Shown one piece after another: positions 1 through 64,000 of a stretch of DNA of 64,000 bases. This stretch comes from Desulfatitalea tepidiphila. GTDB lineage: Bacteria > Desulfobacterota > Desulfobacteria > Desulfobacterales > Desulfosarcinaceae. The notes beneath the pieces are model-generated. The model ran no database searches, was not told where the DNA came from, and saw only the letters and a program-made list of their open reading frames with translations. The stretch is taken from positions 310,001-374,000 of the forward strand of contig NZ_BCAG01000006.1 of the NCBI RefSeq assembly GCF_001293685.1, given 5' to 3'. Within the stretch, counting starts at the first letter, position 1. Every line of letters starts with the position of its first letter. The translations under genes were made by a program, and so were the position numbers.

Positions 1-137
1 GCGGCATCCCTATCTTTGAACAGCGGGATAAAATGGATATCGTGTTCGGCATCATACTGGCCGATGATGGTTTCGTTATTGCCCGGATTCTGTACAGCCA
101 CATAAACCCAGGCATGGGGATCGATCGTCGTGTCCAT
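1..137 (-). CDS. Partial hypothetical protein (N-terminal end)
   Basis: An open frame on the minus strand starts with ATG at 137 and runs off the left edge of the window. The 45 or so visible residues begin MDTTIDPHAWVYVAVQNPG and read like a soluble protein with no signal peptide. There is only a weak purine-rich stretch before the start. I do not recognise the family. It is divergent from the small acidic protein to its right. Confidence 0.5.
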   Translation of the reverse strand, partial: MDTTIDPHAWVYVAVQNPGNNETIIGQYDAEHDIHFIPLFKDRDA

Positions 138-426
138 AGCGGATGTCCCTGACGGTGGTCTTATTGGGTGCCCATCCACAAATGGCCAATGGGTCATTTC
201 CTGGATGGGCTCGCTTTGTTCATGGATAACCGAGGAACGGCAACGGCATCCAACACCCTTGTCTAGTGATCAAAACGTGTCGTAAATCTGGCCTTATATA
301 GAGAATGCGGCCATCACCTGTCAAGAACAGGGATAGGCGTCCAGCCAGGTCATTTTTTCCACGCCATCGGCTCCGAAAGACCGGTCTGCCTACACCATCG
401 GTTTCACAGGGAATGGGAAATAGCGC
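138..426. other. Non-coding spacer at left edge
   Basis: This stretch separates two divergent genes. I see no convincing gene, hairpin or repeat in it. It presumably holds the promoter of the leftward partial gene, but no good match stands out. A rightward promoter follows at 427-454. Confidence 0.4.
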
Positions 427-454
427 TTTACATTTGGCTCGACTTGATTATATT
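427..454 (+). promoter_or_regulatory. Candidate sigma-70 promoter for the acidic-tail protein
   Basis: A TTTACA -35 box at 427-432 and a TATATT -10 box at 449-454 are separated by 16 bases, about 40 bases before the start codon at 494. The match is read from sequence only. Confidence 0.5.
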
Positions 455-493
455 TTTGCGCGGTCGACCGACTGGAAAAACAAGGAGCCACCC

Positions 494-826
494 ATGGAAC
501 AGAGTTTCACCCTGCCCCAAGAGTTGCAGACGTCATTTCAAAGAATTATGCCCTATATGTCGGCCAGGTTGCGAAACGATCAACAGAGCATCGAGGCCAT
601 CGCACTCTATTTGAAACTTGGCGGAGAAAGGCTCGCCAGAATAGCCATCGACGCCTACAATCAGACCCACCGGCTCCAGGATGCCGCCGATCAGAAGCTG
701 CGGCTCGAAGAGACCCTGCTCGCCAAGCAGATGGAAAATGAAAACGACGACGATGACGATGAAGAGGAAGAGGAAGGCGCCGAAAACAATAGTGAAACTG
801 ATGATCCGGACAATGACGGCTATTAG
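494..826 (+). CDS. Small protein with highly acidic C-terminal tail
   Basis: A 110-residue soluble protein of unknown function. The start at 494 is chosen because AAGGAG lies 6 bases upstream; the longer frame from 305 has no ribosome site and would overlap the promoter. The N-terminal two thirds look helical. The last 30 residues are dominated by Asp and Glu, including a long run of alternating acidic residues near positions 85-97, and the protein ends in GY. Acidic tails of this kind occur in nucleic-acid mimic or chaperone-like proteins, but no domain is recognised here. Confidence 0.75.
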   Translation: MEQSFTLPQELQTSFQRIMPYMSARLRNDQQSIEAIALYLKLGGERLARIAIDAYNQTHRLQDAADQKLRLEETLLAKQMENENDDDDDEEEEEGAENNSETDDPDNDGY

Positions 827-856
827 GTCGTCGTCCGGTTTCCGCCGCCTCTTCTA

Positions 857-1834
857 ATGGCCGTCATGCCCCCCAAGCCGGAGAGCCGGGCCGATAACAC
901 CAGCCCCGCCCGATCGACAACAACGCCACTGATTCAAAATCCCACAGAACACAGCGACGCGCCCACACCGGTATTCGCCCATTTAGATGCCGAGCAAGCC
1001 CGGACCTACAGTCTGGTCCTGGCCGCTTCAGGCATCGCGCATGGCCTGTTTCATCGGAATGGACGCTGGTCGATCGGCGTGGCGCGTCAGGACCGTGCGG
1101 GGGCACTACGCGCCATATCCATGTATCGGGCCGAAAACCCAATGGCACCTGATCATGATGCCCCGCATCCGCCGGCGTCACCGCGGTCCATTTCCGCCCT
1201 TTATGTCGGCCTGTTGTTGGTTGTCGTTTATGTGGCCGTGACGACCAGCCGGCAAAAGGATACCTTGATTTCGACCTTTGGCGCCGATGCCCGCCAGATC
1301 GTGGATGGTGATGTCTATCGCTGCGTGACGGCGCTGCTGCTGCATAACGACATTTCCCACCTGCTGGCCAATCTGGTTGGCACGCTTCTCTTCGGCACCT
1401 TGGTGTCCGGCTACTGTGGCTGGGGAATCGGATGGCTTCTGATCGTGCTCTCCGGCGCGCTGGGCAATGGGTTGACCGCTCTTTGGTATGGCGACCAACA
1501 CCTATCCATCGGCGCCTCGACCGGCATCTTCGCGGCCTTGGGAATCTGCGCCGTCATGGCGTTCTGGCGGCGCTACCAACACCACGGTCAAAGAGGACGT
1601 TCGTGGCTCTCGCTGGCCGGTGCGCTGGCCTTGCTGGGCTGGCTGGGCAGCTCACCCCGCAGCGATCTGGCAGCGCATCTGTTCGGGCTGACAGCGGGGT
1701 TCGGCTTTGGCGGCCTCTGCCTATGGGTTCTCGACCGGCCGACGTCCCGGCCGATGCAAACCGGGTCGTTTTTTTTGACCGTCGCTCTTCTGTTGGGAAG
1801 CTGCTGGTGGGGCTATGCCAAAGGGGGCCCTTAA
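857..1834 (+). CDS. Rhomboid family intramembrane serine protease
   Basis: This 325-residue membrane protein should cleave transmembrane segments within the lipid bilayer. About 110 soluble N-terminal residues precede six or so hydrophobic segments. The family hallmarks are visible: HNDISHLLAN at 163-172 (oxyanion His168/Asn172), the nucleophile in GASTG (Ser221) and the catalytic His in AAHLFG (His274). The N-terminal region resembles small sensor-like domains attached to other deltaproteobacterial rhomboids, but I cannot name it firmly. It follows the acidic protein by 30 bases, so the two may be co-transcribed. It converges on map, with only 17 bases between stop codons. Confidence 0.88.
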   Translation: MAVMPPKPESRADNTSPARSTTTPLIQNPTEHSDAPTPVFAHLDAEQARTYSLVLAASGIAHGLFHRNGRWSIGVARQDRAGALRAISMYRAENPMAPDHDAPHPPASPRSISALYVGLLLVVVYVAVTTSRQKDTLISTFGADARQIVDGDVYRCVTALLLHNDISHLLANLVGTLLFGTLVSGYCGWGIGWLLIVLSGALGNGLTALWYGDQHLSIGASTGIFAALGICAVMAFWRRYQHHGQRGRSWLSLAGALALLGWLGSSPRSDLAAHLFGLTAGFGFGGLCLWVLDRPTSRPMQTGSFFLTVALLLGSCWWGYAKGGP

Positions 1835-1851
1835 CCCCTTGGAGACTCTTC

Positions 1852-2742
1852 TTAAAGCGGGTAAGGCGTCAAACTCTCGCATCCGTCGGAGGTGACGAGA
1901 AGGGTCTGCTCGAACTGGGCCGACAGGGAACCATCTTTGGTCACCGCCGTCCACTGATCCTCCAGGATGATCAATTCGAAGGTGCCGAGATTAATCATGG
2001 GTTCGATGGTAAACACCATGCCCGGGACCAGATGTACACCCTGGCCGCGCTGGCCGAAGTGAGCAATCTGCGGCGGTTCGTGGAAATCGAAGCCAACGCC
2101 ATGGCCCACGAAATCTCGCACCACTGAACACCCCTGGGCCTCCGCGTAGGTTTGAATGGCCCAACCGATATCGCCGATCTGGTTGCCCGGTTTCACCATG
2201 CCGATCCCCTCTTTCAGGCTTTGGCGTGCCGTTTCTACAATTCTGTGCGCTTCATGGCTGGGTGTCCCGATGAAAAACGTTTTGTTGGCATCGGCATAAT
2301 AGCCGTCCAGTATGGTGGTCACATCCACATTGACGATATCGCCGTCTTTGAGAACCCGCGGTCCGGGGATACCGTGGCAGATCACCTCGTTGACCGATAC
2401 GCAGACGCTTTTGGGATAACCCCGATAGTTCAGGGGCGCCGGGATCCCCTTGTGCTGAAGGGTGAACTCGTGGACCCAGGTATTGACGTCATCGGTGGTG
2501 ATGCCGGGTTCCAGGCGGCTCTCCACCAGGTCCAGAGTCTCTACGACCAGTCTGCCGGTACGCCGGATACCGGCCACATCGGCTTCCGATTTCAATTTGA
2601 TTTTCGGCATTTCAGGATGGGTGCGGGGACGCGACGGCCCCTCCTTGCCCAGGCAACAATGTTTGTATTTTTTTCCACTACCGCATGGGCAGGGATCGTT
2701 TCGTCCGATTTTTGCGCCTCTGACCGGCTGCTTAACCCTCAC
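1852..2742 (-). CDS. map: Methionine aminopeptidase type I with SEC-C zinc finger
   Basis: This enzyme removes the initiator methionine from nascent proteins in the cytosol. The 296 residues start with a SEC-C metal-binding motif (residues 12-32, [13 protein letters not shown]), followed by the pita-bread peptidase fold. The five metal ligands are in place: Asp140 (NVDVT), Asp151 (DANKTF), His214 (GHGVG), Glu247 (TIEPM) and Glu278 (QFEQT), plus the substrate-contacting His123. The SEC-C extension is a known variant in proteobacteria and may help ribosome or partner binding. It appears monocistronic. Confidence 0.95.
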
Positions 2743-3201
2743 GTTTCACCTATCGTTGTCTATTTGACATTCTGGGAGGTTATCCCGATCGTCGAACCAA
2801 CTTATACCCATCCCCCCATGGTGTCAATGTGCAGGGAAATAAGGTCGACGACCCGTTGGACCAACAATTCTAACTGAAAATGTTCACCCTGAAGGGCATG
2901 CTTTACAACAGGTGACGGCGTCGAAAAAAGATATGTGATACAAGATCTCGCATCGCAACGGACATGGCAGGCGTGGGTGGAGCACGTGGCCAGGGCCACG
3001 TGAGCCTGCAGTCTTAGAGCCAGTTAAATGCAAACGGCGGACAACCGGCCCAGGCTGTTTGAGCGCAGCGAGTTTCTGGACCGCCCGCCGGCATTTTGCT
3101 GTCTCTTGACCGCTTGGCGTGTGGCATCGGCCACCTGTCCCATCCACGCCGGGTTTGATGAACAGCATTCAGTTAGCATCCCTGCCGTTCGACCTGGGCG
3201 G
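2743..3201. other. Long non-coding spacer with a hairpin
   Basis: About 460 bases between map (leftward) and the next rightward gene. Short open frames on both strands lack ribosome sites and codon structure. The clearest structure is an 8-base-pair hairpin at 2983-3002 (CACGTGGC, loop CAGG, GCCACGTG). It has no T tract, so it is not a typical terminator. Nothing else is supported here. Confidence 0.45.
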
Positions 3202-3243
3202 TAGACAATTTCATTCCTTGAGGGTATATAAAACCGACCCTCA
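3202..3243 (+). promoter_or_regulatory. Promoter with overlapping inverted repeat
   Basis: TAGACA at 3202-3207 and TATATA at 3225-3230 are 17 bases apart, a good sigma-70-like spacing. A perfect 7-base inverted repeat (TGAGGGT at 3219-3225, ACCCTCA at 3237-3243) brackets the -10 box, the position expected for a repressor operator. It lies 37 bases upstream of the duplicated-Cys-motif gene. Confidence 0.55.
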
Positions 3244-3279
3244 CCTATATCTCATGAAACAAGGAGGCCTGGGTTCAGA

Positions 3280-3597
3280 ATGGATCAAGATTGGGAAGAC
3301 CGGATATTGTGCAGCGACGAGAGCTGTATCGGCGTGATCGGCCCCGATGGTCGCTGCAAAGAGTGTGGTCGGCCGTATGAAGGAGAGCTGCCCGGCACCG
3401 TTTCAACCACGCCACGTGCCGCAGAAGACGAGGAGCAAAGACAGCAAGACTCGGATATCGATGATCACCCTGCGCCGGATGACGAGACGGCCGCCTCCGA
3501 CGATGAATGGGCACAACGCAGACTGTGCACAGATGAAAACTGTATCGGCGTCATCGGACCGGACGGCCGCTGCAAGGAGTGCGGCAAGCCCGCCTAA
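3280..3597 (+). CDS. Small protein with duplicated zinc-ribbon-like Cys motif
   Basis: A 105-residue soluble protein with a strong ribosome site (AAGGAGG, 12 bases before the start). It contains two near-identical modules, residues about 6-30 and 79-104, each reading LC-(S/T)-D-(E)[16 protein letters not shown]. The four cysteines of each module could hold a zinc ion, as in a knuckle or ribbon. The modules are joined by an acidic, Asp/Glu-rich linker of about 45 residues. I know no firm function; similar small proteins with one or more IGxDGRCxxC modules occur in deltaproteobacteria. Its stop codon overlaps that of the convergent sigma-54 activator. Confidence 0.8.
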
Positions 3598-5132
3598 CGG
3601 TAATGGCTGTATTGAACACCATAGCGTTTGGCCTTATAGGCGAACTTTCGGACCGTCGTCTTCAACACCTTGGCGGCCTCGGTAATGTTTCCCCGCGTAT
3701 TTTTCAAGGCATCGATGATCATCTCTCTTTCCAGGTTGGCGACGGCATCCTCCAGGGAGAGTTCGGGCAGCGTGTCGGATTCCTTTCCCGTTTGCAGGGT
3801 GGGCGGCAGATGGTAGCTGTGAATGACACCGCCGTCGCATAACAGCACGGAACGCTCGATGCAGTTTTCCAATTCGCGCACATTGCCCGGCCAGTGGTAA
3901 TCCATCAGCATGTCGATGGCCGGTGTTGAAAACCGTTTGATATCCTTGCCGTTTTCTTTGCCGTACTTTTCGAGAAAAAAATCGGCGAGCAGAAGAATGT
4001 CGGTCTTGCGCTCCCGCAAGGGCGGCATGTATATGGGAAAGACGTTGAGCCGGTAATAGAGATCCCCGCGAAATGAACCATCTTCGACCGCCTTTTCAAG
4101 ATTCTTGTTGGTGGCGGCCACTATCCGCACATCGACCTTGATAGTCCGCTGACCGCCGACCCGTTCAAACTCCTTTTCCTGGAGCACGCGCAACAGATTA
4201 GCCTGCACATCCAGGCCGATGGAGCCGATCTCATCCAGAAAAAGGGTTCCCTTGTGGGCCAACTCGAACTTGCCCAGCTTCTGTTTGATAGCCCCCGTAA
4301 AGGCCCCCTTCTCGTGGCCGAAGAGTTCGCTTTCGATCAGATTGGCCGGAATGGCGGCACAGTTCACCTTGATAAACGGCCCCTTGGCCCTTGGGCTGTT
4401 GTAATGGACCGAATTGGCCACCAGTTCCTTGCCGGTGCCGCTCTCCCCGCGCACCAGGACCGTGGCGCTGCTCTTGCACACCTGGGAGATCATCTGGAAC
4501 ACTTCGCGCATCTTGTTGCTGTTGCCGACGATATTCGTCACGCGGTACTTGTTTTCCAGCTCGTCGCGCAGCCGTTTGTTTTCTGCGCGCAGTTGCTCTT
4601 TTTCCCGCCGGATGGTTTCTAAATTGATCACGTGCTGAGCGATCATCGTGGCCACTACGGAGAGCAGTTTCTGGCCATCCTTGAGGGAATAGTGCTGATC
4701 ATATGGGCGGTCCACGCTCAGGGCGCCGACCACCTGGTTGCCCTTTTTGACTGGAACGCAGATAAATGAAAGCTCCTCGTAATCCTTCAATTTCTTACGC
4801 ACGGCGGTGCGGTCCAGAAACATGGGCTCCTCGCTGATTTTGGGGATCGCCACGGCCTTGCCCGTTTGAATCACCCGGCCGGTGATGCCCTCACCCAATT
4901 TATACTTGACGCGCTCGATGGTGCTCAAGGACAGGTGGTGGGCCACCTCGATATTGATTTCGTTGTGCAGCGGGTCAAGGATCGAGACCGTGCCGCGCAC
5001 CATGTTCATCGAACTGGACAGGATATCCAAGACTTTATATAAAGATTTTTTCAGTTCCAGATGCTCGTTGAGGGCCTGGCTGATCTCGTATAAAAGGGTG
5101 ATTTCCTCGATGGGTTTCATCTGACTGACCAC
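3594..5132 (-). CDS. Sigma-54-dependent activator, GAF-AAA+-Fis type
   Basis: A 512-residue enhancer-binding protein that remodels RNA polymerase-sigma54 using ATP. In order: a GAF sensor domain (about 20-170), a short coiled coil, then the AAA+ domain with Walker A GESGTGKE and the sigma54-contacting loop GAFTGA. A C-terminal Fis-type helix-turn-helix ([19 protein letters not shown]) ends the protein. The frame opens at a GTG at 5132, but ATG at 5120 is equally possible; neither has a strong ribosome site. The architecture resembles NifA, but there are no nitrogen-fixation genes nearby, so the regulon is unknown. It is divergent from dinB with only about 65 bases between them. Confidence 0.9.
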
Positions 5133-5182
5133 TCGCGTTCATGAGGTTAACAACAAATCTGCCGTCACGGCCCCACACCATA

Positions 5183-5192
5183 ACAAATTTGT
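5183..5192. promoter_or_regulatory. Palindrome in the sigma54 activator-dinB divergent promoter region
   Basis: ACAAATTTGT is a perfect 10-base palindrome that ends 5 bases before the dinB start codon. It sits in the short gap between two divergent genes and could be an operator or simply AT-rich promoter DNA. It does not resemble a standard LexA box. Confidence 0.3.
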
Positions 5193-5197
5193 AACAA

Positions 5198-6379
5198 ATG
5201 GCAAGCACAACTGTCCTTCATATCGACATGGATGCCTTTTTTGCCTCCGTGGAGCAACTCGATGACCCGGCCTTGCTCGGCCGTTGCGTGGTGGTGGGTG
5301 GTTCGCATCGCGGTGTGGTGGCGGCGGCCAGCTATGAGGCACGCAAATTCGGCATCCATTCGGCCATGCCGATGTTTCAGGCGCTCCGACGATGTCCGCA
5401 CCTGATTGTCGTGCCGCCTCGCCGCAAGCGGTATAGTGAACTTTCACGACACATCATGGATATCCTCCGTTCGTTCAGCCCCCTGGTGGAACCGATTTCC
5501 ATCGATGAGGCCTATATGGATATCGGCGGTTGCCAGAGGCTGCACGGCACGCCGCGGGAAACCGCTTTGGCCATAAAAAACCGAATTCACGGCCAAACCC
5601 GTCTCACCTGCTCGGTGGGTATCGCTCCCAACAAATTCATTGCCAAAATCGCTTCGGACCTGCGCAAGCCCGATGGGCTGACCGAAATCACCCCGGATCA
5701 AGTGGCCTCGTTTATCGACGCGCTGCCCATCGGCAAGGTGCCCGGCGTGGGACACCACGCCCTGCAGATCCTGAACGACTGCGGCATCTACACCCTGGGG
5801 CAGGTGCGCCTGTTTTCCATTGACCAACTGGTCAGACGACTGGGCAAGTTCGGATACCGCCTGGCGGCCCTGGCCAGCGGCCGGGACGACTCACCGGTGA
5901 TTCCCGAAAGCGAGGCCAAATCGATCAGCAGCGAAACGACATTGGCGCAGGACACACGGGACCGCAACACCCTGGCCGGCCATCTGCTGGAACACGCCGA
6001 AAAGGTGGCCCACCAGCTCAGGCGTCATGACATGCGAGCACGCACGGTCACACTGATACTGAAGACGTCCGATTTCAAACGCCATACCCGTAGCCAGACA
6101 CTGGCGCGTCCGGTGCAGGCATCGGAAGCCATCTATCAAACCGCCATCAGCCTGTTGAACGACTTCGTGCTGAGCCAGGATGTACGCCTGATCGGTGTCG
6201 GCACCGGCGGCCTGCAGCCCGCGTCGCAACCTGTGCAGCAATCCCTTTTCCCCGAGAGCCATGGCCATTCAGGCGTTCGATGGGAGAAGGTGGACCGCGC
6301 CATCGACGCCATTGCCGAAAGGTATGGTGAACGAACAATCCGACGGGGTACGCTGGCTGGGGATAAGGGCGAGGATTGA
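5198..6379 (+). CDS. dinB: DNA polymerase IV (Y-family translesion polymerase)
   Basis: This error-prone polymerase bypasses DNA lesions. The 393 residues match the family in length and order. The palm motif HIDMDAFFASVEQ is near the N-terminus and holds the first metal-binding Asp; SIDEAYMDI near residue 105 holds the catalytic Asp-Glu pair. SVGIAPNKFIAKIASDLRKP follows, then a helix-hairpin-helix thumb (GKVPGVG) and the little-finger domain. No clamp-binding motif is obvious, although QQSLFP near the end (residues 347-352) fits the QxxLF beta-clamp consensus loosely. No ribosome site is visible, so the start rests on family alignment. Confidence 0.95.
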   Translation: MASTTVLHIDMDAFFASVEQLDDPALLGRCVVVGGSHRGVVAAASYEARKFGIHSAMPMFQALRRCPHLIVVPPRRKRYSELSRHIMDILRSFSPLVEPISIDEAYMDIGGCQRLHGTPRETALAIKNRIHGQTRLTCSVGIAPNKFIAKIASDLRKPDGLTEITPDQVASFIDALPIGKVPGVGHHALQILNDCGIYTLGQVRLFSIDQLVRRLGKFGYRLAALASGRDDSPVIPESEAKSISSETTLAQDTRDRNTLAGHLLEHAEKVAHQLRRHDMRARTVTLILKTSDFKRHTRSQTLARPVQASEAIYQTAISLLNDFVLSQDVRLIGVGTGGLQPASQPVQQSLFPESHGHSGVRWEKVDRAIDAIAERYGERTIRRGTLAGDKGED

Positions 6380-6387
6380 AGGCCCGG

Positions 6388-7287
6388 TCAAGGGGATGAG
6401 GTCCGATCCAACTCGAAAAGATAACGCACGCCGCTTTTCAGCATGGTCATCAAAATCAAGCCGAAGAACAGCGGGAACAGAATGCAATCGAACAAGTAGG
6501 CGGCGATCAATTTGAGCGTCGTGGCGGCCAGATGCTCGGTTTCCAGCTTGAGAAAGGCGGCCAGGGCTTTTACTTCACGGCCCATTTTGGATATTTTACC
6601 CTTAAAATCAAAGGGAGAGGTCTCATCCGCATCCTCGCCCTCCGGGAAAAAACGCCTATACAGCCCCTCTGGAGAGAGGGTGGAACCCAATGTTTCGAAT
6701 TGGGCCTGGGAACTGTCGTGCAGGGGTTGGGTAATCCGCTGGGATATCAGTGAGGCGCCTGAAATGGTCAGCGGTAGCAGCAGATAGAGTGCCAGACATA
6801 GGGTAGCGGTGAAACGAACGCCTGCCTTGAGGATCGCGTGTCTTTGAAAGCGCCGCGGCCAGAGGCCGGCGGCCAGCCAGGCGGTAATCCACATCACTAG
6901 GAACAAGGCCAGGGCCCAGTGATCGACCAAGGCGAGGCCCTGTAACGCCAACTGCATCAAGGCAATCACGCTGGCCCCGGCCATGGCCGCTCGCCAGGCG
7001 ATGTCCACGTAATCGTATACCGGCTGAACCACATCGCCCAGCTCGACGTTAACCCCTACACCCACCGAAGATCCCTCGACAATTGCCAGGCCGCTCTTAA
7101 TCCCCGAAAGAATCATAAACCCGGCCAGCGCACTGTCGAATGCACGGTCGAGATAGCGGGTGTTGGTTTCCGTCAGCCGGTTCAACCCACACCACCCCAG
7201 CCCTCGATCGATCACCCCTCGGGCAGCCAACACGATGGCCGCCAGCAAAAGGATGGTGACGAGCGTTCTTTTTATCCATTGGGGCAT
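6388..7287 (-). CDS. Hypothetical multi-spanning membrane protein
   Basis: A 299-residue inner-membrane protein of unknown function. It starts with one hydrophobic segment (residues 8-24) and then has a short soluble region. Three or four more membrane segments fall between about 95 and 185, followed by a polar stretch of about 70 residues with charged repeats, and a final hydrophobic segment near 262-285. It lies 15 bases downstream of the small winged-helix-like gene on the same strand, suggesting one transcript. It converges on dinB with 8 bases between stops. Confidence 0.75.
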   Translation of the reverse strand: MPQWIKRTLVTILLLAAIVLAARGVIDRGLGWCGLNRLTETNTRYLDRAFDSALAGFMILSGIKSGLAIVEGSSVGVGVNVELGDVVQPVYDYVDIAWRAAMAGASVIALMQLALQGLALVDHWALALFLVMWITAWLAAGLWPRRFQRHAILKAGVRFTATLCLALYLLLPLTISGASLISQRITQPLHDSSQAQFETLGSTLSPEGLYRRFFPEGEDADETSPFDFKGKISKMGREVKALAAFLKLETEHLAATTLKLIAAYLFDCILFPLFFGLILMTMLKSGVRYLFELDRTSSP

Positions 7288-7302
7288 GGGTCTTGTTTAA
7301 TT

Positions 7303-7554
7303 CTAATGGATTAGGTTGGCCCCCTTTTCCGTAAGCTTCAGCCTCGGAATGGCACCCTTCATCTCGTATTTCACAAATCCCTTGGCGGCCAATTGTTTGA
7401 TTGCCTTTTCAAAGTCTTTTTTCTCGTACCCGTTTAAAAAAGGCAAATATTCCTCGACAAGCCAGTTTTCCGGAAGCGTGTCGTTCTCTTCGCCTTCAAT
7501 GGCCCTGAATTGATCCAATATGTCCTTCTTGATATCTTTGATCCCTCTGCTCAT
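7303..7554 (-). CDS. Small winged-helix-like protein
   Basis: An 83-residue protein whose second half (FEKAIKQLAAKGFVKYEMKG, then a basic turn and LKLTEKGANLIH) has the pattern of the recognition helix and wing of winged-helix DNA-binding domains. The N-terminal part is helical and charged. No enzymatic residues are seen. It is likely co-transcribed with the membrane protein downstream. The DNA-binding role is inferred from the pattern only. Confidence 0.65.
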   Translation of the reverse strand: MSRGIKDIKKDILDQFRAIEGEENDTLPENWLVEEYLPFLNGYEKKDFEKAIKQLAAKGFVKYEMKGAIPRLKLTEKGANLIH

Positions 7555-7844
7555 CGCCCATCCTCACGATTGATATGGAATGAACTCGATTTTCGCCCGC
7601 CGATGCTTGAACACAACCGGTCATTACGGCGATCGAAAAGCGTAAACGCACTTTTCCGCCCATCTGTCCGGATCGATGTCGACGGGCGTTCTTTTGCCTC
7701 TTCGTTGTGGCCTTGAACCATCCGGCACTTTTTCAATGCACCGTAAGTTAACGCATTTTAGTCGCTTTACAAGCGTCTGCCCTACATTGATTCGGTCCTC
7801 ATTCAGGATGGATGACATGGTGCCCGGGCAGGAGGCGCCGGTCT

Positions 7845-9083
7845 TTAACAAGCTTCCTCTGTATAGCGCTTCTGGATGGATCGCAGCATCTCGTAGCGAC
7901 TGAAAAAAATCTCGACCAGTTCGGGATCAAAATGGGTGCCGGCGTTTTTCTCGATCTGTTCACGAATGTCGCTTTCATCCCAAGCCTCTTTGTAAGTCCG
8001 CTTGGTACTTAGGGCATCGAAAACATCGGCCAGCGCCACGATACGACCGAACAGGGGGATTTCGTTGCCCTGTTTGCCGCGGACGCTGCCATCGGGCAGC
8101 GTATATCCCTTGATCGCAAGGCCGGTGCGGAAATCGACATGGCCGGGATAGCCCTTGCCGTCCCATCGCTCGTGGTGATTCAGGGCCACGATACCGGCCG
8201 CCTCGTCAAAATCCGATTGCTGCTGCTCGAACAGGCGCGCACCCTGGATCGTGTGCTGTTTCATGTCTTCATACTCGTCGGCATTCAACCGCGCCGGCTT
8301 TTTTAGAATCAGGTCCGAGGTCGCCACCTTGCCCACATCGTGAAGCATGGCGGCCATGCGCAGAACGTCACGGCTTTTGTCGATCACTTTATGGTCGATG
8401 TGATGCCGCAGGGCCCACTGCTCGTAGATTTCCACCGCAAAGCCGGCTACCCGATTGACATGAGGACCGGTCTCGCGCGGGTCGCGCATTTCGGCCATTC
8501 GGATCATGCGAAGAATCAGGGCGCGGGTCATCTGGGCGCGTTCCAGGGCAACGGCCGCTACCGATGCGAAATGGTGCATCATCAGTTCGTCCCGATGGGA
8601 AAATTCGGTGATGCGCCCTTCGTCATCCTGGGTGTTGATAATCTGCAGTATACCCAAAATATTACGATTGCTGTTCTCCAGGGGGATGGTCAGGACCGAT
8701 TGGGTCTTATATCCCGCGGTTTCATCGAACCGCTTGCTGAAGCGGTACGGCAGGGTGGCCTCGAGGCGGTACACGTCCCGGATATTCAAGGTGCGCCCCG
8801 TGGCAGCGACATATCCGGCGATGCTTTTGGTATCGATGGGGATCTTGAAGGTCGAGTAGATCAGTTTTTCATTTCTGGGAAGCTTCTTCTGAAGGGTATC
8901 GTTCTGGGTGTATGAGAAGTTGAGCCAGTCCTCCTGGCGGATATAGATCGATCCGGCATCGGCATTGGCGAATTGGCGCGCGCGGGTCAAGACGCGTTCC
9001 ATGAGGATGTCCAGATCGTTGATCTGGCTCAACTCGATCCCCAGACGCGTCAGACTGTCCAGTTTTTCCTGCTCGGTCAACAT
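7845..9083 (-). CDS. GAF-HD-GYP domain protein, cyclic-di-GMP phosphodiesterase
   Basis: A predicted cytosolic enzyme that degrades cyclic-di-GMP. The start at 9083 (MLTEQEKL) is preferred because GAGGGGG lies upstream; a longer frame to 9152 has no ribosome site. A GAF domain (about 20-190) precedes the HD-GYP domain. The HD pair is in MLHDVGKV and the signature is HHERWDGKGYPGH, so the metal ligands and the GYP segment are intact and activity is expected. An insertion containing RGKQGNEIPLFGRIVALADVFDAL carries the later conserved Asp. It lies downstream of the PhoR/PhoB-like pair but with its own spacing. Confidence 0.9.
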   Translation of the reverse strand: MLTEQEKLDSLTRLGIELSQINDLDILMERVLTRARQFANADAGSIYIRQEDWLNFSYTQNDTLQKKLPRNEKLIYSTFKIPIDTKSIAGYVAATGRTLNIRDVYRLEATLPYRFSKRFDETAGYKTQSVLTIPLENSNRNILGILQIINTQDDEGRITEFSHRDELMMHHFASVAAVALERAQMTRALILRMIRMAEMRDPRETGPHVNRVAGFAVEIYEQWALRHHIDHKVIDKSRDVLRMAAMLHDVGKVATSDLILKKPARLNADEYEDMKQHTIQGARLFEQQQSDFDEAAGIVALNHHERWDGKGYPGHVDFRTGLAIKGYTLPDGSVRGKQGNEIPLFGRIVALADVFDALSTKRTYKEAWDESDIREQIEKNAGTHFDPELVEIFFSRYEMLRSIQKRYTEEAC

Positions 9084-9276
9084 CCGGTGTCGCCCCCTCG
9101 GTGCCGGGCTGTCGGAATTTTCACAGGCAACGGGGAGGGTCGGATCGACCATTGTACCCGCACTACCGCCAACCGGTTTGGATTTGCAACCATATCAAAC
9201 CGTTGCAATAACGTCAAGCGCCAAATGAGTGAGGGGCCGAAAAATAGGATGCGACATCCGCCGTTGGCCGATCGCA

Positions 9277-11073
9277 TCAACGCTCCGACACGGCGGGCAA
9301 AACAATCGTGAAGGTGCTGCCCTTTCCCTGCACGCTTTCCACCGTGACCTGACCGCTGTGAGCCTGGACGATATGCTTGACAATGGCCAGGCCGAGGCCG
9401 GTACCGCCCATCCGGCGGCTGCGGGCCTTGTCCACCCGGTAAAAGCGCTCGAACAACCGGGACAGGTGCTTTTTGGCGATCCCGATGCCTTCGTCCTTAA
9501 CCTGGATGTGCAACCGGCCGTCCATCGCGCGGGCGGAGAGCTCGATGCGACTGTGGGGCGGGTTATATTTCACGGCGTTGTCCAGCAGGTTGACGATCGC
9601 CTGCTCCATCAGATCGGCATCGAGGCGTGCCTTCAGCGTGTCCTCGCACACCATGTCGATGGTCATGGCTTTTTCATCGGCACCGGGTTGACATAACTGC
9701 ACGGCAGCCTGCAGGATCGGCTGGACCGGAACACTTTCCAGGCGCACGTAGGGCTTTTCGGCGTCCTGCTCGATACGGGCCAGTTGCATCAAATCGTCTA
9801 CGATGGCGGTGAGCCGTTTGACATGCCGCTCGATGATCGCCAAAAACCTTTTGACCTCTTCCGGATCGGCAACAGATCCCTGGCACAAGGTTTCCACAAA
9901 CCCTTGAATGGCGGTCAGCGGCGTTTTGATCTCATGGCTGACGTTGGCGGCAAAATCGCTGCGCATGGTTTCCAGCCGTCGGAACTGCGTCACATCATTC
10001 ATGACCAACAGCGCGCCCACGCGACGCCCCTGGTCATCGAAGAGCGGTGTGCAATGGGCGTTCAGGATCTGTTCGCCCGCTTGATACAAAACGATGTCTC
10101 CCTGCCCCACATCCCCATAGTCCAGGGTGGCCCGAACCATGTGATGCAACTCGCGGTTGCGCATCACCTCCTGGATGCTGCGTCCTTGCAGGGACTCGGC
10201 GCTGCCTTTCAACAGACGCAGGGCGGCGGCATTGTAATGGGTGATGCGTTCCTCGGCATCCAGGGCCACGACCCCTTCCACCATGCTGGAGAGCACTGCC
10301 TCGCTTTCGTTGCGCTGTTGCACGATAGCCTGAATACGCCGTTCGAGTTCCTGGGCCATCTGATTCAAGGCCTGGGCCAACCCGGCCAACTCGGCGGTTT
10401 GGGGCAGCACCAGCCGGTGGGATAGCTCACCCTGGGCGAAACGGGCCGCACTCTGGCGCATGATTTCGATGGGGCGGCTGATGCGTCGCGAGATGACCAG
10501 GCAAACCAACGATGCCAGCACGGCGACGACGATGCCCCCCATGGCCAACCGCAGCCGAAAGGCATCCAACTGCCGGTCGATGGCCGTCAAGGCGAGGGAG
10601 ACACGCACGACGCCCTGGATAGCCTCTGCCTTGCCCGCTTCCGGCTTCAGCGGATAGGCCAGGTACATCATCTGCTGGCCCAGGGTATCGCTGTAGCGCA
10701 GGGAAGTCCCGATGTGGCCCGCCAAGGCCTGTTCGATTTCGGGACGATCCCCATGATTCTCCATCCTAAGCGGATCGGTCTCCGAATCGCCGACCACCTG
10801 GCCGTCGCGCAATATGACCGTCAATCGCGTGGGAATGTCGAGTACGGCCTGCTTGCATGTGCGATCCAGTGCCGGCTGATCGAGTGGTGCCATCAAAGGC
10901 AACAATTGATAGGTCAGAAAACGGGCCTGGTGCAGCAGGTCCTGGCGAACCTGGGACATGTATAACGATCGCATGGCATATGAGGCGTACCAACCGGTGG
11001 CCAGCAGGGCGATCAGAATCAGGACCAGATAAGAGGGGTACAGCTGCCAGACCAGGCGCCTGCGTTTGATCAT
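9277..11073 (-). CDS. PhoR-type sensor histidine kinase
   Basis: A 598-residue inner-membrane kinase. Order: TM1 (about 12-32), a periplasmic sensor of about 130 residues, TM2 (about 172-195), HAMP, PAS (about 265-365), HisKA with the phospho-accepting His380 in NVSHEIKTPLT, and HATPase with N, G1 and G2 boxes (NLLDNAVKY, KDEGIGI, GGTGLGLAIVKHI). AAGGAGG precedes the ATG. It is the second gene of a pair with the PhoB-like regulator 84 bases upstream, so that is its likely partner. The PhoR-like layout suggests phosphate sensing, but no pho genes adjoin, so the signal remains open. Confidence 0.92.
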   Translation of the reverse strand: MIKRRRLVWQLYPSYLVLILIALLATGWYASYAMRSLYMSQVRQDLLHQARFLTYQLLPLMAPLDQPALDRTCKQAVLDIPTRLTVILRDGQVVGDSETDPLRMENHGDRPEIEQALAGHIGTSLRYSDTLGQQMMYLAYPLKPEAGKAEAIQGVVRVSLALTAIDRQLDAFRLRLAMGGIVVAVLASLVCLVISRRISRPIEIMRQSAARFAQGELSHRLVLPQTAELAGLAQALNQMAQELERRIQAIVQQRNESEAVLSSMVEGVVALDAEERITHYNAAALRLLKGSAESLQGRSIQEVMRNRELHHMVRATLDYGDVGQGDIVLYQAGEQILNAHCTPLFDDQGRRVGALLVMNDVTQFRRLETMRSDFAANVSHEIKTPLTAIQGFVETLCQGSVADPEEVKRFLAIIERHVKRLTAIVDDLMQLARIEQDAEKPYVRLESVPVQPILQAAVQLCQPGADEKAMTIDMVCEDTLKARLDADLMEQAIVNLLDNAVKYNPPHSRIELSARAMDGRLHIQVKDEGIGIAKKHLSRLFERFYRVDKARSRRMGGTGLGLAIVKHIVQAHSGQVTVESVQGKGSTFTIVLPAVSER

Positions 11074-11157
11074 ACTCGATGCCCCCTCCTTTTCGGGTGC
11101 ATGGAGCTCGTTGAGTTTCTTGAGTTTTAGGTTTTTCGGATTGGCGTGGGAAACATG

Positions 11158-11853
11158 CTATGCGGCGCGTTCAGTGAACCGATACCCCACCCCCCGGACG
11201 GTTTCGATCAAATGTCCCTTGTCGCCCAGCTTCTTTCGCAACCCGACAATCTGCACGTCCACGCTTCGATCGGTGACCGGGTAGTCGTCACCGCGGACCG
11301 CATCCACGATCTGCGACCGGGTAAAGACCCAACCCGGTCGACCGGCAAGAAAGGCCAGCACCTGAAACTCGGTGTAGGTCAAATCGACCGTCTGGTCACC
11401 GATGGACAAACTGCGTCGGCCGCGATCGATGTGCAGCCCATGGATGTGGATGATTTCGTCGTCGGGCGCCACCGGTGCGGCGCGACGCCTGAAAACCGCG
11501 CGCACCCGGGCGATCAGCACACGCGGGCTGAAGGGTTTGGTCACATAATCGTCGGCCCCCAACTCGAGCCCGGTGACGATATCCACCTCTTCGCCCTTTG
11601 CGCTTAGCATGACCACAGGAATCTGGCGGGTCTGCGAGTCGTTTTTCAACTTGCGGGTCAACTCCAGGCCATCGATGCCCGGCAGCATCAGATCGATGAC
11701 CAACAGATCCACGTGATGGGACTTGATCTGACGCCAGGCCTCCTCGCCGGTTTCGGCACACAACACCTCATACCCCTCACGGCTGAGATGAAACCGCACC
11801 AGTTCGAGAATATCCTCTTCGTCGTCCACGACCAGGATGGTTTCCTTGCCCAT
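11158..11853 (-). CDS. PhoB-type response regulator (REC-winged helix)
   Basis: A 231-residue OmpR/PhoB-family transcription factor. The start at 11853 (MGKETILVVDDEED) gives the usual family length; the longer frame to 12006 runs through a palindromic repeat element and is rejected. The receiver domain has the acidic pair DDEED, the phospho-acceptor Asp in LLVIDLMLPGIDG and the Lys in TKPFSP. The DNA-binding wing ends with SVDVQIVGLRKKLGD and RGVGYRF, as in PhoB. It is followed by its kinase and the two likely form one operon. Confidence 0.92.
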   Translation of the reverse strand: MGKETILVVDDEEDILELVRFHLSREGYEVLCAETGEEAWRQIKSHHVDLLVIDLMLPGIDGLELTRKLKNDSQTRQIPVVMLSAKGEEVDIVTGLELGADDYVTKPFSPRVLIARVRAVFRRRAAPVAPDDEIIHIHGLHIDRGRRSLSIGDQTVDLTYTEFQVLAFLAGRPGWVFTRSQIVDAVRGDDYPVTDRSVDVQIVGLRKKLGDKGHLIETVRGVGYRFTERAA

Positions 11854-11875
11854 ATCCAAACCCTTCGTAGGTTTT

Positions 11876-12000
11876 GACGACACCGTAAAAAGTCCAATAT
11901 CTGCGTTGCGCTCATCCCGTTGTCCTTGCGGCGTACGACAAGTACGCCTCAGGACACGGAATTTCGCGCGCCTTGATCTTGAACCTTTTACGGCGCCGTC
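11876..12000. repeat. MITE-like imperfect palindromic element, 125 bases
   Basis: The element has imperfect terminal inverted repeats: GACGACACCGTAAAA at 11876-11890 pairs with TTTTACGGCGCCGTC at 11986-12000, with 13 of 15 positions matching. The halves are loosely symmetric throughout. A central stem-loop has GGCGTAC (11930-11936), loop GACAA and GTACGCC (11942-11948), enclosed by TGTCC/GGACA. No coding sequence and no clear target duplication is seen. It sits 23 bases upstream of the response-regulator start, where it could affect promoter or mRNA structure. No second copy was noticed in this window. Confidence 0.7.
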
Positions 12001-12156
12001 TGGCAACGAGTTCTTACGAATCCATCAGGTTTTTATCCGACCCTTTTATCCGGCTCGGGTCCCCAGACTCGGAGACGCCATCCATGCGTGGCGGTCGAAT
12101 TGACGTTTTTAACCTGTAAATGGTTAGCGTCGTGTTAGGGTCGCGTTAGGATAGGG

Positions 12157-12420
12157 TTATTTGCACGTAAATGGATAAAAATGATGCAGGCAGTAACCAC
12201 CGGGGTCGCTGTACAGGACCTCTGTCTCGGCCATGCACCGGCCGATGGTTTCTCGGGACTCGGCTTCGTAATCGGGCCGCTGTTCCTCGGCTTTTTTGCA
12301 GGCCATGCAAATCGGTTCGTGGTCGTAAACGGACAGGATGCGCTTGTCGTCCTTTCCAAGGGCCGCGCCGCAGCGATGGCACGCCAACGCACAGGATAGT
12401 CTCTCTTCCCATTTGTCCAT
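12157..12420 (-). CDS. Small Cys-rich protein, two CxxC pairs
   Basis: An 87-residue protein starting MDKWEERLSCALACHRCG. The start at 12420 is chosen because AAAGGA sits 9 bases upstream; the frame continues to 12450 without a better site. Two CxxC pairs, CHRCG (about 14-18) and CMACKK (about 38-43), are spaced like a zinc ribbon. Later Cys/His residues (GRCMAE, GYCLHHFYPFTC) could bind more metal. I know no family name. It is divergent from mntP. Confidence 0.65.
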   Translation of the reverse strand: MDKWEERLSCALACHRCGAALGKDDKRILSVYDHEPICMACKKAEEQRPDYEAESRETIGRCMAETEVLYSDPGGYCLHHFYPFTCK

Positions 12421-12510
12421 TGAATCCATCCTTTGATAAGAGTATGTCATACGTTCGTTTTTGCCGATTCGGGAAAATAATCATCATTGCGGATCGGCAA
12501 AGTTCAACTC

Positions 12511-13110
12511 ATGGGGAAAGCCGCCGTGACCCTCTTTAACATCACCGCGATCGCCATCGCCCTGGCCATGGATGCCTTTGCCGTGGCCATCGCCGCCGGC
12601 ATAAAACTGGGGAGGGTCGACCTGCGCCAGAATTTCAGACTGGCATGGCATTTCGGATTCTTTCAGGCGGCCATGCCCGTTATCGGCTGGACGGCCGGCC
12701 TGACCATCCGCCAGCATATCGAACGCTACGACCATTGGGTCGCCTTTGCCCTGCTGATCTTCGTCTCCCAGGGCATGCTGCGGGAAGCCTTCAGCGACTG
12801 CGACGATTCCCAATCCCCCAAAGACCCCACGCGAGGCGCGACCATGGTGATGCTCTCTTTGGCCACCAGCCTGGATGCCCTGGCCGTCGGCCTGAGTCTT
12901 TCCATGATCAACGTCTCCATATGGATGCCGTCGTTGATCATCGGCATGGTGGCCGCGGCATTCACCACCATGGGGATGCACCTGGGCAAACGTGTGGCCA
13001 AAGCCGCGCTGATCCGGCGCTATGCCGATGCCATCGGCGCGCTGGTCCTGCTGGCCATCGGCCTCAACATCCTGCGGGAACATGGGGTGTTTCAGGCCAT
13101 TGGCGGATAA
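12511..13110 (+). CDS. mntP: Manganese efflux pump MntP
   Basis: A 199-residue inner-membrane exporter of Mn2+. Six hydrophobic segments are arranged as two related halves, each with the family Asp signature: MDAFAVAIAAG near residue 17 and SLDALAVGLSLS near residue 125. The start at 12511 (ATG) is preferred over the TTG at 12489 because it matches the family length. No manganese riboswitch of the yybP-ykoY type is apparent in the short 90-base gap to the divergent gene. Confidence 0.9.
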   Translation: MGKAAVTLFNITAIAIALAMDAFAVAIAAGIKLGRVDLRQNFRLAWHFGFFQAAMPVIGWTAGLTIRQHIERYDHWVAFALLIFVSQGMLREAFSDCDDSQSPKDPTRGATMVMLSLATSLDALAVGLSLSMINVSIWMPSLIIGMVAAAFTTMGMHLGKRVAKAALIRRYADAIGALVLLAIGLNILREHGVFQAIGG

Positions 13111-13119
13111 CGGCGCATG

Positions 13120-13563
13120 TCAGGGTCGCAAGAATTTCCATCCCATGGGCGGCTGGGCCTCACGCCGGGCCCCGGTGTCCAGGAGTTCAAAAAGGATCAC
13201 CTCCATGATATGCCATACCCTGACCCCCTCGCGGATGCATCCGGTCACGGTTTTGCCCTCCCGGCCGCAAGCCATGTGCATGTGCAGCAGCGGAGTTCCG
13301 TTCTCGTCCGGGAAAAGGGTGCCGGTACCGGCCACCTCGTGAACCTCGTCCAGTCGATGCATCATGGGAATGATGACGTCGGCCCGCCCCTCTTCCGGCC
13401 CCACCACCAATCGGCTCCCGGTATCCGCGCCACCAACGATGATGAGGGCGGCGGCCCGGACCTGCTGCTCCCGGGCAAAGCGTTCGATGGTCTCGTGCAC
13501 GACGTCGCCATCTTCCAGGCGAATCACGAAGATCCGCCCCTGTCTGGCTTGAGAAAATTTCAT
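13120..13563 (-). CDS. PPC/DUF296-domain protein
   Basis: A 147-residue protein consisting of one PPC domain (plants and prokaryotes conserved, DUF296). This fold trimerises and is attached to AT-hook DNA-binding segments in plants. The core pattern LHMHMACGREGKTVTGCIREG (residues about 91-111) contains the conserved His residues and Gly-rich turn that can bind metal in bacterial members. The earlier ALIIVGGADTGSRL also fits. It converges on mntP with 9 bases between stops. The bacterial function is not established. Confidence 0.85.
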   Translation of the reverse strand: MKFSQARQGRIFVIRLEDGDVVHETIERFAREQQVRAAALIIVGGADTGSRLVVGPEEGRADVIIPMMHRLDEVHEVAGTGTLFPDENGTPLLHMHMACGREGKTVTGCIREGVRVWHIMEVILFELLDTGARREAQPPMGWKFLRP

Positions 13564-13635
13564 GATAACATTCCTATCGAATGGGACCCATCACTCGATC
13601 ATGGTCGCCGGCATCGACCGCAGCCGCGAATGACC

Positions 13636-14355
13636 TCAGGGAAGTTGCGGGCCGTCCGTGGGTGGCGGCGGCGCCTGGGCTGGTTCGGCAATCACATCCA
13701 TAAAGGCGCGAAAAAGAACCACGTGGACAAATAGCGCGATCAAGGATGACACCGTATTGACCACGATGCGAAGAAACTCATTGCCGGTCAGGGTCTGGAC
13801 TATAGAATCCGCCCCCAGCCCCAAGATGAAAATCGGTACATAGGTGACAAACAGCAGAACAAAAACGAGACCGATATGATTGCGGGTGTCTGCAAAACTT
13901 TTTTGTATGGCCACCTTAGGCGACACACCGAACAAGACCAGGTGGAATTCGGCGAACGCCAACCGCACGGCCAACCATATTCCCGGCAGGATCAGCATGC
14001 TGATTCCCAGTCCAATGATAAACACCGAGACCGTTTTAAGGATGAGCAACGGGAACCATTGCTGCAGTGCCGCGACGATCAACGCACCGTTACCGGGTTG
14101 CTCTTTACGGGCCCGCGCAGCCATCAATTGAATCAGTGCCGCAGTATAAAGGGGATAGATAAGCAAATTGAGCGCCAATGGTGAAAAAATGGCGAGCGGC
14201 GTCTCCCGGAAGTTCTTTGCCAAGATGAAATCAAAAAACGAAGCGGCAAACAAAAATGGCAGACACACGGCTATTATGGTTTTGATATGGCTGGTGAAAA
14301 ACAGATAGGCGTCTGTCAGGATCGTCTGTATTTGGGCAGCCCGCGCATTTTGCAT
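13636..14355 (-). CDS. YciC/UPF0259-like membrane protein
   Basis: A 239-residue membrane protein with about six hydrophobic segments, including a long GIGLGISMLILPGIWLAVRL-type stretch typical of UPF0259/YciC and glycerophosphodiester-phosphodiesterase membrane domains. The start at 14355 (MQNARAAQ) has GGGGAA 6-10 bases upstream; the longer frame from 14502 has no such site and would overlap the trp-locus promoter. It ends in a Pro-rich tail (APPPPTDGPQ). Function is unknown; assignment to the family is moderate. Confidence 0.7.
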   Translation of the reverse strand: MQNARAAQIQTILTDAYLFFTSHIKTIIAVCLPFLFAASFFDFILAKNFRETPLAIFSPLALNLLIYPLYTAALIQLMAARARKEQPGNGALIVAALQQWFPLLILKTVSVFIIGLGISMLILPGIWLAVRLAFAEFHLVLFGVSPKVAIQKSFADTRNHIGLVFVLLFVTYVPIFILGLGADSIVQTLTGNEFLRIVVNTVSSLIALFVHVVLFRAFMDVIAEPAQAPPPPTDGPQLP

Positions 14356-14455
14356 TCTTTTTCCCCGATCGAATTGTATGAAGAAAGCCAAATGCTTATC
14401 ACGAGCCCGCCTGACATGCCAAGGCAAAAGCGGTGGTCGAGATAGGGTATCCCTA

Positions 14456-14493
14456 AAATTTGTATTGACAACTTTACAAATTTCCAGCATATC
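14456..14493 (+). promoter_or_regulatory. GntR autoregulatory promoter and operator
   Basis: A perfect 9-base inverted repeat, AAATTTGTA at 14456-14464 and TACAAATTT at 14475-14483, flanks a consensus -35 box TTGACA (14465-14470). A weak -10 box, CATATC, follows at 14488-14493 after 17 bases. An operator overlapping the -35 box is a typical arrangement for a repressor. The GntR gene starts 30-40 bases downstream, so autoregulation of the gntR-trpB-trpA unit is a natural inference. Confidence 0.7.
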
Positions 14494-14525
14494 CTCTGCC
14501 ATACGATTTCAAGGAAATGGACACC

Positions 14526-15257
14526 ATGCTCAACCCCAACGCCCCCATTCCGCTCTACCGGCAATTGGCCGACCAGATTGCCGATGGCATCCGCAACGGG
14601 ACCTATCGTCCCGGCAGTTGCATTCCATCCGAGCCCAAGCTGGTGGCCGAGCACGGCCTCGGTCGGCCCACGGTCAGACAGGCCATCGATCTGCTGGTCC
14701 GCAGGGGGTTGTTGACCCGCAAACGGGGCTCCGGCACCTATGTGTGCGACCCCCAACAAGAGGTGGACCTCTTTTCCCTGGACGGGACCAGTGCATCGTT
14801 TGCAAAAACCGGCGTCTCCGTCGACACCCGTATACTATCCCCCGCCACCCTGGAGCGGATATCGAGCCAAGGCGACAACCCGTTCAGCGACCAACAGGCC
14901 TACACCCTCTACCGTCTGACCCGCGTCGCCGGTGCGCCGGTGCTGGTGGAGGACATCTACCTGCATGCCACGCTCTTTGCCGGCATCGATCAAATGGACC
15001 TGGGCGGAAAGTCGCTGTCCGCCATCGCAGAGAAAACGTACTACCTTCGCCCGACCGGCGGAAAACAGAGTTTTTCTGTCAGCTACCCCGACGATCACAT
15101 CGCCGGCTACCTGGGGGTATCCGCCAAAACACCCCTCCTGATGGTCAAGCGCTGGCTCCATTTCCCGCAAACCGCAAACGGCGTCTATGCCATACTTTGG
15201 TGTCGAACGGATCAATTCGTCTTTTCACAGACCATTGGAGGGACCGGATATGCATAA
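14526..15257 (+). CDS. GntR family regulator, HutC subfamily
   Basis: A 243-residue transcription factor. The N-terminal winged helix reads PLYRQLADQIADGIRNGTY, then a recognition region ending GRPTVRQAIDLLVRRGLLTR and the wing RGSGTYV. The C-terminal half is a UTRA-type effector-binding domain (YRLTRVAGAPVLVEDIYL). The start at 14526 is chosen for its 10-base distance from AAGGA; ATG at 14517 is too close to that site. Its stop overlaps the trpB start by 8 bases, so translation is coupled and trpBA is very likely its target. The effector is unknown. Confidence 0.9.
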   Translation: MLNPNAPIPLYRQLADQIADGIRNGTYRPGSCIPSEPKLVAEHGLGRPTVRQAIDLLVRRGLLTRKRGSGTYVCDPQQEVDLFSLDGTSASFAKTGVSVDTRILSPATLERISSQGDNPFSDQQAYTLYRLTRVAGAPVLVEDIYLHATLFAGIDQMDLGGKSLSAIAEKTYYLRPTGGKQSFSVSYPDDHIAGYLGVSAKTPLLMVKRWLHFPQTANGVYAILWCRTDQFVFSQTIGGTGYA

Positions 15258-16485
15258 ACGAGGATATTACGATGAATTCGGAGGGGCCTTCTTGCCGGAA
15301 ATATTGGCGGCCACCTTTGACGAATTGGAGGCGGCCTTCGAGAAGGCCAAGTCCGATCCGGGCTTCTGGAGGTCCTACCAGGAGCTGATGGCCAACTATT
15401 CCGGACGCCCCACACCGCTGACCTTCGCCGAGCGTCTCACCCATCACTTCGGCGGAGCCCGCATCTACATCAAGCGTGAAGATCTCAACCATACCGGCGC
15501 CCACAAGGCCAACAACGTCATGGGCCAGGGCCTGCTGGTGAAACGCATGGGCAAAACCCGGGTCATCGCCGAAACCGGGGCCGGGCAGCATGGCGTGGCC
15601 ACCGCCACCATGGCGGCCCGCTTCGGCTTCGACTGCACCATCTACATGGGAGAGGTGGATGTCCTGCGCCAGCGTCCCAATGTCTTCTGGATGGAACGCC
15701 TGGGAGCCACGGTGGTGGCAGTCACCAACGGCACGCGGATCTTGAAGGATGCCATCAACGAAGCCTTCCGGGATTGGGTGAGCAACATGGACACCACCCA
15801 CTATGTTCTCGGCACGGCCTGCGGGCCGCATCCCTTTCCGGAAATGGTCACCTATTTTCAATCGATCCTGGGCAAGGAGGCCCGCCGGCAGATTCTGGAG
15901 GCGGAAAACCGCCTGCCCGACAAGGTCTTCGCCTGCGTGGGCGGCGGATCCAACGCCATGGGGCTTTTCTCCGGCTTCCTGGACGACCCGGTGGAACTGG
16001 TCGGCGTCGAGGCCGGCGGCAAGGGGCTGGACAGCGGCCTGCATGCCTCGCGGCTCAAGGCGCCCGATGCCAGTATCGGCGTGGCCCAGGGATACAAAAC
16101 CTATTTCCTGCAAAACAGCGAAGGCCAGATGCGCGAGACCCACAGCATCGCCGCCGGCTTGGATTATATCGGCGTGTCGCCCATCCTCTCCCATTTCAAA
16201 AAAACCGGCCGGGCACGCTTCGAAGCGGCCACCGACGACGAGGTGGTGGCGGCCCTCGACCTGACCATGCGCAAGGAGGGACTTATTCCGGCCCTGGAGT
16301 CGGCCCACGCCTTCGCCCAAGCCTTCAAGGAGGCCCCTTGCATGCGACCGAAGCAGATCATCATCATCAACCAGTCGGGCCGCGGCGATAAAGACATCTT
16401 CACGATCGCCGATGCCTTCGACGATCCCAAGTGGCAGGCCTTCATATGTGAAAAGGCAAACGGCTATAAAAAAACCGGAAAGTAG
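15250..16485 (+). CDS. trpB: Tryptophan synthase beta chain
   Basis: This PLP enzyme joins indole and serine to form tryptophan. The 411 residues follow the TrpB1 type: N-terminal GYYDEFGGAFLPE, the PLP lysine Lys86 in HTGAHKANN, the catalytic Glu108 in AETGAGQHG, and the phosphate cradle CVGGGSNAMG. Some positions differ from the usual TrpB, for example HKANN for HKINN and a C-terminal extension rich in Lys. The start at 15250 lies inside the gntR stop region, giving translational coupling. A stand-alone GntR-trpBA unit with no other trp genes suggests either a salvage role or a duplicate pair. Confidence 0.93.
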   Translation: MHKRGYYDEFGGAFLPEILAATFDELEAAFEKAKSDPGFWRSYQELMANYSGRPTPLTFAERLTHHFGGARIYIKREDLNHTGAHKANNVMGQGLLVKRMGKTRVIAETGAGQHGVATATMAARFGFDCTIYMGEVDVLRQRPNVFWMERLGATVVAVTNGTRILKDAINEAFRDWVSNMDTTHYVLGTACGPHPFPEMVTYFQSILGKEARRQILEAENRLPDKVFACVGGGSNAMGLFSGFLDDPVELVGVEAGGKGLDSGLHASRLKAPDASIGVAQGYKTYFLQNSEGQMRETHSIAAGLDYIGVSPILSHFKKTGRARFEAATDDEVVAALDLTMRKEGLIPALESAHAFAQAFKEAPCMRPKQIIIINQSGRGDKDIFTIADAFDDPKWQAFICEKANGYKKTGK

Positions 16486-16556
16486 GAAAGGTTTTCCACT
16501 TTCCAACCCATTCAACCTGGCGCCCGGCCACAAACAGGCCATTTGGCCGTTTGTGG
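16477..16556 (+). promoter_or_regulatory. Two intercistronic hairpins between trpB and trpA
   Basis: The 98-base trpB-trpA gap holds two stem-loops. The first (16477-16504) overlaps the trpB stop codon and pairs GGAAAGT-A-GGAAA with TTTCC-ACTTTCC. The second (16528-16556) pairs CCACAAAC-A-GGCC with GGCC-GTTTGTGG around an ATTT loop. Neither is followed by a T tract. They could tune trpA expression or mRNA stability; trpB and trpA normally overlap, so this spacing is unusual. Confidence 0.5.
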
Positions 16557-16583
16557 ATGAGCACAACCTGAAGGAATTCGAAG

Positions 16584-17345
16584 ATGCTCGAAGCTTATAT
16601 TCGCGGCCGACTGCGGCAAAAACAGATTTTATTGATGACCCACATCGTCATCGGCTACCCCTCCCTGGAAGCATCTCTCGACATCGTCCGCGCCATGGTG
16701 GCGGCCGGTGTGGACCTCATGGAGCTGCAGATTCCCTTTTCAGAGCCCATCGCCGATGGTCCGGTAATACTTAGGGCCAATCAGGCGTCTCTGGCCAACG
16801 GCATCACGGTGAGCGACTGCATGGATTTCGCCCGACGCGCCGCCGCCGAGTGCGACATCCCGTTCCTGTTGATGACCTATTATAATATCCTGTTCAAATA
16901 CGGCGTAGACCGTTTTGCCGACCACATGGCCGCCGACGGGCTGCGCGGTGCCATCGTGCCGGATCTGCCTCATGAAGAGGGTCACACCTATCTGTCGGCC
17001 ATGAACCGAAACGATCTCGCCCCCATCTTTATCTTCGCGCCTACCACCAGCGAAACCCGCATGCGTGAGATCGCCAGACACGCCGCAGGTTTTGTCTATT
17101 GCGTGGCGCGCAAGGGGGTCACCGGCCTGCAAACCGACTTTTCAGACACGCTGCAAAGCTATCTGGCGCGCTGCAGAGCGGTGACCGGACTGCCTCTGGC
17201 CCTGGGATTCGGCGTCAAGGATCGGGCGGATATCGAGTTTCTCACCGGTAAGGTCGACATCGCGGTCATCGGTACCCAGACGATCCGGATAGTCGAAGAG
17301 AGAGGGGTGGATGCCGTAGGAGAGTTCATTTCCAGTCTGAGATGA
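16584..17345 (+). CDS. trpA: Tryptophan synthase alpha chain
   Basis: This TIM-barrel subunit cleaves indole-glycerol phosphate to indole. At 253 residues it is slightly short for the family (about 265). The catalytic Glu47 (DLMELQIPFSEP) and Asp58 (ADGP) are present, as are the barrel motifs YCVARKGVTG and LGFGV. The phosphate-binding GSA motif near the C-terminus reads IGTQTI, a divergent form. It should pair with the upstream TrpB. The divergence raises the possibility of altered substrate handling, but the key acids are intact. Confidence 0.9.
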   Translation: MLEAYIRGRLRQKQILLMTHIVIGYPSLEASLDIVRAMVAAGVDLMELQIPFSEPIADGPVILRANQASLANGITVSDCMDFARRAAAECDIPFLLMTYYNILFKYGVDRFADHMAADGLRGAIVPDLPHEEGHTYLSAMNRNDLAPIFIFAPTTSETRMREIARHAAGFVYCVARKGVTGLQTDFSDTLQSYLARCRAVTGLPLALGFGVKDRADIEFLTGKVDIAVIGTQTIRIVEERGVDAVGEFISSLR

Positions 17346-17416
17346 TGTACCTTCGGGCTTGAGGTTCGGTGGATTGTTCTTTATTCGCATTCCCACTTGA
17401 GCTAAAGAGAACCTGT

Positions 17417-18481
17417 ATGGTTATACCGAACTCACATATCCAGTCTGTTAAAGAGATTCTCCACCACCTGCCCTACACCACCACCCATCTTCCCGGCGTG
17501 GGGGGAGAGATCAAGGCGGCACCCGAACATTTCCAGGTTGAGGAAATCTTACCCTATGCACCCTGCGGGGAGGGCGAGCACCTATTTGTCACCCTGCGGC
17601 GGGCCGGCTGGAATACGGCCGATGTGGCGGCGGCATTGGCCAGGTGTTTCGGCCTGAAAAGCATGGAGGTGGGATGGGGCGGGCGAAAAGACAAGCAGGC
17701 AGTCACCACCCAGACCTTTTCACTGCACCTGTCCATGTCCACGCCGATGGACCGGATCGAAGCCACCCTGACCGAACTGCCCTTCACCATCCTTTCCGTT
17801 CAGCGCCATCGCAACAAACTCAAGACAGGCCATGTGGCCCGCAACCGATTTCGCATTCTGATCACACAGACCGCCCCCGGCGCCATCGATGCGGCGACGG
17901 CCATTGCCGAAGCCATTCGTCACAACGGCATCCCGAACTTCTATGGTGAACAGCGCTTTGGTATCGAAAAGGCCAACATCGACCGCGCCATGCAACTGGT
18001 CGAACGACAGCGGCCCGCGCGCGGCAAGCAGGAAGCCTTCCTGGTCTCGGTCATTCAAAGCGCGCTTTTTAACATCTGGCTGACGGAAAGAATCGGCCGG
18101 AATCAATACCATCAAATTCTCGCCGGCGATGTGGCCCAAAAAACAGATACCGGCGGGCTGTTCGTAGTAGACGATGTGGACGAAGCGATGGAAAGGTTTG
18201 GAAGGGGCGCCATTGTTTACACCGGCCCGATATTCGGGCCCAAAATGATGGCAGCCGGCCATCCGGCGGCCGAATTCGAAGCCCAGGTACTGAACCGCTT
18301 TGATCTGGATCTGGATACGTTCAAACGCCTCAGGGCCCCCGGCGCCAGACGCCAGGCCGTCCTGCGCGTCGACGATCTAACGGTACGATCAGAGCAAAAC
18401 GGCCTGGAACTGGCGTTTACCCTGCCGCCGGGCGCGTATGCCACCATGATCACGCGAGAGTTCATGCGTCCCGCCGGGTAG
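17417..18481 (+). CDS. truD: tRNA pseudouridine(13) synthase TruD
   Basis: This enzyme isomerises U13 in tRNA-Glu. The 354 residues match the family length. The catalytic Asp92 lies in GGRKDKQAVT, and the later conserved NFYGEQRFG, a TRUD-domain insert and C-terminal YATMITREFM are in place. The start at 17417 follows AAGAGA and aligns with the family; an upstream extension to 17369 lacks a ribosome site. It follows trpA by about 70 bases and may share its transcript, without an obvious functional link. Confidence 0.95.
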   Translation: MVIPNSHIQSVKEILHHLPYTTTHLPGVGGEIKAAPEHFQVEEILPYAPCGEGEHLFVTLRRAGWNTADVAAALARCFGLKSMEVGWGGRKDKQAVTTQTFSLHLSMSTPMDRIEATLTELPFTILSVQRHRNKLKTGHVARNRFRILITQTAPGAIDAATAIAEAIRHNGIPNFYGEQRFGIEKANIDRAMQLVERQRPARGKQEAFLVSVIQSALFNIWLTERIGRNQYHQILAGDVAQKTDTGGLFVVDDVDEAMERFGRGAIVYTGPIFGPKMMAAGHPAAEFEAQVLNRFDLDLDTFKRLRAPGARRQAVLRVDDLTVRSEQNGLELAFTLPPGAYATMITREFMRPAG

Positions 18482-18655
18482 TGCCTGGCTTTATTTCATG
18501 GGTAAAATGGGATAAACATCCAAACCGACGGCATTGACACCGTCACCGTTTGCAGCGTGGCTGTGGGCCTGCTCGGGCGGGCACCGCGGCTTGGGTTGGG
18601 TCGCAACGGCGCGGTTCTGTAAATTTCTCCACAGGGTGGACCGGAAGGAACACAT

Positions 18656-19840
18656 ATGGCGTCACTGAGCCGCTGGGTCATCTTCCTGGCCGCTTTTTTC
18701 TGCATATACGGCTCGCTTCATCTCTATATCCTGATCAAGGTGAGGCGCGCCCTCTATCTCGACAGGTGGAGCTACATCCTGTTGGTGGTGGTCTTGCTGT
18801 TTTTGATGACGGCGCCCATCAATGCGAGAATGCTCACCCAGGGATACCCGATCTTTTCTCTGGCGTTGACCTGGATCGGATACCTGTGGATGGCCTACCT
18901 TTTTCTTTTTGTTTGTCTGGCCATTCCTCTGGACCTCTATCATTTGATCGTCAGCGGGCTCCAACAGTTTTTCAATGTGGATTGGACCAATATCATGATG
19001 CTGCGGCGCAACAACCTCGCCCTGGTGGCGATCTGTGCGGGCGGCGTGATGATCTATGGCGCCTACGCGGCCTACCATGTCCGCATCGAACAGGTAGCCC
19101 TCAGCAGCGACAAAATCCCGGACACGGTCGACAGGGTGCGCCTCGTGCAGATATCCGATCTTCATTTAGGGCCGATGCTCTACCCCGGGCGCCTGCATCC
19201 GATCCTGGCGGCAATACGCCAGGCACAGCCGGACATCCTGGTTTCTACCGGCGACCTGATCGACGGGCCGTTCCGAGGGGAACAGGAAATCGCCGCGGCG
19301 TTGCGCGCCCTGCCGGCCAGGATCGGCAAATTCGCCGTGAGCGGCAACCATGAGCATTACTTCGGCATCGAAAGATCCATGGACTTCACGCGGGCAGCCG
19401 GTTTCAAGCCACTGCGCGGCGAGCGCGCCGATGTCGGCAACGGCATCGTGCTGGTCGGGGTTGACGATACCCTGGATGGGCACCCGAACAGTGGAAAAGA
19501 AAATGAGCTGCTCTCCCGCATATCCCCGGAACAATTTTCGGTATTGCTCAAACACCGCCCCCTTTTCGATGGGAATCGAATCGGTTACTTCGACCTGCAG
19601 CTCTCAGGGCATGCCCATAATGGCCAAATTTTCCCGTTCACCCTGGTTGTCAGGTTTATTTATCCCATGTCAGACGGCCTCTACCACATCGCCGAAAAGC
19701 ATTACCTGTACGCCAGCAGGGGAACCGGCACGTGGGGTCCACCGATTCGCGTCCTTGCCCCCCCCGAAATCACGATCATCGACCTGCTGCCGGCAAAAAG
19801 CGGCAAGTCTGTGGCGAAGCCCCGGAAAACAGATCAATAA
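18656..19840 (+). CDS. Membrane-anchored metallophosphoesterase (calcineurin-like)
   Basis: A 394-residue protein with three or four N-terminal membrane segments (residues 5-105), another near 115-135, and a metallophosphoesterase domain. The metal-binding blocks are complete: ISDLHLG, STGDLID, SGNHEHY and LSGHAHNGQIFP. The layout is like YkuE-type enzymes that act at the membrane, for example on lipid-linked phosphates, but the substrate is unknown. GGAAGGAA precedes the start. It looks monocistronic. Confidence 0.88.
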   Translation: MASLSRWVIFLAAFFCIYGSLHLYILIKVRRALYLDRWSYILLVVVLLFLMTAPINARMLTQGYPIFSLALTWIGYLWMAYLFLFVCLAIPLDLYHLIVSGLQQFFNVDWTNIMMLRRNNLALVAICAGGVMIYGAYAAYHVRIEQVALSSDKIPDTVDRVRLVQISDLHLGPMLYPGRLHPILAAIRQAQPDILVSTGDLIDGPFRGEQEIAAALRALPARIGKFAVSGNHEHYFGIERSMDFTRAAGFKPLRGERADVGNGIVLVGVDDTLDGHPNSGKENELLSRISPEQFSVLLKHRPLFDGNRIGYFDLQLSGHAHNGQIFPFTLVVRFIYPMSDGLYHIAEKHYLYASRGTGTWGPPIRVLAPPEITIIDLLPAKSGKSVAKPRKTDQ

Positions 19841-19983
19841 ACAGCCGGATCGACAAGCAGCAGATTTGACAAAAGGCAGGCGTGGGCATATGGTGCGGCC
19901 GTTGCGAGCCGGAATACGACCGCCATGTAACGTGGGCCGACTGGCCGAAGAGCCGTACTAAAACAACATAGGGCAGCCCTTAA

Positions 19984-20409
19984 ATGCAGATGAACGAAAC
20001 GAACAACGATTTCTGGCAGAGCCATTCGATGAAGTTCCTCGAATGCGCGTTTCGCGCCGATCGTCAAGAGACCGTACACCGGGCTGACGGACATGGTAAA
20101 AAAACCGGCGAATGCGGTGATACCGTGGAATTTTTCCTCATGGTAAAGGATGACCGGCTGCAAACGATCTCTTATGCCGTCAATGGATGCATGAACACCA
20201 ACGCATGCGCCAATGCCGTCATCGACCTGGCGGAAAAACGCCCGCTGGACGAGGCATGGGACATCACCCCCGAAATGGTTTCCGGATACCTGGAGACACT
20301 GCCCCAAAATCACTACCACTGCGCGGAACTGGCTGTCGGCGCATTTTATCTCGCCCTGGCCGATGCACGGCGAAGCCTTCAACACGCATGGAAAAGCAAG
20401 TACCGCTAA
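19984..20409 (+). CDS. IscU/NifU-like Fe-S scaffold protein
   Basis: A 141-residue protein resembling the IscU domain, which assembles Fe-S clusters. Three cysteines sit in the expected contexts: GECGDTVEF (about residue 43), NGCMNTNACANAV (about 66-73) and HYHCAELAVGAFY (about 112). The middle block has an additional Cys (NAC), and the Cys-to-acid spacing differs from canonical IscU, so it is a divergent relative. It precedes the RsbRD-dsr unit, whose proteins carry many Fe-S clusters; a shared role is speculative. Confidence 0.8.
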   Translation: MQMNETNNDFWQSHSMKFLECAFRADRQETVHRADGHGKKTGECGDTVEFFLMVKDDRLQTISYAVNGCMNTNACANAVIDLAEKRPLDEAWDITPEMVSGYLETLPQNHYHCAELAVGAFYLALADARRSLQHAWKSKYR

Positions 20410-20571
20410 ACGGGACTATCTAAAAAACCGGGATCGGAAGGGCTCCCGCCTCACCCGCCAACAACCCGCCGGCTGGCCATCTCTTTTAGAGCATCCTCGG
20501 CTGTGCCGTTACCCCCTTAAAACAAAGGCAAATTCGCTACAGCCGACCACAAAACCCCACCCCGTTTATTC
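20410..20571. other. Non-coding spacer upstream of the dsr unit
   Basis: No gene or repeat is seen between the NifU-like gene and the promoter at 20572-20600. The short frames there lack ribosome sites. No T-rich terminator stem follows the NifU-like gene. Confidence 0.4.
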
Positions 20572-20600
20572 TTGACATGAGATACCATCTTGACTATAGG
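20572..20600 (+). promoter_or_regulatory. Strong sigma-70-like promoter of the RsbRD-dsrMKJOP unit
   Basis: A perfect TTGACA at 20572-20577 and TATAGG at 20595-20600 are separated by exactly 17 bases. Transcription would start near 20607, leaving an untranslated leader of about 110 bases before the RsbRD-domain gene. This is among the best promoter matches in the window, fitting a highly expressed respiratory unit. Confidence 0.75.
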
Positions 20601-20715
20601 TCGGTCTTTAATTCGGTTGACCATCTTACAACAGGGAAGCGCCGCCAGGGCCTTTTGTATCGAGCTTGGAAGCAGGGCGAGGAAATTCGCTTCCACAATT
20701 CTGGAATTGAGCCCC

Positions 20716-21222
20716 ATGGAATTGATCGCGCAGCTGGAAAAACAAAAAGATGCATTGACCCAGAGCTGGTTTGAACGGGTAATCAACACCTACCCTCCCG
20801 AAACGGCCCATTTTCTGGCTAAGCAAAAAGACCCCTTCGCAAATCCGGTCGGTCAGACCACCTACCGGAGCCTGACCATCCTGGTCGATCTTCTCGGGCA
20901 AGGACTGGATAGAGAAGCCGCCCGGGATGCCCTCGACCCGATTATCCGCATCCGCGCCATTCAAAGTTTTACGGCCTCCCAGGCCACGGGTTTCGTTTTC
21001 GATCTGAAGCAGGTTATCCGCAAAAAATGTACCGTGAAACCCACCGACGCCGATCAAATGGACCACATCGACCACCTTATCGACCAGCTTGCGCTGATTG
21101 CATTTGATCTTTTCATGCAATGTCGTGAAAAAATTTACGATCTGAAAGCCAATGAAACCAAGCAACGCACGTTCAAGGCGTTTGCAAAAGCAGGTTTGAT
21201 AAAGGAGCCGGAGGATGATTGA
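20716..21222 (+). CDS. RsbRD N-terminal domain protein upstream of dsrM
   Basis: A 168-residue, mostly helical cytosolic protein. The body (MELIAQLEKQKDALTQSWFE and following) matches the RsbRD N-terminal, globin-like regulatory fold. Proteins of this type precede dsrMKJOP in other Desulfobacterales. The ATG at 20716 is used because the longer frame to 20590 would start inside the promoter. It likely shares the transcript with dsrM, 150 bases downstream. A sensor or regulatory role for the respiratory complex is inference. Confidence 0.75.
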   Translation: MELIAQLEKQKDALTQSWFERVINTYPPETAHFLAKQKDPFANPVGQTTYRSLTILVDLLGQGLDREAARDALDPIIRIRAIQSFTASQATGFVFDLKQVIRKKCTVKPTDADQMDHIDHLIDQLALIAFDLFMQCREKIYDLKANETKQRTFKAFAKAGLIKEPEDD

Positions 21223-21234
21223 ACCCGGTCCCAC

Positions 21235-21304
21235 CAGGCAATTGAACGAACGTATGATCTCCGGGATCGAAAGATGCCCGGAGCGGACGTCGCTCAGTTG
21301 CCTG
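21235..21304 (+). promoter_or_regulatory. Large stem-loop in the leader of dsrM
   Basis: An outer stem pairs CAGGCAATTG (21235-21244) with CAGTTGCCTG (21295-21304), 9 of 10 bases. An inner stem pairs CTCCGGG (21259-21265) with CCCGGAG (21277-21283). A further small hairpin, CCCCGA/TCGGGG, sits just before the dsrM ribosome site. There is no T tract directly after the stem, so it may act as a processing or attenuation element rather than a simple terminator. Confidence 0.55.
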
Positions 21305-21375
21305 ATCAGTTTTAAACCCTTTTCATATAGCGGGCCCCGACCATTGTTTCGGGGTCAAAAGTGAGGTGCGGGTAG

Positions 21376-22440
21376 ATGAATAAATTTTACATGTCATCAC
21401 TGCTGGCGGTATTCGTGCTGGCCCTGATCGCCTGGGTGGGTTCCTTGGGTCTACCCTGGCTTTTCGGGATTGTCTTGCCGTATCTGGCCGTCCTGGTTTT
21501 CATGGTGGGTGTCGCAAGGCGCATGATGGGCTGGGCGCGGTCGGCCGTTCCCTTTGCCATTCCCACCACCTGCGGTCAGCAAAAGTCTTTGGACTGGATC
21601 AAACCGGCCCGAATCGACAACCCCTCGACCAAGTTCGGCGTTTTCATCCGGATGGCTCTGGAAATCCTGACATTTCGTTCACTTTTCCGCAACACCCGCA
21701 TGAAGCTGACCCATGAGGGGCGGTTCAGTTACAACCTGGAGATCTTCCTCTGGGTGGGCGCCCTGGCGTTCCATTACGCCTTTCTGGTCACCGTGCTGCG
21801 CCACTTTCGATTTTTCCTGGAACCGGTCCCCTGGTGTCTGCAAATGCTCGAAAGCGTGGACAGCTTCTTCCGGGTGGAAATCTCATATGATTTGATCCAG
21901 TTCGGACTTCCGGGCATCTACCTGTCAGGTCTGGTTCTGCTGGCTGCCGTGACCTATCTCTTCCTGCGGCGCCTCTTTATCTCCAAAGTCAAATACATTT
22001 CCCTGGCCTCGGATTACTTCCCCCTCTTTCTGATCATGGGCATCGCTTTCACCGGCATCCTGATGCGTTACTTCACGAAGGTGGATATCGCGAATATCAA
22101 GGAGCTCACCATGGGATTGGTGACGTTTCACCCCACCATCCCGGAGGGCATCAGCCCACTGTTCTACATTCATCTGTTTTTTGTCAGCGTGCTGCTGGCC
22201 TATTTCCCCTTCAGCAAGCTGATGCATATGGGCGGCGTCTTCCTGAGTCCCACACGCAACATGACGGCCAACACCCGCGAAGTCCGCCACGTCAACCCGT
22301 GGAACTACCCGGTGAAGGTCCACACTTACGAGGCCTACGAAAACGAGTTCCGCGAAAAAATGGTCGAAGCCGGATTGCCGGTGGACAAGATGCCGGAACC
22401 CACGCCTGAAGAACCGACCGCGGAAGAGGAAAAGGAGTAA
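21376..22440 (+). CDS. dsrM: Sulfite-reduction-associated complex, membrane subunit DsrM
   Basis: A 354-residue NarI-like cytochrome b subunit of the DsrMKJOP complex. It moves electrons between the menaquinone pool and DsrK at the inner membrane. Two segments at the N-terminus (residues 7-50), then about four more between 120 and 290, carry His residues suitable for two b-type hemes (for example AFHYAF and HLFFVS). It ends in a Glu-rich tail. GAGGTG precedes the ATG. dsrK begins 6 bases after the stop. Confidence 0.93.
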   Translation: MNKFYMSSLLAVFVLALIAWVGSLGLPWLFGIVLPYLAVLVFMVGVARRMMGWARSAVPFAIPTTCGQQKSLDWIKPARIDNPSTKFGVFIRMALEILTFRSLFRNTRMKLTHEGRFSYNLEIFLWVGALAFHYAFLVTVLRHFRFFLEPVPWCLQMLESVDSFFRVEISYDLIQFGLPGIYLSGLVLLAAVTYLFLRRLFISKVKYISLASDYFPLFLIMGIAFTGILMRYFTKVDIANIKELTMGLVTFHPTIPEGISPLFYIHLFFVSVLLAYFPFSKLMHMGGVFLSPTRNMTANTREVRHVNPWNYPVKVHTYEAYENEFREKMVEAGLPVDKMPEPTPEEPTAEEEKE

Positions 22441-22446
22441 ACGATC

Positions 22447-24078
22447 ATGGCAGATGAAACACCCAAAGCCGAAGATTTTTTGGCTCAAATAGATCATCGT
22501 CCGCCCGCCAGACAGTGGATGGACGTACCCACCGAAATCCGCAAGGGTATGTACTGTTATGCGGCCAATCCTAAAAGCGTCGAATACCTCGGCCTGCCCA
22601 ACGCACGGCAGTGGAACCCCATTGAAGACGACTGGCAGCTTCCGGACAACTGGCAGCAAATCCTACATGAAGGCTTCAAGGAGCGCCTGGAACGGTTTCG
22701 CTCGGTCAAAGTCTTCATGGACATTTGTGTGCGCTGCGGGGCCTGCGCCGACAAGTGCCACTTCTTTCTCGGCACCGGCGACCCCAAGAACATGCCGGTA
22801 CTTCGGGCTGAACTCCTGCGCTCGGTCTACCGCAACGACTTCACCAAAATGGGTAAACTGCTGGGCCGCCTGAACGGTGCCCGCCCCATGACCGCCGAAG
22901 TGCTCAAGGAGTGGTGGTACTACCTGTTTCAATGCACCGAATGCCGGCGCTGTTCCGTGTTCTGTCCTTACGGCATCGACACAGCCGAAATCACCATCTT
23001 CGGCCGAGAACTGCTCAACCTGCTCGGCCTGAACATCGACTGGATCGCCACCCCAGTGGCCAATTGCTACCGCACCGGCAACCATCTGGGCATTCAGCCC
23101 CACGCCTTCAAGGACATGCTCGATTTCTTCGTCGATGACATCGAAGAGATCACCGGCATCCGGGTGGAACCCAATTTCAACAAGAAGGGCGCCGACATCC
23201 TCTTCATCACGCCATCGGGTGACGTTTTCGCCGACCCGGGGACCTACTCCTGTATGGGGTACATGATCCTGTTTCATTTCCTCAAGGAGAAGTACGGACT
23301 GGACGTAACCTGGAGCACTTACGGCAGCGAGGGCGGCAACTTTGGCTTTTTCACCTCCCACGAGACCATGAAACGGCTCAACGCCAAGATGTACCTCGAG
23401 GCCAAGCGCCTGGGCGTCAAATGGATCCTGGGCGGCGAGTGCGGACACATGTGGCGCGTGATCCACCAGTACATGGACACCATGAACGGCCCGGCCGACT
23501 TCCTGGAAGAACCGGTCAATCCCATCACAGGCACCAAATTCGAAAACGCCAAGTCGACCAAAATGGTGCACATCGCCGAATTCACCGCCGACCTGATCAA
23601 ACACGGCAAGCTCGATCTGGATCCGAAGCGCAACGACAACAAAATCATCACCTTCCACGATTCGTGCAACCCGGCCCGAGGCATGGGCATGCTGGATGAG
23701 CCGCGCTACGTGATCAAAAATGTGGCCAACCACTTCTATGAAATGCCGGCCAACACGATCCGCGAGCAGACATTCTGCTGCGGCAGCGGATCGGGACTCA
23801 ATGCCGGCGAGAACATGGAAGAGCGCATGGCCGGCGGTTTGCCACGGGCCAACGCCGTCAAATATGTCCACGAGAAATTCGGCGTGAACATGCTGGCTTG
23901 CGTTTGCGCCATAGACCGGGCCGCGCTGCCCCCGTTGATGGAATACTGGGTGCCGGAAGTGGAAGTGACCGGCCTGCACGAACTGGTGGCCAACGCCCTG
24001 ATCCTGCCGGGAGAACAAGAACGAACCACGGACCTGCGCGGCGAGCCGCTGCCGGGAATGGAGGACGCCGATGAGTAA
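22447..24078 (+). CDS. dsrK: Sulfite-reduction-associated complex, HdrD-like Fe-S subunit DsrK
   Basis: A 543-residue cytoplasmic subunit related to the heterodisulfide reductase HdrD, thought to reduce the DsrC trisulfide. Two [4Fe-4S] ferredoxin motifs lie near residues 95-105 (CVRCGACADKC) and 161-171 (CTECRRCSVFC). Two CCG-type regions follow, with SCNPARG near residue 402 and TFCCGSGSG near residue 440, the site of the catalytic noncubane cluster. It overlaps dsrJ by 8 bases, indicating coupled translation. Confidence 0.95.
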   Translation: MADETPKAEDFLAQIDHRPPARQWMDVPTEIRKGMYCYAANPKSVEYLGLPNARQWNPIEDDWQLPDNWQQILHEGFKERLERFRSVKVFMDICVRCGACADKCHFFLGTGDPKNMPVLRAELLRSVYRNDFTKMGKLLGRLNGARPMTAEVLKEWWYYLFQCTECRRCSVFCPYGIDTAEITIFGRELLNLLGLNIDWIATPVANCYRTGNHLGIQPHAFKDMLDFFVDDIEEITGIRVEPNFNKKGADILFITPSGDVFADPGTYSCMGYMILFHFLKEKYGLDVTWSTYGSEGGNFGFFTSHETMKRLNAKMYLEAKRLGVKWILGGECGHMWRVIHQYMDTMNGPADFLEEPVNPITGTKFENAKSTKMVHIAEFTADLIKHGKLDLDPKRNDNKIITFHDSCNPARGMGMLDEPRYVIKNVANHFYEMPANTIREQTFCCGSGSGLNAGENMEERMAGGLPRANAVKYVHEKFGVNMLACVCAIDRAALPPLMEYWVPEVEVTGLHELVANALILPGEQERTTDLRGEPLPGMEDADE

Positions 24079-24472
24079 AAAATGGATCGTAATAGGCTTG
24101 ATTATCTTCCTGGGCCTGTTCGCTTCCCCGTTTTGGTACAACTTGCTGGTCAAAATGGGAACCGCTGCCCCTGCGCCGGAAGTGGTGCTGACCGAGAAGG
24201 CAAAGGTGGCCAAGCAGTGCGTCATGCCCACCGACTTCATGAAAACCGAGCATATGCAACTGCTCGATCTTTGGCGGCTCAAGGTGGTGCGCGGGTTGGA
24301 ACGCGAATTTGTCAACCCCGAGGGAAAAACCTTTGACATGAGTCTGTCGAACACCTGTCTGGACTGCCACAGCAACAAGGCGGAATTTTGTGATCGCTGT
24401 CACAATTATGCTTCCGTGCGACCCTATTGCTGGGATTGCCATATCGATAACCCCCAAGGAGAGATGAAATGA
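24071..24472 (+). CDS. dsrJ: Triheme cytochrome c DsrJ
   Basis: A 133-residue periplasmic cytochrome held by an uncleaved N-terminal membrane segment (residues 5-25). Three CxxCH heme motifs cluster near the C-terminus: CLDCH, CDRCH and CWDCH. In known DsrJ one heme has unusual His/Cys ligation. A Cys at CVMPTDFM (about residue 55) is the plausible ligand. It is followed by dsrO with a 4-base overlap. Confidence 0.93.
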   Translation: MSKKWIVIGLIIFLGLFASPFWYNLLVKMGTAAPAPEVVLTEKAKVAKQCVMPTDFMKTEHMQLLDLWRLKVVRGLEREFVNPEGKTFDMSLSNTCLDCHSNKAEFCDRCHNYASVRPYCWDCHIDNPQGEMK

Positions 24473-25254
24473 AAAGCAGCCGCAGAAGCTTCATGAAAAT
24501 GGCGGGCATTGCCGCTTTGGGGCTTGGCGCTCAGCCGGCGATCAAGGCCATCGCACCCGCCGCAGAAGGACATGGGACCGAGATGCAATTCCACAAAGGT
24601 CCCAAAGCACTGACCGCCAAGCAATGGGCCATGGTGATCGACACCCGGCGTCTTAAAACCGCCGCGGACCTGGAGCCGATCATCGAGGCGTGCCATTCGG
24701 TCCACAATGTGCCCCATTTCACCGACAAACACCACGAAATCAAATGGATATGGGAAACCCATTTCCACAACGCCTTCCCTGGCAGCGCCAACCGTTTCAC
24801 CAGCGAAGAGGTCGAGCATCGTCCCTACCTGGTGTTGTGCAACCACTGTGAAAACCCGCCTTGCGTCAGAGCATGCCCGACCAAGGCCACCTTCAAGAGG
24901 GAAGACGGTATTGTCGTAATGGACATGCATCGCTGCATTGGCTGCCGTTTCTGTATGGCCGCCTGCCCCTATGGCTCGCGTAGTTTCAATTTCAGGGACC
25001 CGCAGCCGTTTATCAAGGAAGTTAACCTGAAGTACCCGCGCCGCATGAAGGGTGTGGTGGAAAAATGCAATTTTTGCGAGGAGCGGCTGGCCGTGGGACA
25101 GATGCCGGCCTGCGTGGAGGCCTCCAAGGGCGCCATCGTGTTCGGTGACCTGGCGGATCCCGATTCCGAGGTGAGGCATGTGCTGCGTGAGAATTTCACC
25201 ATTCGACGCAAACAGAACTTAGGCACCGAACCGTGCGTCTACTATATCGTGTGA
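24469..25254 (+). CDS. dsrO: Periplasmic ferredoxin-like subunit DsrO (Tat-exported)
   Basis: A 261-residue Fe-S protein exported through the Tat path, as shown by SSRRSFMKMAG at the N-terminus. Several Cys clusters for [4Fe-4S] centres follow: CNHCENPPCVRACP, CIGCRFCMAACPYG and CNFCEERLAVGQMPACVEA. It would pass electrons between DsrJ and the membrane partner DsrP. dsrP starts immediately after its stop. Confidence 0.95.
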   Translation: MKSSRRSFMKMAGIAALGLGAQPAIKAIAPAAEGHGTEMQFHKGPKALTAKQWAMVIDTRRLKTAADLEPIIEACHSVHNVPHFTDKHHEIKWIWETHFHNAFPGSANRFTSEEVEHRPYLVLCNHCENPPCVRACPTKATFKREDGIVVMDMHRCIGCRFCMAACPYGSRSFNFRDPQPFIKEVNLKYPRRMKGVVEKCNFCEERLAVGQMPACVEASKGAIVFGDLADPDSEVRHVLRENFTIRRKQNLGTEPCVYYIV

Positions 25255-25255
25255 G

Positions 25256-26422
25256 GTGGGTATGCTTGAATTAGCCATAAGAGGAAACAAAACGTATTGG
25301 ACATGGATCGTGGCCCTGTTGGGTGTCATCGGAGCCGGATTCATCTTTTATCTCTGGCAGCTCCAGTTCGGATTGGGCATCACCGGCATGAGCAGGGATG
25401 TGTCGTGGGGTTTTTACATCGCCAACTTCACCTACCTGGTGGGCGTGGCCGCCGGAGGCGTAATGGTGGTGCTCCCATACTACCTGCACGACTATAAAGC
25501 TTACGGCCGCGTCACTATCCTGGGTGAATTTCTGGCCATCGCCGCGTTGATCATGTGCCTGCTGTTCATCATCGTGGATCTCGGGCAACCGATGCGCGGT
25601 TTCAACGTGCTGCTCTACCCCACGCTCAACAGCGTGCTCTTTTACGACGCCATGGTGCTCAACGGATACCTGCTGATCAACCTGATCGTGGGATGGAACG
25701 TGCTGGAAGCCGAGCGCAACGGGGTGCACTACCAGAAGTGGCTCAAACCGATCATCTACCTCTCCATCCCCTTTGCCGTCAGCATCCATACCGTGACGGC
25801 GTTTCTCTACTGCGGCCTTCCCGGCCGCGGATTCTGGTTGACGGCCATCCTGGCGCCGCGCTTCCTGAGTTCAGCCTTTGCCGCCGGTCCGGCCCTGTTG
25901 GTGCTGTTGTGCCTCTTCATCCGCAACACCACCAAGTTCGATCCGGGCAAGGAGCAGATCCAGAGCCTGGGCAAAACCGTGGCCTATGCCATCTGTATCA
26001 ACGTGTTCTTCTTCCTCTGCGAAGTGTTCGTGGCCTTCTACAGCAATATCCCTGAACACATGGATCACATTAAATACCTGTTCGTGGGGCTTCATGGACA
26101 TGGCGCCCTCGTGCCCTGGATGTGGTCCTCCATGGCGTTGATGGTGATCGGCATCATTCTCACGGTCAACCCGGTGACCCGCAAAAACGAAGCCACCCTG
26201 GCCGTGGCCTGTGCCGTGATCATCGCCGGCACCTGGATCGACAAGGGCCTGGGCATGATCTCCGGTGGTTTTGTGCCCAACCCCCTGCACGAAGTCAACG
26301 AGTATGCGCCCACTTTTCCTGAGATCGTCATCACCATCGGCGTGTATGCCATCGGCGCACTGGTGTTGACGGTGCTGTATAAAATGGCGGTGGGGGTCAA
26401 GGAAGAGGTGGAGCAGGGTTAA
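25256..26422 (+). CDS. dsrP: NrfD-like membrane subunit DsrP
   Basis: A 388-residue integral membrane protein with about ten hydrophobic segments, of the NrfD/PsrC family that exchanges electrons with quinones. It closes the dsrMKJOP set. Typical family patterns such as FYIANFTYLVGVAAGG near residue 51 and GLGMISGGFVPNPL near residue 330 are present. A strong terminator follows 30 bases after its stop, so the transcription unit ends here. Confidence 0.93.
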   Translation: MGMLELAIRGNKTYWTWIVALLGVIGAGFIFYLWQLQFGLGITGMSRDVSWGFYIANFTYLVGVAAGGVMVVLPYYLHDYKAYGRVTILGEFLAIAALIMCLLFIIVDLGQPMRGFNVLLYPTLNSVLFYDAMVLNGYLLINLIVGWNVLEAERNGVHYQKWLKPIIYLSIPFAVSIHTVTAFLYCGLPGRGFWLTAILAPRFLSSAFAAGPALLVLLCLFIRNTTKFDPGKEQIQSLGKTVAYAICINVFFFLCEVFVAFYSNIPEHMDHIKYLFVGLHGHGALVPWMWSSMALMVIGIILTVNPVTRKNEATLAVACAVIIAGTWIDKGLGMISGGFVPNPLHEVNEYAPTFPEIVITIGVYAIGALVLTVLYKMAVGVKEEVEQG

Positions 26423-26453
26423 CTTCTGTTTGATCCTGATCGTTCGATTGCAA

Positions 26454-26484
26454 AGGCCCGGCGGATTCTCCGCCGGGCCTTTTT
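26454..26484 (+). terminator. Intrinsic terminator after dsrP
   Basis: A perfect 12-base-pair stem (AGGCCCGGCGGA at 26454-26465, TCCGCCGGGCCT at 26469-26480) with a TTC loop is followed by TTTTT. It ends the dsr unit. Confidence 0.93.
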
Positions 26485-26506
26485 GTTCGCTGTTGCCGGG
26501 CGACGA

Positions 26507-29500
26507 TCAGTTTCTCCGTTTTTCTCGCAACCGTTTGAACCGGCGCCGTCGCCAGCGCCCTTTCCATTGAGCGAGCAATTCATAGTTGGCCGGGGTGATC
26601 AGCAGGGCCAGAAGTGTGGCACTGCACAAGCCGGTGACGAAGGCCGTAGCCATAGGCGCCCAGGAGATCGATTTGGAAGGGATGCCGATGGCCATGGGCA
26701 GCAGGCCCAACAGGGTGGTGACGGTGGTGATCAGCACTGGACGGATGCGGGCGGCGCAAGATTCCAATATGGCCTGCCGCAGCTCTCTGCCCGCACGCAT
26801 GCGCTTGTTCATAAAATCGATGAGCAGGATCGTGTTGTTCACGGCCACGCCCGACAAGCCGATGGTGGCGATGAAGCTGCCGATGGTAAACAGGGTACGG
26901 GTCAAAAAGATGCCGTAGGCCACGCCGATAATGGCAAATGGCACCGCAGTCAGGATCAACAATGGCTGCAGATAGTCCCTGAATTGGGAGGCGAGCACCA
27001 TGTAAATACCCAGCAAGGCCATGCTGAAGGCTATGGCCAGAGAGATGTAGGACTTGGTGGTAGACTCGAACTCACCCCCGAAAGAGACTGCCACCCCCGG
27101 CATTTGTGCGCGCAGCTGCTGGTAATGGGCCTGCACCTTATTCTGGACCAATGCCGGCGAAAGTTTGGATCCCGCTCGGATATCCGCGCTGATGGTGATG
27201 GTGGGTTTGCCCTGGTAGCGCGACCGCACATTGGGTTCCTCCACGATGCGAGCCGTCACCAGGTCCCTCAGATAGATGGGGGCGGCGCTGTCCTCGATGA
27301 CGGGCACCGACAAGATGTCCAAAGGCGATGACAAGCTGGCACTGTCGCTGACCAGGTCATCTGAACGGGCCAGGCGCACCATCAAGTCCACCTCTTCATC
27401 CGCGGCCCTGAACGGCCCGGCCATATGGCCGTTGAGCACCCCGGCGGCGATGGCGGTAATCTGGGCCGCCGAAAGATTATACTGGTAGACCGCTTCCTGG
27501 CGGGGTTCGAACGCCACGGTGCGATGATGCACCGGACGATTGTCTCCCAGATCCACTAGATCGACCAGATCGCCGTCCTGCCGCATCGCGGCCAGCAGGC
27601 GACCGCTCGCCTCAATCGCCGACGCAATGGTTTCGGCCTGGACCCGGACATTGACGGGTTTGCCCGTGGGCGGTCCGTCGCCCTCCTCGAAAATCTGAAC
27701 GGCGGGCCGCGCCGGATCACCGGTGTATGTCTCGGCCACATAGGCATTGATATGTTCGCGCATGTAACTCAGGTGCTGCATGGGATCGTTGGTAGGGTTG
27801 TCCGGGAAATCGCGCACCCGCTTTTCCGGGAGCGTCACCACGATCTGGCCGTAATTGGCACCATAATGGCGGACATAGTCCTGGTCTTCGTAATAGCCGG
27901 TGTAACCGGCCGTGGAATCGGCCTGCTGCGGCCCCAGGGAAATGATGAACCGTGAAAGGTCATGCACGATGGCATCGGTTCGCTCCAGGGCGGTGCCGGC
28001 CGGCGTCTGCAGGGTCACATGGTAGCGGAAATAATTGCCCGGGAAAAATTTCACCTTGATCAGCGGTGCGATGCCGAACATGGAGAGCAGCAGAATCGCC
28101 AGTGCCGACCCGAAAGCCAGATTGATACCGACCAATGCGGCGGCCTTGTGGTCGAGCACCCAGACGACGGCCCGGCGGTAGATGCGCCAGGTGGGTCCGA
28201 ACAGGCCGCTCTGCAGATGGACAAAGGGCGCATCTTCGTCCTCGTGCACCGGCAGGGCCTCGGCATTTTTGGGACCCCAGTCGAAAATATGGATGGGCAG
28301 GATGAACAGCGCTTCGAGCAGGGAGGCGGCCAGGGCGTAGCTGACGGTTTTGGGAATGATGGCGAAGAAATCTCCCGTGCTGCCGGTCATGATCAGCATG
28401 GGCAGGAAAGCCAGGGCTGTGGTCAGGGCCGAACTGATCACCGGCAGCATCACCTCCGAGGCCCCGTCGATGATGGCCTGGCGCCTCGATTTACCCATCT
28501 GCATGTGGCGGAAGGTGTTCTCCACGATGATGACCGCATCGTCCACGAGAATGCCGGTGACCAGCACGAACGAGAAGATGCTGATCGTGTTGATGGTCAC
28601 CCCGCTCAGCTTCATGATGGCAATGGCGCACAAAAAGGAGAAGGGGATGCCGATGGCGGCCAGCATGGCATTGCGAAACCCCAGGGAGAGCCACAGCACG
28701 AGCACGACCAGCGCCATTCCCAGGACAAGGTTGCCTCCCAGAATGCGGATCGAGTCGTTGATCTCAATGGTCGAATCGTTGGTGAACACGACCTGAAGGC
28801 CTTCATCGGCATGTACCTGCCCAAAACGGCGGGAGAGCGCCTTGACCTGTTCGCTGATGGCGACCGCACTGCCCTTCTCTTCCTTGGTCACCACCAGACG
28901 GACGGACGTATGGCCATTGACCGAGGGCACGGTGATCCGGTCCCGATAGTGCAGGCGGGCGCTGGTCACCAGGTCCCTGACGCGGACATAGTTGCCGTCC
29001 CCATCCCGGCGCACGATCACATCGAGCACGTCATCCTGACTGCGCAGACGGATGCCGGCATCGAGCATGTAGGCGGTGTCGCCGGTGCGAAACCGGCCCG
29101 AAGGAATCTTGGTGCTGGCCGATGATACGGCCTGAACCACCTGGCTGAAGGTGACCCCGAATCGGCGCAGGCGTTCCGGGTTGAGGGAGAGATGAAACTC
29201 ATCTTCCGGCTCCCCTTCGATATCCACGTCCCTCACCGACGGCACGCTGATCAAGGTGGCACGGAGCTCCTCGGCATAGCGCTCCAGGCTCTGGGGCGGC
29301 AAATCGCCGCTGAGGTGAACGATGATCACCGGCATCCAGATGTTGGTATCGATCCATATGAAATCAGGCTCATCGACCCCCTGGGGAAGTTCGTCTTTGA
29401 TATTCAGCACCCGGAAGCGCAACTCGTTGTAAAGCTCCTGGTAATCCGTGTCGTCGATGAACTTGACCTGGACCGAGGAAAAATTGCGATAGGAGTTGGA

Positions 29501-29749
29501 CTGGACATACTCCACATCTTCCATGCTCTCCAGGGACTCTTCGATTTCACGGGTAACCAATTGCTCCACATCTTCGGCCGAGGCCCCAAAATATACTGTG
29601 TGAATGAAGACCTTGCCGATATCGACCAGGGGCAGGTTCTCGGTGGGATTGGTGAGCAGGCTGAACACCCCGGCTACAACCAGGATGACGAAAAAGACAT
29701 TGATGAAAACGGTCTGCTTGAGGGTGTATTTGACGACCGTGGGCATCAT
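26507..29749 (-). CDS. RND-family efflux pump, inner-membrane permease
   Basis: A 1080-residue proton-driven permease of the AcrB/HAE-type RND superfamily. Twelve membrane segments are arranged as two halves with large periplasmic loops. The proton-relay region falls near residues 390-420 (GILVDDAVIIVENTFRHM), with paired Asp residues. The second half shows the matching GLSGVAVNNTILLIDF. It ends in a very basic tail. The adaptor gene lies 33 bases upstream on the same strand. No outer-membrane channel gene is in the window. Substrates could be drugs, metals or lipids; the sequence does not tell. Confidence 0.93.
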   Translation of the reverse strand: MMPTVVKYTLKQTVFINVFFVILVVAGVFSLLTNPTENLPLVDIGKVFIHTVYFGASAEDVEQLVTREIEESLESMEDVEYVQSNSYRNFSSVQVKFIDDTDYQELYNELRFRVLNIKDELPQGVDEPDFIWIDTNIWMPVIIVHLSGDLPPQSLERYAEELRATLISVPSVRDVDIEGEPEDEFHLSLNPERLRRFGVTFSQVVQAVSSASTKIPSGRFRTGDTAYMLDAGIRLRSQDDVLDVIVRRDGDGNYVRVRDLVTSARLHYRDRITVPSVNGHTSVRLVVTKEEKGSAVAISEQVKALSRRFGQVHADEGLQVVFTNDSTIEINDSIRILGGNLVLGMALVVLVLWLSLGFRNAMLAAIGIPFSFLCAIAIMKLSGVTINTISIFSFVLVTGILVDDAVIIVENTFRHMQMGKSRRQAIIDGASEVMLPVISSALTTALAFLPMLIMTGSTGDFFAIIPKTVSYALAASLLEALFILPIHIFDWGPKNAEALPVHEDEDAPFVHLQSGLFGPTWRIYRRAVVWVLDHKAAALVGINLAFGSALAILLLSMFGIAPLIKVKFFPGNYFRYHVTLQTPAGTALERTDAIVHDLSRFIISLGPQQADSTAGYTGYYEDQDYVRHYGANYGQIVVTLPEKRVRDFPDNPTNDPMQHLSYMREHINAYVAETYTGDPARPAVQIFEEGDGPPTGKPVNVRVQAETIASAIEASGRLLAAMRQDGDLVDLVDLGDNRPVHHRTVAFEPRQEAVYQYNLSAAQITAIAAGVLNGHMAGPFRAADEEVDLMVRLARSDDLVSDSASLSSPLDILSVPVIEDSAAPIYLRDLVTARIVEEPNVRSRYQGKPTITISADIRAGSKLSPALVQNKVQAHYQQLRAQMPGVAVSFGGEFESTTKSYISLAIAFSMALLGIYMVLASQFRDYLQPLLILTAVPFAIIGVAYGIFLTRTLFTIGSFIATIGLSGVAVNNTILLIDFMNKRMRAGRELRQAILESCAARIRPVLITTVTTLLGLLPMAIGIPSKSISWAPMATAFVTGLCSATLLALLITPANYELLAQWKGRWRRRRFKRLREKRRN

Positions 29750-29782
29750 GGGGATCTGCAGCTTCCTGAAAGGGTTAGATGC

Positions 29783-30811
29783 TTATTTCGCCGGCGGTGA
29801 CGCTCCCTGCCGCAAGGCCATGCCCGGTTTCAAAATCCCGTGGTCGGCGATCAACACGTGATCGGCGGTTTCCCCCATTACGACGACGGGCACTTTGCGG
29901 CCGTCGGCCTGCAGGACCACGAAGGGGTTGTCATACCGTTGAACGACGGCGGACCGTGGCACCATCAACCCTTCGGTCGCGACCTCGAAAGTGAGTTCTG
30001 TCAACAGCCCCCCCATGGCTTCCCCCCGGTAATCCAGCAACGCGAGCTCGACGGCCCATTTGCGGGTACGCTCGTCAAACTCAGGATTGACCCAATTGAT
30101 TCTGGCCTGAGCGGGCTGTCCGGCCACGGTGACGCTCAATCGCTCGGGTTCCCGCAGGGCGTCCAACTCCGGACCGGATACGAACAAGGGCACGACCAGC
30201 CGGGTAAAATCGGCCACCTGGCCCAAAGGGGTCCCGGCGGCGATGATCTCGCCCGGCTCCACCTGCCGGTGCACCACGATCCATCCCTCGGGCGCCGGAA
30301 GCCGGTAACGCCGGCGTCGCTCTTTAAGCTCCTCGAGTTGGACGGATAATGCTTTCAGTTCGACATCGGTGGCTTGCAAGGCCAGGTGTGCCTGGGCGAG
30401 TTCCTCGGCGGCCGCATCCCAGTTGGACTGGGTGGCGACATTGTCCGCATGCAACCGGTCGATGCGACGAAACTCCTTTTCCAGGTAAGCGGCCCGCGAC
30501 GCGTTTCGTTCTCGGGCGACGCGGAGTTTTTCCAGACTCCATTGGGTCTGCTCGATCTGGAAATCGATGAACACCGGGTCCACTTCGAGGAATGGTGCTT
30601 TTCCAATCGCCCCGCCCACATCGTAATGAACATGGAGAACCTTGCCGGAAACTTCCGAGGCAAGGATCTGCGTGGTATTGCTGCGGGTATAACCTGTCAG
30701 GGTGACGTTATTAAGGGCCGGTTGCACTGTCGCACTGTCCGCTGCGAACGCGGCACCGGCAGCCAATATCCATGCGGCGATCCATGCAAAAGATTTCAAG
30801 TTCCCTCGCAC
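29783..30811 (-). CDS. RND efflux periplasmic adaptor (membrane fusion protein)
   Basis: The periplasmic partner linking the downstream permease to an outer-membrane channel. A hydrophobic signal (LKSFAWIAAWILAAGAAFA) is followed by the barrel-sandwich half-motifs, a long helical hairpin (residues about 95-180) and a beta-barrel. The frame extends to 30871, but that start is a TTG; the GTG at 30811 or ATG at 30841 are more plausible. No start has a good ribosome site, so the N-terminus is uncertain. I use 30811. Confidence 0.85.
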   Translation of the reverse strand: MRGNLKSFAWIAAWILAAGAAFAADSATVQPALNNVTLTGYTRSNTTQILASEVSGKVLHVHYDVGGAIGKAPFLEVDPVFIDFQIEQTQWSLEKLRVARERNASRAAYLEKEFRRIDRLHADNVATQSNWDAAAEELAQAHLALQATDVELKALSVQLEELKERRRRYRLPAPEGWIVVHRQVEPGEIIAAGTPLGQVADFTRLVVPLFVSGPELDALREPERLSVTVAGQPAQARINWVNPEFDERTRKWAVELALLDYRGEAMGGLLTELTFEVATEGLMVPRSAVVQRYDNPFVVLQADGRKVPVVVMGETADHVLIADHGILKPGMALRQGASPPAK

Positions 30812-30876
30812 CTCATGAATTGTGTCGAATGCCGAACCCATCGTGGAGGCAATGGATTCGGCAACATCCAAAAGAA

Positions 30877-30909
30877 AACGGCCAAATGAATTGGCATCAT
30901 TTGGCCGTT
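30877..30909. promoter_or_regulatory. Perfect 13-bp stem-loop beside a short ORF
   Basis: AACGGCCAAATGA at 30877-30889 pairs perfectly with TCATTTGGCCGTT at 30897-30909 around a 7-base loop. Read leftward it is followed by TTTTCTTTT, so it can terminate transcripts coming from the right. Read rightward it sits directly in front of the ribosome site of the 36-residue ORF, where it could regulate translation. Confidence 0.65.
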
Positions 30910-30924
30910 AAAGGAGGAGAACAG

Positions 30925-31035
30925 ATGAAAAAACTATTGGTTTGGCAATTTAGGATAATGCAAGCTGCTTGCCATTTGCGTGTCAAAACATCGCCTGTTC
31001 TTCTGTTCGCTATTATTTATCTATTGTTTCAATAG
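30925..31035 (+). CDS. Predicted 36-residue small membrane protein
   Basis: A short frame with an excellent ribosome site (AAAGGAGG, 8 bases before ATG) encodes a basic N-terminus (MKKLLVWQFRIMQ) and a hydrophobic C-terminal segment (PVLLFAIIYLLFQ). That is the layout of a single-pass small membrane protein. Base composition is AT-richer than the neighbours. No family is recognised. The strong ribosome site is the main evidence; it may be the remains of a regulatory leader peptide. Confidence 0.5.
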   Translation: MKKLLVWQFRIMQAACHLRVKTSPVLLFAIIYLLFQ

Positions 31036-31333
31036 GTTATAAAATTTCAAACAGATACTTGCAAACCTTCCATCGGCCATGGCGCCCCACCTGTGTGAGG
31101 TCAGGGTTTAAAATTTTGAACTCAAAAGCGACTTGAAAATTTATAACATGTTATTTTTATTAAATATTGATAAAATTCGACAGCTGTTCATAATCTTGAA
31201 CCCGGGGATCCTCGCATGGGCGTTCCAATACCTTACCTGTTGCTTTTTTTGCCTATTTTCCGTTCAAAGTTATGAACAAAACACCACATATGGGGTTCAA
31301 ACGCGTCGTGTGTCTATCATATTGATTTGATGG
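31036..31333. other. AT-rich non-coding island
   Basis: This stretch is clearly AT-richer than the surrounding DNA. It holds a perfect palindrome ATAACATGTTAT at 31143-31154 and runs such as TTATTTTTATTAAATATTG. No frame in it has a ribosome site. It could be a regulatory region, a horizontally acquired scar, or a site bound by a nucleoid protein. Confidence 0.5.
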
Positions 31334-31717
31334 TCATGCAACCGGGGCCTTGTCAAGCAGTCGTTTGATTTCACGCAGTAACTCGGCATTGGAGAATGGT
31401 TTGGTGATGTAAGCATCGATGCCCAGGTTCAGTCCTTTGGCGACATCCACATCCCTGTTTTTAGCGGTCAGGAAAATAACCTTGATATCGTTCCATTCAG
31501 GATGTTGCCGGATGACCTGAAAAATCTCGTAACCATCCAGATCCGGCAGCATGATATCCAGAATGATCAGGTCAGGCTTTTTTTGTGTGATGGCGTCAAA
31601 GGCATCCTTACCGCTCTGTGCCAAGGCCACATTGAAGTTGTTCTTCTCCAGCAGAAATTTAAGCGGTACCAGAATGCTGATCTCGTCATCGACGATCAAG
31701 ATGGTAGATTGTGTCAT
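31334..31717 (-). CDS. Single-domain CheY-like response regulator
   Basis: A 127-residue receiver-only protein. The acidic pair (VDDE, about residues 9-12), the phospho-acceptor Asp in LIILDIMLPDLDGYEIF (about residue 53) and the Lys in ITKPFSN (about residue 107) are present. There is no output domain, so it must act through protein contacts or as part of a phosphorelay. The start at 31717 (MTQSTILIVDDE) matches receiver domains; the longer frame to 31804 is rejected. The divergent symporter-histidine kinase next door is a candidate partner. Confidence 0.88.
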   Translation of the reverse strand: MTQSTILIVDDEISILVPLKFLLEKNNFNVALAQSGKDAFDAITQKKPDLIILDIMLPDLDGYEIFQVIRQHPEWNDIKVIFLTAKNRDVDVAKGLNLGIDAYITKPFSNAELLREIKRLLDKAPVA

Positions 31718-31782
31718 GGCGCTATATCTTTTCAATCGGCATAAGGAACGATTAAGATACCACGATCCATCGGATTGCCCGA

Positions 31783-31811
31783 TTGACTCTATGACCCAAT
31801 TCAATTAAAGT
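31783..31811 (+). promoter_or_regulatory. Promoter for the symporter-kinase unit
   Basis: TTGACT at 31783-31788 and TAAAGT at 31806-31811 are 17 bases apart. The first gene of the unit starts at 31967, leaving a leader of about 150 bases that contains an AT-rich, partly self-complementary stretch (TTGAAAATAT and ATATTTTTTCAA). Confidence 0.5.
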
Positions 31812-31966
31812 CGACCATATGATTTTGAAAATATCAAAAATCTTTTTTGAAGACAATTCATATTTTTTCAAACCATTCATTCCCTGCCCGATCAACATGT
31901 GCGCCCGCGCCTTCTCATCGGGCTGCGTGAGCGACGCGGTTGCACAAGGGCTGGAAGGCACACCCC

Positions 31967-32173
31967 ATGAAAAGCAGCAGGACCCGCGCCCAACGCTTTA
32001 CCTACCTCTTTATTGTGGGGGTATTGGCATTCAACTATCCACTGCTCTCCCTGTTTGACGTGCCGCGCAGGGTCTTTGGCGTACCGTTGCTCTATGTCTA
32101 TATTTTTGTGGTTTGGGCGCTGTTGATCGTCCTGGTGGGCGTTACGGCAAGGTCCCGTTCCAGCGGGATGTAG
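31967..32173 (+). CDS. Small two-TM membrane protein of the symporter unit
   Basis: A 68-residue protein with two hydrophobic segments (about 14-30 and 38-60). GGAAGG lies 10 bases before the ATG at 31967. It resembles the small DUF3311/DUF485-type subunits often found before sodium/solute symporters. It starts the unit, 43 bases before the symporter-kinase gene, and may aid assembly of that protein. Confidence 0.7.
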   Translation: MKSSRTRAQRFTYLFIVGVLAFNYPLLSLFDVPRRVFGVPLLYVYIFVVWALLIVLVGVTARSRSSGM

Positions 32174-32216
32174 CCATCGGCAGCTTCGTTGGTTCTGCCA
32201 TGTCAACCCAATCCGA

Positions 32217-34958
32217 ATGACCATGCTGGCGACCGAAACCATACTCTTTGTTTCCATATGCTACATCGGCATGCTGTTCGCCATCGCCTACTACGGTGAC
32301 AAACGGGCCGATGCGGGCCGCAGCATCATCAACAGCCCCTATGTCTACGCCCTTTCCATGGCGGTCTATTGCACGGCCTGGACCTTCTACGGCAGTGTCG
32401 GCCGGGCGGTGCATTCCGGCCCCGCCTTTCTCTCCATCTATATTGGACCGACCCTCATGGTCACACTCGGATGGCTGGTGCTGCGCAAGATCATGCGCAT
32501 CAGCCGGGTTCATCGCATCACCTCCATTGCCGATTTCCTGGCATCGCGATATGGCAAAAGCATCCTGCTCGGCGGCGCGGTGACGATCATTGCCGTATTG
32601 GGCATCGTCCCCTACATCTCGTTGCAACTCAAGGCCATTTCCACCAGTTTTCAGGTGATGAGCAGTTTCCCCAGCGGCGATGTAGTAGTTCGGCGGATGC
32701 CCTTTTTCCAGGACACGGCCTTCTACGTCGCCATTTTGCTGGCGGCTTTCGCCGTCCTGTTCGGCACCCGCAAACCCGAAGCCACCGAACGACACGAAGG
32801 CCTGGTGGCGGCCATTGCCCTGGAGTCGATGATCAAACTGATCGCATTTCTGGCAGTGGGCCTCTTTGTCACCTATGGGTTGTTCGACGGTTTTGCCGAT
32901 CTTTTTTCCCAGACCGCAACCCATGACCATCTGGTCGACCTGTTTACCTTCGAACGTCAGGGGGGCGACGCCTACATGGACTGGACGGTCTATGTCGTCC
33001 TGAGCATGTTGGCCATCGTTTTGCTGCCACGCCAATTCCAGATCACGGTCATCGAAAATGTAGAAGAAGATCATTTGCGAAAGGCCATCTGGCTCTTTCC
33101 GCTCTACATGCTGGCCATCAATCTGTTCGTGCTCCCCGTGGCCATGGCCGGCATGCTCCACTTTGCGGGCCAGCCCGTGGATGCCGACATCTTCGTGCTG
33201 AAGCTGCCCCTGGTCAGCCAGCAAAAGGCCCTGACCCTGCTGGTCTTTATCGGCGGCATGTCCGCGGCCACCGGCATGGTGATCGTCGAAACCATCGCGC
33301 TTTCCACCATGATCTGCAATAACCTGGTCATGCCGCTGCTGCTCCATCTGCGATCGCTGAACCTGGCCAGCCGAACCGATCTGAGCACCTGGTTGATCGC
33401 CATCCGCCACGCGGCGATCATTCTGGTGATTTTGCTGGGCTACATCTACTTTCATCTGACCGCAGAGTTTTACACCCTTGTCTCCATCGGCCTGGTGTCG
33501 TTTGCCGCCGTTGCACAATTCGCACCTGCCCTGCTGGGCGGCATCTACTGGAAAGGCGGCACGCAAAAAGGCGCCCTCTGGTCCATGGCCGCCGGCTTCG
33601 TGATCTGGGGCTACACCCTGGTGCTGCCCTCACTGGCGGCCGCCGGGATCATCTCTCATTCCTTTATCGATCAAGGTCCCTGGGGTATTGCCTGGCTCAA
33701 CCCATTTTCATTGTTCGGGCTGAAAGGGTTGGACCGGGTATCGCACGCCGTCGTATGGAGCCTCATGATCAATACCCTTACCTACGTGGGCGTATCGCTG
33801 TTCGACCGGCCTTCGGCCCTGGAACACACCCAGGCCACCATGTTCGTGGATGTGTTCCGTTTTTCCTCGGAAACCGAAGAAACATTAGTCTGGCGAGGCA
33901 CAGCATTGATTCCGGATATCAAATCCTTGCTGGAGCGTTTTCTGGGCAAAGAGCGCACCGAAGAAGCACTGGCCTTGTATGCCCAGACCCGCAACATGGA
34001 TTGGGGCCTCACCCTCAAGGCAGACCCCGGATTTGTCACCCATGCGGAAAAAATATTGGCCGGCGCCATCGGATCTGCCTCGGCGCGCGTCATGGTCTCC
34101 TCGGTGGTCAAGGAGGAGCCGCTGGGCGTCCAGGAAGTCATGGACATCCTGGATGAAACCCGCCAGGTCATCATCTACAGCCGGGAACTGGAAAAAGTGA
34201 CGGCCGGACTGAAAGCGGCCAACGAACGGCTCAAGGAGCTGGACCGGCTCAAGGATGATTTCATCTCCACGGTATCGCATGAGCTAAGAACCCCGTTAAC
34301 CTCTATCCGGTCCATTGCCGAAATCCTGCGGGACTACCCCGAAACCAACCCGATGGAGCAGAAAGAGTTCCTGGAGATCATGATCAACGAGATCCATCGC
34401 CTCTCCCGGCTGATCAACCAGGTACTCGATTTCCAGAAAATCGAATCGGGCAAGCTTCAATGGCAGGCCGCACCCGTGGATCTGATCCAGGTGATTGACG
34501 CGGCCGTGGGCGCCACCCGCCAATTGATCAATGAAAAGCGAATTCGCCTCCATCTGCAATTGCCACCCGCCGTGCCCAGCCTCTCCGGAGATCGGGATCA
34601 ATTGATCCAGGCCATGGTCAACCTGATCTCCAACGCCGTGAAATTCTGCCCGGCGCAGGACGGAACCATCGCCATCCGCCTGACCCACGACCGCCATCAA
34701 CTTCACGTGAGTGTCAAAGACAACGGCATCGGCATCCGTCCCGAAGATCAACACGCGGTCTTTGAACAGTTCCGTCAAATCACCCCATCCACGGATCGCG
34801 GCCGGCCTCAGGGCAGCGGCCTCGGCCTGGCCATCACCAAACGCATCATCGAGTATCACAAAGGGCGCATCTGGGTGGAGAGCAGACTGGGGCAAGGCGC
34901 CACCTTTCATTTTGAACTCCCGGTATTGCCGCCCATCGAGAAACTGCAAACCGGATAG
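32217..34958 (+). CDS. Sodium/solute symporter fused to histidine kinase (CbrA-like)
   Basis: A 913-residue fusion. Residues 1 to about 520 form a solute:sodium symporter with some 13 membrane segments. A linker domain (about 540-640) follows, then HisKA with His688 in STVSHELRTPLTS and a HATPase with NLISNAVKFC, DNGIGI and GSGLGLAITKR. This is the CbrA architecture, in which transport activity or the transporter fold feeds a kinase that often controls carbon use. No dedicated DNA-binding regulator follows; the CheY-like protein on the other strand is the nearest receiver. Confidence 0.93.
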   Translation: MTMLATETILFVSICYIGMLFAIAYYGDKRADAGRSIINSPYVYALSMAVYCTAWTFYGSVGRAVHSGPAFLSIYIGPTLMVTLGWLVLRKIMRISRVHRITSIADFLASRYGKSILLGGAVTIIAVLGIVPYISLQLKAISTSFQVMSSFPSGDVVVRRMPFFQDTAFYVAILLAAFAVLFGTRKPEATERHEGLVAAIALESMIKLIAFLAVGLFVTYGLFDGFADLFSQTATHDHLVDLFTFERQGGDAYMDWTVYVVLSMLAIVLLPRQFQITVIENVEEDHLRKAIWLFPLYMLAINLFVLPVAMAGMLHFAGQPVDADIFVLKLPLVSQQKALTLLVFIGGMSAATGMVIVETIALSTMICNNLVMPLLLHLRSLNLASRTDLSTWLIAIRHAAIILVILLGYIYFHLTAEFYTLVSIGLVSFAAVAQFAPALLGGIYWKGGTQKGALWSMAAGFVIWGYTLVLPSLAAAGIISHSFIDQGPWGIAWLNPFSLFGLKGLDRVSHAVVWSLMINTLTYVGVSLFDRPSALEHTQATMFVDVFRFSSETEETLVWRGTALIPDIKSLLERFLGKERTEEALALYAQTRNMDWGLTLKADPGFVTHAEKILAGAIGSASARVMVSSVVKEEPLGVQEVMDILDETRQVIIYSRELEKVTAGLKAANERLKELDRLKDDFISTVSHELRTPLTSIRSIAEILRDYPETNPMEQKEFLEIMINEIHRLSRLINQVLDFQKIESGKLQWQAAPVDLIQVIDAAVGATRQLINEKRIRLHLQLPPAVPSLSGDRDQLIQAMVNLISNAVKFCPAQDGTIAIRLTHDRHQLHVSVKDNGIGIRPEDQHAVFEQFRQITPSTDRGRPQGSGLGLAITKRIIEYHKGRIWVESRLGQGATFHFELPVLPPIEKLQTG

Positions 34959-34995
34959 ACACCATTCTATTTTATAAAAGAGAAAAGAGTCGACC

Positions 34996-35922
34996 ATGGA
35001 TCGCAAATTATCTTCCCTGCTGCTCGTCATTCTGATTTGCTCGGCCTGTGCCGCCGGGCCTGCGCCGCAGCGTGTTTCCGAACAGACCCGCAACAGCATC
35101 TATTATCTCAATCAGGGAACGGAGTTGTTTGCCAGGGGGTGCTACCTCCGGGCCATGGATTACTTCCTGGATGCCCATCAACTCTTTTCGGCGGCCGATG
35201 ACCGTGCGGGCGTCATCCAGGCCCTCAACAGCATCGGCGACACCTACTTCCGTCTGGATGACATGGAGAGCGCCTTGCGGGTGTATGGGGATGCCATCGA
35301 CCTTTCCCAGGCTGACACCCATCACCCCGGCCTGGCCCGGGCATTGAGCAACCAGGCGGCCGCGTTGATGAATCTGAATCGCGGACGAGAGGCCCGTTTG
35401 GCTTTAGACCGGGCCGCAGACCTGAAAAAAACAAACGGGGAACAGGCGCTTTACCTGAAAACCCTGGCGCTGGGGTGCATTCATGAGGGGCAGCACGATC
35501 GGGCACGGGATTATCTCGAAGCGGCATTGGAGGCATCTGGCTCCGGTGGAGAAGATATTCTCAGCAGCATCTATTTTGCGATGGGTCACCTGTTCATGCA
35601 AAACAATCAACCGGACCAGGCCAGATCGCGATTCGATCAGGCGCTGGCCCTGGATCGAGCAAAGCATGTTCCCCACGATATCGCCCGGGATCTGGAGGCC
35701 ATCGGCATGACCTATGCCGCGGTCGACCAGCACCTCCGGGCAATAGACTTTTTTAAGCGCAGCGCAAAGATCTATGCCCTTTTGAAAGATACGCGACGAG
35801 CGCAAACGGTGGTCTCGCATCTTGAAAAAAGCGCCCGCCTGGCCGATGCCGATGTCGAAACCAGCCTGTTCTGGATTCACACCTGGCTGTCGGACAAAAC
35901 GGGCAGTGCGATTTGCGACTGA
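34996..35922 (+). CDS. TPR-repeat lipoprotein
   Basis: A 308-residue exported protein. A hydrophobic signal ends at LICSACAAG, where the Cys19 context is close to a lipobox although Cys at -3 is unusual. About six TPR-like helix pairs follow, with A-L-x-x-x-G-x-x-Y-patterned repeats from residue 35 to 285. It probably works as a protein-binding scaffold on the periplasmic side. It lies 37 bases after the symporter-kinase gene. The specific partner is unknown. Confidence 0.78.
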   Translation: MDRKLSSLLLVILICSACAAGPAPQRVSEQTRNSIYYLNQGTELFARGCYLRAMDYFLDAHQLFSAADDRAGVIQALNSIGDTYFRLDDMESALRVYGDAIDLSQADTHHPGLARALSNQAAALMNLNRGREARLALDRAADLKKTNGEQALYLKTLALGCIHEGQHDRARDYLEAALEASGSGGEDILSSIYFAMGHLFMQNNQPDQARSRFDQALALDRAKHVPHDIARDLEAIGMTYAAVDQHLRAIDFFKRSAKIYALLKDTRRAQTVVSHLEKSARLADADVETSLFWIHTWLSDKTGSAICD

Positions 35923-36015
35923 CGTTGCGGTTTGTTCCCGCCTAACCATCGGCTATTCTAACTGAATGCTACCCATTAAACCCGGCTGCCTCACCCTTAT
36001 CCAGGTGAACCGCTG

Positions 36016-36058
36016 AAACTGGTCCGGGCTTCCACTTTTACGCCCGGACCAGTTTTTA
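36016..36058. terminator. Bidirectional intrinsic terminator
   Basis: A perfect 14-base-pair stem (AAACTGGTCCGGGC at 36016-36029, GCCCGGACCAGTTT at 36042-36055) with a 12-base loop and T runs on both sides. It lies between the TPR lipoprotein gene and the convergent beta-propeller gene and serves both. Confidence 0.9.
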
Positions 36059-36074
36059 ATTTGATCCCGATGGA

Positions 36075-37754
36075 TTACTTGACGCGCTGCTTCAGGCAAA
36101 ACAATCCTCGGTCACTGCTGTTGAGATAGATATCGCCGTTCGGGGTGACGAACATGGACAAGGGAAACTCCACGACCGGGTAACTGCCGACCGTCGCATA
36201 CTTCACCGGCAAATGGGCGGCCACCATCGACAGGGCCCGGGTCTTGGGATCCACACGGAGCAACTTTTGGCCTGCACCGTCCAGAACGAGCAGATTGCCT
36301 TGTCCGTCATGGGCAATGGCGCCCGGCTTGCCCACCTCGGAGGCCAGGAACACCTCCTTGCGACCCGATTTTAAATCGATGGCGCTGACGCGCCCGGCTT
36401 TACTCTCGGCCACATAGAGCGTGTCGCCCACCATTGCCAGGGCCAGCGGCCCCTCCAAGCCTTCGGCCAATACGGATTTGGAACCATCCGTCAGGCTGAC
36501 GGTAGTGATCTGGCCGGCCCCATATTCGGCCACAAAGAGCTGCGGGGCCTTGGGATTCATTAAGGCGGCAGCAGGTCGGTTCAAGCCACCGGCCACGGGT
36601 TTGAACTCACCGTTGATCGGGTTGCCCATAGCCACCACGCCATGAATACAGTCGGTCCAGAAAAGCTGGTCGCCCGGCCCATCGGCCAGGCTCAGGGTCA
36701 ACGGCATGCCATGGGATGCCCAGGCATTGAGTTTGGTTGGCTCATACTGTCCATCGGCCACCTTACGAATCATTATGGCATCGGCCACCCACACGGCACC
36801 CTCCTTGACCACGACCCCGAGGGTCTGGTTGGGCCCGTTGGGAAACAGCTGTTTGAATTGACCGCTGCCATCGGTAGAGACCTCATAGATGGTGGCGTTC
36901 CAGTAACTGGTCACGAAAAGACGGCCCTGGGGGGTGATCGCCACGTTGTCCAGGCCTGGCGGCAATTGGGCCAGCTTTTCCCGTCGACTGCCGTCGAGGC
37001 TCACCCGGTAGACAATGCCGGTGGCCAATTCCGGCATGTAGATCATCTTGTCGGCACCTATGGTCAGGGCAATGGGGGTGACGAATTTTTCGGCAATAGT
37101 GCTGATCGCCCCGGTGTCCGGGTGTATTCGCAGAATTTTGCCGGTACCCATGTCCGGAATCACCAGATCGTTGGTATCGGGATCGAATCCAAACCCTTCG
37201 GGCACCGGAATCACATCCTTATCGATCAACAGGCGCGCAGGTTTCCGGCCCGTGGGATCGACCTCGTATACCCGGTTGCCTTGAAAACACTCGGTGACGA
37301 ACAGCCGGCCGTTGTTGGGATTGTATTCGATGCCGTTGGGCGCCGCCATGCCGTCAGCGATGATCGTCTTGGCTCCGAAACGATCGATGCGGTAGACCTC
37401 GCCGACCAGGGGGGTGGTGCCGGTCACATAGAGGTTCCCCTTGTCGTCCGCGGCGATGTCATCCGGAATGAATACAGCGCCCGAGGGAGGGACAAAGGTC
37501 GATGGTTCGAGGGTCGACAAATCGATTCGGGTGACCGTGCCGTTGCCCGTATGGGTCACGTACAGGTGGCCGTCCGATCCAATGGTCGCTCCGTTCACAC
37601 CGGGAAAGGGTGAATCGGGCGCCAGCGATTCGAGTTGATAGTGTTTGTCCAGCGTGGCGCTGGCCTGACGCCCGGTGGCTTTCAAAGTTGTACAGGCAGA
37701 AAGCGCCAACACCACGGGCACCATCGCGATTGTCACCCACCTCATCTTTTTCAT
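36075..37754 (-). CDS. NHL/SMP-30-like beta-propeller lipoprotein
   Basis: A 559-residue exported protein. The lipobox is canonical (LSAC, Cys21). The rest consists of repeated blades with the pattern GNLYVTG, LFVTECFQG and DMGTGKILRI, typical of NHL/SMP-30 propellers. Eleven or so blade-like repeats suggest two propellers. AAAGGAG precedes the ATG by 10 bases. It may bind or sense ligands at the periplasmic face of a membrane; no catalytic residues can be assigned. Confidence 0.82.
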   Translation of the reverse strand: MKKMRWVTIAMVPVVLALSACTTLKATGRQASATLDKHYQLESLAPDSPFPGVNGATIGSDGHLYVTHTGNGTVTRIDLSTLEPSTFVPPSGAVFIPDDIAADDKGNLYVTGTTPLVGEVYRIDRFGAKTIIADGMAAPNGIEYNPNNGRLFVTECFQGNRVYEVDPTGRKPARLLIDKDVIPVPEGFGFDPDTNDLVIPDMGTGKILRIHPDTGAISTIAEKFVTPIALTIGADKMIYMPELATGIVYRVSLDGSRREKLAQLPPGLDNVAITPQGRLFVTSYWNATIYEVSTDGSGQFKQLFPNGPNQTLGVVVKEGAVWVADAIMIRKVADGQYEPTKLNAWASHGMPLTLSLADGPGDQLFWTDCIHGVVAMGNPINGEFKPVAGGLNRPAAALMNPKAPQLFVAEYGAGQITTVSLTDGSKSVLAEGLEGPLALAMVGDTLYVAESKAGRVSAIDLKSGRKEVFLASEVGKPGAIAHDGQGNLLVLDGAGQKLLRVDPKTRALSMVAAHLPVKYATVGSYPVVEFPLSMFVTPNGDIYLNSSDRGLFCLKQRVK

Positions 37755-38109
37755 ACGATCCGCTCCTTTCGTTTATCGTGCAATTATGTGAAGGAAATTC
37801 CCCCACGAACAAGGCGCTATACCCGATCCCAGAGCTTTAAAATTTCCTGGAATACACGGCTGATGCGCTCGGCATATGGGCAAAAGTAATTCTGAATTAC
37901 GGAGGATCACGCCCTAAAAAACGGCTGGAAGGGGAACGCTGTTCGGCACTATCGGCTTTTACACCTATAGGCCACCTCGGCCGCAGGTGTCAATCATTCT
38001 CGATGATGAATTTTGACGGAATGGTTTAGGAATCCGGATGAGTTGGTAAAATAAGCAAGCCGACATCAGCTGTTATGGTGGGCACATGGATCTTTCCGTA
38101 TCATGCCGA
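37755..38109. other. Spacer with a perfect palindrome
   Basis: This gap lies upstream of the beta-propeller gene and downstream of the phosphate transporter gene. The notable feature is GTAATTC-T-GAATTAC at 37886-37900, a perfect interrupted palindrome about 130 bases before the propeller start and a possible operator. No gene is seen. Confidence 0.5.
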
Positions 38110-40371
38110 TTAACGATCGGGTTCCTGGCTTTTGGACGCCATGTGGAAGGTTTCGTCGAAGATGGTCAACAATTGGAGCGTCTGTTCACTGATCTTCAAG
38201 CAGGCGTTGTTAATGCCGTAGAACAAGATACTTAGACGGGTTTTGGATTGACCCGAGTGAATTCGTTCGATCTGACGGTGATCGCACTGCTCCAGGAACT
38301 GCTTGAGATCCACATAGTGGGCGGCCACCTCACGGTATTCAAACGGGGTCCTGGACTTGAGGATGGCGGCGGTCTGGGACAACATGGCTTCGACGCTCTT
38401 TCGCACCTGCTGAAGGTCCTTGCGCTGTTCGGGGAGCAGACCGGCATGCTGATTCGAGGTGTGAACGTGACAACGCAGGATCAGGTCGCGCAGGCTTTCG
38501 GCAATCTCCTGAAGCGCCGAAACGACATAGGCATACTTCCCGGCCTTTTTGATGTCCTCCCGTTGAAGCAGCCGCAACGTTTTGAAAATATTGGCAACGA
38601 TCATGTTGGACCATTTCTGGATGTTGCTCGTTTGACGACGCAGCGCTTTGAGCTGCTTGCGGTCCTGGGTTAGAACGCCGTCAAAGCAGGTGGCCAGATC
38701 GTCTTGCACCACCTCCAGAAAACGGCCGCTATGTTCGAAGCAGGTACGCACGGCAAAGTCCGCATCGGTTACGCGCTTCAAATCCAACAGGTCAAGCTCT
38801 TGCAGCGCCTTTTCCCGAAGGCCGTGAAGCTTTAAATTGCGGAACAACACATATCCGGCCAACAGAAGCAGGCCGAAAACGGCAAAGCCGCCGAGGTAAC
38901 CGATGGCAAACGCAAAGACCAGAGAGATACTGAAGGCCGTAAGCGCGGTAAAAAACCAGCCGCCGATCACCGCCAGTACCCCGGTGACCCGGTATACGGC
39001 GCTCTCCAGACCCCAGGCCTGGTCGGCCAGGGACGACCCCATGGCCACCATGAACGTGACATAGGTGGTCGAAAGCGGCAGTTTCATGCTGGTGGCCCCG
39101 GCCACCAGGGCACTGGCCACCACCAGATTGACACTGGCCCGCAGCAGGTCAAAATCGGGCACCTTGCCGTCATATCCGGGCTCGGGTTGATAGCCGGTCG
39201 CGTTGAGCCGTTGCCGCACCCAGCGCCGCGTTCTCACGGGACAGATCCTTTGCCAGGCTTCGAACAGGTGCATCGTCATGCGCACGATGATCCGGGAAAG
39301 ATGGGATGAATCGAAGCGTTCGAGCCCCTCCTCCTGCCGTCCCAGGCTGCGTTCCGTTCGGGTCACGGTGCGCGCCTTGCGCGACAACCACAAGGTCACC
39401 ACCATGACGACGCCGGCGGCCAAAAGAAAAAGCGTATGGGTGTGCACCGGCTTCTCCAGCGCAGCCATCAACACCGTCAAAGGCGCGGCGCTGGCATTGG
39501 CAACGACATACGCGTGGAGGGCGGCCAGGGGAACACCGATAAAATTCACCAGGTCGTTGGCCGCAAACGCCATGGCCAACGCGAATGTTCCGGCCAATAC
39601 CACCGGTTTGAGAATGTTGATGCGGGTCGTTAGCATGAGCAATTGAAAAAACAGTGCAAAGAAAATAAAGCCGCCACCCAGCATGGTCCAGGTGTGCGTC
39701 TTGATCCACGCCAGCATCTCCGGTGTGAAAAATGAGGCGCCCTTGGCCCCTTTGATCAGAATAAAATAGGTGATCATCGACAGCGCCAGACCGCCCCATA
39801 CGGCGCCATATCGCCTTAACCGCTTTTTATAATCAAAGGTGAAGAGCAAACGGGTGAAGAACTGGGCCAGGACACCGCAAACGAAGGCAATGCCCACTGA
39901 CAGCAAAATACCGGCAATAATCGCCAGGGCCTTGCTCGTATTGATGTAATGGGCCAGATCCAGCAGGCTCTGACCACTGTCGAAAATCTTCATCAGCGAC
40001 ACGGCGATGGCGGCTCCCAGAAGTTCAAAAACGATGGAAACCGTCGTGGAGGTCGGGAGTCCAAAGGTATTGAAGAGGTCGAGAAGCACCACGTCCGTCA
40101 GCATGACCGCCAGAAAGATGACGATGAGTTCGGGCATCATGAAATAACGGGGGTAAAAAATGCCCTTGCGCGCCACCTCCATCATGCCGCTGGAAAAGGT
40201 CACCCCCGCCAGAATGCCCGCGCTGGCCACCACCAGGATCACCTGCCGCGGGGCCACTCGTGAACCCACCGAAGAGTTAAGGAAATTGACGGCATCATTG
40301 CTGACACCGACCATCAGATCCACCACCGCAAACAAAAAAAGCAGCGCTAATGCAAGAATATAGATTTCCAT
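38110..40371 (-). CDS. PiT-family phosphate transporter with PhoU-like C-terminus
   Basis: A 753-residue inner-membrane protein. The PiT signature GVSNDAVNFLNSSVGS is near residue 22, and its second half VNFIGVPLAALHAY near 278 confirms the duplicated family fold, with about 11 segments. A cytosolic tail of some 220 residues is rich in long helices and resembles the DUF47/PhoU fold, which often regulates PiT activity. Proton- or sodium-coupled phosphate uptake is the expected role. Confidence 0.9.
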   Translation of the reverse strand: MEIYILALALLFLFAVVDLMVGVSNDAVNFLNSSVGSRVAPRQVILVVASAGILAGVTFSSGMMEVARKGIFYPRYFMMPELIVIFLAVMLTDVVLLDLFNTFGLPTSTTVSIVFELLGAAIAVSLMKIFDSGQSLLDLAHYINTSKALAIIAGILLSVGIAFVCGVLAQFFTRLLFTFDYKKRLRRYGAVWGGLALSMITYFILIKGAKGASFFTPEMLAWIKTHTWTMLGGGFIFFALFFQLLMLTTRINILKPVVLAGTFALAMAFAANDLVNFIGVPLAALHAYVVANASAAPLTVLMAALEKPVHTHTLFLLAAGVVMVVTLWLSRKARTVTRTERSLGRQEEGLERFDSSHLSRIIVRMTMHLFEAWQRICPVRTRRWVRQRLNATGYQPEPGYDGKVPDFDLLRASVNLVVASALVAGATSMKLPLSTTYVTFMVAMGSSLADQAWGLESAVYRVTGVLAVIGGWFFTALTAFSISLVFAFAIGYLGGFAVFGLLLLAGYVLFRNLKLHGLREKALQELDLLDLKRVTDADFAVRTCFEHSGRFLEVVQDDLATCFDGVLTQDRKQLKALRRQTSNIQKWSNMIVANIFKTLRLLQREDIKKAGKYAYVVSALQEIAESLRDLILRCHVHTSNQHAGLLPEQRKDLQQVRKSVEAMLSQTAAILKSRTPFEYREVAAHYVDLKQFLEQCDHRQIERIHSGQSKTRLSILFYGINNACLKISEQTLQLLTIFDETFHMASKSQEPDR

Positions 40372-40799
40372 GAGGTCTCTGTTCGATTCATGACTTTATT
40401 CGACCAGCCGCGATCCCGACTCCAGTGCGTGACGCTCGATGATGAAATCCTCGGCACGTCTTCAAGGAGTGCGAGACCAGATACGTCATATGGAACGGAC
40501 TCATATGACAAGACCATGATGCCGCGCAATCTGTTTTTAAGAACCCACACCCGAGTGCTTCTTTACGGCAGCCTATCTGACCGGATCAGTCTTGACCGCT
40601 CATTGATCGGCTGCTATGGATACTGGACACGCGATGGGCGCGTTCAGTGGTTGGGTGGAGTGATACGGGATATAGCATAAACCGAACGCCTTGGAACGAA
40701 ATGCAACGATTGGCATCAAAACCCGAGCACACTGTACAATAGCTGATTTCGCGACAGGCCGTCAGAATGACCGGGTACCTTCGCCAATGGGGATCTTAA
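40372..40799. other. Divergent promoter region with an inverted repeat
   Basis: No gene is supported in these 428 bases; open frames lack ribosome sites. GTCATATG (40485-40492) and CATATGAC (40502-40509) form a perfect 8-base inverted repeat with a 9-base spacer. It lies about 115 bases upstream of the phosphate-transporter start and could be an operator. One half contains TGTCAT on the minus strand, as in Pho boxes, but the second direct repeat expected for PhoB is missing. Confidence 0.5.
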
Positions 40800-42638
40800 A
40801 TGAGCGCTCCTGCCGACAAAAACCATGCCCACCATTTGAATGGTGACGCCCCGGCACCTGATCCCAGACCCAACCAGACCAGTTCCTTCGACAAAGTCCG
40901 GCCGGGAATATCGCCGAACCTTCCCGAGCGCTATATTATCAAAACCAGCGGCGATGACCGGGTGTTGACCTGCCTCGAAGCCCCGAACCTGAATGTGCAT
41001 ATCGAAAACGGTCTATCGTTTTCGGGTTCCGTGGCTAAAAAATCTCCATCAGGCACGATTTTTCTCGATGGTGTGGCCCAATGCGAGCCCTTCATGGATC
41101 ACGAGCGCAAAGTCTACAACCTTGACCACCATGAGGGCTGTGTGCGAGCCTTTACCCTTTCCACCTGCGAACAGGCGCTGGTGATGTACATGAAAGGGCT
41201 GGATCTGCAAGGCCGCGAGTGGAATGTTTTCGCCAACGAGCCCGATCTGGATACCCTGATGGCCATCTGGATCATTCTCAACCACGCGCGCATCGGCAGC
41301 CAGGATAGCACCCAACGCCGCATTTTATTCGCCCTGGTGCGTTACGAGGGGGTGATCGACGCGTTGGGGCTGGAACTCAAGGAACTCAGCGCCCTCCCCC
41401 CGGAGTTGATGCGCAAAATTCAACGGGTGGTCGATCATCTGCGCAGCGAGGAGCTCGCCATCAAAAAAGAAGGTGTCTGGGACAAATCGGACTATCTCAG
41501 CTACACCGTCCGAACCCTGCACAAAATTGATCAGATCTTCTATAAACCCAGTGACTTCGCCGATTATCAAGGCGTTGAAGAGTTGGCCCGCATCGATTTG
41601 ACCGACCAGCGCATCTGCGCCGTGGTCGAGGCCGATATGGGAATCTACGAAATTGAACCCCACCTGAACAAATTATACAGCAATCGGCTCGGTGTGGTTT
41701 TCCTGAAAAAGGGGGCTGCGAGCTATACGGTTCGCCAGATGGACCTGTTTATGCCGCTGACCCTCGATGATGTTTACGACCGGCTCAACTTCGTGGATCC
41801 AGCGGTGAGATGCCGCACGCTCGGCAACAAATGGGGCGGGGCGGCCGATATCGGCGGATCGCCGCGCACTTCTGGAACGGCACTGACGCCGCTGGATCTC
41901 GTTCAGGCCTGCCGCGATGCCGTGCGCAAGCCCGATTGGGCCAAAAAGGCCTATCGCCTCGCCGTCACGGCGGCATTGGTGGGTTTTATCACGCTGATCG
42001 CTCATATCGTGCGCTTGATTTGGGCTCCCGCCCAATGGTTGGGCAAGGAAAATCTCCAATTGCCGTGGATTTCACCCGATTTCGGTTTCATTCTCGCGTT
42101 GCTGATCGGTTTGACCATCAGCCTGATGTTCGTTGCGTACGGTCGTTCCTGGCAATATGGATGGAATCTGCCGATCGGCAAACAATGGTGGTTGCTGCTG
42201 CCGGCGGCACTGGCCGGCGGCATCATCGGCGGGTCATGGATCTCCAAAGATCTCATCCTATCCGGGGATTGGATGGTTTTGGGGGCAGTGGGTCTGGTGC
42301 TGTCGCCCTTAACCCTTGAACTGCTCTTCCGAAGCCTGGCCCATGGCCTATTGGCTCAAGACAACAGAATTCAACGCTGTGACTCGCGATGGTTTCTGAG
42401 CTGGCCGATTTTCGGCGGTGCCATTCTCTATGCGGCTTTTGCCCTCACCTTTCTCTACTGTTGCCGGCTCGACATGAGACCCATCGCGTTGGGAGATGTG
42501 GCCATGACCATTGTCGGCGCATTATTGTTGGGAATTTCGACCGGTTTTGCCAGAGAAAGATCCCAAAGCGTCTGGCCGGCCGTATTATTCCATATCCTGG
42601 CCGTCACTACCCAATTGCTGATCATCCAATTGGCATAA
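40800..42638 (+). CDS. DHH-like domain fused to a CPBP-like membrane domain
   Basis: A 612-residue protein of unknown function. Residues about 30-370 are soluble; the stretch VYNLDHHEGCVRAF (about 104-117), followed by EPDLDTLMAIWIILNH, resembles the Asp-His-His region of DHH-type phosphoesterases. From about 385 on there are seven or eight membrane segments. The segment LTLELLFRSLAHGLL and the final FHILAV resemble the glutamate and histidine motifs of CPBP/CAAX-type proteases, but the canonical EE pair and the downstream Asn are missing. Both assignments are weak, and catalytic capacity of the membrane part is doubtful. Confidence 0.7.
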   Translation: MSAPADKNHAHHLNGDAPAPDPRPNQTSSFDKVRPGISPNLPERYIIKTSGDDRVLTCLEAPNLNVHIENGLSFSGSVAKKSPSGTIFLDGVAQCEPFMDHERKVYNLDHHEGCVRAFTLSTCEQALVMYMKGLDLQGREWNVFANEPDLDTLMAIWIILNHARIGSQDSTQRRILFALVRYEGVIDALGLELKELSALPPELMRKIQRVVDHLRSEELAIKKEGVWDKSDYLSYTVRTLHKIDQIFYKPSDFADYQGVEELARIDLTDQRICAVVEADMGIYEIEPHLNKLYSNRLGVVFLKKGAASYTVRQMDLFMPLTLDDVYDRLNFVDPAVRCRTLGNKWGGAADIGGSPRTSGTALTPLDLVQACRDAVRKPDWAKKAYRLAVTAALVGFITLIAHIVRLIWAPAQWLGKENLQLPWISPDFGFILALLIGLTISLMFVAYGRSWQYGWNLPIGKQWWLLLPAALAGGIIGGSWISKDLILSGDWMVLGAVGLVLSPLTLELLFRSLAHGLLAQDNRIQRCDSRWFLSWPIFGGAILYAAFALTFLYCCRLDMRPIALGDVAMTIVGALLLGISTGFARERSQSVWPAVLFHILAVTTQLLIIQLA

Positions 42639-42709
42639 TGGCCGCGTCACACCCAATGCCTGCCGACATCCTAAAGGCCGCCGGGCCTGAGGCCGGTTGC
42701 AGGTTCCCT

Positions 42710-42738
42710 TTGACAAAACAAGACTTTTTCCCTATATT
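42710..42738 (+). promoter_or_regulatory. Promoter for the DUF4388-TPR-Lcl protein
   Basis: TTGACA at 42710-42715 and TATATT at 42733-42738, separated by 17 bases, form one of the closest sigma-70 matches in the window. The gene starts 72 bases downstream. Confidence 0.7.
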
Positions 42739-42810
42739 GATCCGGATAAAAAATGAGCACATTCAGCAGGTTATTCAGTGCATAGGTGGCTATAAACACA
42801 GGGAGTGTCC

Positions 42811-45318
42811 ATGCCCCCAACACTTATTACGGACATCTTGACCGGCGACAGCGACGAGATTGCCGATCTCCTGGCGAACACGTCCATACTGGAAGCGTTC
42901 ATCGACCTGGCCAGAAAACTGGACGCAATGCCGGACATCAGCAAGCGCTTCTACGAAGAATCCCGCAGCTTGTACCAGGCCACCTGCACCAACCTGTCCA
43001 CCAACCTGTCCATCGATCAGCTGGAAGCGATCCTGTCTGATTTTTTCGGCCCCCCGGTGAAATCCGCCGATAAGCCCCTGCCGCGCAAACTTCGCAAAAA
43101 CAGCTCGGTTCGGTACCTGGGCGGCATCGAAAAGGATCAATCCCTGTTTTTATTGCCGCTGAAAACCGGTGAATTTTACGGCGCACTGTGGCCTTGGCGC
43201 CGCAATAAAGCCAAGGTGGAGATCCATCTGGGATACTGTTCCGACTGGATGATCGACGAACATTATCAGCAATTGGAAACCCTCATCAAACGCAGTGTGA
43301 CCCAAAGCGCTTTTGAAAAGATGGATACCAATGTTGGCGGGCAGATTCATGGCATCGGCCTGCCCTCTTTTCTGCAAATGTCGGAAATGGAGCAGTCCAC
43401 CTTCAGCCTGCGCATCACTTCGGGCGGGCAGGCCGGCACCCTGCATGTCCTGGAAGGTCAGTTGATCGCGGCCGAGCACGACCGATGGACGGGTCGTGAG
43501 GCGGCCTATCGCATCATTGCCTGGGATGAAGCGACCATCGAAATCGCGCCCGCAGATGCATCTAAAACGGACGAGATCAAGCAGCCGTTGATGCACGTGC
43601 TCATGGAGAGCCTCAAGATCAAGGACGATATCACGTCCCCCCTGGAACGCCCCCCTGTGCCGCCGCCTGCCAAAAAGAAAAAGGGGGCCGGGCAACCCGC
43701 CGGCAGCCAGCCCCAAAAACGGTTGGTCCGTCTCGAGCGTGCACCGGGTCCCAAAGTGCCGCGCAAGCGGCGCAGTTTCATCACGTTGTTCGCCATCGCC
43801 CTGGCCGTGGTGGTCATCGCCGGCACCGCCGCGGTGGTCGCCCTCCACGTGATGAACACCCGCGACACGGCGGATCAGTGGGAGCAGGCCAGTGCGAAGG
43901 CGGACGATGTGACCTCCCTGGAGGATCGGCTCAAACTTCTTCACGATTTTCTGGAAGCCCATCCCGGCACACCCCACGCTGCAGAGATCCAGTCCCGTAT
44001 CGAAGAGACCGAACAAAAAATAGAAGAACAGGAATTCGAAAAGGTCACCCTGCAGATCAGCAGCCTGCCGGTGGACGATCATTTCGAGGAGGCTGCCGTC
44101 GAATTGTATGCCGGGTTCATGGAAAAATATCCGAACAGCTCCTTTTCCGAACAAATCAACGACGCCATCTCCGATATCAAGAAACTGGTCGATCAATACT
44201 ACTACGAAGAATTAAAGCGCGCCGCCCGGATGGATCTCAACAAAAGATTGGCGGTCTACAAGAACTATCTGGAACGCTTTCCGGGCGGCCGTTATCATCG
44301 GGACGTCACGGTCCTGATTCGTGAAATGGGCGAGCAGCATCTCAACTATCTCAAATCAGAAGACGGCCAATGCGAACAGAACCAACGGTGGGAGTTCTGC
44401 ATCCAGCGCTATAAAGAATTCATCGCGAGCTTCGAGGGGCTGCCGCTGGCGGACGAAGCGCGGCTGGCAATGAAAGCATTGACGGACAAGCGCGATCTGG
44501 CACAATTGCGCAAACTCGGTGAAGAGGCCGGTAAAGACTATCAAACGACCTATCGGGCATACCAGGACTATCTCGCCGCAAATCCTGATACCACGCAAAA
44601 ATCGGTTATCGAGGAGGAACTGAAGGCGCTGGCCCTGAAATTGGAACTTCAGCGTCAATGGCTTTCGGTCCAGAGCTACGCCACCAATGCCAACAACAGG
44701 CTCCATGATCGCATCCAAAGAGTCGATGGCTATCTGAAGCGAAACCTGTCGAGCCCCTATGTCGGCGAAGCCCAGGATCTGATGAACCAGCTGGAAGCCC
44801 AGCGCAGGATGTCACAGCATCAACGCCAGATAGAAGAACAACAACAGGCGGAAAAAGCGCGGCTCCAGCGTGAAGCGGAACAGCGGGCCGCCCAATTGCG
44901 CCGGGTCAAACAGGTGCAGCAGGATATGGAACGCCAGCTCAGCGGGTCGACGCGGTACCGGGTCAATGGAAACGGCACCGTGACCGATCAAACCACTGGA
45001 TTGACCTGGGCATTGGCCGACTCCTACGATGCGCTGGGGGGTTGCGTCGATTTCAAAGGGGCGCAGGACTACCTTCGCGGCTTGCGTCTGGGAGGATATG
45101 GCGACTGGCGGATGCCGTCCGCGAACGAGCTGGCCGCCATTTATAAGCAGAAACCGTTTTTCCCGCACACGCAGGCCGAGTGGTACTGGACCGCCGATGT
45201 CTATGTTCGGGGATACCACGCCGTGGCCGATGTGGTGACCACTAGACCGGAAACCTATTTCCAGCGGATTCAGCGCAACCAGGACGAGTGCGGTGCCGTA
45301 CGCGCCGTGCGCCCCTGA
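42811..45318 (+). CDS. Large multidomain protein: DUF4388, TM, TPR-like, DUF1566
   Basis: An 835-residue protein. The ATG at 42811 has GGGAG 6 bases upstream; a GTG at 42805 is less likely. A DUF4388 domain (IGLPSFLQMSEMEQ to about residue 255) precedes a basic linker and one membrane segment (about 325-350). A long coiled-coil and TPR-like region (about 360-700) is next. The C-terminal DUF1566/Lcl domain has YRVNGNGTVTDQTTGLTW and GDWRMPSANELAAI, typical of surface or phage-tail-associated domains. The order implies a cytosolic DUF4388 and an external Lcl domain. The role may be in signalling or surface attachment, but this is not established. Confidence 0.82.
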   Translation: MPPTLITDILTGDSDEIADLLANTSILEAFIDLARKLDAMPDISKRFYEESRSLYQATCTNLSTNLSIDQLEAILSDFFGPPVKSADKPLPRKLRKNSSVRYLGGIEKDQSLFLLPLKTGEFYGALWPWRRNKAKVEIHLGYCSDWMIDEHYQQLETLIKRSVTQSAFEKMDTNVGGQIHGIGLPSFLQMSEMEQSTFSLRITSGGQAGTLHVLEGQLIAAEHDRWTGREAAYRIIAWDEATIEIAPADASKTDEIKQPLMHVLMESLKIKDDITSPLERPPVPPPAKKKKGAGQPAGSQPQKRLVRLERAPGPKVPRKRRSFITLFAIALAVVVIAGTAAVVALHVMNTRDTADQWEQASAKADDVTSLEDRLKLLHDFLEAHPGTPHAAEIQSRIEETEQKIEEQEFEKVTLQISSLPVDDHFEEAAVELYAGFMEKYPNSSFSEQINDAISDIKKLVDQYYYEELKRAARMDLNKRLAVYKNYLERFPGGRYHRDVTVLIREMGEQHLNYLKSEDGQCEQNQRWEFCIQRYKEFIASFEGLPLADEARLAMKALTDKRDLAQLRKLGEEAGKDYQTTYRAYQDYLAANPDTTQKSVIEEELKALALKLELQRQWLSVQSYATNANNRLHDRIQRVDGYLKRNLSSPYVGEAQDLMNQLEAQRRMSQHQRQIEEQQQAEKARLQREAEQRAAQLRRVKQVQQDMERQLSGSTRYRVNGNGTVTDQTTGLTWALADSYDALGGCVDFKGAQDYLRGLRLGGYGDWRMPSANELAAIYKQKPFFPHTQAEWYWTADVYVRGYHAVADVVTTRPETYFQRIQRNQDECGAVRAVRP

Positions 45319-45364
45319 ACGCTTTCGATCACGAAACGCTTCCGGTGACGGCACCTGTTTTTGA

Positions 45365-45393
45365 TTGAAAATTCAGTCTGAACATACTATAGC
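45365..45393 (+). promoter_or_regulatory. Promoter of the tetraheme cytochrome gene
   Basis: TTGAAA at 45365-45370 and TATAGC at 45388-45393 are 17 bases apart, about 41 bases before the cytochrome start codon. Confidence 0.5.
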
Positions 45394-45433
45394 GGGCAGG
45401 AAATTTTCTTCAGATCGCCAGAGGGGGGATAAC

Positions 45434-45901
45434 ATGCAAAAAATCACATTGGCCTTAGCGACAGGATTGATGGTATTGATATTGATCTGGGGACCGGCTG
45501 TATCGGCTGAAGAGGAAATGTGTGTGCCCATGGGAGAGATCACCCTGTCTCCCCTGACCGATGAGCCGGAACGCTCTGCGGTGGCCTTTCCACATGCCGT
45601 CCATTTCAGCTTCAGTTGCCAGCAATGCCACCACAAATGGGATCTTGAAACCCCCATTACCAGTTGCGGCACCTCGGGATGCCATGACCTTGCGGAACTT
45701 CCCAAGGATGATCAGGGGCGTGTCACCGCGGATGCCGAACAGAAGATTCGTTATTACAAAAACGCCTTTCACAGCAGTTGCATCGGCTGCCACAAAGAGA
45801 TTAAAAAAGAGAACCTCAAGGCCGAGGCCATGCAGTTGGCCGGCGCCGTCATCAAACCCACCGGCCCCACCGGTTGTATCCAATGCCATCCCGCGGAGTA
45901 A
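45434..45901 (+). CDS. Periplasmic tetraheme cytochrome c3-like protein
   Basis: A 155-residue exported cytochrome. A signal peptide (MQKITLALATGLMVLILIWG) ends near VSA-E. Four heme attachment motifs follow: CQQCHH, CGTSGCH (CxxxxCH type), CIGCHK and CIQCHP. The mix of CxxCH and CxxxxCH motifs and the length fit class III cytochrome c3. Such proteins carry electrons from hydrogenases or formate dehydrogenases to membrane complexes such as DsrMKJOP. AGAGGGGG precedes the start at 45434. Confidence 0.9.
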   Translation: MQKITLALATGLMVLILIWGPAVSAEEEMCVPMGEITLSPLTDEPERSAVAFPHAVHFSFSCQQCHHKWDLETPITSCGTSGCHDLAELPKDDQGRVTADAEQKIRYYKNAFHSSCIGCHKEIKKENLKAEAMQLAGAVIKPTGPTGCIQCHPAE

Positions 45902-45925
45902 GATTTCAGGAAAGCTCGAAATAAA

Positions 45926-45972
45926 CCTGCCGGACCGGATGGATGACTCGCGTCTCCACCCGGACCGGCAGG
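45926..45972. terminator. Hairpin after the cytochrome gene
   Basis: CCTGCCGGACCGG (45926-45938) pairs with CCGGACCGGCAGG (45960-45972), 12 of 13 bases. It lies between the convergent cytochrome and TetR genes. It lacks an immediate T tract, so it is a terminator candidate without the classic tail. Confidence 0.45.
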
Positions 45973-46004
45973 TGCGTGTTCTTCGCTTCCTGAAAAAGCC
46001 CCGA

Positions 46005-46643
46005 CTATTTTTTCTGAATGATGATGCCTTGATCGAAGATCTCGAAGGCTATTTTCAATGTCGACTTTAAATGATCCTTCCTTTCGTCGATAATCTTTTT
46101 GCTCGCCTCCCATAACACAACGCCCGAAAAAAGAGACCAGCAGATATCGGACAAAGCCACAGGATGCCGATCGATAAAGATGCCGGCATCGATACCTTCC
46201 TTAAAAATTTTAGCAATGGCACCGATGGAGTTCCGGGAAAGGTTTTTGATCTCCTCGATCAGTTCCTCGGATAGATTTTTAAGCGTTTCACTGGATTGCA
46301 GATGGAACATATTGATGATGATCAGTGGATCGAAATCATAGACATCAAACAAGACCTCTTCCAGAGCGGCAAGCTTGGCCAACGGGTCCAATTCGGTCTG
46401 GTTGATCACATGGGACACCCGGATATGCAGGTACTGCAAAATCCTGAGACTCAACGAAGCGTATAGCTCCTCCTTGTTTTTAAAATAGAGATACAAGGTG
46501 CCCGGACTCAACTCCGCCTCTTTGGCGATATCTTCCATGGTGGCCTTATTAAAGCCTTTTTCCGAGAACACCCGTTTGGCAGCCACGATAATCTGCTGGC
46601 GCCGCCTTTCTTTTTCACGTTCCTTTCGTTCTTGAATTCCCAT
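46005..46643 (-). CDS. TetR family transcriptional regulator
   Basis: A 212-residue repressor. The N-terminal helix-turn-helix reads IIVAAKRVFSEKGFNKATMEDIAKEAELSPGT followed by LYLYFKNKEELY, a textbook TetR DNA-binding domain. The C-terminal part, helical and ligand-binding, resembles FadR/AcrR-like members. It is the only gene between cysK and the cytochrome and may control itself or a distant target. The region in front (46644-46823) is AT-rich with a repeated CCATTCAA. Confidence 0.9.
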   Translation of the reverse strand: MGIQERKEREKERRRQQIIVAAKRVFSEKGFNKATMEDIAKEAELSPGTLYLYFKNKEELYASLSLRILQYLHIRVSHVINQTELDPLAKLAALEEVLFDVYDFDPLIIINMFHLQSSETLKNLSEELIEEIKNLSRNSIGAIAKIFKEGIDAGIFIDRHPVALSDICWSLFSGVVLWEASKKIIDERKDHLKSTLKIAFEIFDQGIIIQKK

Positions 46644-46823
46644 TCTTCGCTTTCCTGACTGATTTCATACTCAAATTATTCGTAAAGCCAATATGCAACC
46701 ATCCACAGCAGGTGATGCACGACCATACCATTCAAGACATTTAACAAATAAGGCCCATTCAAATTCGAACAGGCGCTTACATGGAACAAATGCAACAAAA
46801 TGTCAATTATTTAATAAATGCTT

Positions 46824-47753
46824 CTAAGTGTCCGGTTTGAACAAATCGGTACTTATATACCGCTCTCCGGTGCTTGGCAAGATCACGACGATGCGTTTGC
46901 CCCCATTCTCCGAACGTTGGGCCACTTGCAGGGCCGCCCACACCGCCGCCCCCGAAGAGATTCCACACAAGATACCTTCCTCGGCCGCCAGGCGACGGGC
47001 GGTCTCAAAGGCGGCCTCATCACCCACGGTAACGACCTCATCGATGAGACTGCGGTCCAGAACGGCGGGAACGAACCCCGCCCCGATACCTTGAATCTTA
47101 TGAGGACCTTTGGCGCCACCGGACAGGACCGGCGAGTTGGCCGGCTCCACGGCGATGGCTTTGAAATCCTTCCGCTTGGTTTTGATGTATTGACTGACGC
47201 CGGTAATGGTGCCTCCGGTCCCCACCCCAGATACCAGGAAATCGACTTGCCCCTCGGTGTCCGCCCAAATCTCTGGGCCGGTGGTCTCCCGATGCGCCAT
47301 GGGGTTGGCTGGATTTTCAAATTGGTTGGGCATGTAAGCGTTGGCGTTCGCCGCCACAATTTCTCGCGCCCTGGCAATGGCGCCTCCCATGCCTTCCGGT
47401 CCCGGTGTCAATACGAGCTCGGCTCCCAAATGGTAGAGCAGTTTCCGGCGCTCCGCACTCATGGTTTCCGGCATGGTCAGACACAGCCGATAGCCCTTGG
47501 CCGCGCATACGAATGCCAAACCGATGCCGGTGTTGCCGCTGGTCGGCTCCACGATCAACGTCTGATCATCGATCAGCCCCTGACGTTCGGCCTCGGAGAT
47601 CATGTAATCGGCAATACGGTCTTTTACGCTGCCCAGGGGGTTGCGGTATTCCAATTTTACCAGAATCTCGGCCGATGTTTCCGGTGCGATCCGCTTCAGG
47701 CGCACCAGAGGCGTGTGGCCGATGGTCGCACCGATGGTCTCATATATCTTCAT
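46824..47753 (-). CDS. cysK: Cysteine synthase A
   Basis: A PLP enzyme making cysteine from O-acetylserine and sulfide. The 309 residues start at 47753 with AAAGGAG 7 bases upstream. The PLP Lys44 is in GSVKDRIAD, the phosphate-binding loop in PTSGNTGIG (about 71), and GTGGTITG (about 178) binds the PLP phosphate. The start overlaps the stop of cysE, so the two are coupled and probably form the cysteine synthase complex. Confidence 0.95.
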
Positions 47754-48751
47754 GATGCATCTCCTTTGGCATAATTGCCGGCCGATTTGTAGATCAGGCG
47801 CGGGTGTTCCGTCATCACGGTGGTATCGGGCGGCACCGATTCGGTCAGCCACACGTTGCCGCCGATCACCGAACGCGCGCCGATCACCGTATCCCCCCCC
47901 AGGATCGTGCTGCCCGAATAGATGATCACATCATCTTCGATCGTGGGGTGGCGCTTTTTGCCGCGATACTTCTCCCCGGCATCTTTGGGCAGGCTCAGCG
48001 CCCCCAGGGTGACGCCCTGGTAGATCCTCACGTTGGTGCCGATCTCGGCCGTTTCACCAATGACCACCCCGGTGCCGTGGTCGATCACGAAACGCGGGCC
48101 GATGGTGGCTCCCGGATGAATATCGATGCCGGTCAAGCTGTGAGCGTGTTCGCTCATGATGCGGGGCAACAGAGGAACCGACAGCTCGAAAAGACGGTGG
48201 GCCACCCGGTGCACCATGATGGCGTAAATGCCGGGATAACTGAAGATGATCTCATCATGGCTCTTGGCGGCTGGATCGCCGTCGAAGGTGGCCTGCACAT
48301 CGGTGGCCAGCATCTTTCGGATCCGGGGGATGGATTCCAGAACGGCCAGCGCCTTAGCCTGACCACTATGTTCGCATTCACTGCAGGGCAGGTCATATCG
48401 CAGACAATCATGGCGCACATGATGCGTGATCTGCTCGGACAACATATCGAACAACACCGATACACTCTGCCCGATGCTGTATTTCATGTTGGCCGGATCG
48501 AGCTTGCCCCGCGAAAAATACCCCGGAAAAATGATTTCCCGAAACTTGTCGATCAAATCGGAAACGAAGGCCTCCGCTGGGATGGGTTCATATTCGATGT
48601 GGGTGTAGCAATCATGGTCGCTGCACTGGGAAATGATCATTTCGGCCAGCTCGGGCACGCGGGCCTTCATTTTTTTACAGGCATCCATTTCCAGCTTGCA
48701 GGCATCTCCATCCTGGTGATCCGCCTGGGTGGATCGTTTGGGTTTATCCAT
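47750..48751 (-). CDS. cysE: Serine O-acetyltransferase (EpsC/CysE type)
   Basis: A 333-residue enzyme that acetylates serine, feeding CysK. The N-terminal region is long and helical with several Cys residues. The left-handed beta-helix contains [19 protein letters not shown] (about 214-232), with the catalytic His-Asp region, and later [18 protein letters not shown]. Compared with E. coli CysE (273 residues) it is longer, as in the EpsC subgroup. It is the first gene of the cysE-cysK unit. Confidence 0.93.
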
Positions 48752-48947
48752 ACCGTCCGCTCCTCTATTGGGTGCAAAAATTCAAAGCCAATATAAGTCG
48801 AATCGACCGCGAAGCAAGCTTCGCCCCCGATAGGGCGCATCCGCAGCAGGATCCTGTTTCACTTGCCTTTCTGACATAGATGCTCAGTATATGGGACTAA
48901 ATGCATCGAAAAAACACTATCTATCCAAAAAAGACCGGGAGGACGGA
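48752..48947. promoter_or_regulatory. Divergent promoter region with a palindrome
   Basis: GCGAAGC (48809-48815) and GCTTCGC (48818-48824) form a perfect palindrome with a 2-base centre, between the leftward cysE and the rightward flavoprotein genes. It may be an operator for one or both. No other structure is clear. Confidence 0.4.
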
Positions 48948-49853
48948 ATGAACGCCAAACTCCATTATGACGTCGTTATCCTGGGCACCGGACCGGCCGG
49001 CCTTCAGGCAGCCATTCATGCCTCGCGCAAAAAAGTCTCGGTGCTCGTTTTGGGCAAGGAGAATAAAAGCAGCATGTATCACGCCCACATTGAAAACTTC
49101 TGCTGCATCTTCAATGTGGCTGGAAATGAAATCCTCAGCACCGGGCGCAAGCAAGCGGCCGGTTTCGGCGCCGAATTCTCGGAGGCGGATGTGCTGTCGA
49201 TCCAACAGCACGCCGACGGTTTTGAACTTGAAACCGAAGATGGCGCCAAAATCGAAACCCATGCCTTGATTATCGCCACCGGCACCCAAAGAAACCGACT
49301 GGGCGCCAAAGGCGAAAAAGAATTCCTGGGCAAGGGCGTCAGCTATTGCGTCGATTGCGACGGCAACTTCTACCGGGGCGAAGATGTCGCGGTGATTGGC
49401 AATGAGAGCGCTGCCGTGGACGGGGCCCTCGCGCTGACCGACATCGCCAAAGAAGTGCACCTGATCTGCGACCGGCTCGATGTATCGGATGCCCTGCAAA
49501 AACGCCTCGAAAGCAGTTCGATCAGGATCCACCTGGGCGCAACGGTAAAGGCCATCGAAGGCGATCAAGCGGTCAAAAGCGTCCAACTCCAGGACGGCCG
49601 CACCATTCCGGTGGGCGGCGTCTTCATCGAATTGGGGGCCAAGGGCTTGATTCAACTGGCCACCAACCTGGGTATCATGCTCGACGATGAGATGCGCTAT
49701 TTACAGACCGACAAACAGCAGGCCACCAACATCCCCGGCATCTACGCGGCGGGTGATGTGTGCGGACCGCCGTGGCAAATCGCCAAGGCGGTGGGAGAAG
49801 GGTGCGTGGCAGGAATCAACGCGGCGACCTTTGCCAGAAAAAAGAGCACATAG
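48948..49853 (+). CDS. Thioredoxin reductase-like flavoprotein
   Basis: A 301-residue FAD/NAD(P) disulfide-reductase-type protein. The FAD fold has GTGPAG (13-18), the NAD(P)-binding region has VIGNESAAVDGAL (about 152-164), and the C-terminal IPGIYAAGDVCG is typical. The redox pair is Cys134/Cys137 in YCVDCDGNF, where TrxB usually has CATCDG. The start at 48948 has GGGAGG upstream; the longer frame from 48891 does not. It may reduce thioredoxin or a related partner. It is divergent from cysE-cysK. Confidence 0.88.
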   Translation: MNAKLHYDVVILGTGPAGLQAAIHASRKKVSVLVLGKENKSSMYHAHIENFCCIFNVAGNEILSTGRKQAAGFGAEFSEADVLSIQQHADGFELETEDGAKIETHALIIATGTQRNRLGAKGEKEFLGKGVSYCVDCDGNFYRGEDVAVIGNESAAVDGALALTDIAKEVHLICDRLDVSDALQKRLESSSIRIHLGATVKAIEGDQAVKSVQLQDGRTIPVGGVFIELGAKGLIQLATNLGIMLDDEMRYLQTDKQQATNIPGIYAAGDVCGPPWQIAKAVGEGCVAGINAATFARKKST

Positions 49854-49919
49854 CTTTTTCTCTTGCCGATGCCTGGCACCCTTTGACAATCGACCCAAAG
49901 GCGGATATGAACCCGGGCC

Positions 49920-50675
49920 ATGGAAAACGACACCGCTCATCCGACATCGGAACCCGAACTGCTCGCCCTCGGACCCGACGAACCTTTCCGTTTCACGTGC
50001 GGTCCCGGCATCGCCTGCTACAACCAGTGCTGCCAGGATCTCAATCAAGCCCTGACGCCGTTCGACGTGCTCGAGCTGAGGCGCTACCTCAAGCTCTCCT
50101 GGCAAGAGATCCAGGAACAGCACGTGATGCTGTATAGCGGACCTGCCACGGGCCTGCCGGTGGCTTCCCTGCGATTTGCGACCCGGGCCGGCCGGCACTG
50201 CCCGTTCGTCACGACCCAAGGCTGCAGCGTCTATCCGGCCCGCCCCACCTCCTGCCGGCTCTATCCCGTGGCGCGGGCCATCCAACGCTCCCGAATCGAG
50301 GGGCGCATCAGCGAACATTTCGCTCTGCTCAAGGAGCCCCACTGCCATGGTTTCGAAAAGGGGCCGACCCAAACCGCACGGCAGTGGATCGAGTCCCAGG
50401 GCGCCCGGGCCGGTCTGGATGCAAGCGATGCCATGCTGGAACTCATCGCTCTGAAAAATCGATTGCGTCCAGGCCCACTGGCCCCGGAGCAACGGCAATG
50501 GGCGGTCATGGCGTTTTACGATCTGGAGCGACTCAAGGATCAGGCCCAGGCCGGCCGACTGCCGGCCATGGACACCGACGCCCTGCCCCCCATGCCCGAC
50601 AGGGAGGATGACCACCAATGGCTCTCGTGGGCCATGGCCTGGCTGCAGCGGGCGTTATTCGGCCAGCAGGACTAG
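49920..50675 (+). CDS. YkgJ family Cys-cluster protein
   Basis: A 251-residue soluble protein with the YkgJ-type metal-binding signature. FTCGPGIACYNQCC (about residues 22-35), CPFVTTQGCSVYPARPTSCR (about 99-118) and a CHG near residue 141 supply the expected cysteines. Family members may hold a zinc or Fe-S centre; function is unknown. It is 66 bases after the flavoprotein and might share its transcript. Expression of the following module is probably separate, as a promoter and terminator intervene. Confidence 0.85.
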   Translation: MENDTAHPTSEPELLALGPDEPFRFTCGPGIACYNQCCQDLNQALTPFDVLELRRYLKLSWQEIQEQHVMLYSGPATGLPVASLRFATRAGRHCPFVTTQGCSVYPARPTSCRLYPVARAIQRSRIEGRISEHFALLKEPHCHGFEKGPTQTARQWIESQGARAGLDASDAMLELIALKNRLRPGPLAPEQRQWAVMAFYDLERLKDQAQAGRLPAMDTDALPPMPDREDDHQWLSWAMAWLQRALFGQQD

Positions 50676-50746
50676 GCCCTGCAGACACGCTACGCATATC
50701 GTATTTAATACCGTTGTTGGACGCTGACCATGCCGTCAACTTTGTC

Positions 50747-50775
50747 TTGACAGTGCCGTTTCCATCCAGTATTTG
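50747..50775 (+). promoter_or_regulatory. Promoter of the TonB/metal module
   Basis: A perfect TTGACA at 50747-50752 is followed after 17 bases by TATTTG at 50770-50775. The -10 match is partial. Transcription would begin near 50782, producing a leader of about 260 bases before the first gene at 51043. Confidence 0.5.
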
Positions 50776-50833
50776 TGAGGCCGTTCCAAGAGGTGCTACG
50801 AAAGTGCCTGGTTCGTATAACAAAAAAGCAACA

Positions 50834-50920
50834 ATCGGCCGCCCCCCTGGTAAACCAACCTGACTCAAAGGGGATATGCGGCGATAGAATAGCGGCAAAA
50901 GGCATCGCAGGCTTTTTGCC
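50834..50920 (+). ncRNA. Candidate structured 5' leader (riboswitch-like)
   Basis: Two substantial folds are visible. The first pairs ATC-G-GCCGC (50834-50842) with GCGGC-GAT (50878-50885), encloses a CCCC/GGGG helix (50843-50846 with 50870-50873) and a TGG-TAAA-CCA hairpin. The second pairs GGCAAAAGGC (50894-50903) with GCTTTTTGCC (50911-50920), 10 pairs with one wobble, around ATCGCAG. They precede the terminator at 50941-50991. The sequence does not match any riboswitch consensus I know well. Confidence 0.55.
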
Positions 50921-50940
50921 CTGAATACAGAAGGACACCG

Positions 50941-51000
50941 AGGCCGGGAAGGTCGCATTGGGAAGAATCCCAATCGTCGATCTCCCGGCCTTTTTATTTT
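50941..51000 (+). terminator. Intrinsic terminator ahead of the TonB module
   Basis: An outer stem AGGCCGGGA (50941-50949) with TCCCGGCCT (50983-50991) and an inner stem ATTGGGA with TCCCAAT are followed by a long T-rich tract to about 51004. It sits only about 40 bases before the DUF3450 start codon, where it could act as an attenuator. It could also simply end the upstream YkgJ transcript, 270 bases away. Confidence 0.88.
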
Positions 51001-51042
51001 TTTTTGGCCATACCCCGCGATGAGGAGGAAAAAGGAGTATAC

Positions 51043-51820
51043 ATGCGCTCGTCGAAGATCTTAATCTCTTGGATTCTGGCCTTTCTGTTGTGGCTGGGAT
51101 CCCATACGGCAGTGGGGTCCGACGAGGTCACCGAGCGGATCGAAAAACCGGTGCGCAACGCGATCACCACCCGGCAAACCACCCAGGCGGAAGAGGAGCA
51201 GTGGCGGGCCGAACGTGATCAGTTGATGGCCCGATACGAAGCCCTGGAGCAGACCATCGCACAGCTCGAAACCCACCGGACGGCGCTGCAGCAGTCCAAC
51301 CAAGACACCCGCGGGCGCATCGCCGCCAAAGCCCAACAGCTCGCCGATATCGAGCAGATCGGCGCCGGCATCCGCCCCCCTGGTCGAAGAGGTCATCGGC
51401 CAACTGCAGACCTTCGTGGCCTCGGGGCTCCCATTCCTGCGCGCCGAACGCCAGGCGCGCATCGAACGGCTGTCGCAACTGTCCGGTGATCCTGAAGTCG
51501 CGGTCAGCGAAAAATTCCGAAAGGTGATGGAGGCGCTGACGATCGAGGCTGAATACGGCAACACCATCGAAGTCCACCAGGAGACCATCACCGTGGAAGA
51601 TCAGGAGATGCTGGTCCATGTCTTCCGACTGGGACGCATGAGCCTCTTTTTTCAAACCCTGGACCTTCGCAAATGCGGTGCGTTCAACGTGGCGACCTCC
51701 CGCTGGGAACCCCTGCCGCGCGATTACAACGCGGCCATCGAAACCGCCATTGAGATCGGGGCCAAACGGCAGCCCGTCGAACTGCTCAACCTGCCCGTAG
51801 GAAGGATGGCGATCCGATGA
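51043..51820 (+). pseudogene. DUF3450 protein of the TonB2-type system, frameshifted
   Basis: An exported coiled-coil protein of the DUF3450 family, the usual first gene of TonB2/TtpC clusters. AAGGAG precedes the ATG at 51043, and a signal peptide (SWILAFLLWLGSHTAVG) follows. The frame is intact to about residue 106 (LADIEQIGAGI), then shifts at a run of six C residues near 51375-51382. Beyond that, the second frame continues with typical DUF3450 sequence (VASGLPFLRAERQ to LLNLPVGRMAIR). Dropping one C restores a single frame of about 258 residues. It is either a real pseudogene, a sequencing error in the homopolymer, or a slippage-expressed gene. Confidence 0.8.
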
Positions 51821-53265
51821 AACGGACTCCACGATGGCTCACAGGCGCCCTTATGCTGTTCCTCTTGAATCTCCCGGCCGCCCAGGCGGCCGCCCAGGAC
51901 ATGCGTGAAGCGCAGATCCAAGCCCGTGAAACCCGCAAAGCGCTCATCGACCGCGCCGCCGAAGAGCAACGCGCCGCCGAGCAGGCCGCGGCCCGAAGCC
52001 GCGAAAAAATCGGCCAGGACCGTACAGTGCTCAAAAAAGCGCTGGCCGAGCTCGAAGCCCGGCACAAGACGCTCGACCAGGAAGTCGGCCGGCTCAGCGC
52101 TGAAATGGAGCGCCTGACGGCCGAAGAGAAAGACCTCACCCAACGCCTGGCCGAAAGCGACGGCATGGTGCGGGAACTGGTGGGCGTCATCCGAGTCAAC
52201 GCCAAGGACTTGCTGGCCTTGATCGAACAGAACCTGAAGAGCGCGATGATAGACCATGATGTCGCTTTTCTCGCGTCGATTGCCGAGCAGGCGAGATTTC
52301 CAGGCATGGCCGACATCCGCCGAATGATCGCTCTGCTTTTCGAGACGATTCAGGCCAGCGGAGAAGTATCTATCCAAAGCGGCACGATAACCGACCGGAC
52401 CGGCCTGCAGGCCGAGGCCGATATCCTGACCATCGGCAACTTCACTGCGGCCTACAGAATCGAAGACGAGGCGGGTTTTCTGACCTATGCCCCCGCCAGC
52501 CGCAACCTTTATGCGCTTTCGCGTCTGCCTTCCGGGCGAATGCAACGCCAACTGGACGACTACATGGACGGATCGAGCGATGCGGTCCCCATGGACGTCT
52601 CCCGTGGGGGCGCACTGCGTCAATTGACCCATGAATTGAGCCTCTGGCAGCAGATTCCAAAGGGCGGGATCATCGTCTGGCCCATCCTGGCCATTCTGGC
52701 CGTGGGCATCGTGATCGTCATCGAACGGGTGGTTTTCCTGTGGCGCAAACACCTGGACGGCGACCGCCTGATGAACGGCATCGCCGCCCGGGTCGTCGAA
52801 CAGAAATGGGACCTGTGCCATCAGCTGTGCGAAGCCGCCCGCGGGAAACCCATTGCACGGGTCGTCGCCGCCGGCCTGAACTGCCGCAAGATGGCGCGCG
52901 AAGAGATGGAGAACGCGTTGCAGGAGGCGATTCTGCGCGAAATTCCACCCATGGAGCGCTTTTTATCGACCTTAGGCATGCTGGCCGCCATCGCGCCCCT
53001 GCTCGGGCTGCTGGGCACCGTCACGGGCATGATCGACACCTTTCACGTCATCACCCAGCACGGCACCGGCGATCCGCGCATGATGTCCGGCGGCATCTCC
53101 GAAGCCCTGGTGACCACCATGCTGGGACTGACCGTGGCCATCCCCATCATGCTGGCCCACACCCTGCTCAACCGTTCGGTGGATAACCGCATCGGACAGA
53201 TGGAGGAAAAAGCGGTGGCGCTGGTCAATATTGTTCATAAGAATAGGGAGAAAAGAAAAGTCTAA
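51817..53265 (+). CDS. ttpC: TtpC-like long ExbB protein (MotA/TolQ/ExbB family)
   Basis: A 482-residue inner-membrane protein. A signal peptide and an Ala/Glu/Arg-rich coiled coil (about 25-125) come first, then a periplasmic domain up to about 270. The MotA/TolQ/ExbB channel domain follows (IIVWPILAILAVGIVIVIER, then a C-terminal pair of segments with LLGLLGTVTGM). This long form is the TtpC subunit of Vibrio-type TonB2 systems. It overlaps the DUF3450 stop by 4 bases and would help couple the proton gradient to TonB. Confidence 0.88.
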   Translation: MKRTPRWLTGALMLFLLNLPAAQAAAQDMREAQIQARETRKALIDRAAEEQRAAEQAAARSREKIGQDRTVLKKALAELEARHKTLDQEVGRLSAEMERLTAEEKDLTQRLAESDGMVRELVGVIRVNAKDLLALIEQNLKSAMIDHDVAFLASIAEQARFPGMADIRRMIALLFETIQASGEVSIQSGTITDRTGLQAEADILTIGNFTAAYRIEDEAGFLTYAPASRNLYALSRLPSGRMQRQLDDYMDGSSDAVPMDVSRGGALRQLTHELSLWQQIPKGGIIVWPILAILAVGIVIVIERVVFLWRKHLDGDRLMNGIAARVVEQKWDLCHQLCEAARGKPIARVVAAGLNCRKMAREEMENALQEAILREIPPMERFLSTLGMLAAIAPLLGLLGTVTGMIDTFHVITQHGTGDPRMMSGGISEALVTTMLGLTVAIPIMLAHTLLNRSVDNRIGQMEEKAVALVNIVHKNREKRKV

Positions 53266-53337
53266 AGTTTGAAGTGAAGGAAAAATATCGATTTGATTTT
53301 TCGTCGTTGATTGCATCACCCGAATCTCCCAATTGAT

Positions 53338-53380
53338 AGAATTCCTTCACTTAACACTTTAAGCTTTACACTTAAAACTT
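53338..53380 (+). repeat. AT-rich imperfect direct repeat, copy A
   Basis: AGAATTCCTTCACTT at 53338-53352 and the following CACTTTAAGCTTTACACTTAAAACTT match copy B at 54128-54184 in wording and order. Fragments in the opposite orientation lie just upstream (GTCTAAAGTTTGAAGTGAAGG, about 53260-53280). These AT-rich spacers break up an otherwise tightly packed operon. Confidence 0.6.
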
Positions 53381-53388
53381 AATAAAAA

Positions 53389-54000
53389 ATGCTTCAACTA
53401 CTAGAACAAACCTGGTTCCGACTTGAAGCCTACCTGCAGGACGGCGGCGTAGTAATGCTGCCCCTGGTGCTGGTCAGCCTGCTCATGTGGGTCCTGATCA
53501 TGGACCGCATCTTCTTTTTCAGGCGCTTGTACCGCAAGACGATGAGCGCCCGTTCGGCCTGGGAGCATATTCAACAACAGCGTATGCCCGATCCCGGAGA
53601 GTACCGGGGCATCGTATCGCTGCTGGTGGCCGATTTCTTGGAAAACCGCAGCGGCGACCGCATGCTGGATCGTTTCATCCTGGATGAGCGCGTTCAGCAC
53701 ATCAACCGGCGCATGAAAGACTATCTCGCGTTGATCGGCGTGCTGGCCGCCATCGCGCCTCTTTTAGGCCTGCTGGGCACGGTGACCGGCATGATCGCCA
53801 CCTTCGACGTGCTGTCCGTCTTCGGCACCGGCAACGCCAAGGCCATGGCCGGCGGCATCTCCGAGGCCTTGATCACCACCCAGACCGGCCTGCTGGTGGC
53901 CATTCCAGGCCTTTACATGAAGGGTTTTCTCGATCGCCGGGCCGACAACCTGATCCAGCGGGTCAAGACGGTCGGCTACTATTTGCGCCGGCATTTGTAG
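53389..54000 (+). CDS. exbB: ExbB-type proton channel subunit
   Basis: A 203-residue inner-membrane protein of the MotA/TolQ/ExbB family. Three membrane segments lie near residues 20-40, 110-132 and 153-175, with the channel motif LLGLLGTVTGM and the pore Thr in ISEALITTQTGL. No ribosome site is visible before the ATG at 53389, which directly follows an AT-rich repeat; a start at the internal Met23 would lose the first segment. It works with ExbD and TonB. Confidence 0.9.
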   Translation: MLQLLEQTWFRLEAYLQDGGVVMLPLVLVSLLMWVLIMDRIFFFRRLYRKTMSARSAWEHIQQQRMPDPGEYRGIVSLLVADFLENRSGDRMLDRFILDERVQHINRRMKDYLALIGVLAAIAPLLGLLGTVTGMIATFDVLSVFGTGNAKAMAGGISEALITTQTGLLVAIPGLYMKGFLDRRADNLIQRVKTVGYYLRRHL

Positions 54001-54017
54001 GCGTTTGCGATCATCCC

Positions 54018-54038
54018 GGGCGGGACTAAAGCCCGCCC
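54018..54038. repeat. REP-like G/C palindrome, copy 1
   Basis: GGGCGGG at 54018-54024 and CCCGCCC at 54032-54038 with a 7-base spacer (ACTAAAG). A second copy with the same arms is at 61519-61539. Such extragenic palindromes are common, mobile, non-coding repeats. Confidence 0.7.
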
Positions 54039-54127
54039 CACGGGGAGAAGTTGGTAAGCATATAAGTATTCGTCACAATGGGCGGGCGTGACTCAATATG
54101 GAGATCAACGCCGCTCATCAAATCGAC

Positions 54128-54184
54128 AGAATACCTTCACTTTAAACTTAGAATCTTAGACTTAAAACGTTACACTTTAAACTT
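54128..54184 (+). repeat. AT-rich imperfect direct repeat, copy B
   Basis: AGAATACCTTCACTT at 54128-54142 and the following CTTAGACTTAAAACGTTACAC correspond to copy A at 53338-53380. It precedes the ExbD gene. Confidence 0.6.
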
Positions 54185-54210
54185 CTTTTTCATCCCCGAA
54201 GGGGGTCACC

Positions 54211-54636
54211 TTGCTCAACATCACCGCCACCCGCAGAAGCCGCCGCAGCGCTACCGAGCTGAACATCGCGCCGCTCATCGATATGGTATTTATCCTGCTG
54301 ATCTTCTTCCTGGTCACCACCAGCTTCGTCAAGGAGACCGGCATCGAAGTAAGCCGGCCCACTGCCGCCACCGCCGTCAGCCAGTCCAAGGCGACCATCC
54401 TAATCGCCATCGATCCGGCCAACCGCATCTACATGGATCACCGCGAAATCGACGTCCGCGCCGTAAGGGCCAACGTGGAGCGCGCATTGGCCGAAAACCC
54501 CGAAGGCGCCGTGGTGGTCGTGGCCGACCGGGCCAGCAGCACGGGCATGGCCATCGAAGTGATGGACGGGTGCCGCATGGCCGGGGCCAAGAATGTCTCG
54601 CTGGCCGCCAGCCTGCCCGGGGGAAACGCCCCATGA
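54211..54636 (+). CDS. exbD: ExbD/TolR-type energy transducer
   Basis: A 141-residue single-pass protein whose membrane segment carries the essential Asp24 in PLIDMVFILLIFFLVTT. The rest is periplasmic. The start appears to be a TTG at 54211 preceded by GAAGGGGG; no ATG in frame gives the family N-terminus. It overlaps tonB by 4 bases. Confidence 0.9.
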   Translation: MLNITATRRSRRSATELNIAPLIDMVFILLIFFLVTTSFVKETGIEVSRPTAATAVSQSKATILIAIDPANRIYMDHREIDVRAVRANVERALAENPEGAVVVVADRASSTGMAIEVMDGCRMAGAKNVSLAASLPGGNAP

Positions 54637-55316
54637 GCCGTCCGAACGATTATCGCCAGATTCTTCGCCAACGCAACCGCGGCGCCTGGACATGGGCATT
54701 GCTTTCGGCCATGGGGTTGAATCTGGCGCTCTTCATGCTGATGCCCCATCTGCTGCACTCGGCGCCGGCCAAGCCCACGTTCGATACGCTGCTGCCCCAG
54801 ATCCAGGTGGTTCGCCTCAAACGTCCCGAAAGCCCGATTTCGCGTGATGCGCCTCGCCCCCCCGAGGTAAAACGGCAGCAGCCGGCACCGCAACCCGACC
54901 TCAACAGCGCCGCCCTGCAGCGGCCGGTATGGCCGTTCGAAATCAACGCCCGCCTGCCTGGCGGTCCGGACACGATCGCTTTGCCGCCTTTGGAGACCAA
55001 CCTGAAGGCCCTGGGCATCGGCGATCTTTTCGGCGTGGGCGACCTGGACCAGCCCCTGATCACCCTCACGCGCATGCCGCCGATCTACCCCCTGGGCGCC
55101 AAACGCCGGGGCATCGAAGGATCGGTGACGGTGCGCTTCATCGTCAACGAACACGGGTCGGTGGAGAAGACCACCATCATCCATGCCCAGCCGCCCGACA
55201 CCTTCGAAGAGGCGGTGCTGCGCTGTGTTTCCGGATGGCGGTTTCAACCTGGAACGGTGGATGGGCAGCCAGTCCGCGTGTGGGCCGAGACCACCATCCA
55301 CTTCACACTGGATTAA
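54633..55316 (+). CDS. tonB: TonB energy-transducing protein
   Basis: A 227-residue protein linking the ExbB-ExbD motor to outer-membrane receptors. One N-terminal segment (about 18-40) precedes a Pro/Arg-rich periplasmic spacer and the C-terminal TonB domain. In that domain, YPLGAKRRGIEGSVTVRFIV and the final WRFQPGTVDGQPVRVWAE are typical. The ATG at 54633 overlaps the exbD stop. Confidence 0.92.
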   Translation: MSRPNDYRQILRQRNRGAWTWALLSAMGLNLALFMLMPHLLHSAPAKPTFDTLLPQIQVVRLKRPESPISRDAPRPPEVKRQQPAPQPDLNSAALQRPVWPFEINARLPGGPDTIALPPLETNLKALGIGDLFGVGDLDQPLITLTRMPPIYPLGAKRRGIEGSVTVRFIVNEHGSVEKTTIIHAQPPDTFEEAVLRCVSGWRFQPGTVDGQPVRVWAETTIHFTLD

Positions 55317-55320
55317 AGCC

Positions 55321-56685
55321 ATGAAAAGTCTTTGCCAATTTTCAATCCATCCTTTCATCGACCGATGCATCGCAACGGCGCTGGCCGTCATGGTGCTCAT
55401 GACGCTTCCTGGGATGGCCGCTGGAGCCGGACAAGATGCAAAAGAGCTGCCGGCCGCCGTGCGATGGGTGTTCAATGACGTGGGGCGCCTGATCGATCAG
55501 AAAAATTATGATGCCGCGGTCAAACGATTGACCGAATTCCAGGCCAAGGGCGGACCCGAACCGCAAACCGCCGCGGGCGACGATGTCCACCACCACCCCA
55601 TGGTCTATTTCGCGCTGGGCAACTGCCGTCTCTATCAGGAGCGCTACGCCCAGGCCGAAGCCGCATTAGCGCAGGCGGTCCGGCGTCAGCCGGATCTCAC
55701 CGCCGCCTGGCTCAACCTGGCCAAGGCCTGCTACGAGCAGGGCAAACATGCCGCCGCCGCGGACCATTTCCGCGAAGCCTACGACCGCTGCGCCGAAAAA
55801 CAGCCCGAGCACCTCTACTACAGTGCCGCCGCCGATCTTATGGCCCAAAACTACAAGGCGGCCATCGACACCTTCGAACGCCTTTTCGAACGTCATCCCG
55901 GAAAGATCCAGCTGTCCTGGAAATCCCACTGGGTGCACGCCCTGCTGGCCGACGGCCAGGCGAAGCGGGCCTTGCCCCACATCGAAGCGTTGATCGCCGG
56001 ACACACCGGTGAAGAACGCGTCCGCTGGCAGGAAGTTCTTCTCTATCAATATGTTCAGCTCAAGATGACCGCCAAGGCCCGGGGCTATGCCCGCGCTCTC
56101 ACCCGGCAGACCCCCGCCGAGCCGCGCTGGTGGAAGATGTCCGCCCAGCTCGATCTGAGCGATGGCGCCTATGCCGACGCCCTGGCGGCCATGACGATCT
56201 ATGGATACCTTACCCCACTTTCGGAAGAAGAACGGAAACTGTGGGCCGACCTGAGCCTCCAATTGGGCATTCCCGGCCAGGCGGCACCGATTTATGAAAA
56301 GATGCTGGCCGACGCCGACGACGCCAAAGGAATGAAAGAGATGCTGAAAAACCTGGTCACGGCCTACCGCCGCCTGGGGCAGCCCGAAGCCGCCCTGGCC
56401 CAATTGGACCGCGCGCCTGACCTGGGAAAGGACCCGGAACTGCTCATGCTCAGGGCCGACCTGCTCTATGAACAAAAACGGTATGACGAAGCATCAGCGG
56501 CCTACCTGCGTGCGGCCCGCGAAGACCACTCCCGGGCCGGGAACGCATGGCTTATGGCCGGTTATGCCGCGTGGCAGGCCAACGACATCGATACCAGCCG
56601 ACGAGCGTTTACAAAAGCCGCCGACTTTAAACCCCATCGTCAGAGAGCCTTGCTGGCCATGCGACAACTGCAGAAAATCAATTAG
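55321..56685 (+). CDS. TPR protein of the TonB2-type system
   Basis: A 454-residue exported TPR protein. The signal peptide (residues 1-35, ending near MAAGA) is followed by about ten TPR-like repeats up to the C-terminus. Vibrio TonB2 loci also end with a TPR protein that assists transport. It begins 4 bases after the tonB stop, completing the six-gene energising set. Its role is inferred from position. Confidence 0.85.
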   Translation: MKSLCQFSIHPFIDRCIATALAVMVLMTLPGMAAGAGQDAKELPAAVRWVFNDVGRLIDQKNYDAAVKRLTEFQAKGGPEPQTAAGDDVHHHPMVYFALGNCRLYQERYAQAEAALAQAVRRQPDLTAAWLNLAKACYEQGKHAAAADHFREAYDRCAEKQPEHLYYSAAADLMAQNYKAAIDTFERLFERHPGKIQLSWKSHWVHALLADGQAKRALPHIEALIAGHTGEERVRWQEVLLYQYVQLKMTAKARGYARALTRQTPAEPRWWKMSAQLDLSDGAYADALAAMTIYGYLTPLSEEERKLWADLSLQLGIPGQAAPIYEKMLADADDAKGMKEMLKNLVTAYRRLGQPEAALAQLDRAPDLGKDPELLMLRADLLYEQKRYDEASAAYLRAAREDHSRAGNAWLMAGYAAWQANDIDTSRRAFTKAADFKPHRQRALLAMRQLQKIN

Positions 56686-56692
56686 GCAACCA

Positions 56693-57130
56693 ATGAACCT
56701 CACGCTGCACAAACGCATCTGCGTCATCGACGGCCAGGGCGGCGGCATCGGCGCCACCCTGATCAAATATCTGAAAGGCGCCTATGGCGAAACCATCGAA
56801 CTCATCGCCCTGGGCACCAACGCCATCGCCACGGCCCAGATGCTCAAGGCCGGCGCCAACCGGGGCGCCTCCGGGGAGAATGCCATCTGCCACACCGTAC
56901 CCCTGGCAGACTGCATCGTCGGCCCCATCGCCATCACCTGGGCCAACGCCATGCTTGGCGAGGTGACCCCGCGCATGGCCGAAGCCGTCACATCCTGTCC
57001 GGCCCTCAAGATCCTGTTGCCGCTCTCCCAGGAGCGGACCCGGATCGTCGGCATCGTCAGCGAACCGCTGCCCCATTTCGTGCAGCGCCTGGTGGAAAAA
57101 GAGATCAAGGAGGTATGGAACCATGTGTGA
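56693..57130 (+). CDS. DUF3842 family protein
   Basis: A 145-residue cytosolic protein with a Gly-rich Rossmann-like start (RICVIDGQGGGIGATLIKYL), the hallmark of DUF3842. Conserved Cys/His positions appear in ICHTVPLADCIVGP. The family occurs next to CooT-type nickel proteins, as here, where the two overlap by 8 bases. Function is unknown; a nucleotide- or metal-handling role is possible. Confidence 0.85.
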   Translation: MNLTLHKRICVIDGQGGGIGATLIKYLKGAYGETIELIALGTNAIATAQMLKAGANRGASGENAICHTVPLADCIVGPIAITWANAMLGEVTPRMAEAVTSCPALKILLPLSQERTRIVGIVSEPLPHFVQRLVEKEIKEVWNHV

Positions 57131-57320
57131 AGCCAATGTCTATCTGGACCGCAATGGAGCGGAAGAGATGATCCTGGAATCCGTGGATGTGATCGAACCG
57201 CAGGAAAACAACACCTTTCGGATGGTGACGATTTTCGGCGAACAGAAGATCATCCGGGGACGCCTCAAGGGCATGAACCTCGTGGATCACAAGATCGTTT
57301 TCATCCCCGAGGGGGATTAG
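57123..57320 (+). CDS. CooT family nickel-binding protein
   Basis: A 65-residue protein starting MCEANVYLDRNG. Cys2 is the nickel ligand in characterised CooT, which dimerises and binds one Ni(II). The core SVDVIEPQENNTFRMVTIFGE is a small beta-barrel as in the family. It is the clearest pointer to nickel in this module. No carbon monoxide dehydrogenase genes are seen, so its client is open. Confidence 0.85.
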   Translation: MCEANVYLDRNGAEEMILESVDVIEPQENNTFRMVTIFGEQKIIRGRLKGMNLVDHKIVFIPEGD

Positions 57321-57393
57321 ATCTTGACGCCTCACGAATGACCCATTTGCCTGTTTCTCTAGTGGCAACTGAACGGACAGCAGAAAAAAAGGA

Positions 57394-57505
57394 CCGCCGC
57401 CTTCCGGCCAGGGATGCGGCGACGGCCCTTGGGGTGAAACTCCCGGTGACCGGGGGCTTCGACTTGCAAATTTAGCATCGACGAAACCCCGCCGTCAATC
57501 ACGGC
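57394..57505 (+). ncRNA. Candidate structured leader of the TonB receptor
   Basis: A three-way junction can be drawn. The main stem pairs GACGGC (57421-57426) with GCCGTC (57491-57496) and, after a CCTT bulge, GGGGT (57431-57435) with ACCCC (57486-57490). Arm 2 is CCCGG-TGA-CCGGG (57442-57454). Arm 3 is TCGA-CT-TGC with GCA-TCGA around AAATTTA (57459-57481). GCCGT (57491-57495) can pair instead with ACGGC (57501-57505), and GACGGC can pair with the upstream CCGCCGC, so mutually exclusive folds exist. This suggests switching, but no known consensus is matched. Confidence 0.5.
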
Positions 57506-57579
57506 AACACATGAACTCGGGGGCGCCCACCCATCGCATTGAATTGGCAACTGGAACTATGAAAAGGAGGGAACTGGTT

Positions 57580-59679
57580 ATGAAACGGATGGGGTTGGTT
57601 TTATTGGCAGTCGTCGCGGGCGTGCTCATGATTTGCGGCATCGGCGCAGCGGAAACGGAAACACCGGCGGACAATGTGGAGCGCCTCGAGGATTTGGAGG
57701 TCAAGGAAAAGGGCGGGGCGCCGGGGTTGACCACGAGCCCGGGTAAAACCGTCATCGAACTGGACAAGTACGCCACCATGGCACCTCCCGGCAGCATCGT
57801 GGATGTGCTCAAGACCCACGCCATCGTGGATTTCCGGGGGGATTCCGATTTCGACCCCGGGATCGACAGCATCTATGTGCGCGGATTTGACGCCACGCGC
57901 TTCGTCACGGCCATCGACGACCTGACGCTCCTCAAAACCGGAGGCCGCAAGTCCTCCAACATCGTAGATTACGCCACCCTGCCGGCCTTTCTGATTGACA
58001 AGGTCGAAGTGCTGCCCGGGCCCCACTCGGCCCGCTTTGACAGCAAGGCCATCGGCGGGGTTCTCAATTTCGTCACCCGCCAACCCGAGCGCCGGGAGAG
58101 CGCCAAACCCGATCTCAAATTCAGCACCAGCTACGGATCCTATGACAGTTGGAATAACAATGCTTCCATGAGCGGCGCCATCAGCGCGTTCGTCTATGAC
58201 TTCGGCTATCAGTACACCCATACCGATGGCTATCTGCGCAATAGCGAGACGGACAACCAAACGGTGTTCGGACGAGTCGGGGTCGTTTTGCCCGGGAATG
58301 GATTCTTCGCCTTGAGTTCGTCTTATGCCGATACCGACCGCGAGGCGCCGGTCAACAACCCCAGCAGCGACGGCTCGGATTACGATTCGGACTACCCGAG
58401 GACGGACAGCGGGGCCTTCGACCCCTACGCCAAACCGACCTGGGACAGCCGCTCTACCACCTACCGCCTCAACTACGAGCAGTCGTTGCCCATCATCGGC
58501 CGTTTGCAGATCGGGGCCTACAAATCCCACGATTTCCGCGATCGCTCGTACTATGCCAGTACAACGGACACGACACGCAGCGAAATGGAAACCGATTGGT
58601 ATGCGCAAGGCGGCAAAATCCAAGACGATATCCGCTGGTCCGCCAACCATCACACCACGGTGGGGTTTGACATCGCACGACTCTATGACGACGGCATCAA
58701 CGAACACAAGGAAGAACGTATCAAAAAGCGGGGCACCTTCATCGAGCACAAGTGGGGCATCCTGCCTTCCGTGGATATCAGGGCCGGGCTTCGCTATGAG
58801 GATGTGCGCATCTGGGTGACCAACTTCGGCGCCATTCCCAATCGGGAGGATGTCATCAATCGCCGTTGGAACGAGCTGATCCCCAAATCCTTCACCACCT
58901 GGCGCATGGACGGCGTGGCCCCCTGGCTGCGGGACACTGCTCTCTCCCTGGGTGTCAGCAAAATCTGGCGCGCTCCCGATTATCACGGCGACTACAATCC
59001 CCAGGGGCGACCGGCCGGTGCCTGGCTGGAGGACGAACACGGTATCGGTTACGACCTGGTGCTCGACCGCAGGCTCTGGCGGGATATCTCTCTGCAAATC
59101 AACTACGCCTTTTACGACATCAAGGACTACATCGCCAGCAACAGCGCCTATGCCAACTACTCGGGCGCCGGGGCCGGCAACCTGAGATACAGCGACTATA
59201 AAATCAACCTCGAGCGCGTCCACCGGCATGGCGTGGATGTCACTCTCGGCGGCCATATCATAGACGATCTATCCTTCAGCCTGACCTACGCCTGGCAGCA
59301 ATTTTATAACCGGGGGGATGAACCGGCCGGTGAAACCACACTGCATCAACGCGCCGAGAACCGGATTACGGCCAGCCTGCGCTATGCCTTGTTCGAGCGC
59401 ACCACCTTGATGCTGGACTACTACTACCAGGACAAGGAGATCACCGAGGTCTCCGAAGAAATTGCTCCCGATGTGTGGTTTTTCACCGAAGTGGAGAATC
59501 CATCATACAGCGTTTTCGACTTCGGGGTTCAGCAGCAGTTGTTTAAACAGATCGGATTCTTCGAAAACGGCACGGCCAAAGTATGGGTCAAGAACATCTT
59601 CGACGAAGATTACTACAATTCCTCCGGGCATCCGGGTACTGACCGCACCTTTGGTGTCAGCTTTCAATTTGGGATTTAA
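57580..59679 (+). CDS. TonB-dependent outer-membrane receptor
   Basis: A 699-residue outer-membrane channel. The start at 57580 has AAGGAGG 9 bases upstream and is followed by a signal peptide (LVLLAVVAGVLMICGIGAAE). A plug domain reads DSIYVRGFDATRF to GPHSARFDSKAIGGVLNFVTRQP. A 22-strand-type barrel follows, ending FGVSFQFGI. A short acidic segment after the signal (VERLEDLEVKE) may be the TonB box. It should import a scarce, large ligand, here presumed to be a metal chelate or tetrapyrrole. Confidence 0.92.
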   Translation: MKRMGLVLLAVVAGVLMICGIGAAETETPADNVERLEDLEVKEKGGAPGLTTSPGKTVIELDKYATMAPPGSIVDVLKTHAIVDFRGDSDFDPGIDSIYVRGFDATRFVTAIDDLTLLKTGGRKSSNIVDYATLPAFLIDKVEVLPGPHSARFDSKAIGGVLNFVTRQPERRESAKPDLKFSTSYGSYDSWNNNASMSGAISAFVYDFGYQYTHTDGYLRNSETDNQTVFGRVGVVLPGNGFFALSSSYADTDREAPVNNPSSDGSDYDSDYPRTDSGAFDPYAKPTWDSRSTTYRLNYEQSLPIIGRLQIGAYKSHDFRDRSYYASTTDTTRSEMETDWYAQGGKIQDDIRWSANHHTTVGFDIARLYDDGINEHKEERIKKRGTFIEHKWGILPSVDIRAGLRYEDVRIWVTNFGAIPNREDVINRRWNELIPKSFTTWRMDGVAPWLRDTALSLGVSKIWRAPDYHGDYNPQGRPAGAWLEDEHGIGYDLVLDRRLWRDISLQINYAFYDIKDYIASNSAYANYSGAGAGNLRYSDYKINLERVHRHGVDVTLGGHIIDDLSFSLTYAWQQFYNRGDEPAGETTLHQRAENRITASLRYALFERTTLMLDYYYQDKEITEVSEEIAPDVWFFTEVENPSYSVFDFGVQQQLFKQIGFFENGTAKVWVKNIFDEDYYNSSGHPGTDRTFGVSFQFGI

Positions 59680-59760
59680 CATCATCACAATAGCCGCCTG
59701 AAAAGCTCCGATAAAGGGCGACAAAGAGGCATATTTTCCAACCAACAGGAGACAAATTCT

Positions 59761-61434
59761 ATGCACTGCAACAAGTTATGGAAAATCAGGAGTTTTTTAA
59801 TCCTCTTGGCCTTAATATGGGCCGGTATCGCCTGCTGCGCCGGTCCGGCGGCGTCACCCGCCACATCAGGTCATGATGCTTCCGGCAGCTACACCCTCGT
59901 CAGTATCGGCCCCGGCGACGCCGACCTGCTCACCGTGCGCGCCGTGGAGGCCATCCGGCGGGCCGACCTGATCTTCTGCAATCCCAAGACCCGGGAAAAG
60001 CTGGCATCCGTGATCGATTTTACCGGAAAACAGGTGGAAGACGGCTACGGCGTGCTGTTCCGCTTCTATGGCCGGGACTGCCGCCAGGTGCCTGAAGCGG
60101 AGCGCACCTGGCACGGCCGGACCTGCGAAGAATTTCACCGCAAACAGGCGGAATTTATCGTCATGGTGCAGGCCGCCGTCCAATCCGGCCGGCACGTGGT
60201 GTTGCTCAGCAGCGGCGACCCGACCATTTACGGTCCGGACCTGTGGAGCATCAAGGCGCTCAAGGATCTGAACCCCACCGTGATACCCGGCATCAGCTCG
60301 CTCAACGCGGCCAATGCCGTGCTCAAGGCCGGCCTGGGCGAAGTCATCATCACGGCCCCCTTTGACCGCGAAGGCCGCGCGGACACCATCGAACGGCTGG
60401 CCGTCCACGAACGGGCCACCATGGTCATCTTCATGCCCCGGGATATGCCCAAACTGCTCCAACGTCTCGCCGCGGCCTACCCGGCCGACACCCCCGTCGC
60501 CGTGGTCAGCCGGGCCGGTCATGTGGGTCAGGAAAACGCCGTCATGGGCACGGTGGCCGATATCGGCGACCGGTTGAAGGATCAGGACGTGCAACTCTCC
60601 CTGGTCTACGTGGGCAAGGCCCTGGCCCAGGCCCAATTCAATGCCGACGAAACGCCCATGCCGTCCGGAACGGGCAGATTCTACCTGGTGGGCATGGGCC
60701 CGGGGGACGCCGACCTGGCCAGCCTGCGGGCCGTGCGGGTGATCGAAAAGGCGGACCTGATCTTTGCCAGCGACAAGTACCAGAAGCGTTACGCCTCCCT
60801 GCTCAAAGGCAAGAAGGTGCTGGACGGCTATGGCCGGCTGTTTCCCTTCTACGGCAAGGATTGTGCGACGCTCACCCCGGCCGAACGGGCCAATGAGCGC
60901 ATGAGCTGCGAGGCCTACCACCAAAAGCAGGCGGAGTTCGAACGGCTGGTGCGCGACGCCGTGGCCAAGGGCCAGACCGTGGCCATGCTGGATACCGGAG
61001 ACCCCCTGATTTACGGCCCCTGCTCCTGGTCCCTGACCGCCTTGCGCGACCTGCCCACCGAGGTGGTGCCCGGCCTGAGCTGCTTCAACGCCGCCAACGC
61101 GGCCCTGCAGGCCGGGGTGACCCAGGGCAAAAGCAGCCATTCGGTGCTGCTGGCCTCGGGCTGGTCCGTGGATGAAATGGCGGTGCATCAAAGCACCATG
61201 GTGCTCTTCACCATGCGCAAGGAGTTCAAGCATTTCGTCGACGCCTTGTCCAGGCACTATCCAGCGGAAACGCCGGTGGCCATCGTCTCCAAGGCCGGTT
61301 ACGCCCGGGAGGAGCAGGTGACCCGCGGCACCCTGGGCACCATCCTGGCTCAACTGGGCGGGGATAAAATGCCGTTCGAATACCTGCTTTACGTCGGCGA
61401 CTTTCTGGCGGACGGCGGGCGGGTGGCGAATTAG
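59761..61434 (+). CDS. Exported tandem tetrapyrrole-methylase-like protein
   Basis: A 557-residue protein with an N-terminal signal (IRSFLILLALIWAGIACCAG) followed by two homologous TP-methylase domains. Repeat 1 has SIGPGDADL (about 49) and SSGDPTIYGP (about 152). Repeat 2 has GMGPGDADL (about 312) and DTGDPLIYGP (about 411). Each also has GISSLNAANA or GLSCFNAANA. These are the SAM- and substrate-binding motifs of CobM/CbiF-type precorrin methyltransferases. The signal implies an extracytoplasmic location, where SAM is not known to be available, so a binding role is as likely as catalysis. CAGGAG precedes the ATG. Confidence 0.85.
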   Translation: MHCNKLWKIRSFLILLALIWAGIACCAGPAASPATSGHDASGSYTLVSIGPGDADLLTVRAVEAIRRADLIFCNPKTREKLASVIDFTGKQVEDGYGVLFRFYGRDCRQVPEAERTWHGRTCEEFHRKQAEFIVMVQAAVQSGRHVVLLSSGDPTIYGPDLWSIKALKDLNPTVIPGISSLNAANAVLKAGLGEVIITAPFDREGRADTIERLAVHERATMVIFMPRDMPKLLQRLAAAYPADTPVAVVSRAGHVGQENAVMGTVADIGDRLKDQDVQLSLVYVGKALAQAQFNADETPMPSGTGRFYLVGMGPGDADLASLRAVRVIEKADLIFASDKYQKRYASLLKGKKVLDGYGRLFPFYGKDCATLTPAERANERMSCEAYHQKQAEFERLVRDAVAKGQTVAMLDTGDPLIYGPCSWSLTALRDLPTEVVPGLSCFNAANAALQAGVTQGKSSHSVLLASGWSVDEMAVHQSTMVLFTMRKEFKHFVDALSRHYPAETPVAIVSKAGYAREEQVTRGTLGTILAQLGGDKMPFEYLLYVGDFLADGGRVAN

Positions 61435-61464
61435 AAAAATGGAGTATGAAAGCAGGAAAGTCCG

Positions 61465-61539
61465 AAAGTAGGAAAGTTAAAGGTATGCTGTCGATTGGAT
61501 GATTGTCGGATCTCGTAGGGGCGGGTTTTATGCCCGCCC
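61465..61539. repeat. REP-like palindrome, copy 2, in a repeat-rich spacer
   Basis: GGGCGGG (61519-61525) and CCCGCCC (61533-61539) with a 7-base spacer match the arms of the copy at 54018-54038. The spacer before it carries GAAAGTAGGAAAG at about 61468-61480, a 13-base match to the DNA at 16479-16490 after trpB. No gene is seen. Confidence 0.6.
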
Positions 61540-61608
61540 TCGCGGCCGCTAAAGTTTTTGATGTTGTTTTTGATTGTTGCACCCATATAGGAAATTGAAA
61601 GGGGAAAT

Positions 61609-62427
61609 ATGAAAAGATTACTCTCTGGATTCTTGGCGACGACACTTCTACTGCTGCTTTGCGCCGCTGCCCAGGCGCACATGCTCTGGCTCAACCCCAT
61701 GGATTACTATCCGGCGGTGGGATCCACGGTGGACATCGGCATCGGGTGGGGCCACACGTATCCGGCCGAACGCACCGACCAGGAAGTCAAGGCGGACCGG
61801 GTGGAAACCATCGCGGCCATCGATCCCGACGGCCGCAAGGTGCCGCTGGTCCAGGCGGCGGTTGACCGCTATCAATTGAAGATCGAGAAAGCGGGCGCCT
61901 ATGTGGTGACGGCGCGGATCAAGCCCGGCTTTTTCACCATGACGCCCGAAGGTCGTAAATGGGGGGACAAGAAAGCGATCGCCAATGCGGTCAAGTGCAC
62001 CAACTTTCACATCGAGGCCAAGGCGGTCCTGATCGCCGGCGGTGACGCCAGAAACCTCGACGCCGGTTCGGATCAGGCCCTGACGCTGGTTCCCGTGACC
62101 GATCCCAGTGCCGTCAAGGCCGGCGGGACATTTGCAGCGACGGTTCTATATAACAACCAACCCCTGGCCGATGCCCCGGTGAAAGCGGCCTATGCCGGGT
62201 TTGAACCCAAGAAGGACGAGGGCCAAAAGACCTCGAACAAGGGGCACAGCCACTCGGGCGGGCACTACCCTGTGGAAACCCGGACCGATGGCCAGGGCCG
62301 GGTGGAGATCAGCGTGGACCGGCCCGGCTACTGGCTGTTGATCCTCTCCCACAAGCCCGACTACCCAGAAAAAGAAGTTTGCGACGAGTATATGTACAAC
62401 GTGACCTATACCCTGGAAGTGCGGTAG
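61609..62427 (+). CDS. DUF4198 periplasmic metal-related protein
   Basis: A 272-residue exported protein. AAAGGGG precedes the ATG. The signal peptide is cut most simply at AQA-HMLWL, which puts a His at the mature N-terminus, as in copper- or nickel-binding CopC/NikM-like proteins. The rest is beta-rich, in DUF4198 style, and a His-rich loop (NKGHSHSGGHYP, about 204-215) may bind metal. DUF4198 genes commonly accompany Ni/Co uptake systems. It is 8 bases before the APC permease. Confidence 0.85.
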   Translation: MKRLLSGFLATTLLLLLCAAAQAHMLWLNPMDYYPAVGSTVDIGIGWGHTYPAERTDQEVKADRVETIAAIDPDGRKVPLVQAAVDRYQLKIEKAGAYVVTARIKPGFFTMTPEGRKWGDKKAIANAVKCTNFHIEAKAVLIAGGDARNLDAGSDQALTLVPVTDPSAVKAGGTFAATVLYNNQPLADAPVKAAYAGFEPKKDEGQKTSNKGHSHSGGHYPVETRTDGQGRVEISVDRPGYWLLILSHKPDYPEKEVCDEYMYNVTYTLEVR

Positions 62428-62435
62428 CGGCGGCG

Positions 62436-63824
62436 ATGAAAAAACCACTCAACGGCGATGGCCTGCGCCGCGAAATCGGGCTGTTTTCGGCCACGATCCT
62501 GGTGATCGCCAACATGGTGGGCACCGGCATCTTCACCACCTCCGGATTTATCCTGGCGGAAGTGGGGTCTGCCGGTGCCCTGCTGTTGTGCTGGCTGTTC
62601 GGGGGTATCTTCGCCCTATGCGGCGCGCTGTGCTACGGCGAACTGGGTGCCCGCTTTCCCAGGGCCGGGGGCGAGTATGTCTTCCTGACGGAGAGTTTCG
62701 GCCGGCCGGTGGGATTTCTGTCCGGCTGGATCTCCCTGTTCGTCGGCTTTTCAGCGCCCATCGCGGCCGCGGCCATTGCCTTTGCCACTTACAGCTTCCA
62801 GGCGTTGTCCATCCCCGTGGGCGATCCGGTGGTCATTGCCATCGGAGAGTGGCGGATCGTTACGCTCTCCTGGTTGAACGCGATTGCCATCGTGGTGGTG
62901 ATCCTCTTCTCCCTGGTTCATTACCACAGCCTTCACGTGGGCAGTAATATCCAGAACGGCCTGACCATTTTCAAAATCGCCCTGATCGTTGTTTTCATCT
63001 TGGCCGGCGTGCTGTTCGGCAAGGGGTCGGCGACCAACTTCATGGCCGCTTCCACGACATCGCTGTCGGCCGAAAAGTTTGCCGTGGCACTGATCTTCGT
63101 CTCGTTCGCCTACAGCGGATGGAACGCGGCCGCCTACCTGGGGGCCGAGATCGTCCGGCCCCAGCGCAACATCCCCCTGGCCCTGGCTTTAGGGACCGCC
63201 ACGGTCATCGTTGTCTACCTGCTGCTCAATGGCGTTTATCTCTATGCCCTGCCGCCCGGCCAGATGCAGGGCGTGCTCGAGGTCGGCGCCCGTTCGGCGA
63301 CGGCCCTGTTCGGCGCCAACATCAGCCAGCTGTTCAGCGGCGCCGTGGCCCTGGGCATTCTCTCCGTGCTCAGCGCCATGATCATGACCGGCCCGCGGAT
63401 TTACTATGCCATGTCACGGGACGGACTCTTTTTCAGCATATTCGGACGGCTCAACATGGCGCGCAGGACCCCGGCCGCGGCGATCTTCCTGCAAACGGCG
63501 CTGGCCGTCGTCATGGTGCTCACGGCCTCCTTCGAAACCTTGCTGATCTATATCGGCTTTACCCTGGCGCTGTGTGCCATGTTGACGGTCATGGGATTGA
63601 TGCGCATCCGCCGGCGCAATGAGGCGGCGGCACTCGCCTACAGGACTTTCGGATATCCCGTGACACCCTTGATCTTCATCCTGGGAAACGCCTGGATCAT
63701 CTTCTTCTCCCTGAAGAGCCGGCCGGTGGCCGGCCTGGCCGGCCTGGCCACCATCGCGGCCGGGCTGGCCGTCTATCATTTTTTCCAGCGCTCAAACCCG
63801 GCGAAACCGGAAAGGAATACCTGA
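62436..63824 (+). CDS. APC-superfamily amino acid permease
   Basis: A 462-residue inner-membrane transporter with about 12 segments. The N-terminus has the APC unwound-helix motif MVGTGIFTTSGFIL (about 26-39), followed by GGIFALCGALCYGELGARFP. Most members move amino acids; its place in a metal module raises the idea of importing a metal-chelating amino acid such as histidine, which is speculative. It is 1 base away from the next gene. Confidence 0.88.
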   Translation: MKKPLNGDGLRREIGLFSATILVIANMVGTGIFTTSGFILAEVGSAGALLLCWLFGGIFALCGALCYGELGARFPRAGGEYVFLTESFGRPVGFLSGWISLFVGFSAPIAAAAIAFATYSFQALSIPVGDPVVIAIGEWRIVTLSWLNAIAIVVVILFSLVHYHSLHVGSNIQNGLTIFKIALIVVFILAGVLFGKGSATNFMAASTTSLSAEKFAVALIFVSFAYSGWNAAAYLGAEIVRPQRNIPLALALGTATVIVVYLLLNGVYLYALPPGQMQGVLEVGARSATALFGANISQLFSGAVALGILSVLSAMIMTGPRIYYAMSRDGLFFSIFGRLNMARRTPAAAIFLQTALAVVMVLTASFETLLIYIGFTLALCAMLTVMGLMRIRRRNEAAALAYRTFGYPVTPLIFILGNAWIIFFSLKSRPVAGLAGLATIAAGLAVYHFFQRSNPAKPERNT

Positions 63825-63825
63825 T

Positions 63826-64000
63826 ATGCGTGTTTGGACCATCGTAACCGTTCTGTTGTCGACCCTGATCTGGGCCCTGCCTGCCTGGTGCCACGGCGTG
63901 GAGGGACACATTACGCCGGCCCAGGGATATCGGGTCACGGCCATGTACGATGACGGCGAGCCCATGAGCTACGCTGCCGTGGAGATCAAGGGCCCGGATG
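63826..64000 (+). CDS. Partial exported protein, metal-module neighbour
   Basis: The first 58 residues of a gene cut by the window edge. GGAAAGG precedes the ATG. A signal peptide (VWTIVTVLLSTLIWALPAWC) is followed by HGVEGHITPAQGYRVTAMYD, so His could again be the mature N-terminus. The pattern TAMYDDGEPMSYAAVEIKGPD resembles beta-sandwich proteins found beside CbiM-type cobalt/nickel transporters. It fits the module; the full identity needs the next sequence. Confidence 0.75.
   Translation, partial: MRVWTIVTVLLSTLIWALPAWCHGVEGHITPAQGYRVTAMYDDGEPMSYAAVEIKGPD

Follow-up and report, generated by a model that had tools for sequence, protein, structure and literature searches.

Several components of bacterial nickel uptake are already in print, among them NikK and NikL of the NikKMLQO nickel ECF system (PMC545781) and a DUF4198 protein from Ideonella that binds nickel with a Kd of 18 nM via its N-terminal histidine and His18, for which the passages available name TonB receptors and NikR as neighbours (PMC12537917). 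Selenoprotein TonB receptors have also been published, with no cargo named in the passages available to us (PMC12013277, PMC13188914). Little is known of how nickel and cobalt cross the outer membrane, particularly in anaerobes dependent on nickel and corrinoid enzymes. A literature search returned no paper in which a tetrapyrrole methylase is combined with TonB; the search was narrow and is a weak test of absence from print.

The window analysed here, a 64,000-nucleotide stretch of the Desulfatitalea tepidiphila genome, carries a block of genes that we read, with a probability of nearly 0.8, as a TonB-dependent nickel/cobalt acquisition module. Profile searches together with open reading frames placed all of the genes named in the first-pass annotation on the + strand and in the order given there, and all coordinates below refer to that strand. 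The many overlaps that it reported came to three (DUF3450/TtpC, DUF3842/CooT and ExbD/TonB, the last subject to an uncertain TonB start), and since gaps of ~80-210 bases precede ExbB, ExbD, the receptor, the exported methylase and DUF4198, a single transcript of the block is putative.

The DUF3450 gene (51043..51820) is broken near 51400 into ORFs in two frames, 51004-51489 and 51416-51820, both of which match PF11932. Because it is one 260-aa ORF in a near relative (L054), the split points to a sequence error or a recent mutation. It is followed by an exported protein (51817..53265) that joins a DUF3450-like coil to a MotA_ExbB domain (PF01618; PF11932 below cut-off) and that we call TtpC-like, then by ExbB (53389..54000, PF01618), ExbD (54211..54636, PF02472), TonB (54618..55316, PF03544, TonB_C, start uncertain by ~15 bases) and a TPR protein (55324..56685, TPR families). 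The order from DUF3450 to TPR is presumably that of the Vibrio TonB2 cluster, a likeness of gene order rather than of compared sequences. DUF3842 (56711..57130, PF12953) and CooT (57123..57320; PF10133, 79.9 bits against a cut-off of 27; PDB 6fan) come next, and CooT, perhaps with DUF3842, may handle nickel inside the cell.

The TonB receptor (57511..59679, plug and barrel profiles) is a relative of the FCYXU selenoprotein type and matches NF049945 over its full length at 726 bits, below the 825-bit cut-off. At residues 490-496 it has DYHGDYN, in the loop that holds cysteine or selenocysteine in other receptors; neither is present there, and selenocysteine is excluded as the frame contains no UGA. 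Other module receptors have an in-frame UGA in the same loop, with motifs like those of the FCYXU, PCPU and PUIUD types, a likeness judged by motif and not by model scan. The best solved relatives of the receptor profile are heme and ferric siderophore importers, with BtuB, CntO and OprC also listed. The receptor would import a nickel or cobalt chelate, aided by the His/Asp loop here and by a Cys/selenocysteine loop in relatives, and would be energised by the TtpC-ExbB-ExbD-TonB motor.

The gene that follows (59761..61434) encodes an exported tandem protein of the TP-methylase fold (TPM), with PF00590 in two stretches and a signal peptide recognised by eye. It is a member of TP_methylase by profile (277 bits against a cut-off of 27.8) and by fold, and at 197 bits it does not reach the 259.65-bit cut-off of the cobM/cbiF equivalog TIGR01465. 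The fold of either half is that of CobM/CbiF/CysG: 4e16 and 3ndc align at a TM-score of 0.80 normalised by target length, and Co-sirohydrochlorin-bound CysG 6p5z is among the best fold matches. The halves retain the GPGD and GDPxxYG motifs, and C-x14-C is present in each. In one tree, the protein is separate from the genome's own TP-methylases (support 0.75 to 0.96). The periplasm is not expected to contain SAM, so TPM presumably has no access to it and is probably a binding or carrier protein, one that may hold the nickel or cobalt chelate there or strip it. Export goes together with the module: a core module neighbour lies within 6 kb of 58 of 68 signal-bearing TPMs and of 3 of 13 that are signal-less, two of these three being cut at contig ends (signal peptides were judged by hydropathy rather than by a trained predictor, and 16 further TPM ORFs fall outside the count). 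Ten full-length relatives, two of them on contigs of <7 kb, have neither a signal peptide nor module neighbours.

NikK (DUF4198, 61609..62427) matches PF10670 and has the predicted mature N-terminus HMLW, the histidine after the signal peptide being read by eye and the cleavage site placed without a trained tool. By-eye reading found histidine after a signal-like stretch in 33 of 35 NikK proteins of the named loci; a strict pattern caught 20. The window protein also has GWGH at a spacing of 26, which differs from His18 and is a pattern match made without alignment to the solved protein. The APC permease (AA_permease_2, PF13520, 62379..63824) probably starts near 62436; close matches to it number 24, in 22 of the order's 194 searched genomes, and 18 lie within 3 kb of a TPM. 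Both genes are carried by 17 genomes against 3.1 expected (P=1.6e-13), and five copies have no TPM in the surrounding stretch examined. What had been called an exported partial gene at 63826 is present, runs past the window to ~64299 and appears NikL-like, a relative of NikL below the membership cut-off (NCBIfam NF058648, 50.3 bits against 100). The next gene is a fused MFS/spermidine-synthase-TPR gene, which, with a nucleoside hydrolase/FmdE fusion in locus L052, may hint at a SAM-related ligand. The window genome has one CbiM, outside the locus (C3:2158829, ~14 kb from its corrin methylases), that may serve cobalt.

TPM would hand the metal to NikK and NikL, both of which have a histidine at the predicted N-terminus, and a NikM-type ECF transporter would bring it into the cell; the organic ligand may be moved by the APC permease. 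We infer the order of these steps, the roles of TPM and the permease, and the ligand; the conserved association, the export signal, metal-responsive regulation in relatives and a CbiM-CbiQ-ATPase link in one relative come from computation.

The exported TPM recurs beside the TonB receptor, NikK, APC permease and NikL in Desulfobacterota and in beta- and gammaproteobacteria, and adjoins NikK in Planctomycetota. In 20 stretches from the order, representing 18 of its 27 genomes with a TPM match (194 were searched), a manual count found the receptor in 17, the permease in 15, NikK in 13 and NikL in 10, in varying gene order. A single-sequence test of 77 loci from named genomes gave 25, 36, 21 and 16, respectively, compared with 0-2 of 77 for each of 14 control genes from the window surroundings, indicating co-occurrence beyond chance. 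The first-pass annotation had named rare adjacency of receptor and methylase elsewhere as evidence against its proposal of one conserved machine; no such rarity was seen, a receptor lying within 6 kb of 48 of the 68 signal-bearing TPMs. The nickel/cobalt part of that proposal gained support, whereas CooT as a defining part did not, since it is present in 167 of the 194 genomes compared with a TPM match in 27, and CooT and DUF3842 lie near 8 and 5 of the 68, respectively. In L040, receptor, TPM, NikK, APC permease, NikL, CbiM, CbiQ and ATPase are contiguous.

Across 12 planctomycete genomes, eight exact GTRTTAC-N13-GTAAYAC boxes were found in six, and none for the reversed pattern; four precede TPM operons, three precede DUF4198 (followed by CbiM in two) and one precedes a DUF1559 gene. 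A NikR gene is present in ten of the 12, including all six with boxes. The degenerate form was picked after seeing the matches, and the published box, GTGTTAC-N13-GTAACAC (PMC545781), is exact in L083, before TPM, and in L147, before DUF4198-CbiM. At up to three mismatches, boxes were no commoner than shuffling alone produces (297 per 2.47 Mb of shuffled sequence), so the analysis was confined to boxes with no more than one mismatch; at that level there were 16 convergent boxes in 1.87 Mb, some at the same place twice, versus none in one shuffle, and divergent boxes (7 versus 2) were left out. An Rfam scan of 36 TPM loci placed cobalamin riboswitches in five (four genomes), only three of them, in L049, L071 and L072, directly upstream of receptor/TPM operons. 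As the window genome has no NikR (PF08753), and the window has neither a NikR box with at most one mismatch nor, by Rfam scan, a cobalamin riboswitch (RF00174), metal control of the window copy is putative. Nickel/cobalt as the cargo of the module is well supported, the metal identity deriving from these boxes and riboswitches, from the CbiM-CbiQ-ATPase of L040 and from the nickel-binding DUF4198 protein (PMC12537917); the window copy may serve nickel, cobalt or both.

The TP-methylase fold is the basis for considering a metallo-tetrapyrrole as cargo, in which case the receptor would import a nickel or cobalt tetrapyrrole, such as a corrinoid or F430 that has been released, with TPM binding the macrocycle in the ancestral precorrin cleft. 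The fold and conserved motifs of the TPM halves fit such scavenging, as do the three riboswitch-led operons, a riboswitch-led chelatase-like gene ~3 kb from TPM in L100 and a CbiK ORF near the second receptor of L054. We nevertheless consider it unlikely, given that TPM misses the cobM/cbiF equivalog cut-off, that CbiK is in none of the 77 loci besides L054/L055, that no chelatase or BtuCD-type family is common to at least two of the 20 order stretches (the named loci lay outside this clustering), and that the APC permease and NikK fit small chelates or free metal. Less probable still is a general metallophore (iron) uptake cluster with NikK, NikL and CooT as passengers: NikR boxes and cobalamin riboswitches upstream of TPM operons, the recurrence of NikK and NikL near TPMs and the contiguous genes of L040 all argue against what the heme- and siderophore-importing relatives of the receptor, and a leader RNA also found upstream of FecCD operons, might suggest. 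Most likely, then, the gene block, which recurs in many distantly related bacteria, captures extracellular nickel or cobalt.

That leader, with which the block begins, follows a sigma-70-like promoter read by eye (TTGACA-N17-TATTTG, 50747..50775) and has two hairpins. P1 (GGTGCT-ACGAA-AGTGCC, 50792..50808) is of an NGAA-loop type that recurs in 35 of 52 leaders, compared with 100 and 141 of 2600 shuffled and random 150-mers, respectively, and P2 (50942..50996) is a terminator with the 5' arm GCC-NN-GAAGG; TTGACA-type boxes precede the hairpins in many others, again by eye. At E<=0.01, 121 of the order's 194 genomes match the leader (R1); low-scoring matches may be plain terminators, but 1 of 17 outgroup genomes has a match. 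On its own, the 321-nt window leader does not fold strikingly (z -1.7), and it gave no Rfam match over threshold; its reading as a known riboswitch was dropped, as all matches scored below threshold (e.g., drz-agam-1, 17 of 37 bits; mir-1252, 33 of 70). The leader is shared with other uptake operons of the order, such as those encoding FecCD permeases or other receptors, and thus lacks specificity for nickel or cobalt.

The exported TPM is a new part of an uptake module, the leader is a candidate for a regulatory RNA that spans an order, and the module suggests what TonB receptor families so far defined by selenocysteine alone are likely to carry. Taken jointly and only tentatively, a B12-pathway methyltransferase fold may have become, in several phyla, a periplasmic metallo-tetrapyrrole or metallophore receiver for nickel/cobalt uptake via Sec/Cys/His-loop receptors, and in Desulfobacterota an undescribed two-hairpin leader RNA would switch these and other uptake operons.

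Compared with described systems, the leader resembles ANTAR two-hairpin leaders in having a small hairpin followed by a terminator, and the ANTAR assignment was rejected because P1 loops end in GAA rather than forming A-N-N-G hexaloops and the linker is long, P1 and P2 starting 48-150 nt apart here versus 5-12 nt for the linkers of the eut genes covered by the passages available (PMC3369931). With NikKMLQO, the window shares NikK and NikL, and planctomycete relatives share NikR control; CbiM-CbiQ-ATPase is contiguous in L040, the window locus has no adjacent CbiM, and the available passages on that system include no receptor, TonB motor, TPM or APC permease (PMC545781). The Ideonella DUF4198 protein and the window NikK are alike in Pfam family and predicted N-terminal histidine, and both have a WGH histidine, though at another spacing in the window protein; neither a TP-methylase nor an APC permease or selenoprotein receptor is mentioned in the passages at hand (PMC12537917). 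The window receptor is related to the selenoprotein TonB receptors NF049944-NF049947, as far as the published passages describe them, but by score and motif is not a member of the FCYXU type (PMC12013277, PMC13188914). TPM has its fold and two sequence motifs in common with the CobM/CbiF precorrin-4 methyltransferases and, unlike them, is exported and tandem, carries C-x14-C in each half and stands apart in the tree.

Pfam profile matches confirmed that the genes listed in the first-pass annotation are present in the window (bases 310001-374000 of the contig, in a genome of 5.6 Mb), and the gene cut at the window end (from 63826) is NikL-like. Several neighbouring block genes lie as much as about 210 bases apart, and the block may or may not form one transcript. 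The DUF3450 reading frame is broken, the gene being split over two frames at 51400-51489 beside a C-rich run; the comparison locus L054 carries it as a single ORF. Downstream of the NikL-like gene lies a fused MFS/spermidine synthase gene with a TPR tail (858-4226 of L003, the DNA following the block), whose product could be a ligand maker or exporter. The C-terminal half of a CbiK cobaltochelatase is also found downstream of the block (L003 5175-5630, minus strand), and L054 has a CbiK ORF of 282 aa.

The exported tandem TP-methylase-fold protein (TPM; 59761-61434, forward strand) was used to trace the module in other genomes. Among named records found, the closest was Desulfatitalea sp. UBA4791 (96% over the second domain of TPM). 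In the order Desulfobacterales, 27 of 194 genomes matched at E<=1e-20 and seven, the window's own counted in, held the full tandem. Eighteen of the 27 supplied 20 stretches for comparison, in which hand counts gave matches to the receptor in 17, the APC permease in 15, the DUF4198 protein NikK in 13 and NikL in 10; the TonB set, DUF3842 and CooT were present in some, and gene order varied. A single scan of 84,980 species genomes yielded 88 TPM relatives, reduced to 79 distinct loci from Desulfobacterota, Planctomycetota, beta- and gammaproteobacteria and others. A hydrophobic signal-like N-terminus was present in 68 of 81 classifiable ORFs and absent in 13, with another 16 ORFs unclassed. A receptor, APC, NikK or NikL gene lay within 6 kb of 58 of the 68 signal-bearing TPMs (receptor 48, APC 36, NikK 31, NikL 19, CooT 8, DUF3842 5) and of 3 of the 13 without signal, two of these three being cut by contig ends. 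As a control, 14 genes from the window flanks each occurred in 0-2 of 77 loci. In the reverse test, the APC permease gave 24 close matches in 22 of the 194 genomes; 18 of them had a TPM no more than 3 kb away, one had it at about 19 kb, and for five the fetched stretch contained no TPM. CooT, earlier counted as part of the module, is no marker for it because it is nearly universal (167 of 194 genomes). The MFS/spermidine synthase fusion recurs near the module for 7 of the 68 signal-bearing TPMs, and an exported fusion of an inosine-uridine nucleoside hydrolase with FmdE lies within the module in L052 (5201-6697), with a relative in L042 (12912-14411).

The proposal that the block is a machine for nickel or cobalt acquisition is well supported by regulatory elements and transporter genes in relatives, and the exported TP-methylase-fold protein is a new part of such a module. 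In 12 TPM-carrying planctomycete genomes (84 Mb), a NikR gene was found in 10, and eight exact NikR-type boxes occurred in six; the reversed pattern gave none in the same 84 Mb. The box consensus comes from the authors who named NikK and NikL (PMC545781). Four boxes precede TPM operons, about 1 kb from the TPM ORF in L074, where a DUF1559 gene intervenes, and in L075, about 110 bases ahead in L085 and about 30 in L083; the others precede DUF4198-CbiM (two), DUF4198 on a short contig and DUF1559. Five cobalamin riboswitches were found among 36 TPM loci, a set that includes five loci whose TPM lacks a signal peptide. Three, all in Desulfobacterota, lie directly upstream of the receptor/TPM operon (L049, where it is the DUF3450-to-APC run, L071 and L072), and those in L036 and L100 lead other genes. 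In L040, the row receptor-TPM-NikK-APC-NikL is followed by CbiM, CbiQ and an ABC ATPase. An Ideonella DUF4198 protein binds nickel with a Kd of 18 nM (PMC12537917). The window NikK has an N-terminal histidine after its signal-like stretch, as have 33 of 35 NikK proteins of named loci by eye (20 by a strict pattern). A NikK-like frame at L040 2715-3464 contains an in-frame UGA opposite Trp. No NikR gene was found in the window genome, and neither box nor cobalamin riboswitch in the window, so this copy may serve nickel, cobalt or both.

Both TPM halves adopt the TP-methylase fold in the structural model (mean pLDDT 87), with CysG and CobM/CbiF as best matches, and the GPGD and GDPxxYG motifs are kept. 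We infer that TPM is a binding protein, because no SAM is expected in the periplasm. In all 19 tandem sequences, each half has two cysteines at a distance of 15 residues, and a histidine comes after them in 16 of 19 for one half and in 18 for the other; these pairs may form either a disulphide or a metal site. In one tree, exported TPMs branch separately from the other TP-methylases of the window genome. Cytosolic relatives nest inside the exported clade, among them beta- and gammaproteobacterial proteins without signal peptide or module neighbours (L122, L123, L116 and others).

A leader at 50747-50996 precedes the first block gene, with a small hairpin (50792-50808) and a terminator hairpin (50942-50996) whose 5' arm reads GCC-NN-GAAGG. 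The NN pair covaries over 57 pattern matches (AC/GT 26, AG/CT 10, GG/CC 4, AA/TT 4, AT/AT 3, GT/AC 1, GC/GC 1, three less regular, five unparsed). A strict pattern located this hairpin in 11 distinct loci, in every case upstream of module genes on the same strand, directly ahead of the first recognised gene in eight and 2.0-2.4 kb ahead in L045, L070 and L102. A covariance model built from 10 of these matched 121 of the 194 Desulfobacterales genomes and 1 of 17 outgroup genomes. At the best place in each of the 30 best genomes (seven being model sequences), the next gene was a TonB receptor in nine, a FecCD permease in six (one 566 bases off), DUF3450 in five, DUF6802-like in three (a match over cut-off, another below it and a third judged by eye), DUF3842, SBP_bac_5 or a weak porin match in one each, and without assignment in four. 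The small hairpin near the promoter, with its NGAA loop, has counterparts in 35 of the 52 leaders compared and in 4-5% of controls; the figure is optimistic, since this feature was first spotted in those very leaders. Neither hairpin matched any Rfam family over threshold. In L162-L191 the two-hairpin leader stands ahead of operons of this order for TonB receptors, FecCD or the TonB motor, and it probably acts as a general attenuator for uptake operons.

The window receptor matches the NCBIfam FCYXU selenoprotein receptor over its full length, below cut-off. Its model (mean pLDDT 76) has low confidence in the loop with residues 490-496 (DYHGDYN), between strands 476-487 and 509-523; judged by how short and long turns alternate, this loop would lie outside the cell. 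In other module loci, in-frame UGA codons align here: in YCQI-UGA, FCEV-UGA, ATCEV-UGA and similar motifs, UGA is opposite N496 and Cys opposite G493, while LPCP-UGA-D and MP-UGA-I-UGA-D fall opposite a gap at 490. One or two such codons occur in this single loop in L036, L037, L042, L045, L052, L053, L065, L073, L086, L089, L091 and L092, and the L089 receptor has YCEVC in the aligned loop. The loop may be a metal site that varies between His/Asp, Cys and Sec. The available parts of PMC12013277 and PMC13188914 give no cargo for the selenoprotein receptor. By motif, the UGA-containing module receptors resemble the FCYXU, PCPU and PUIUD types of selenoprotein receptor.
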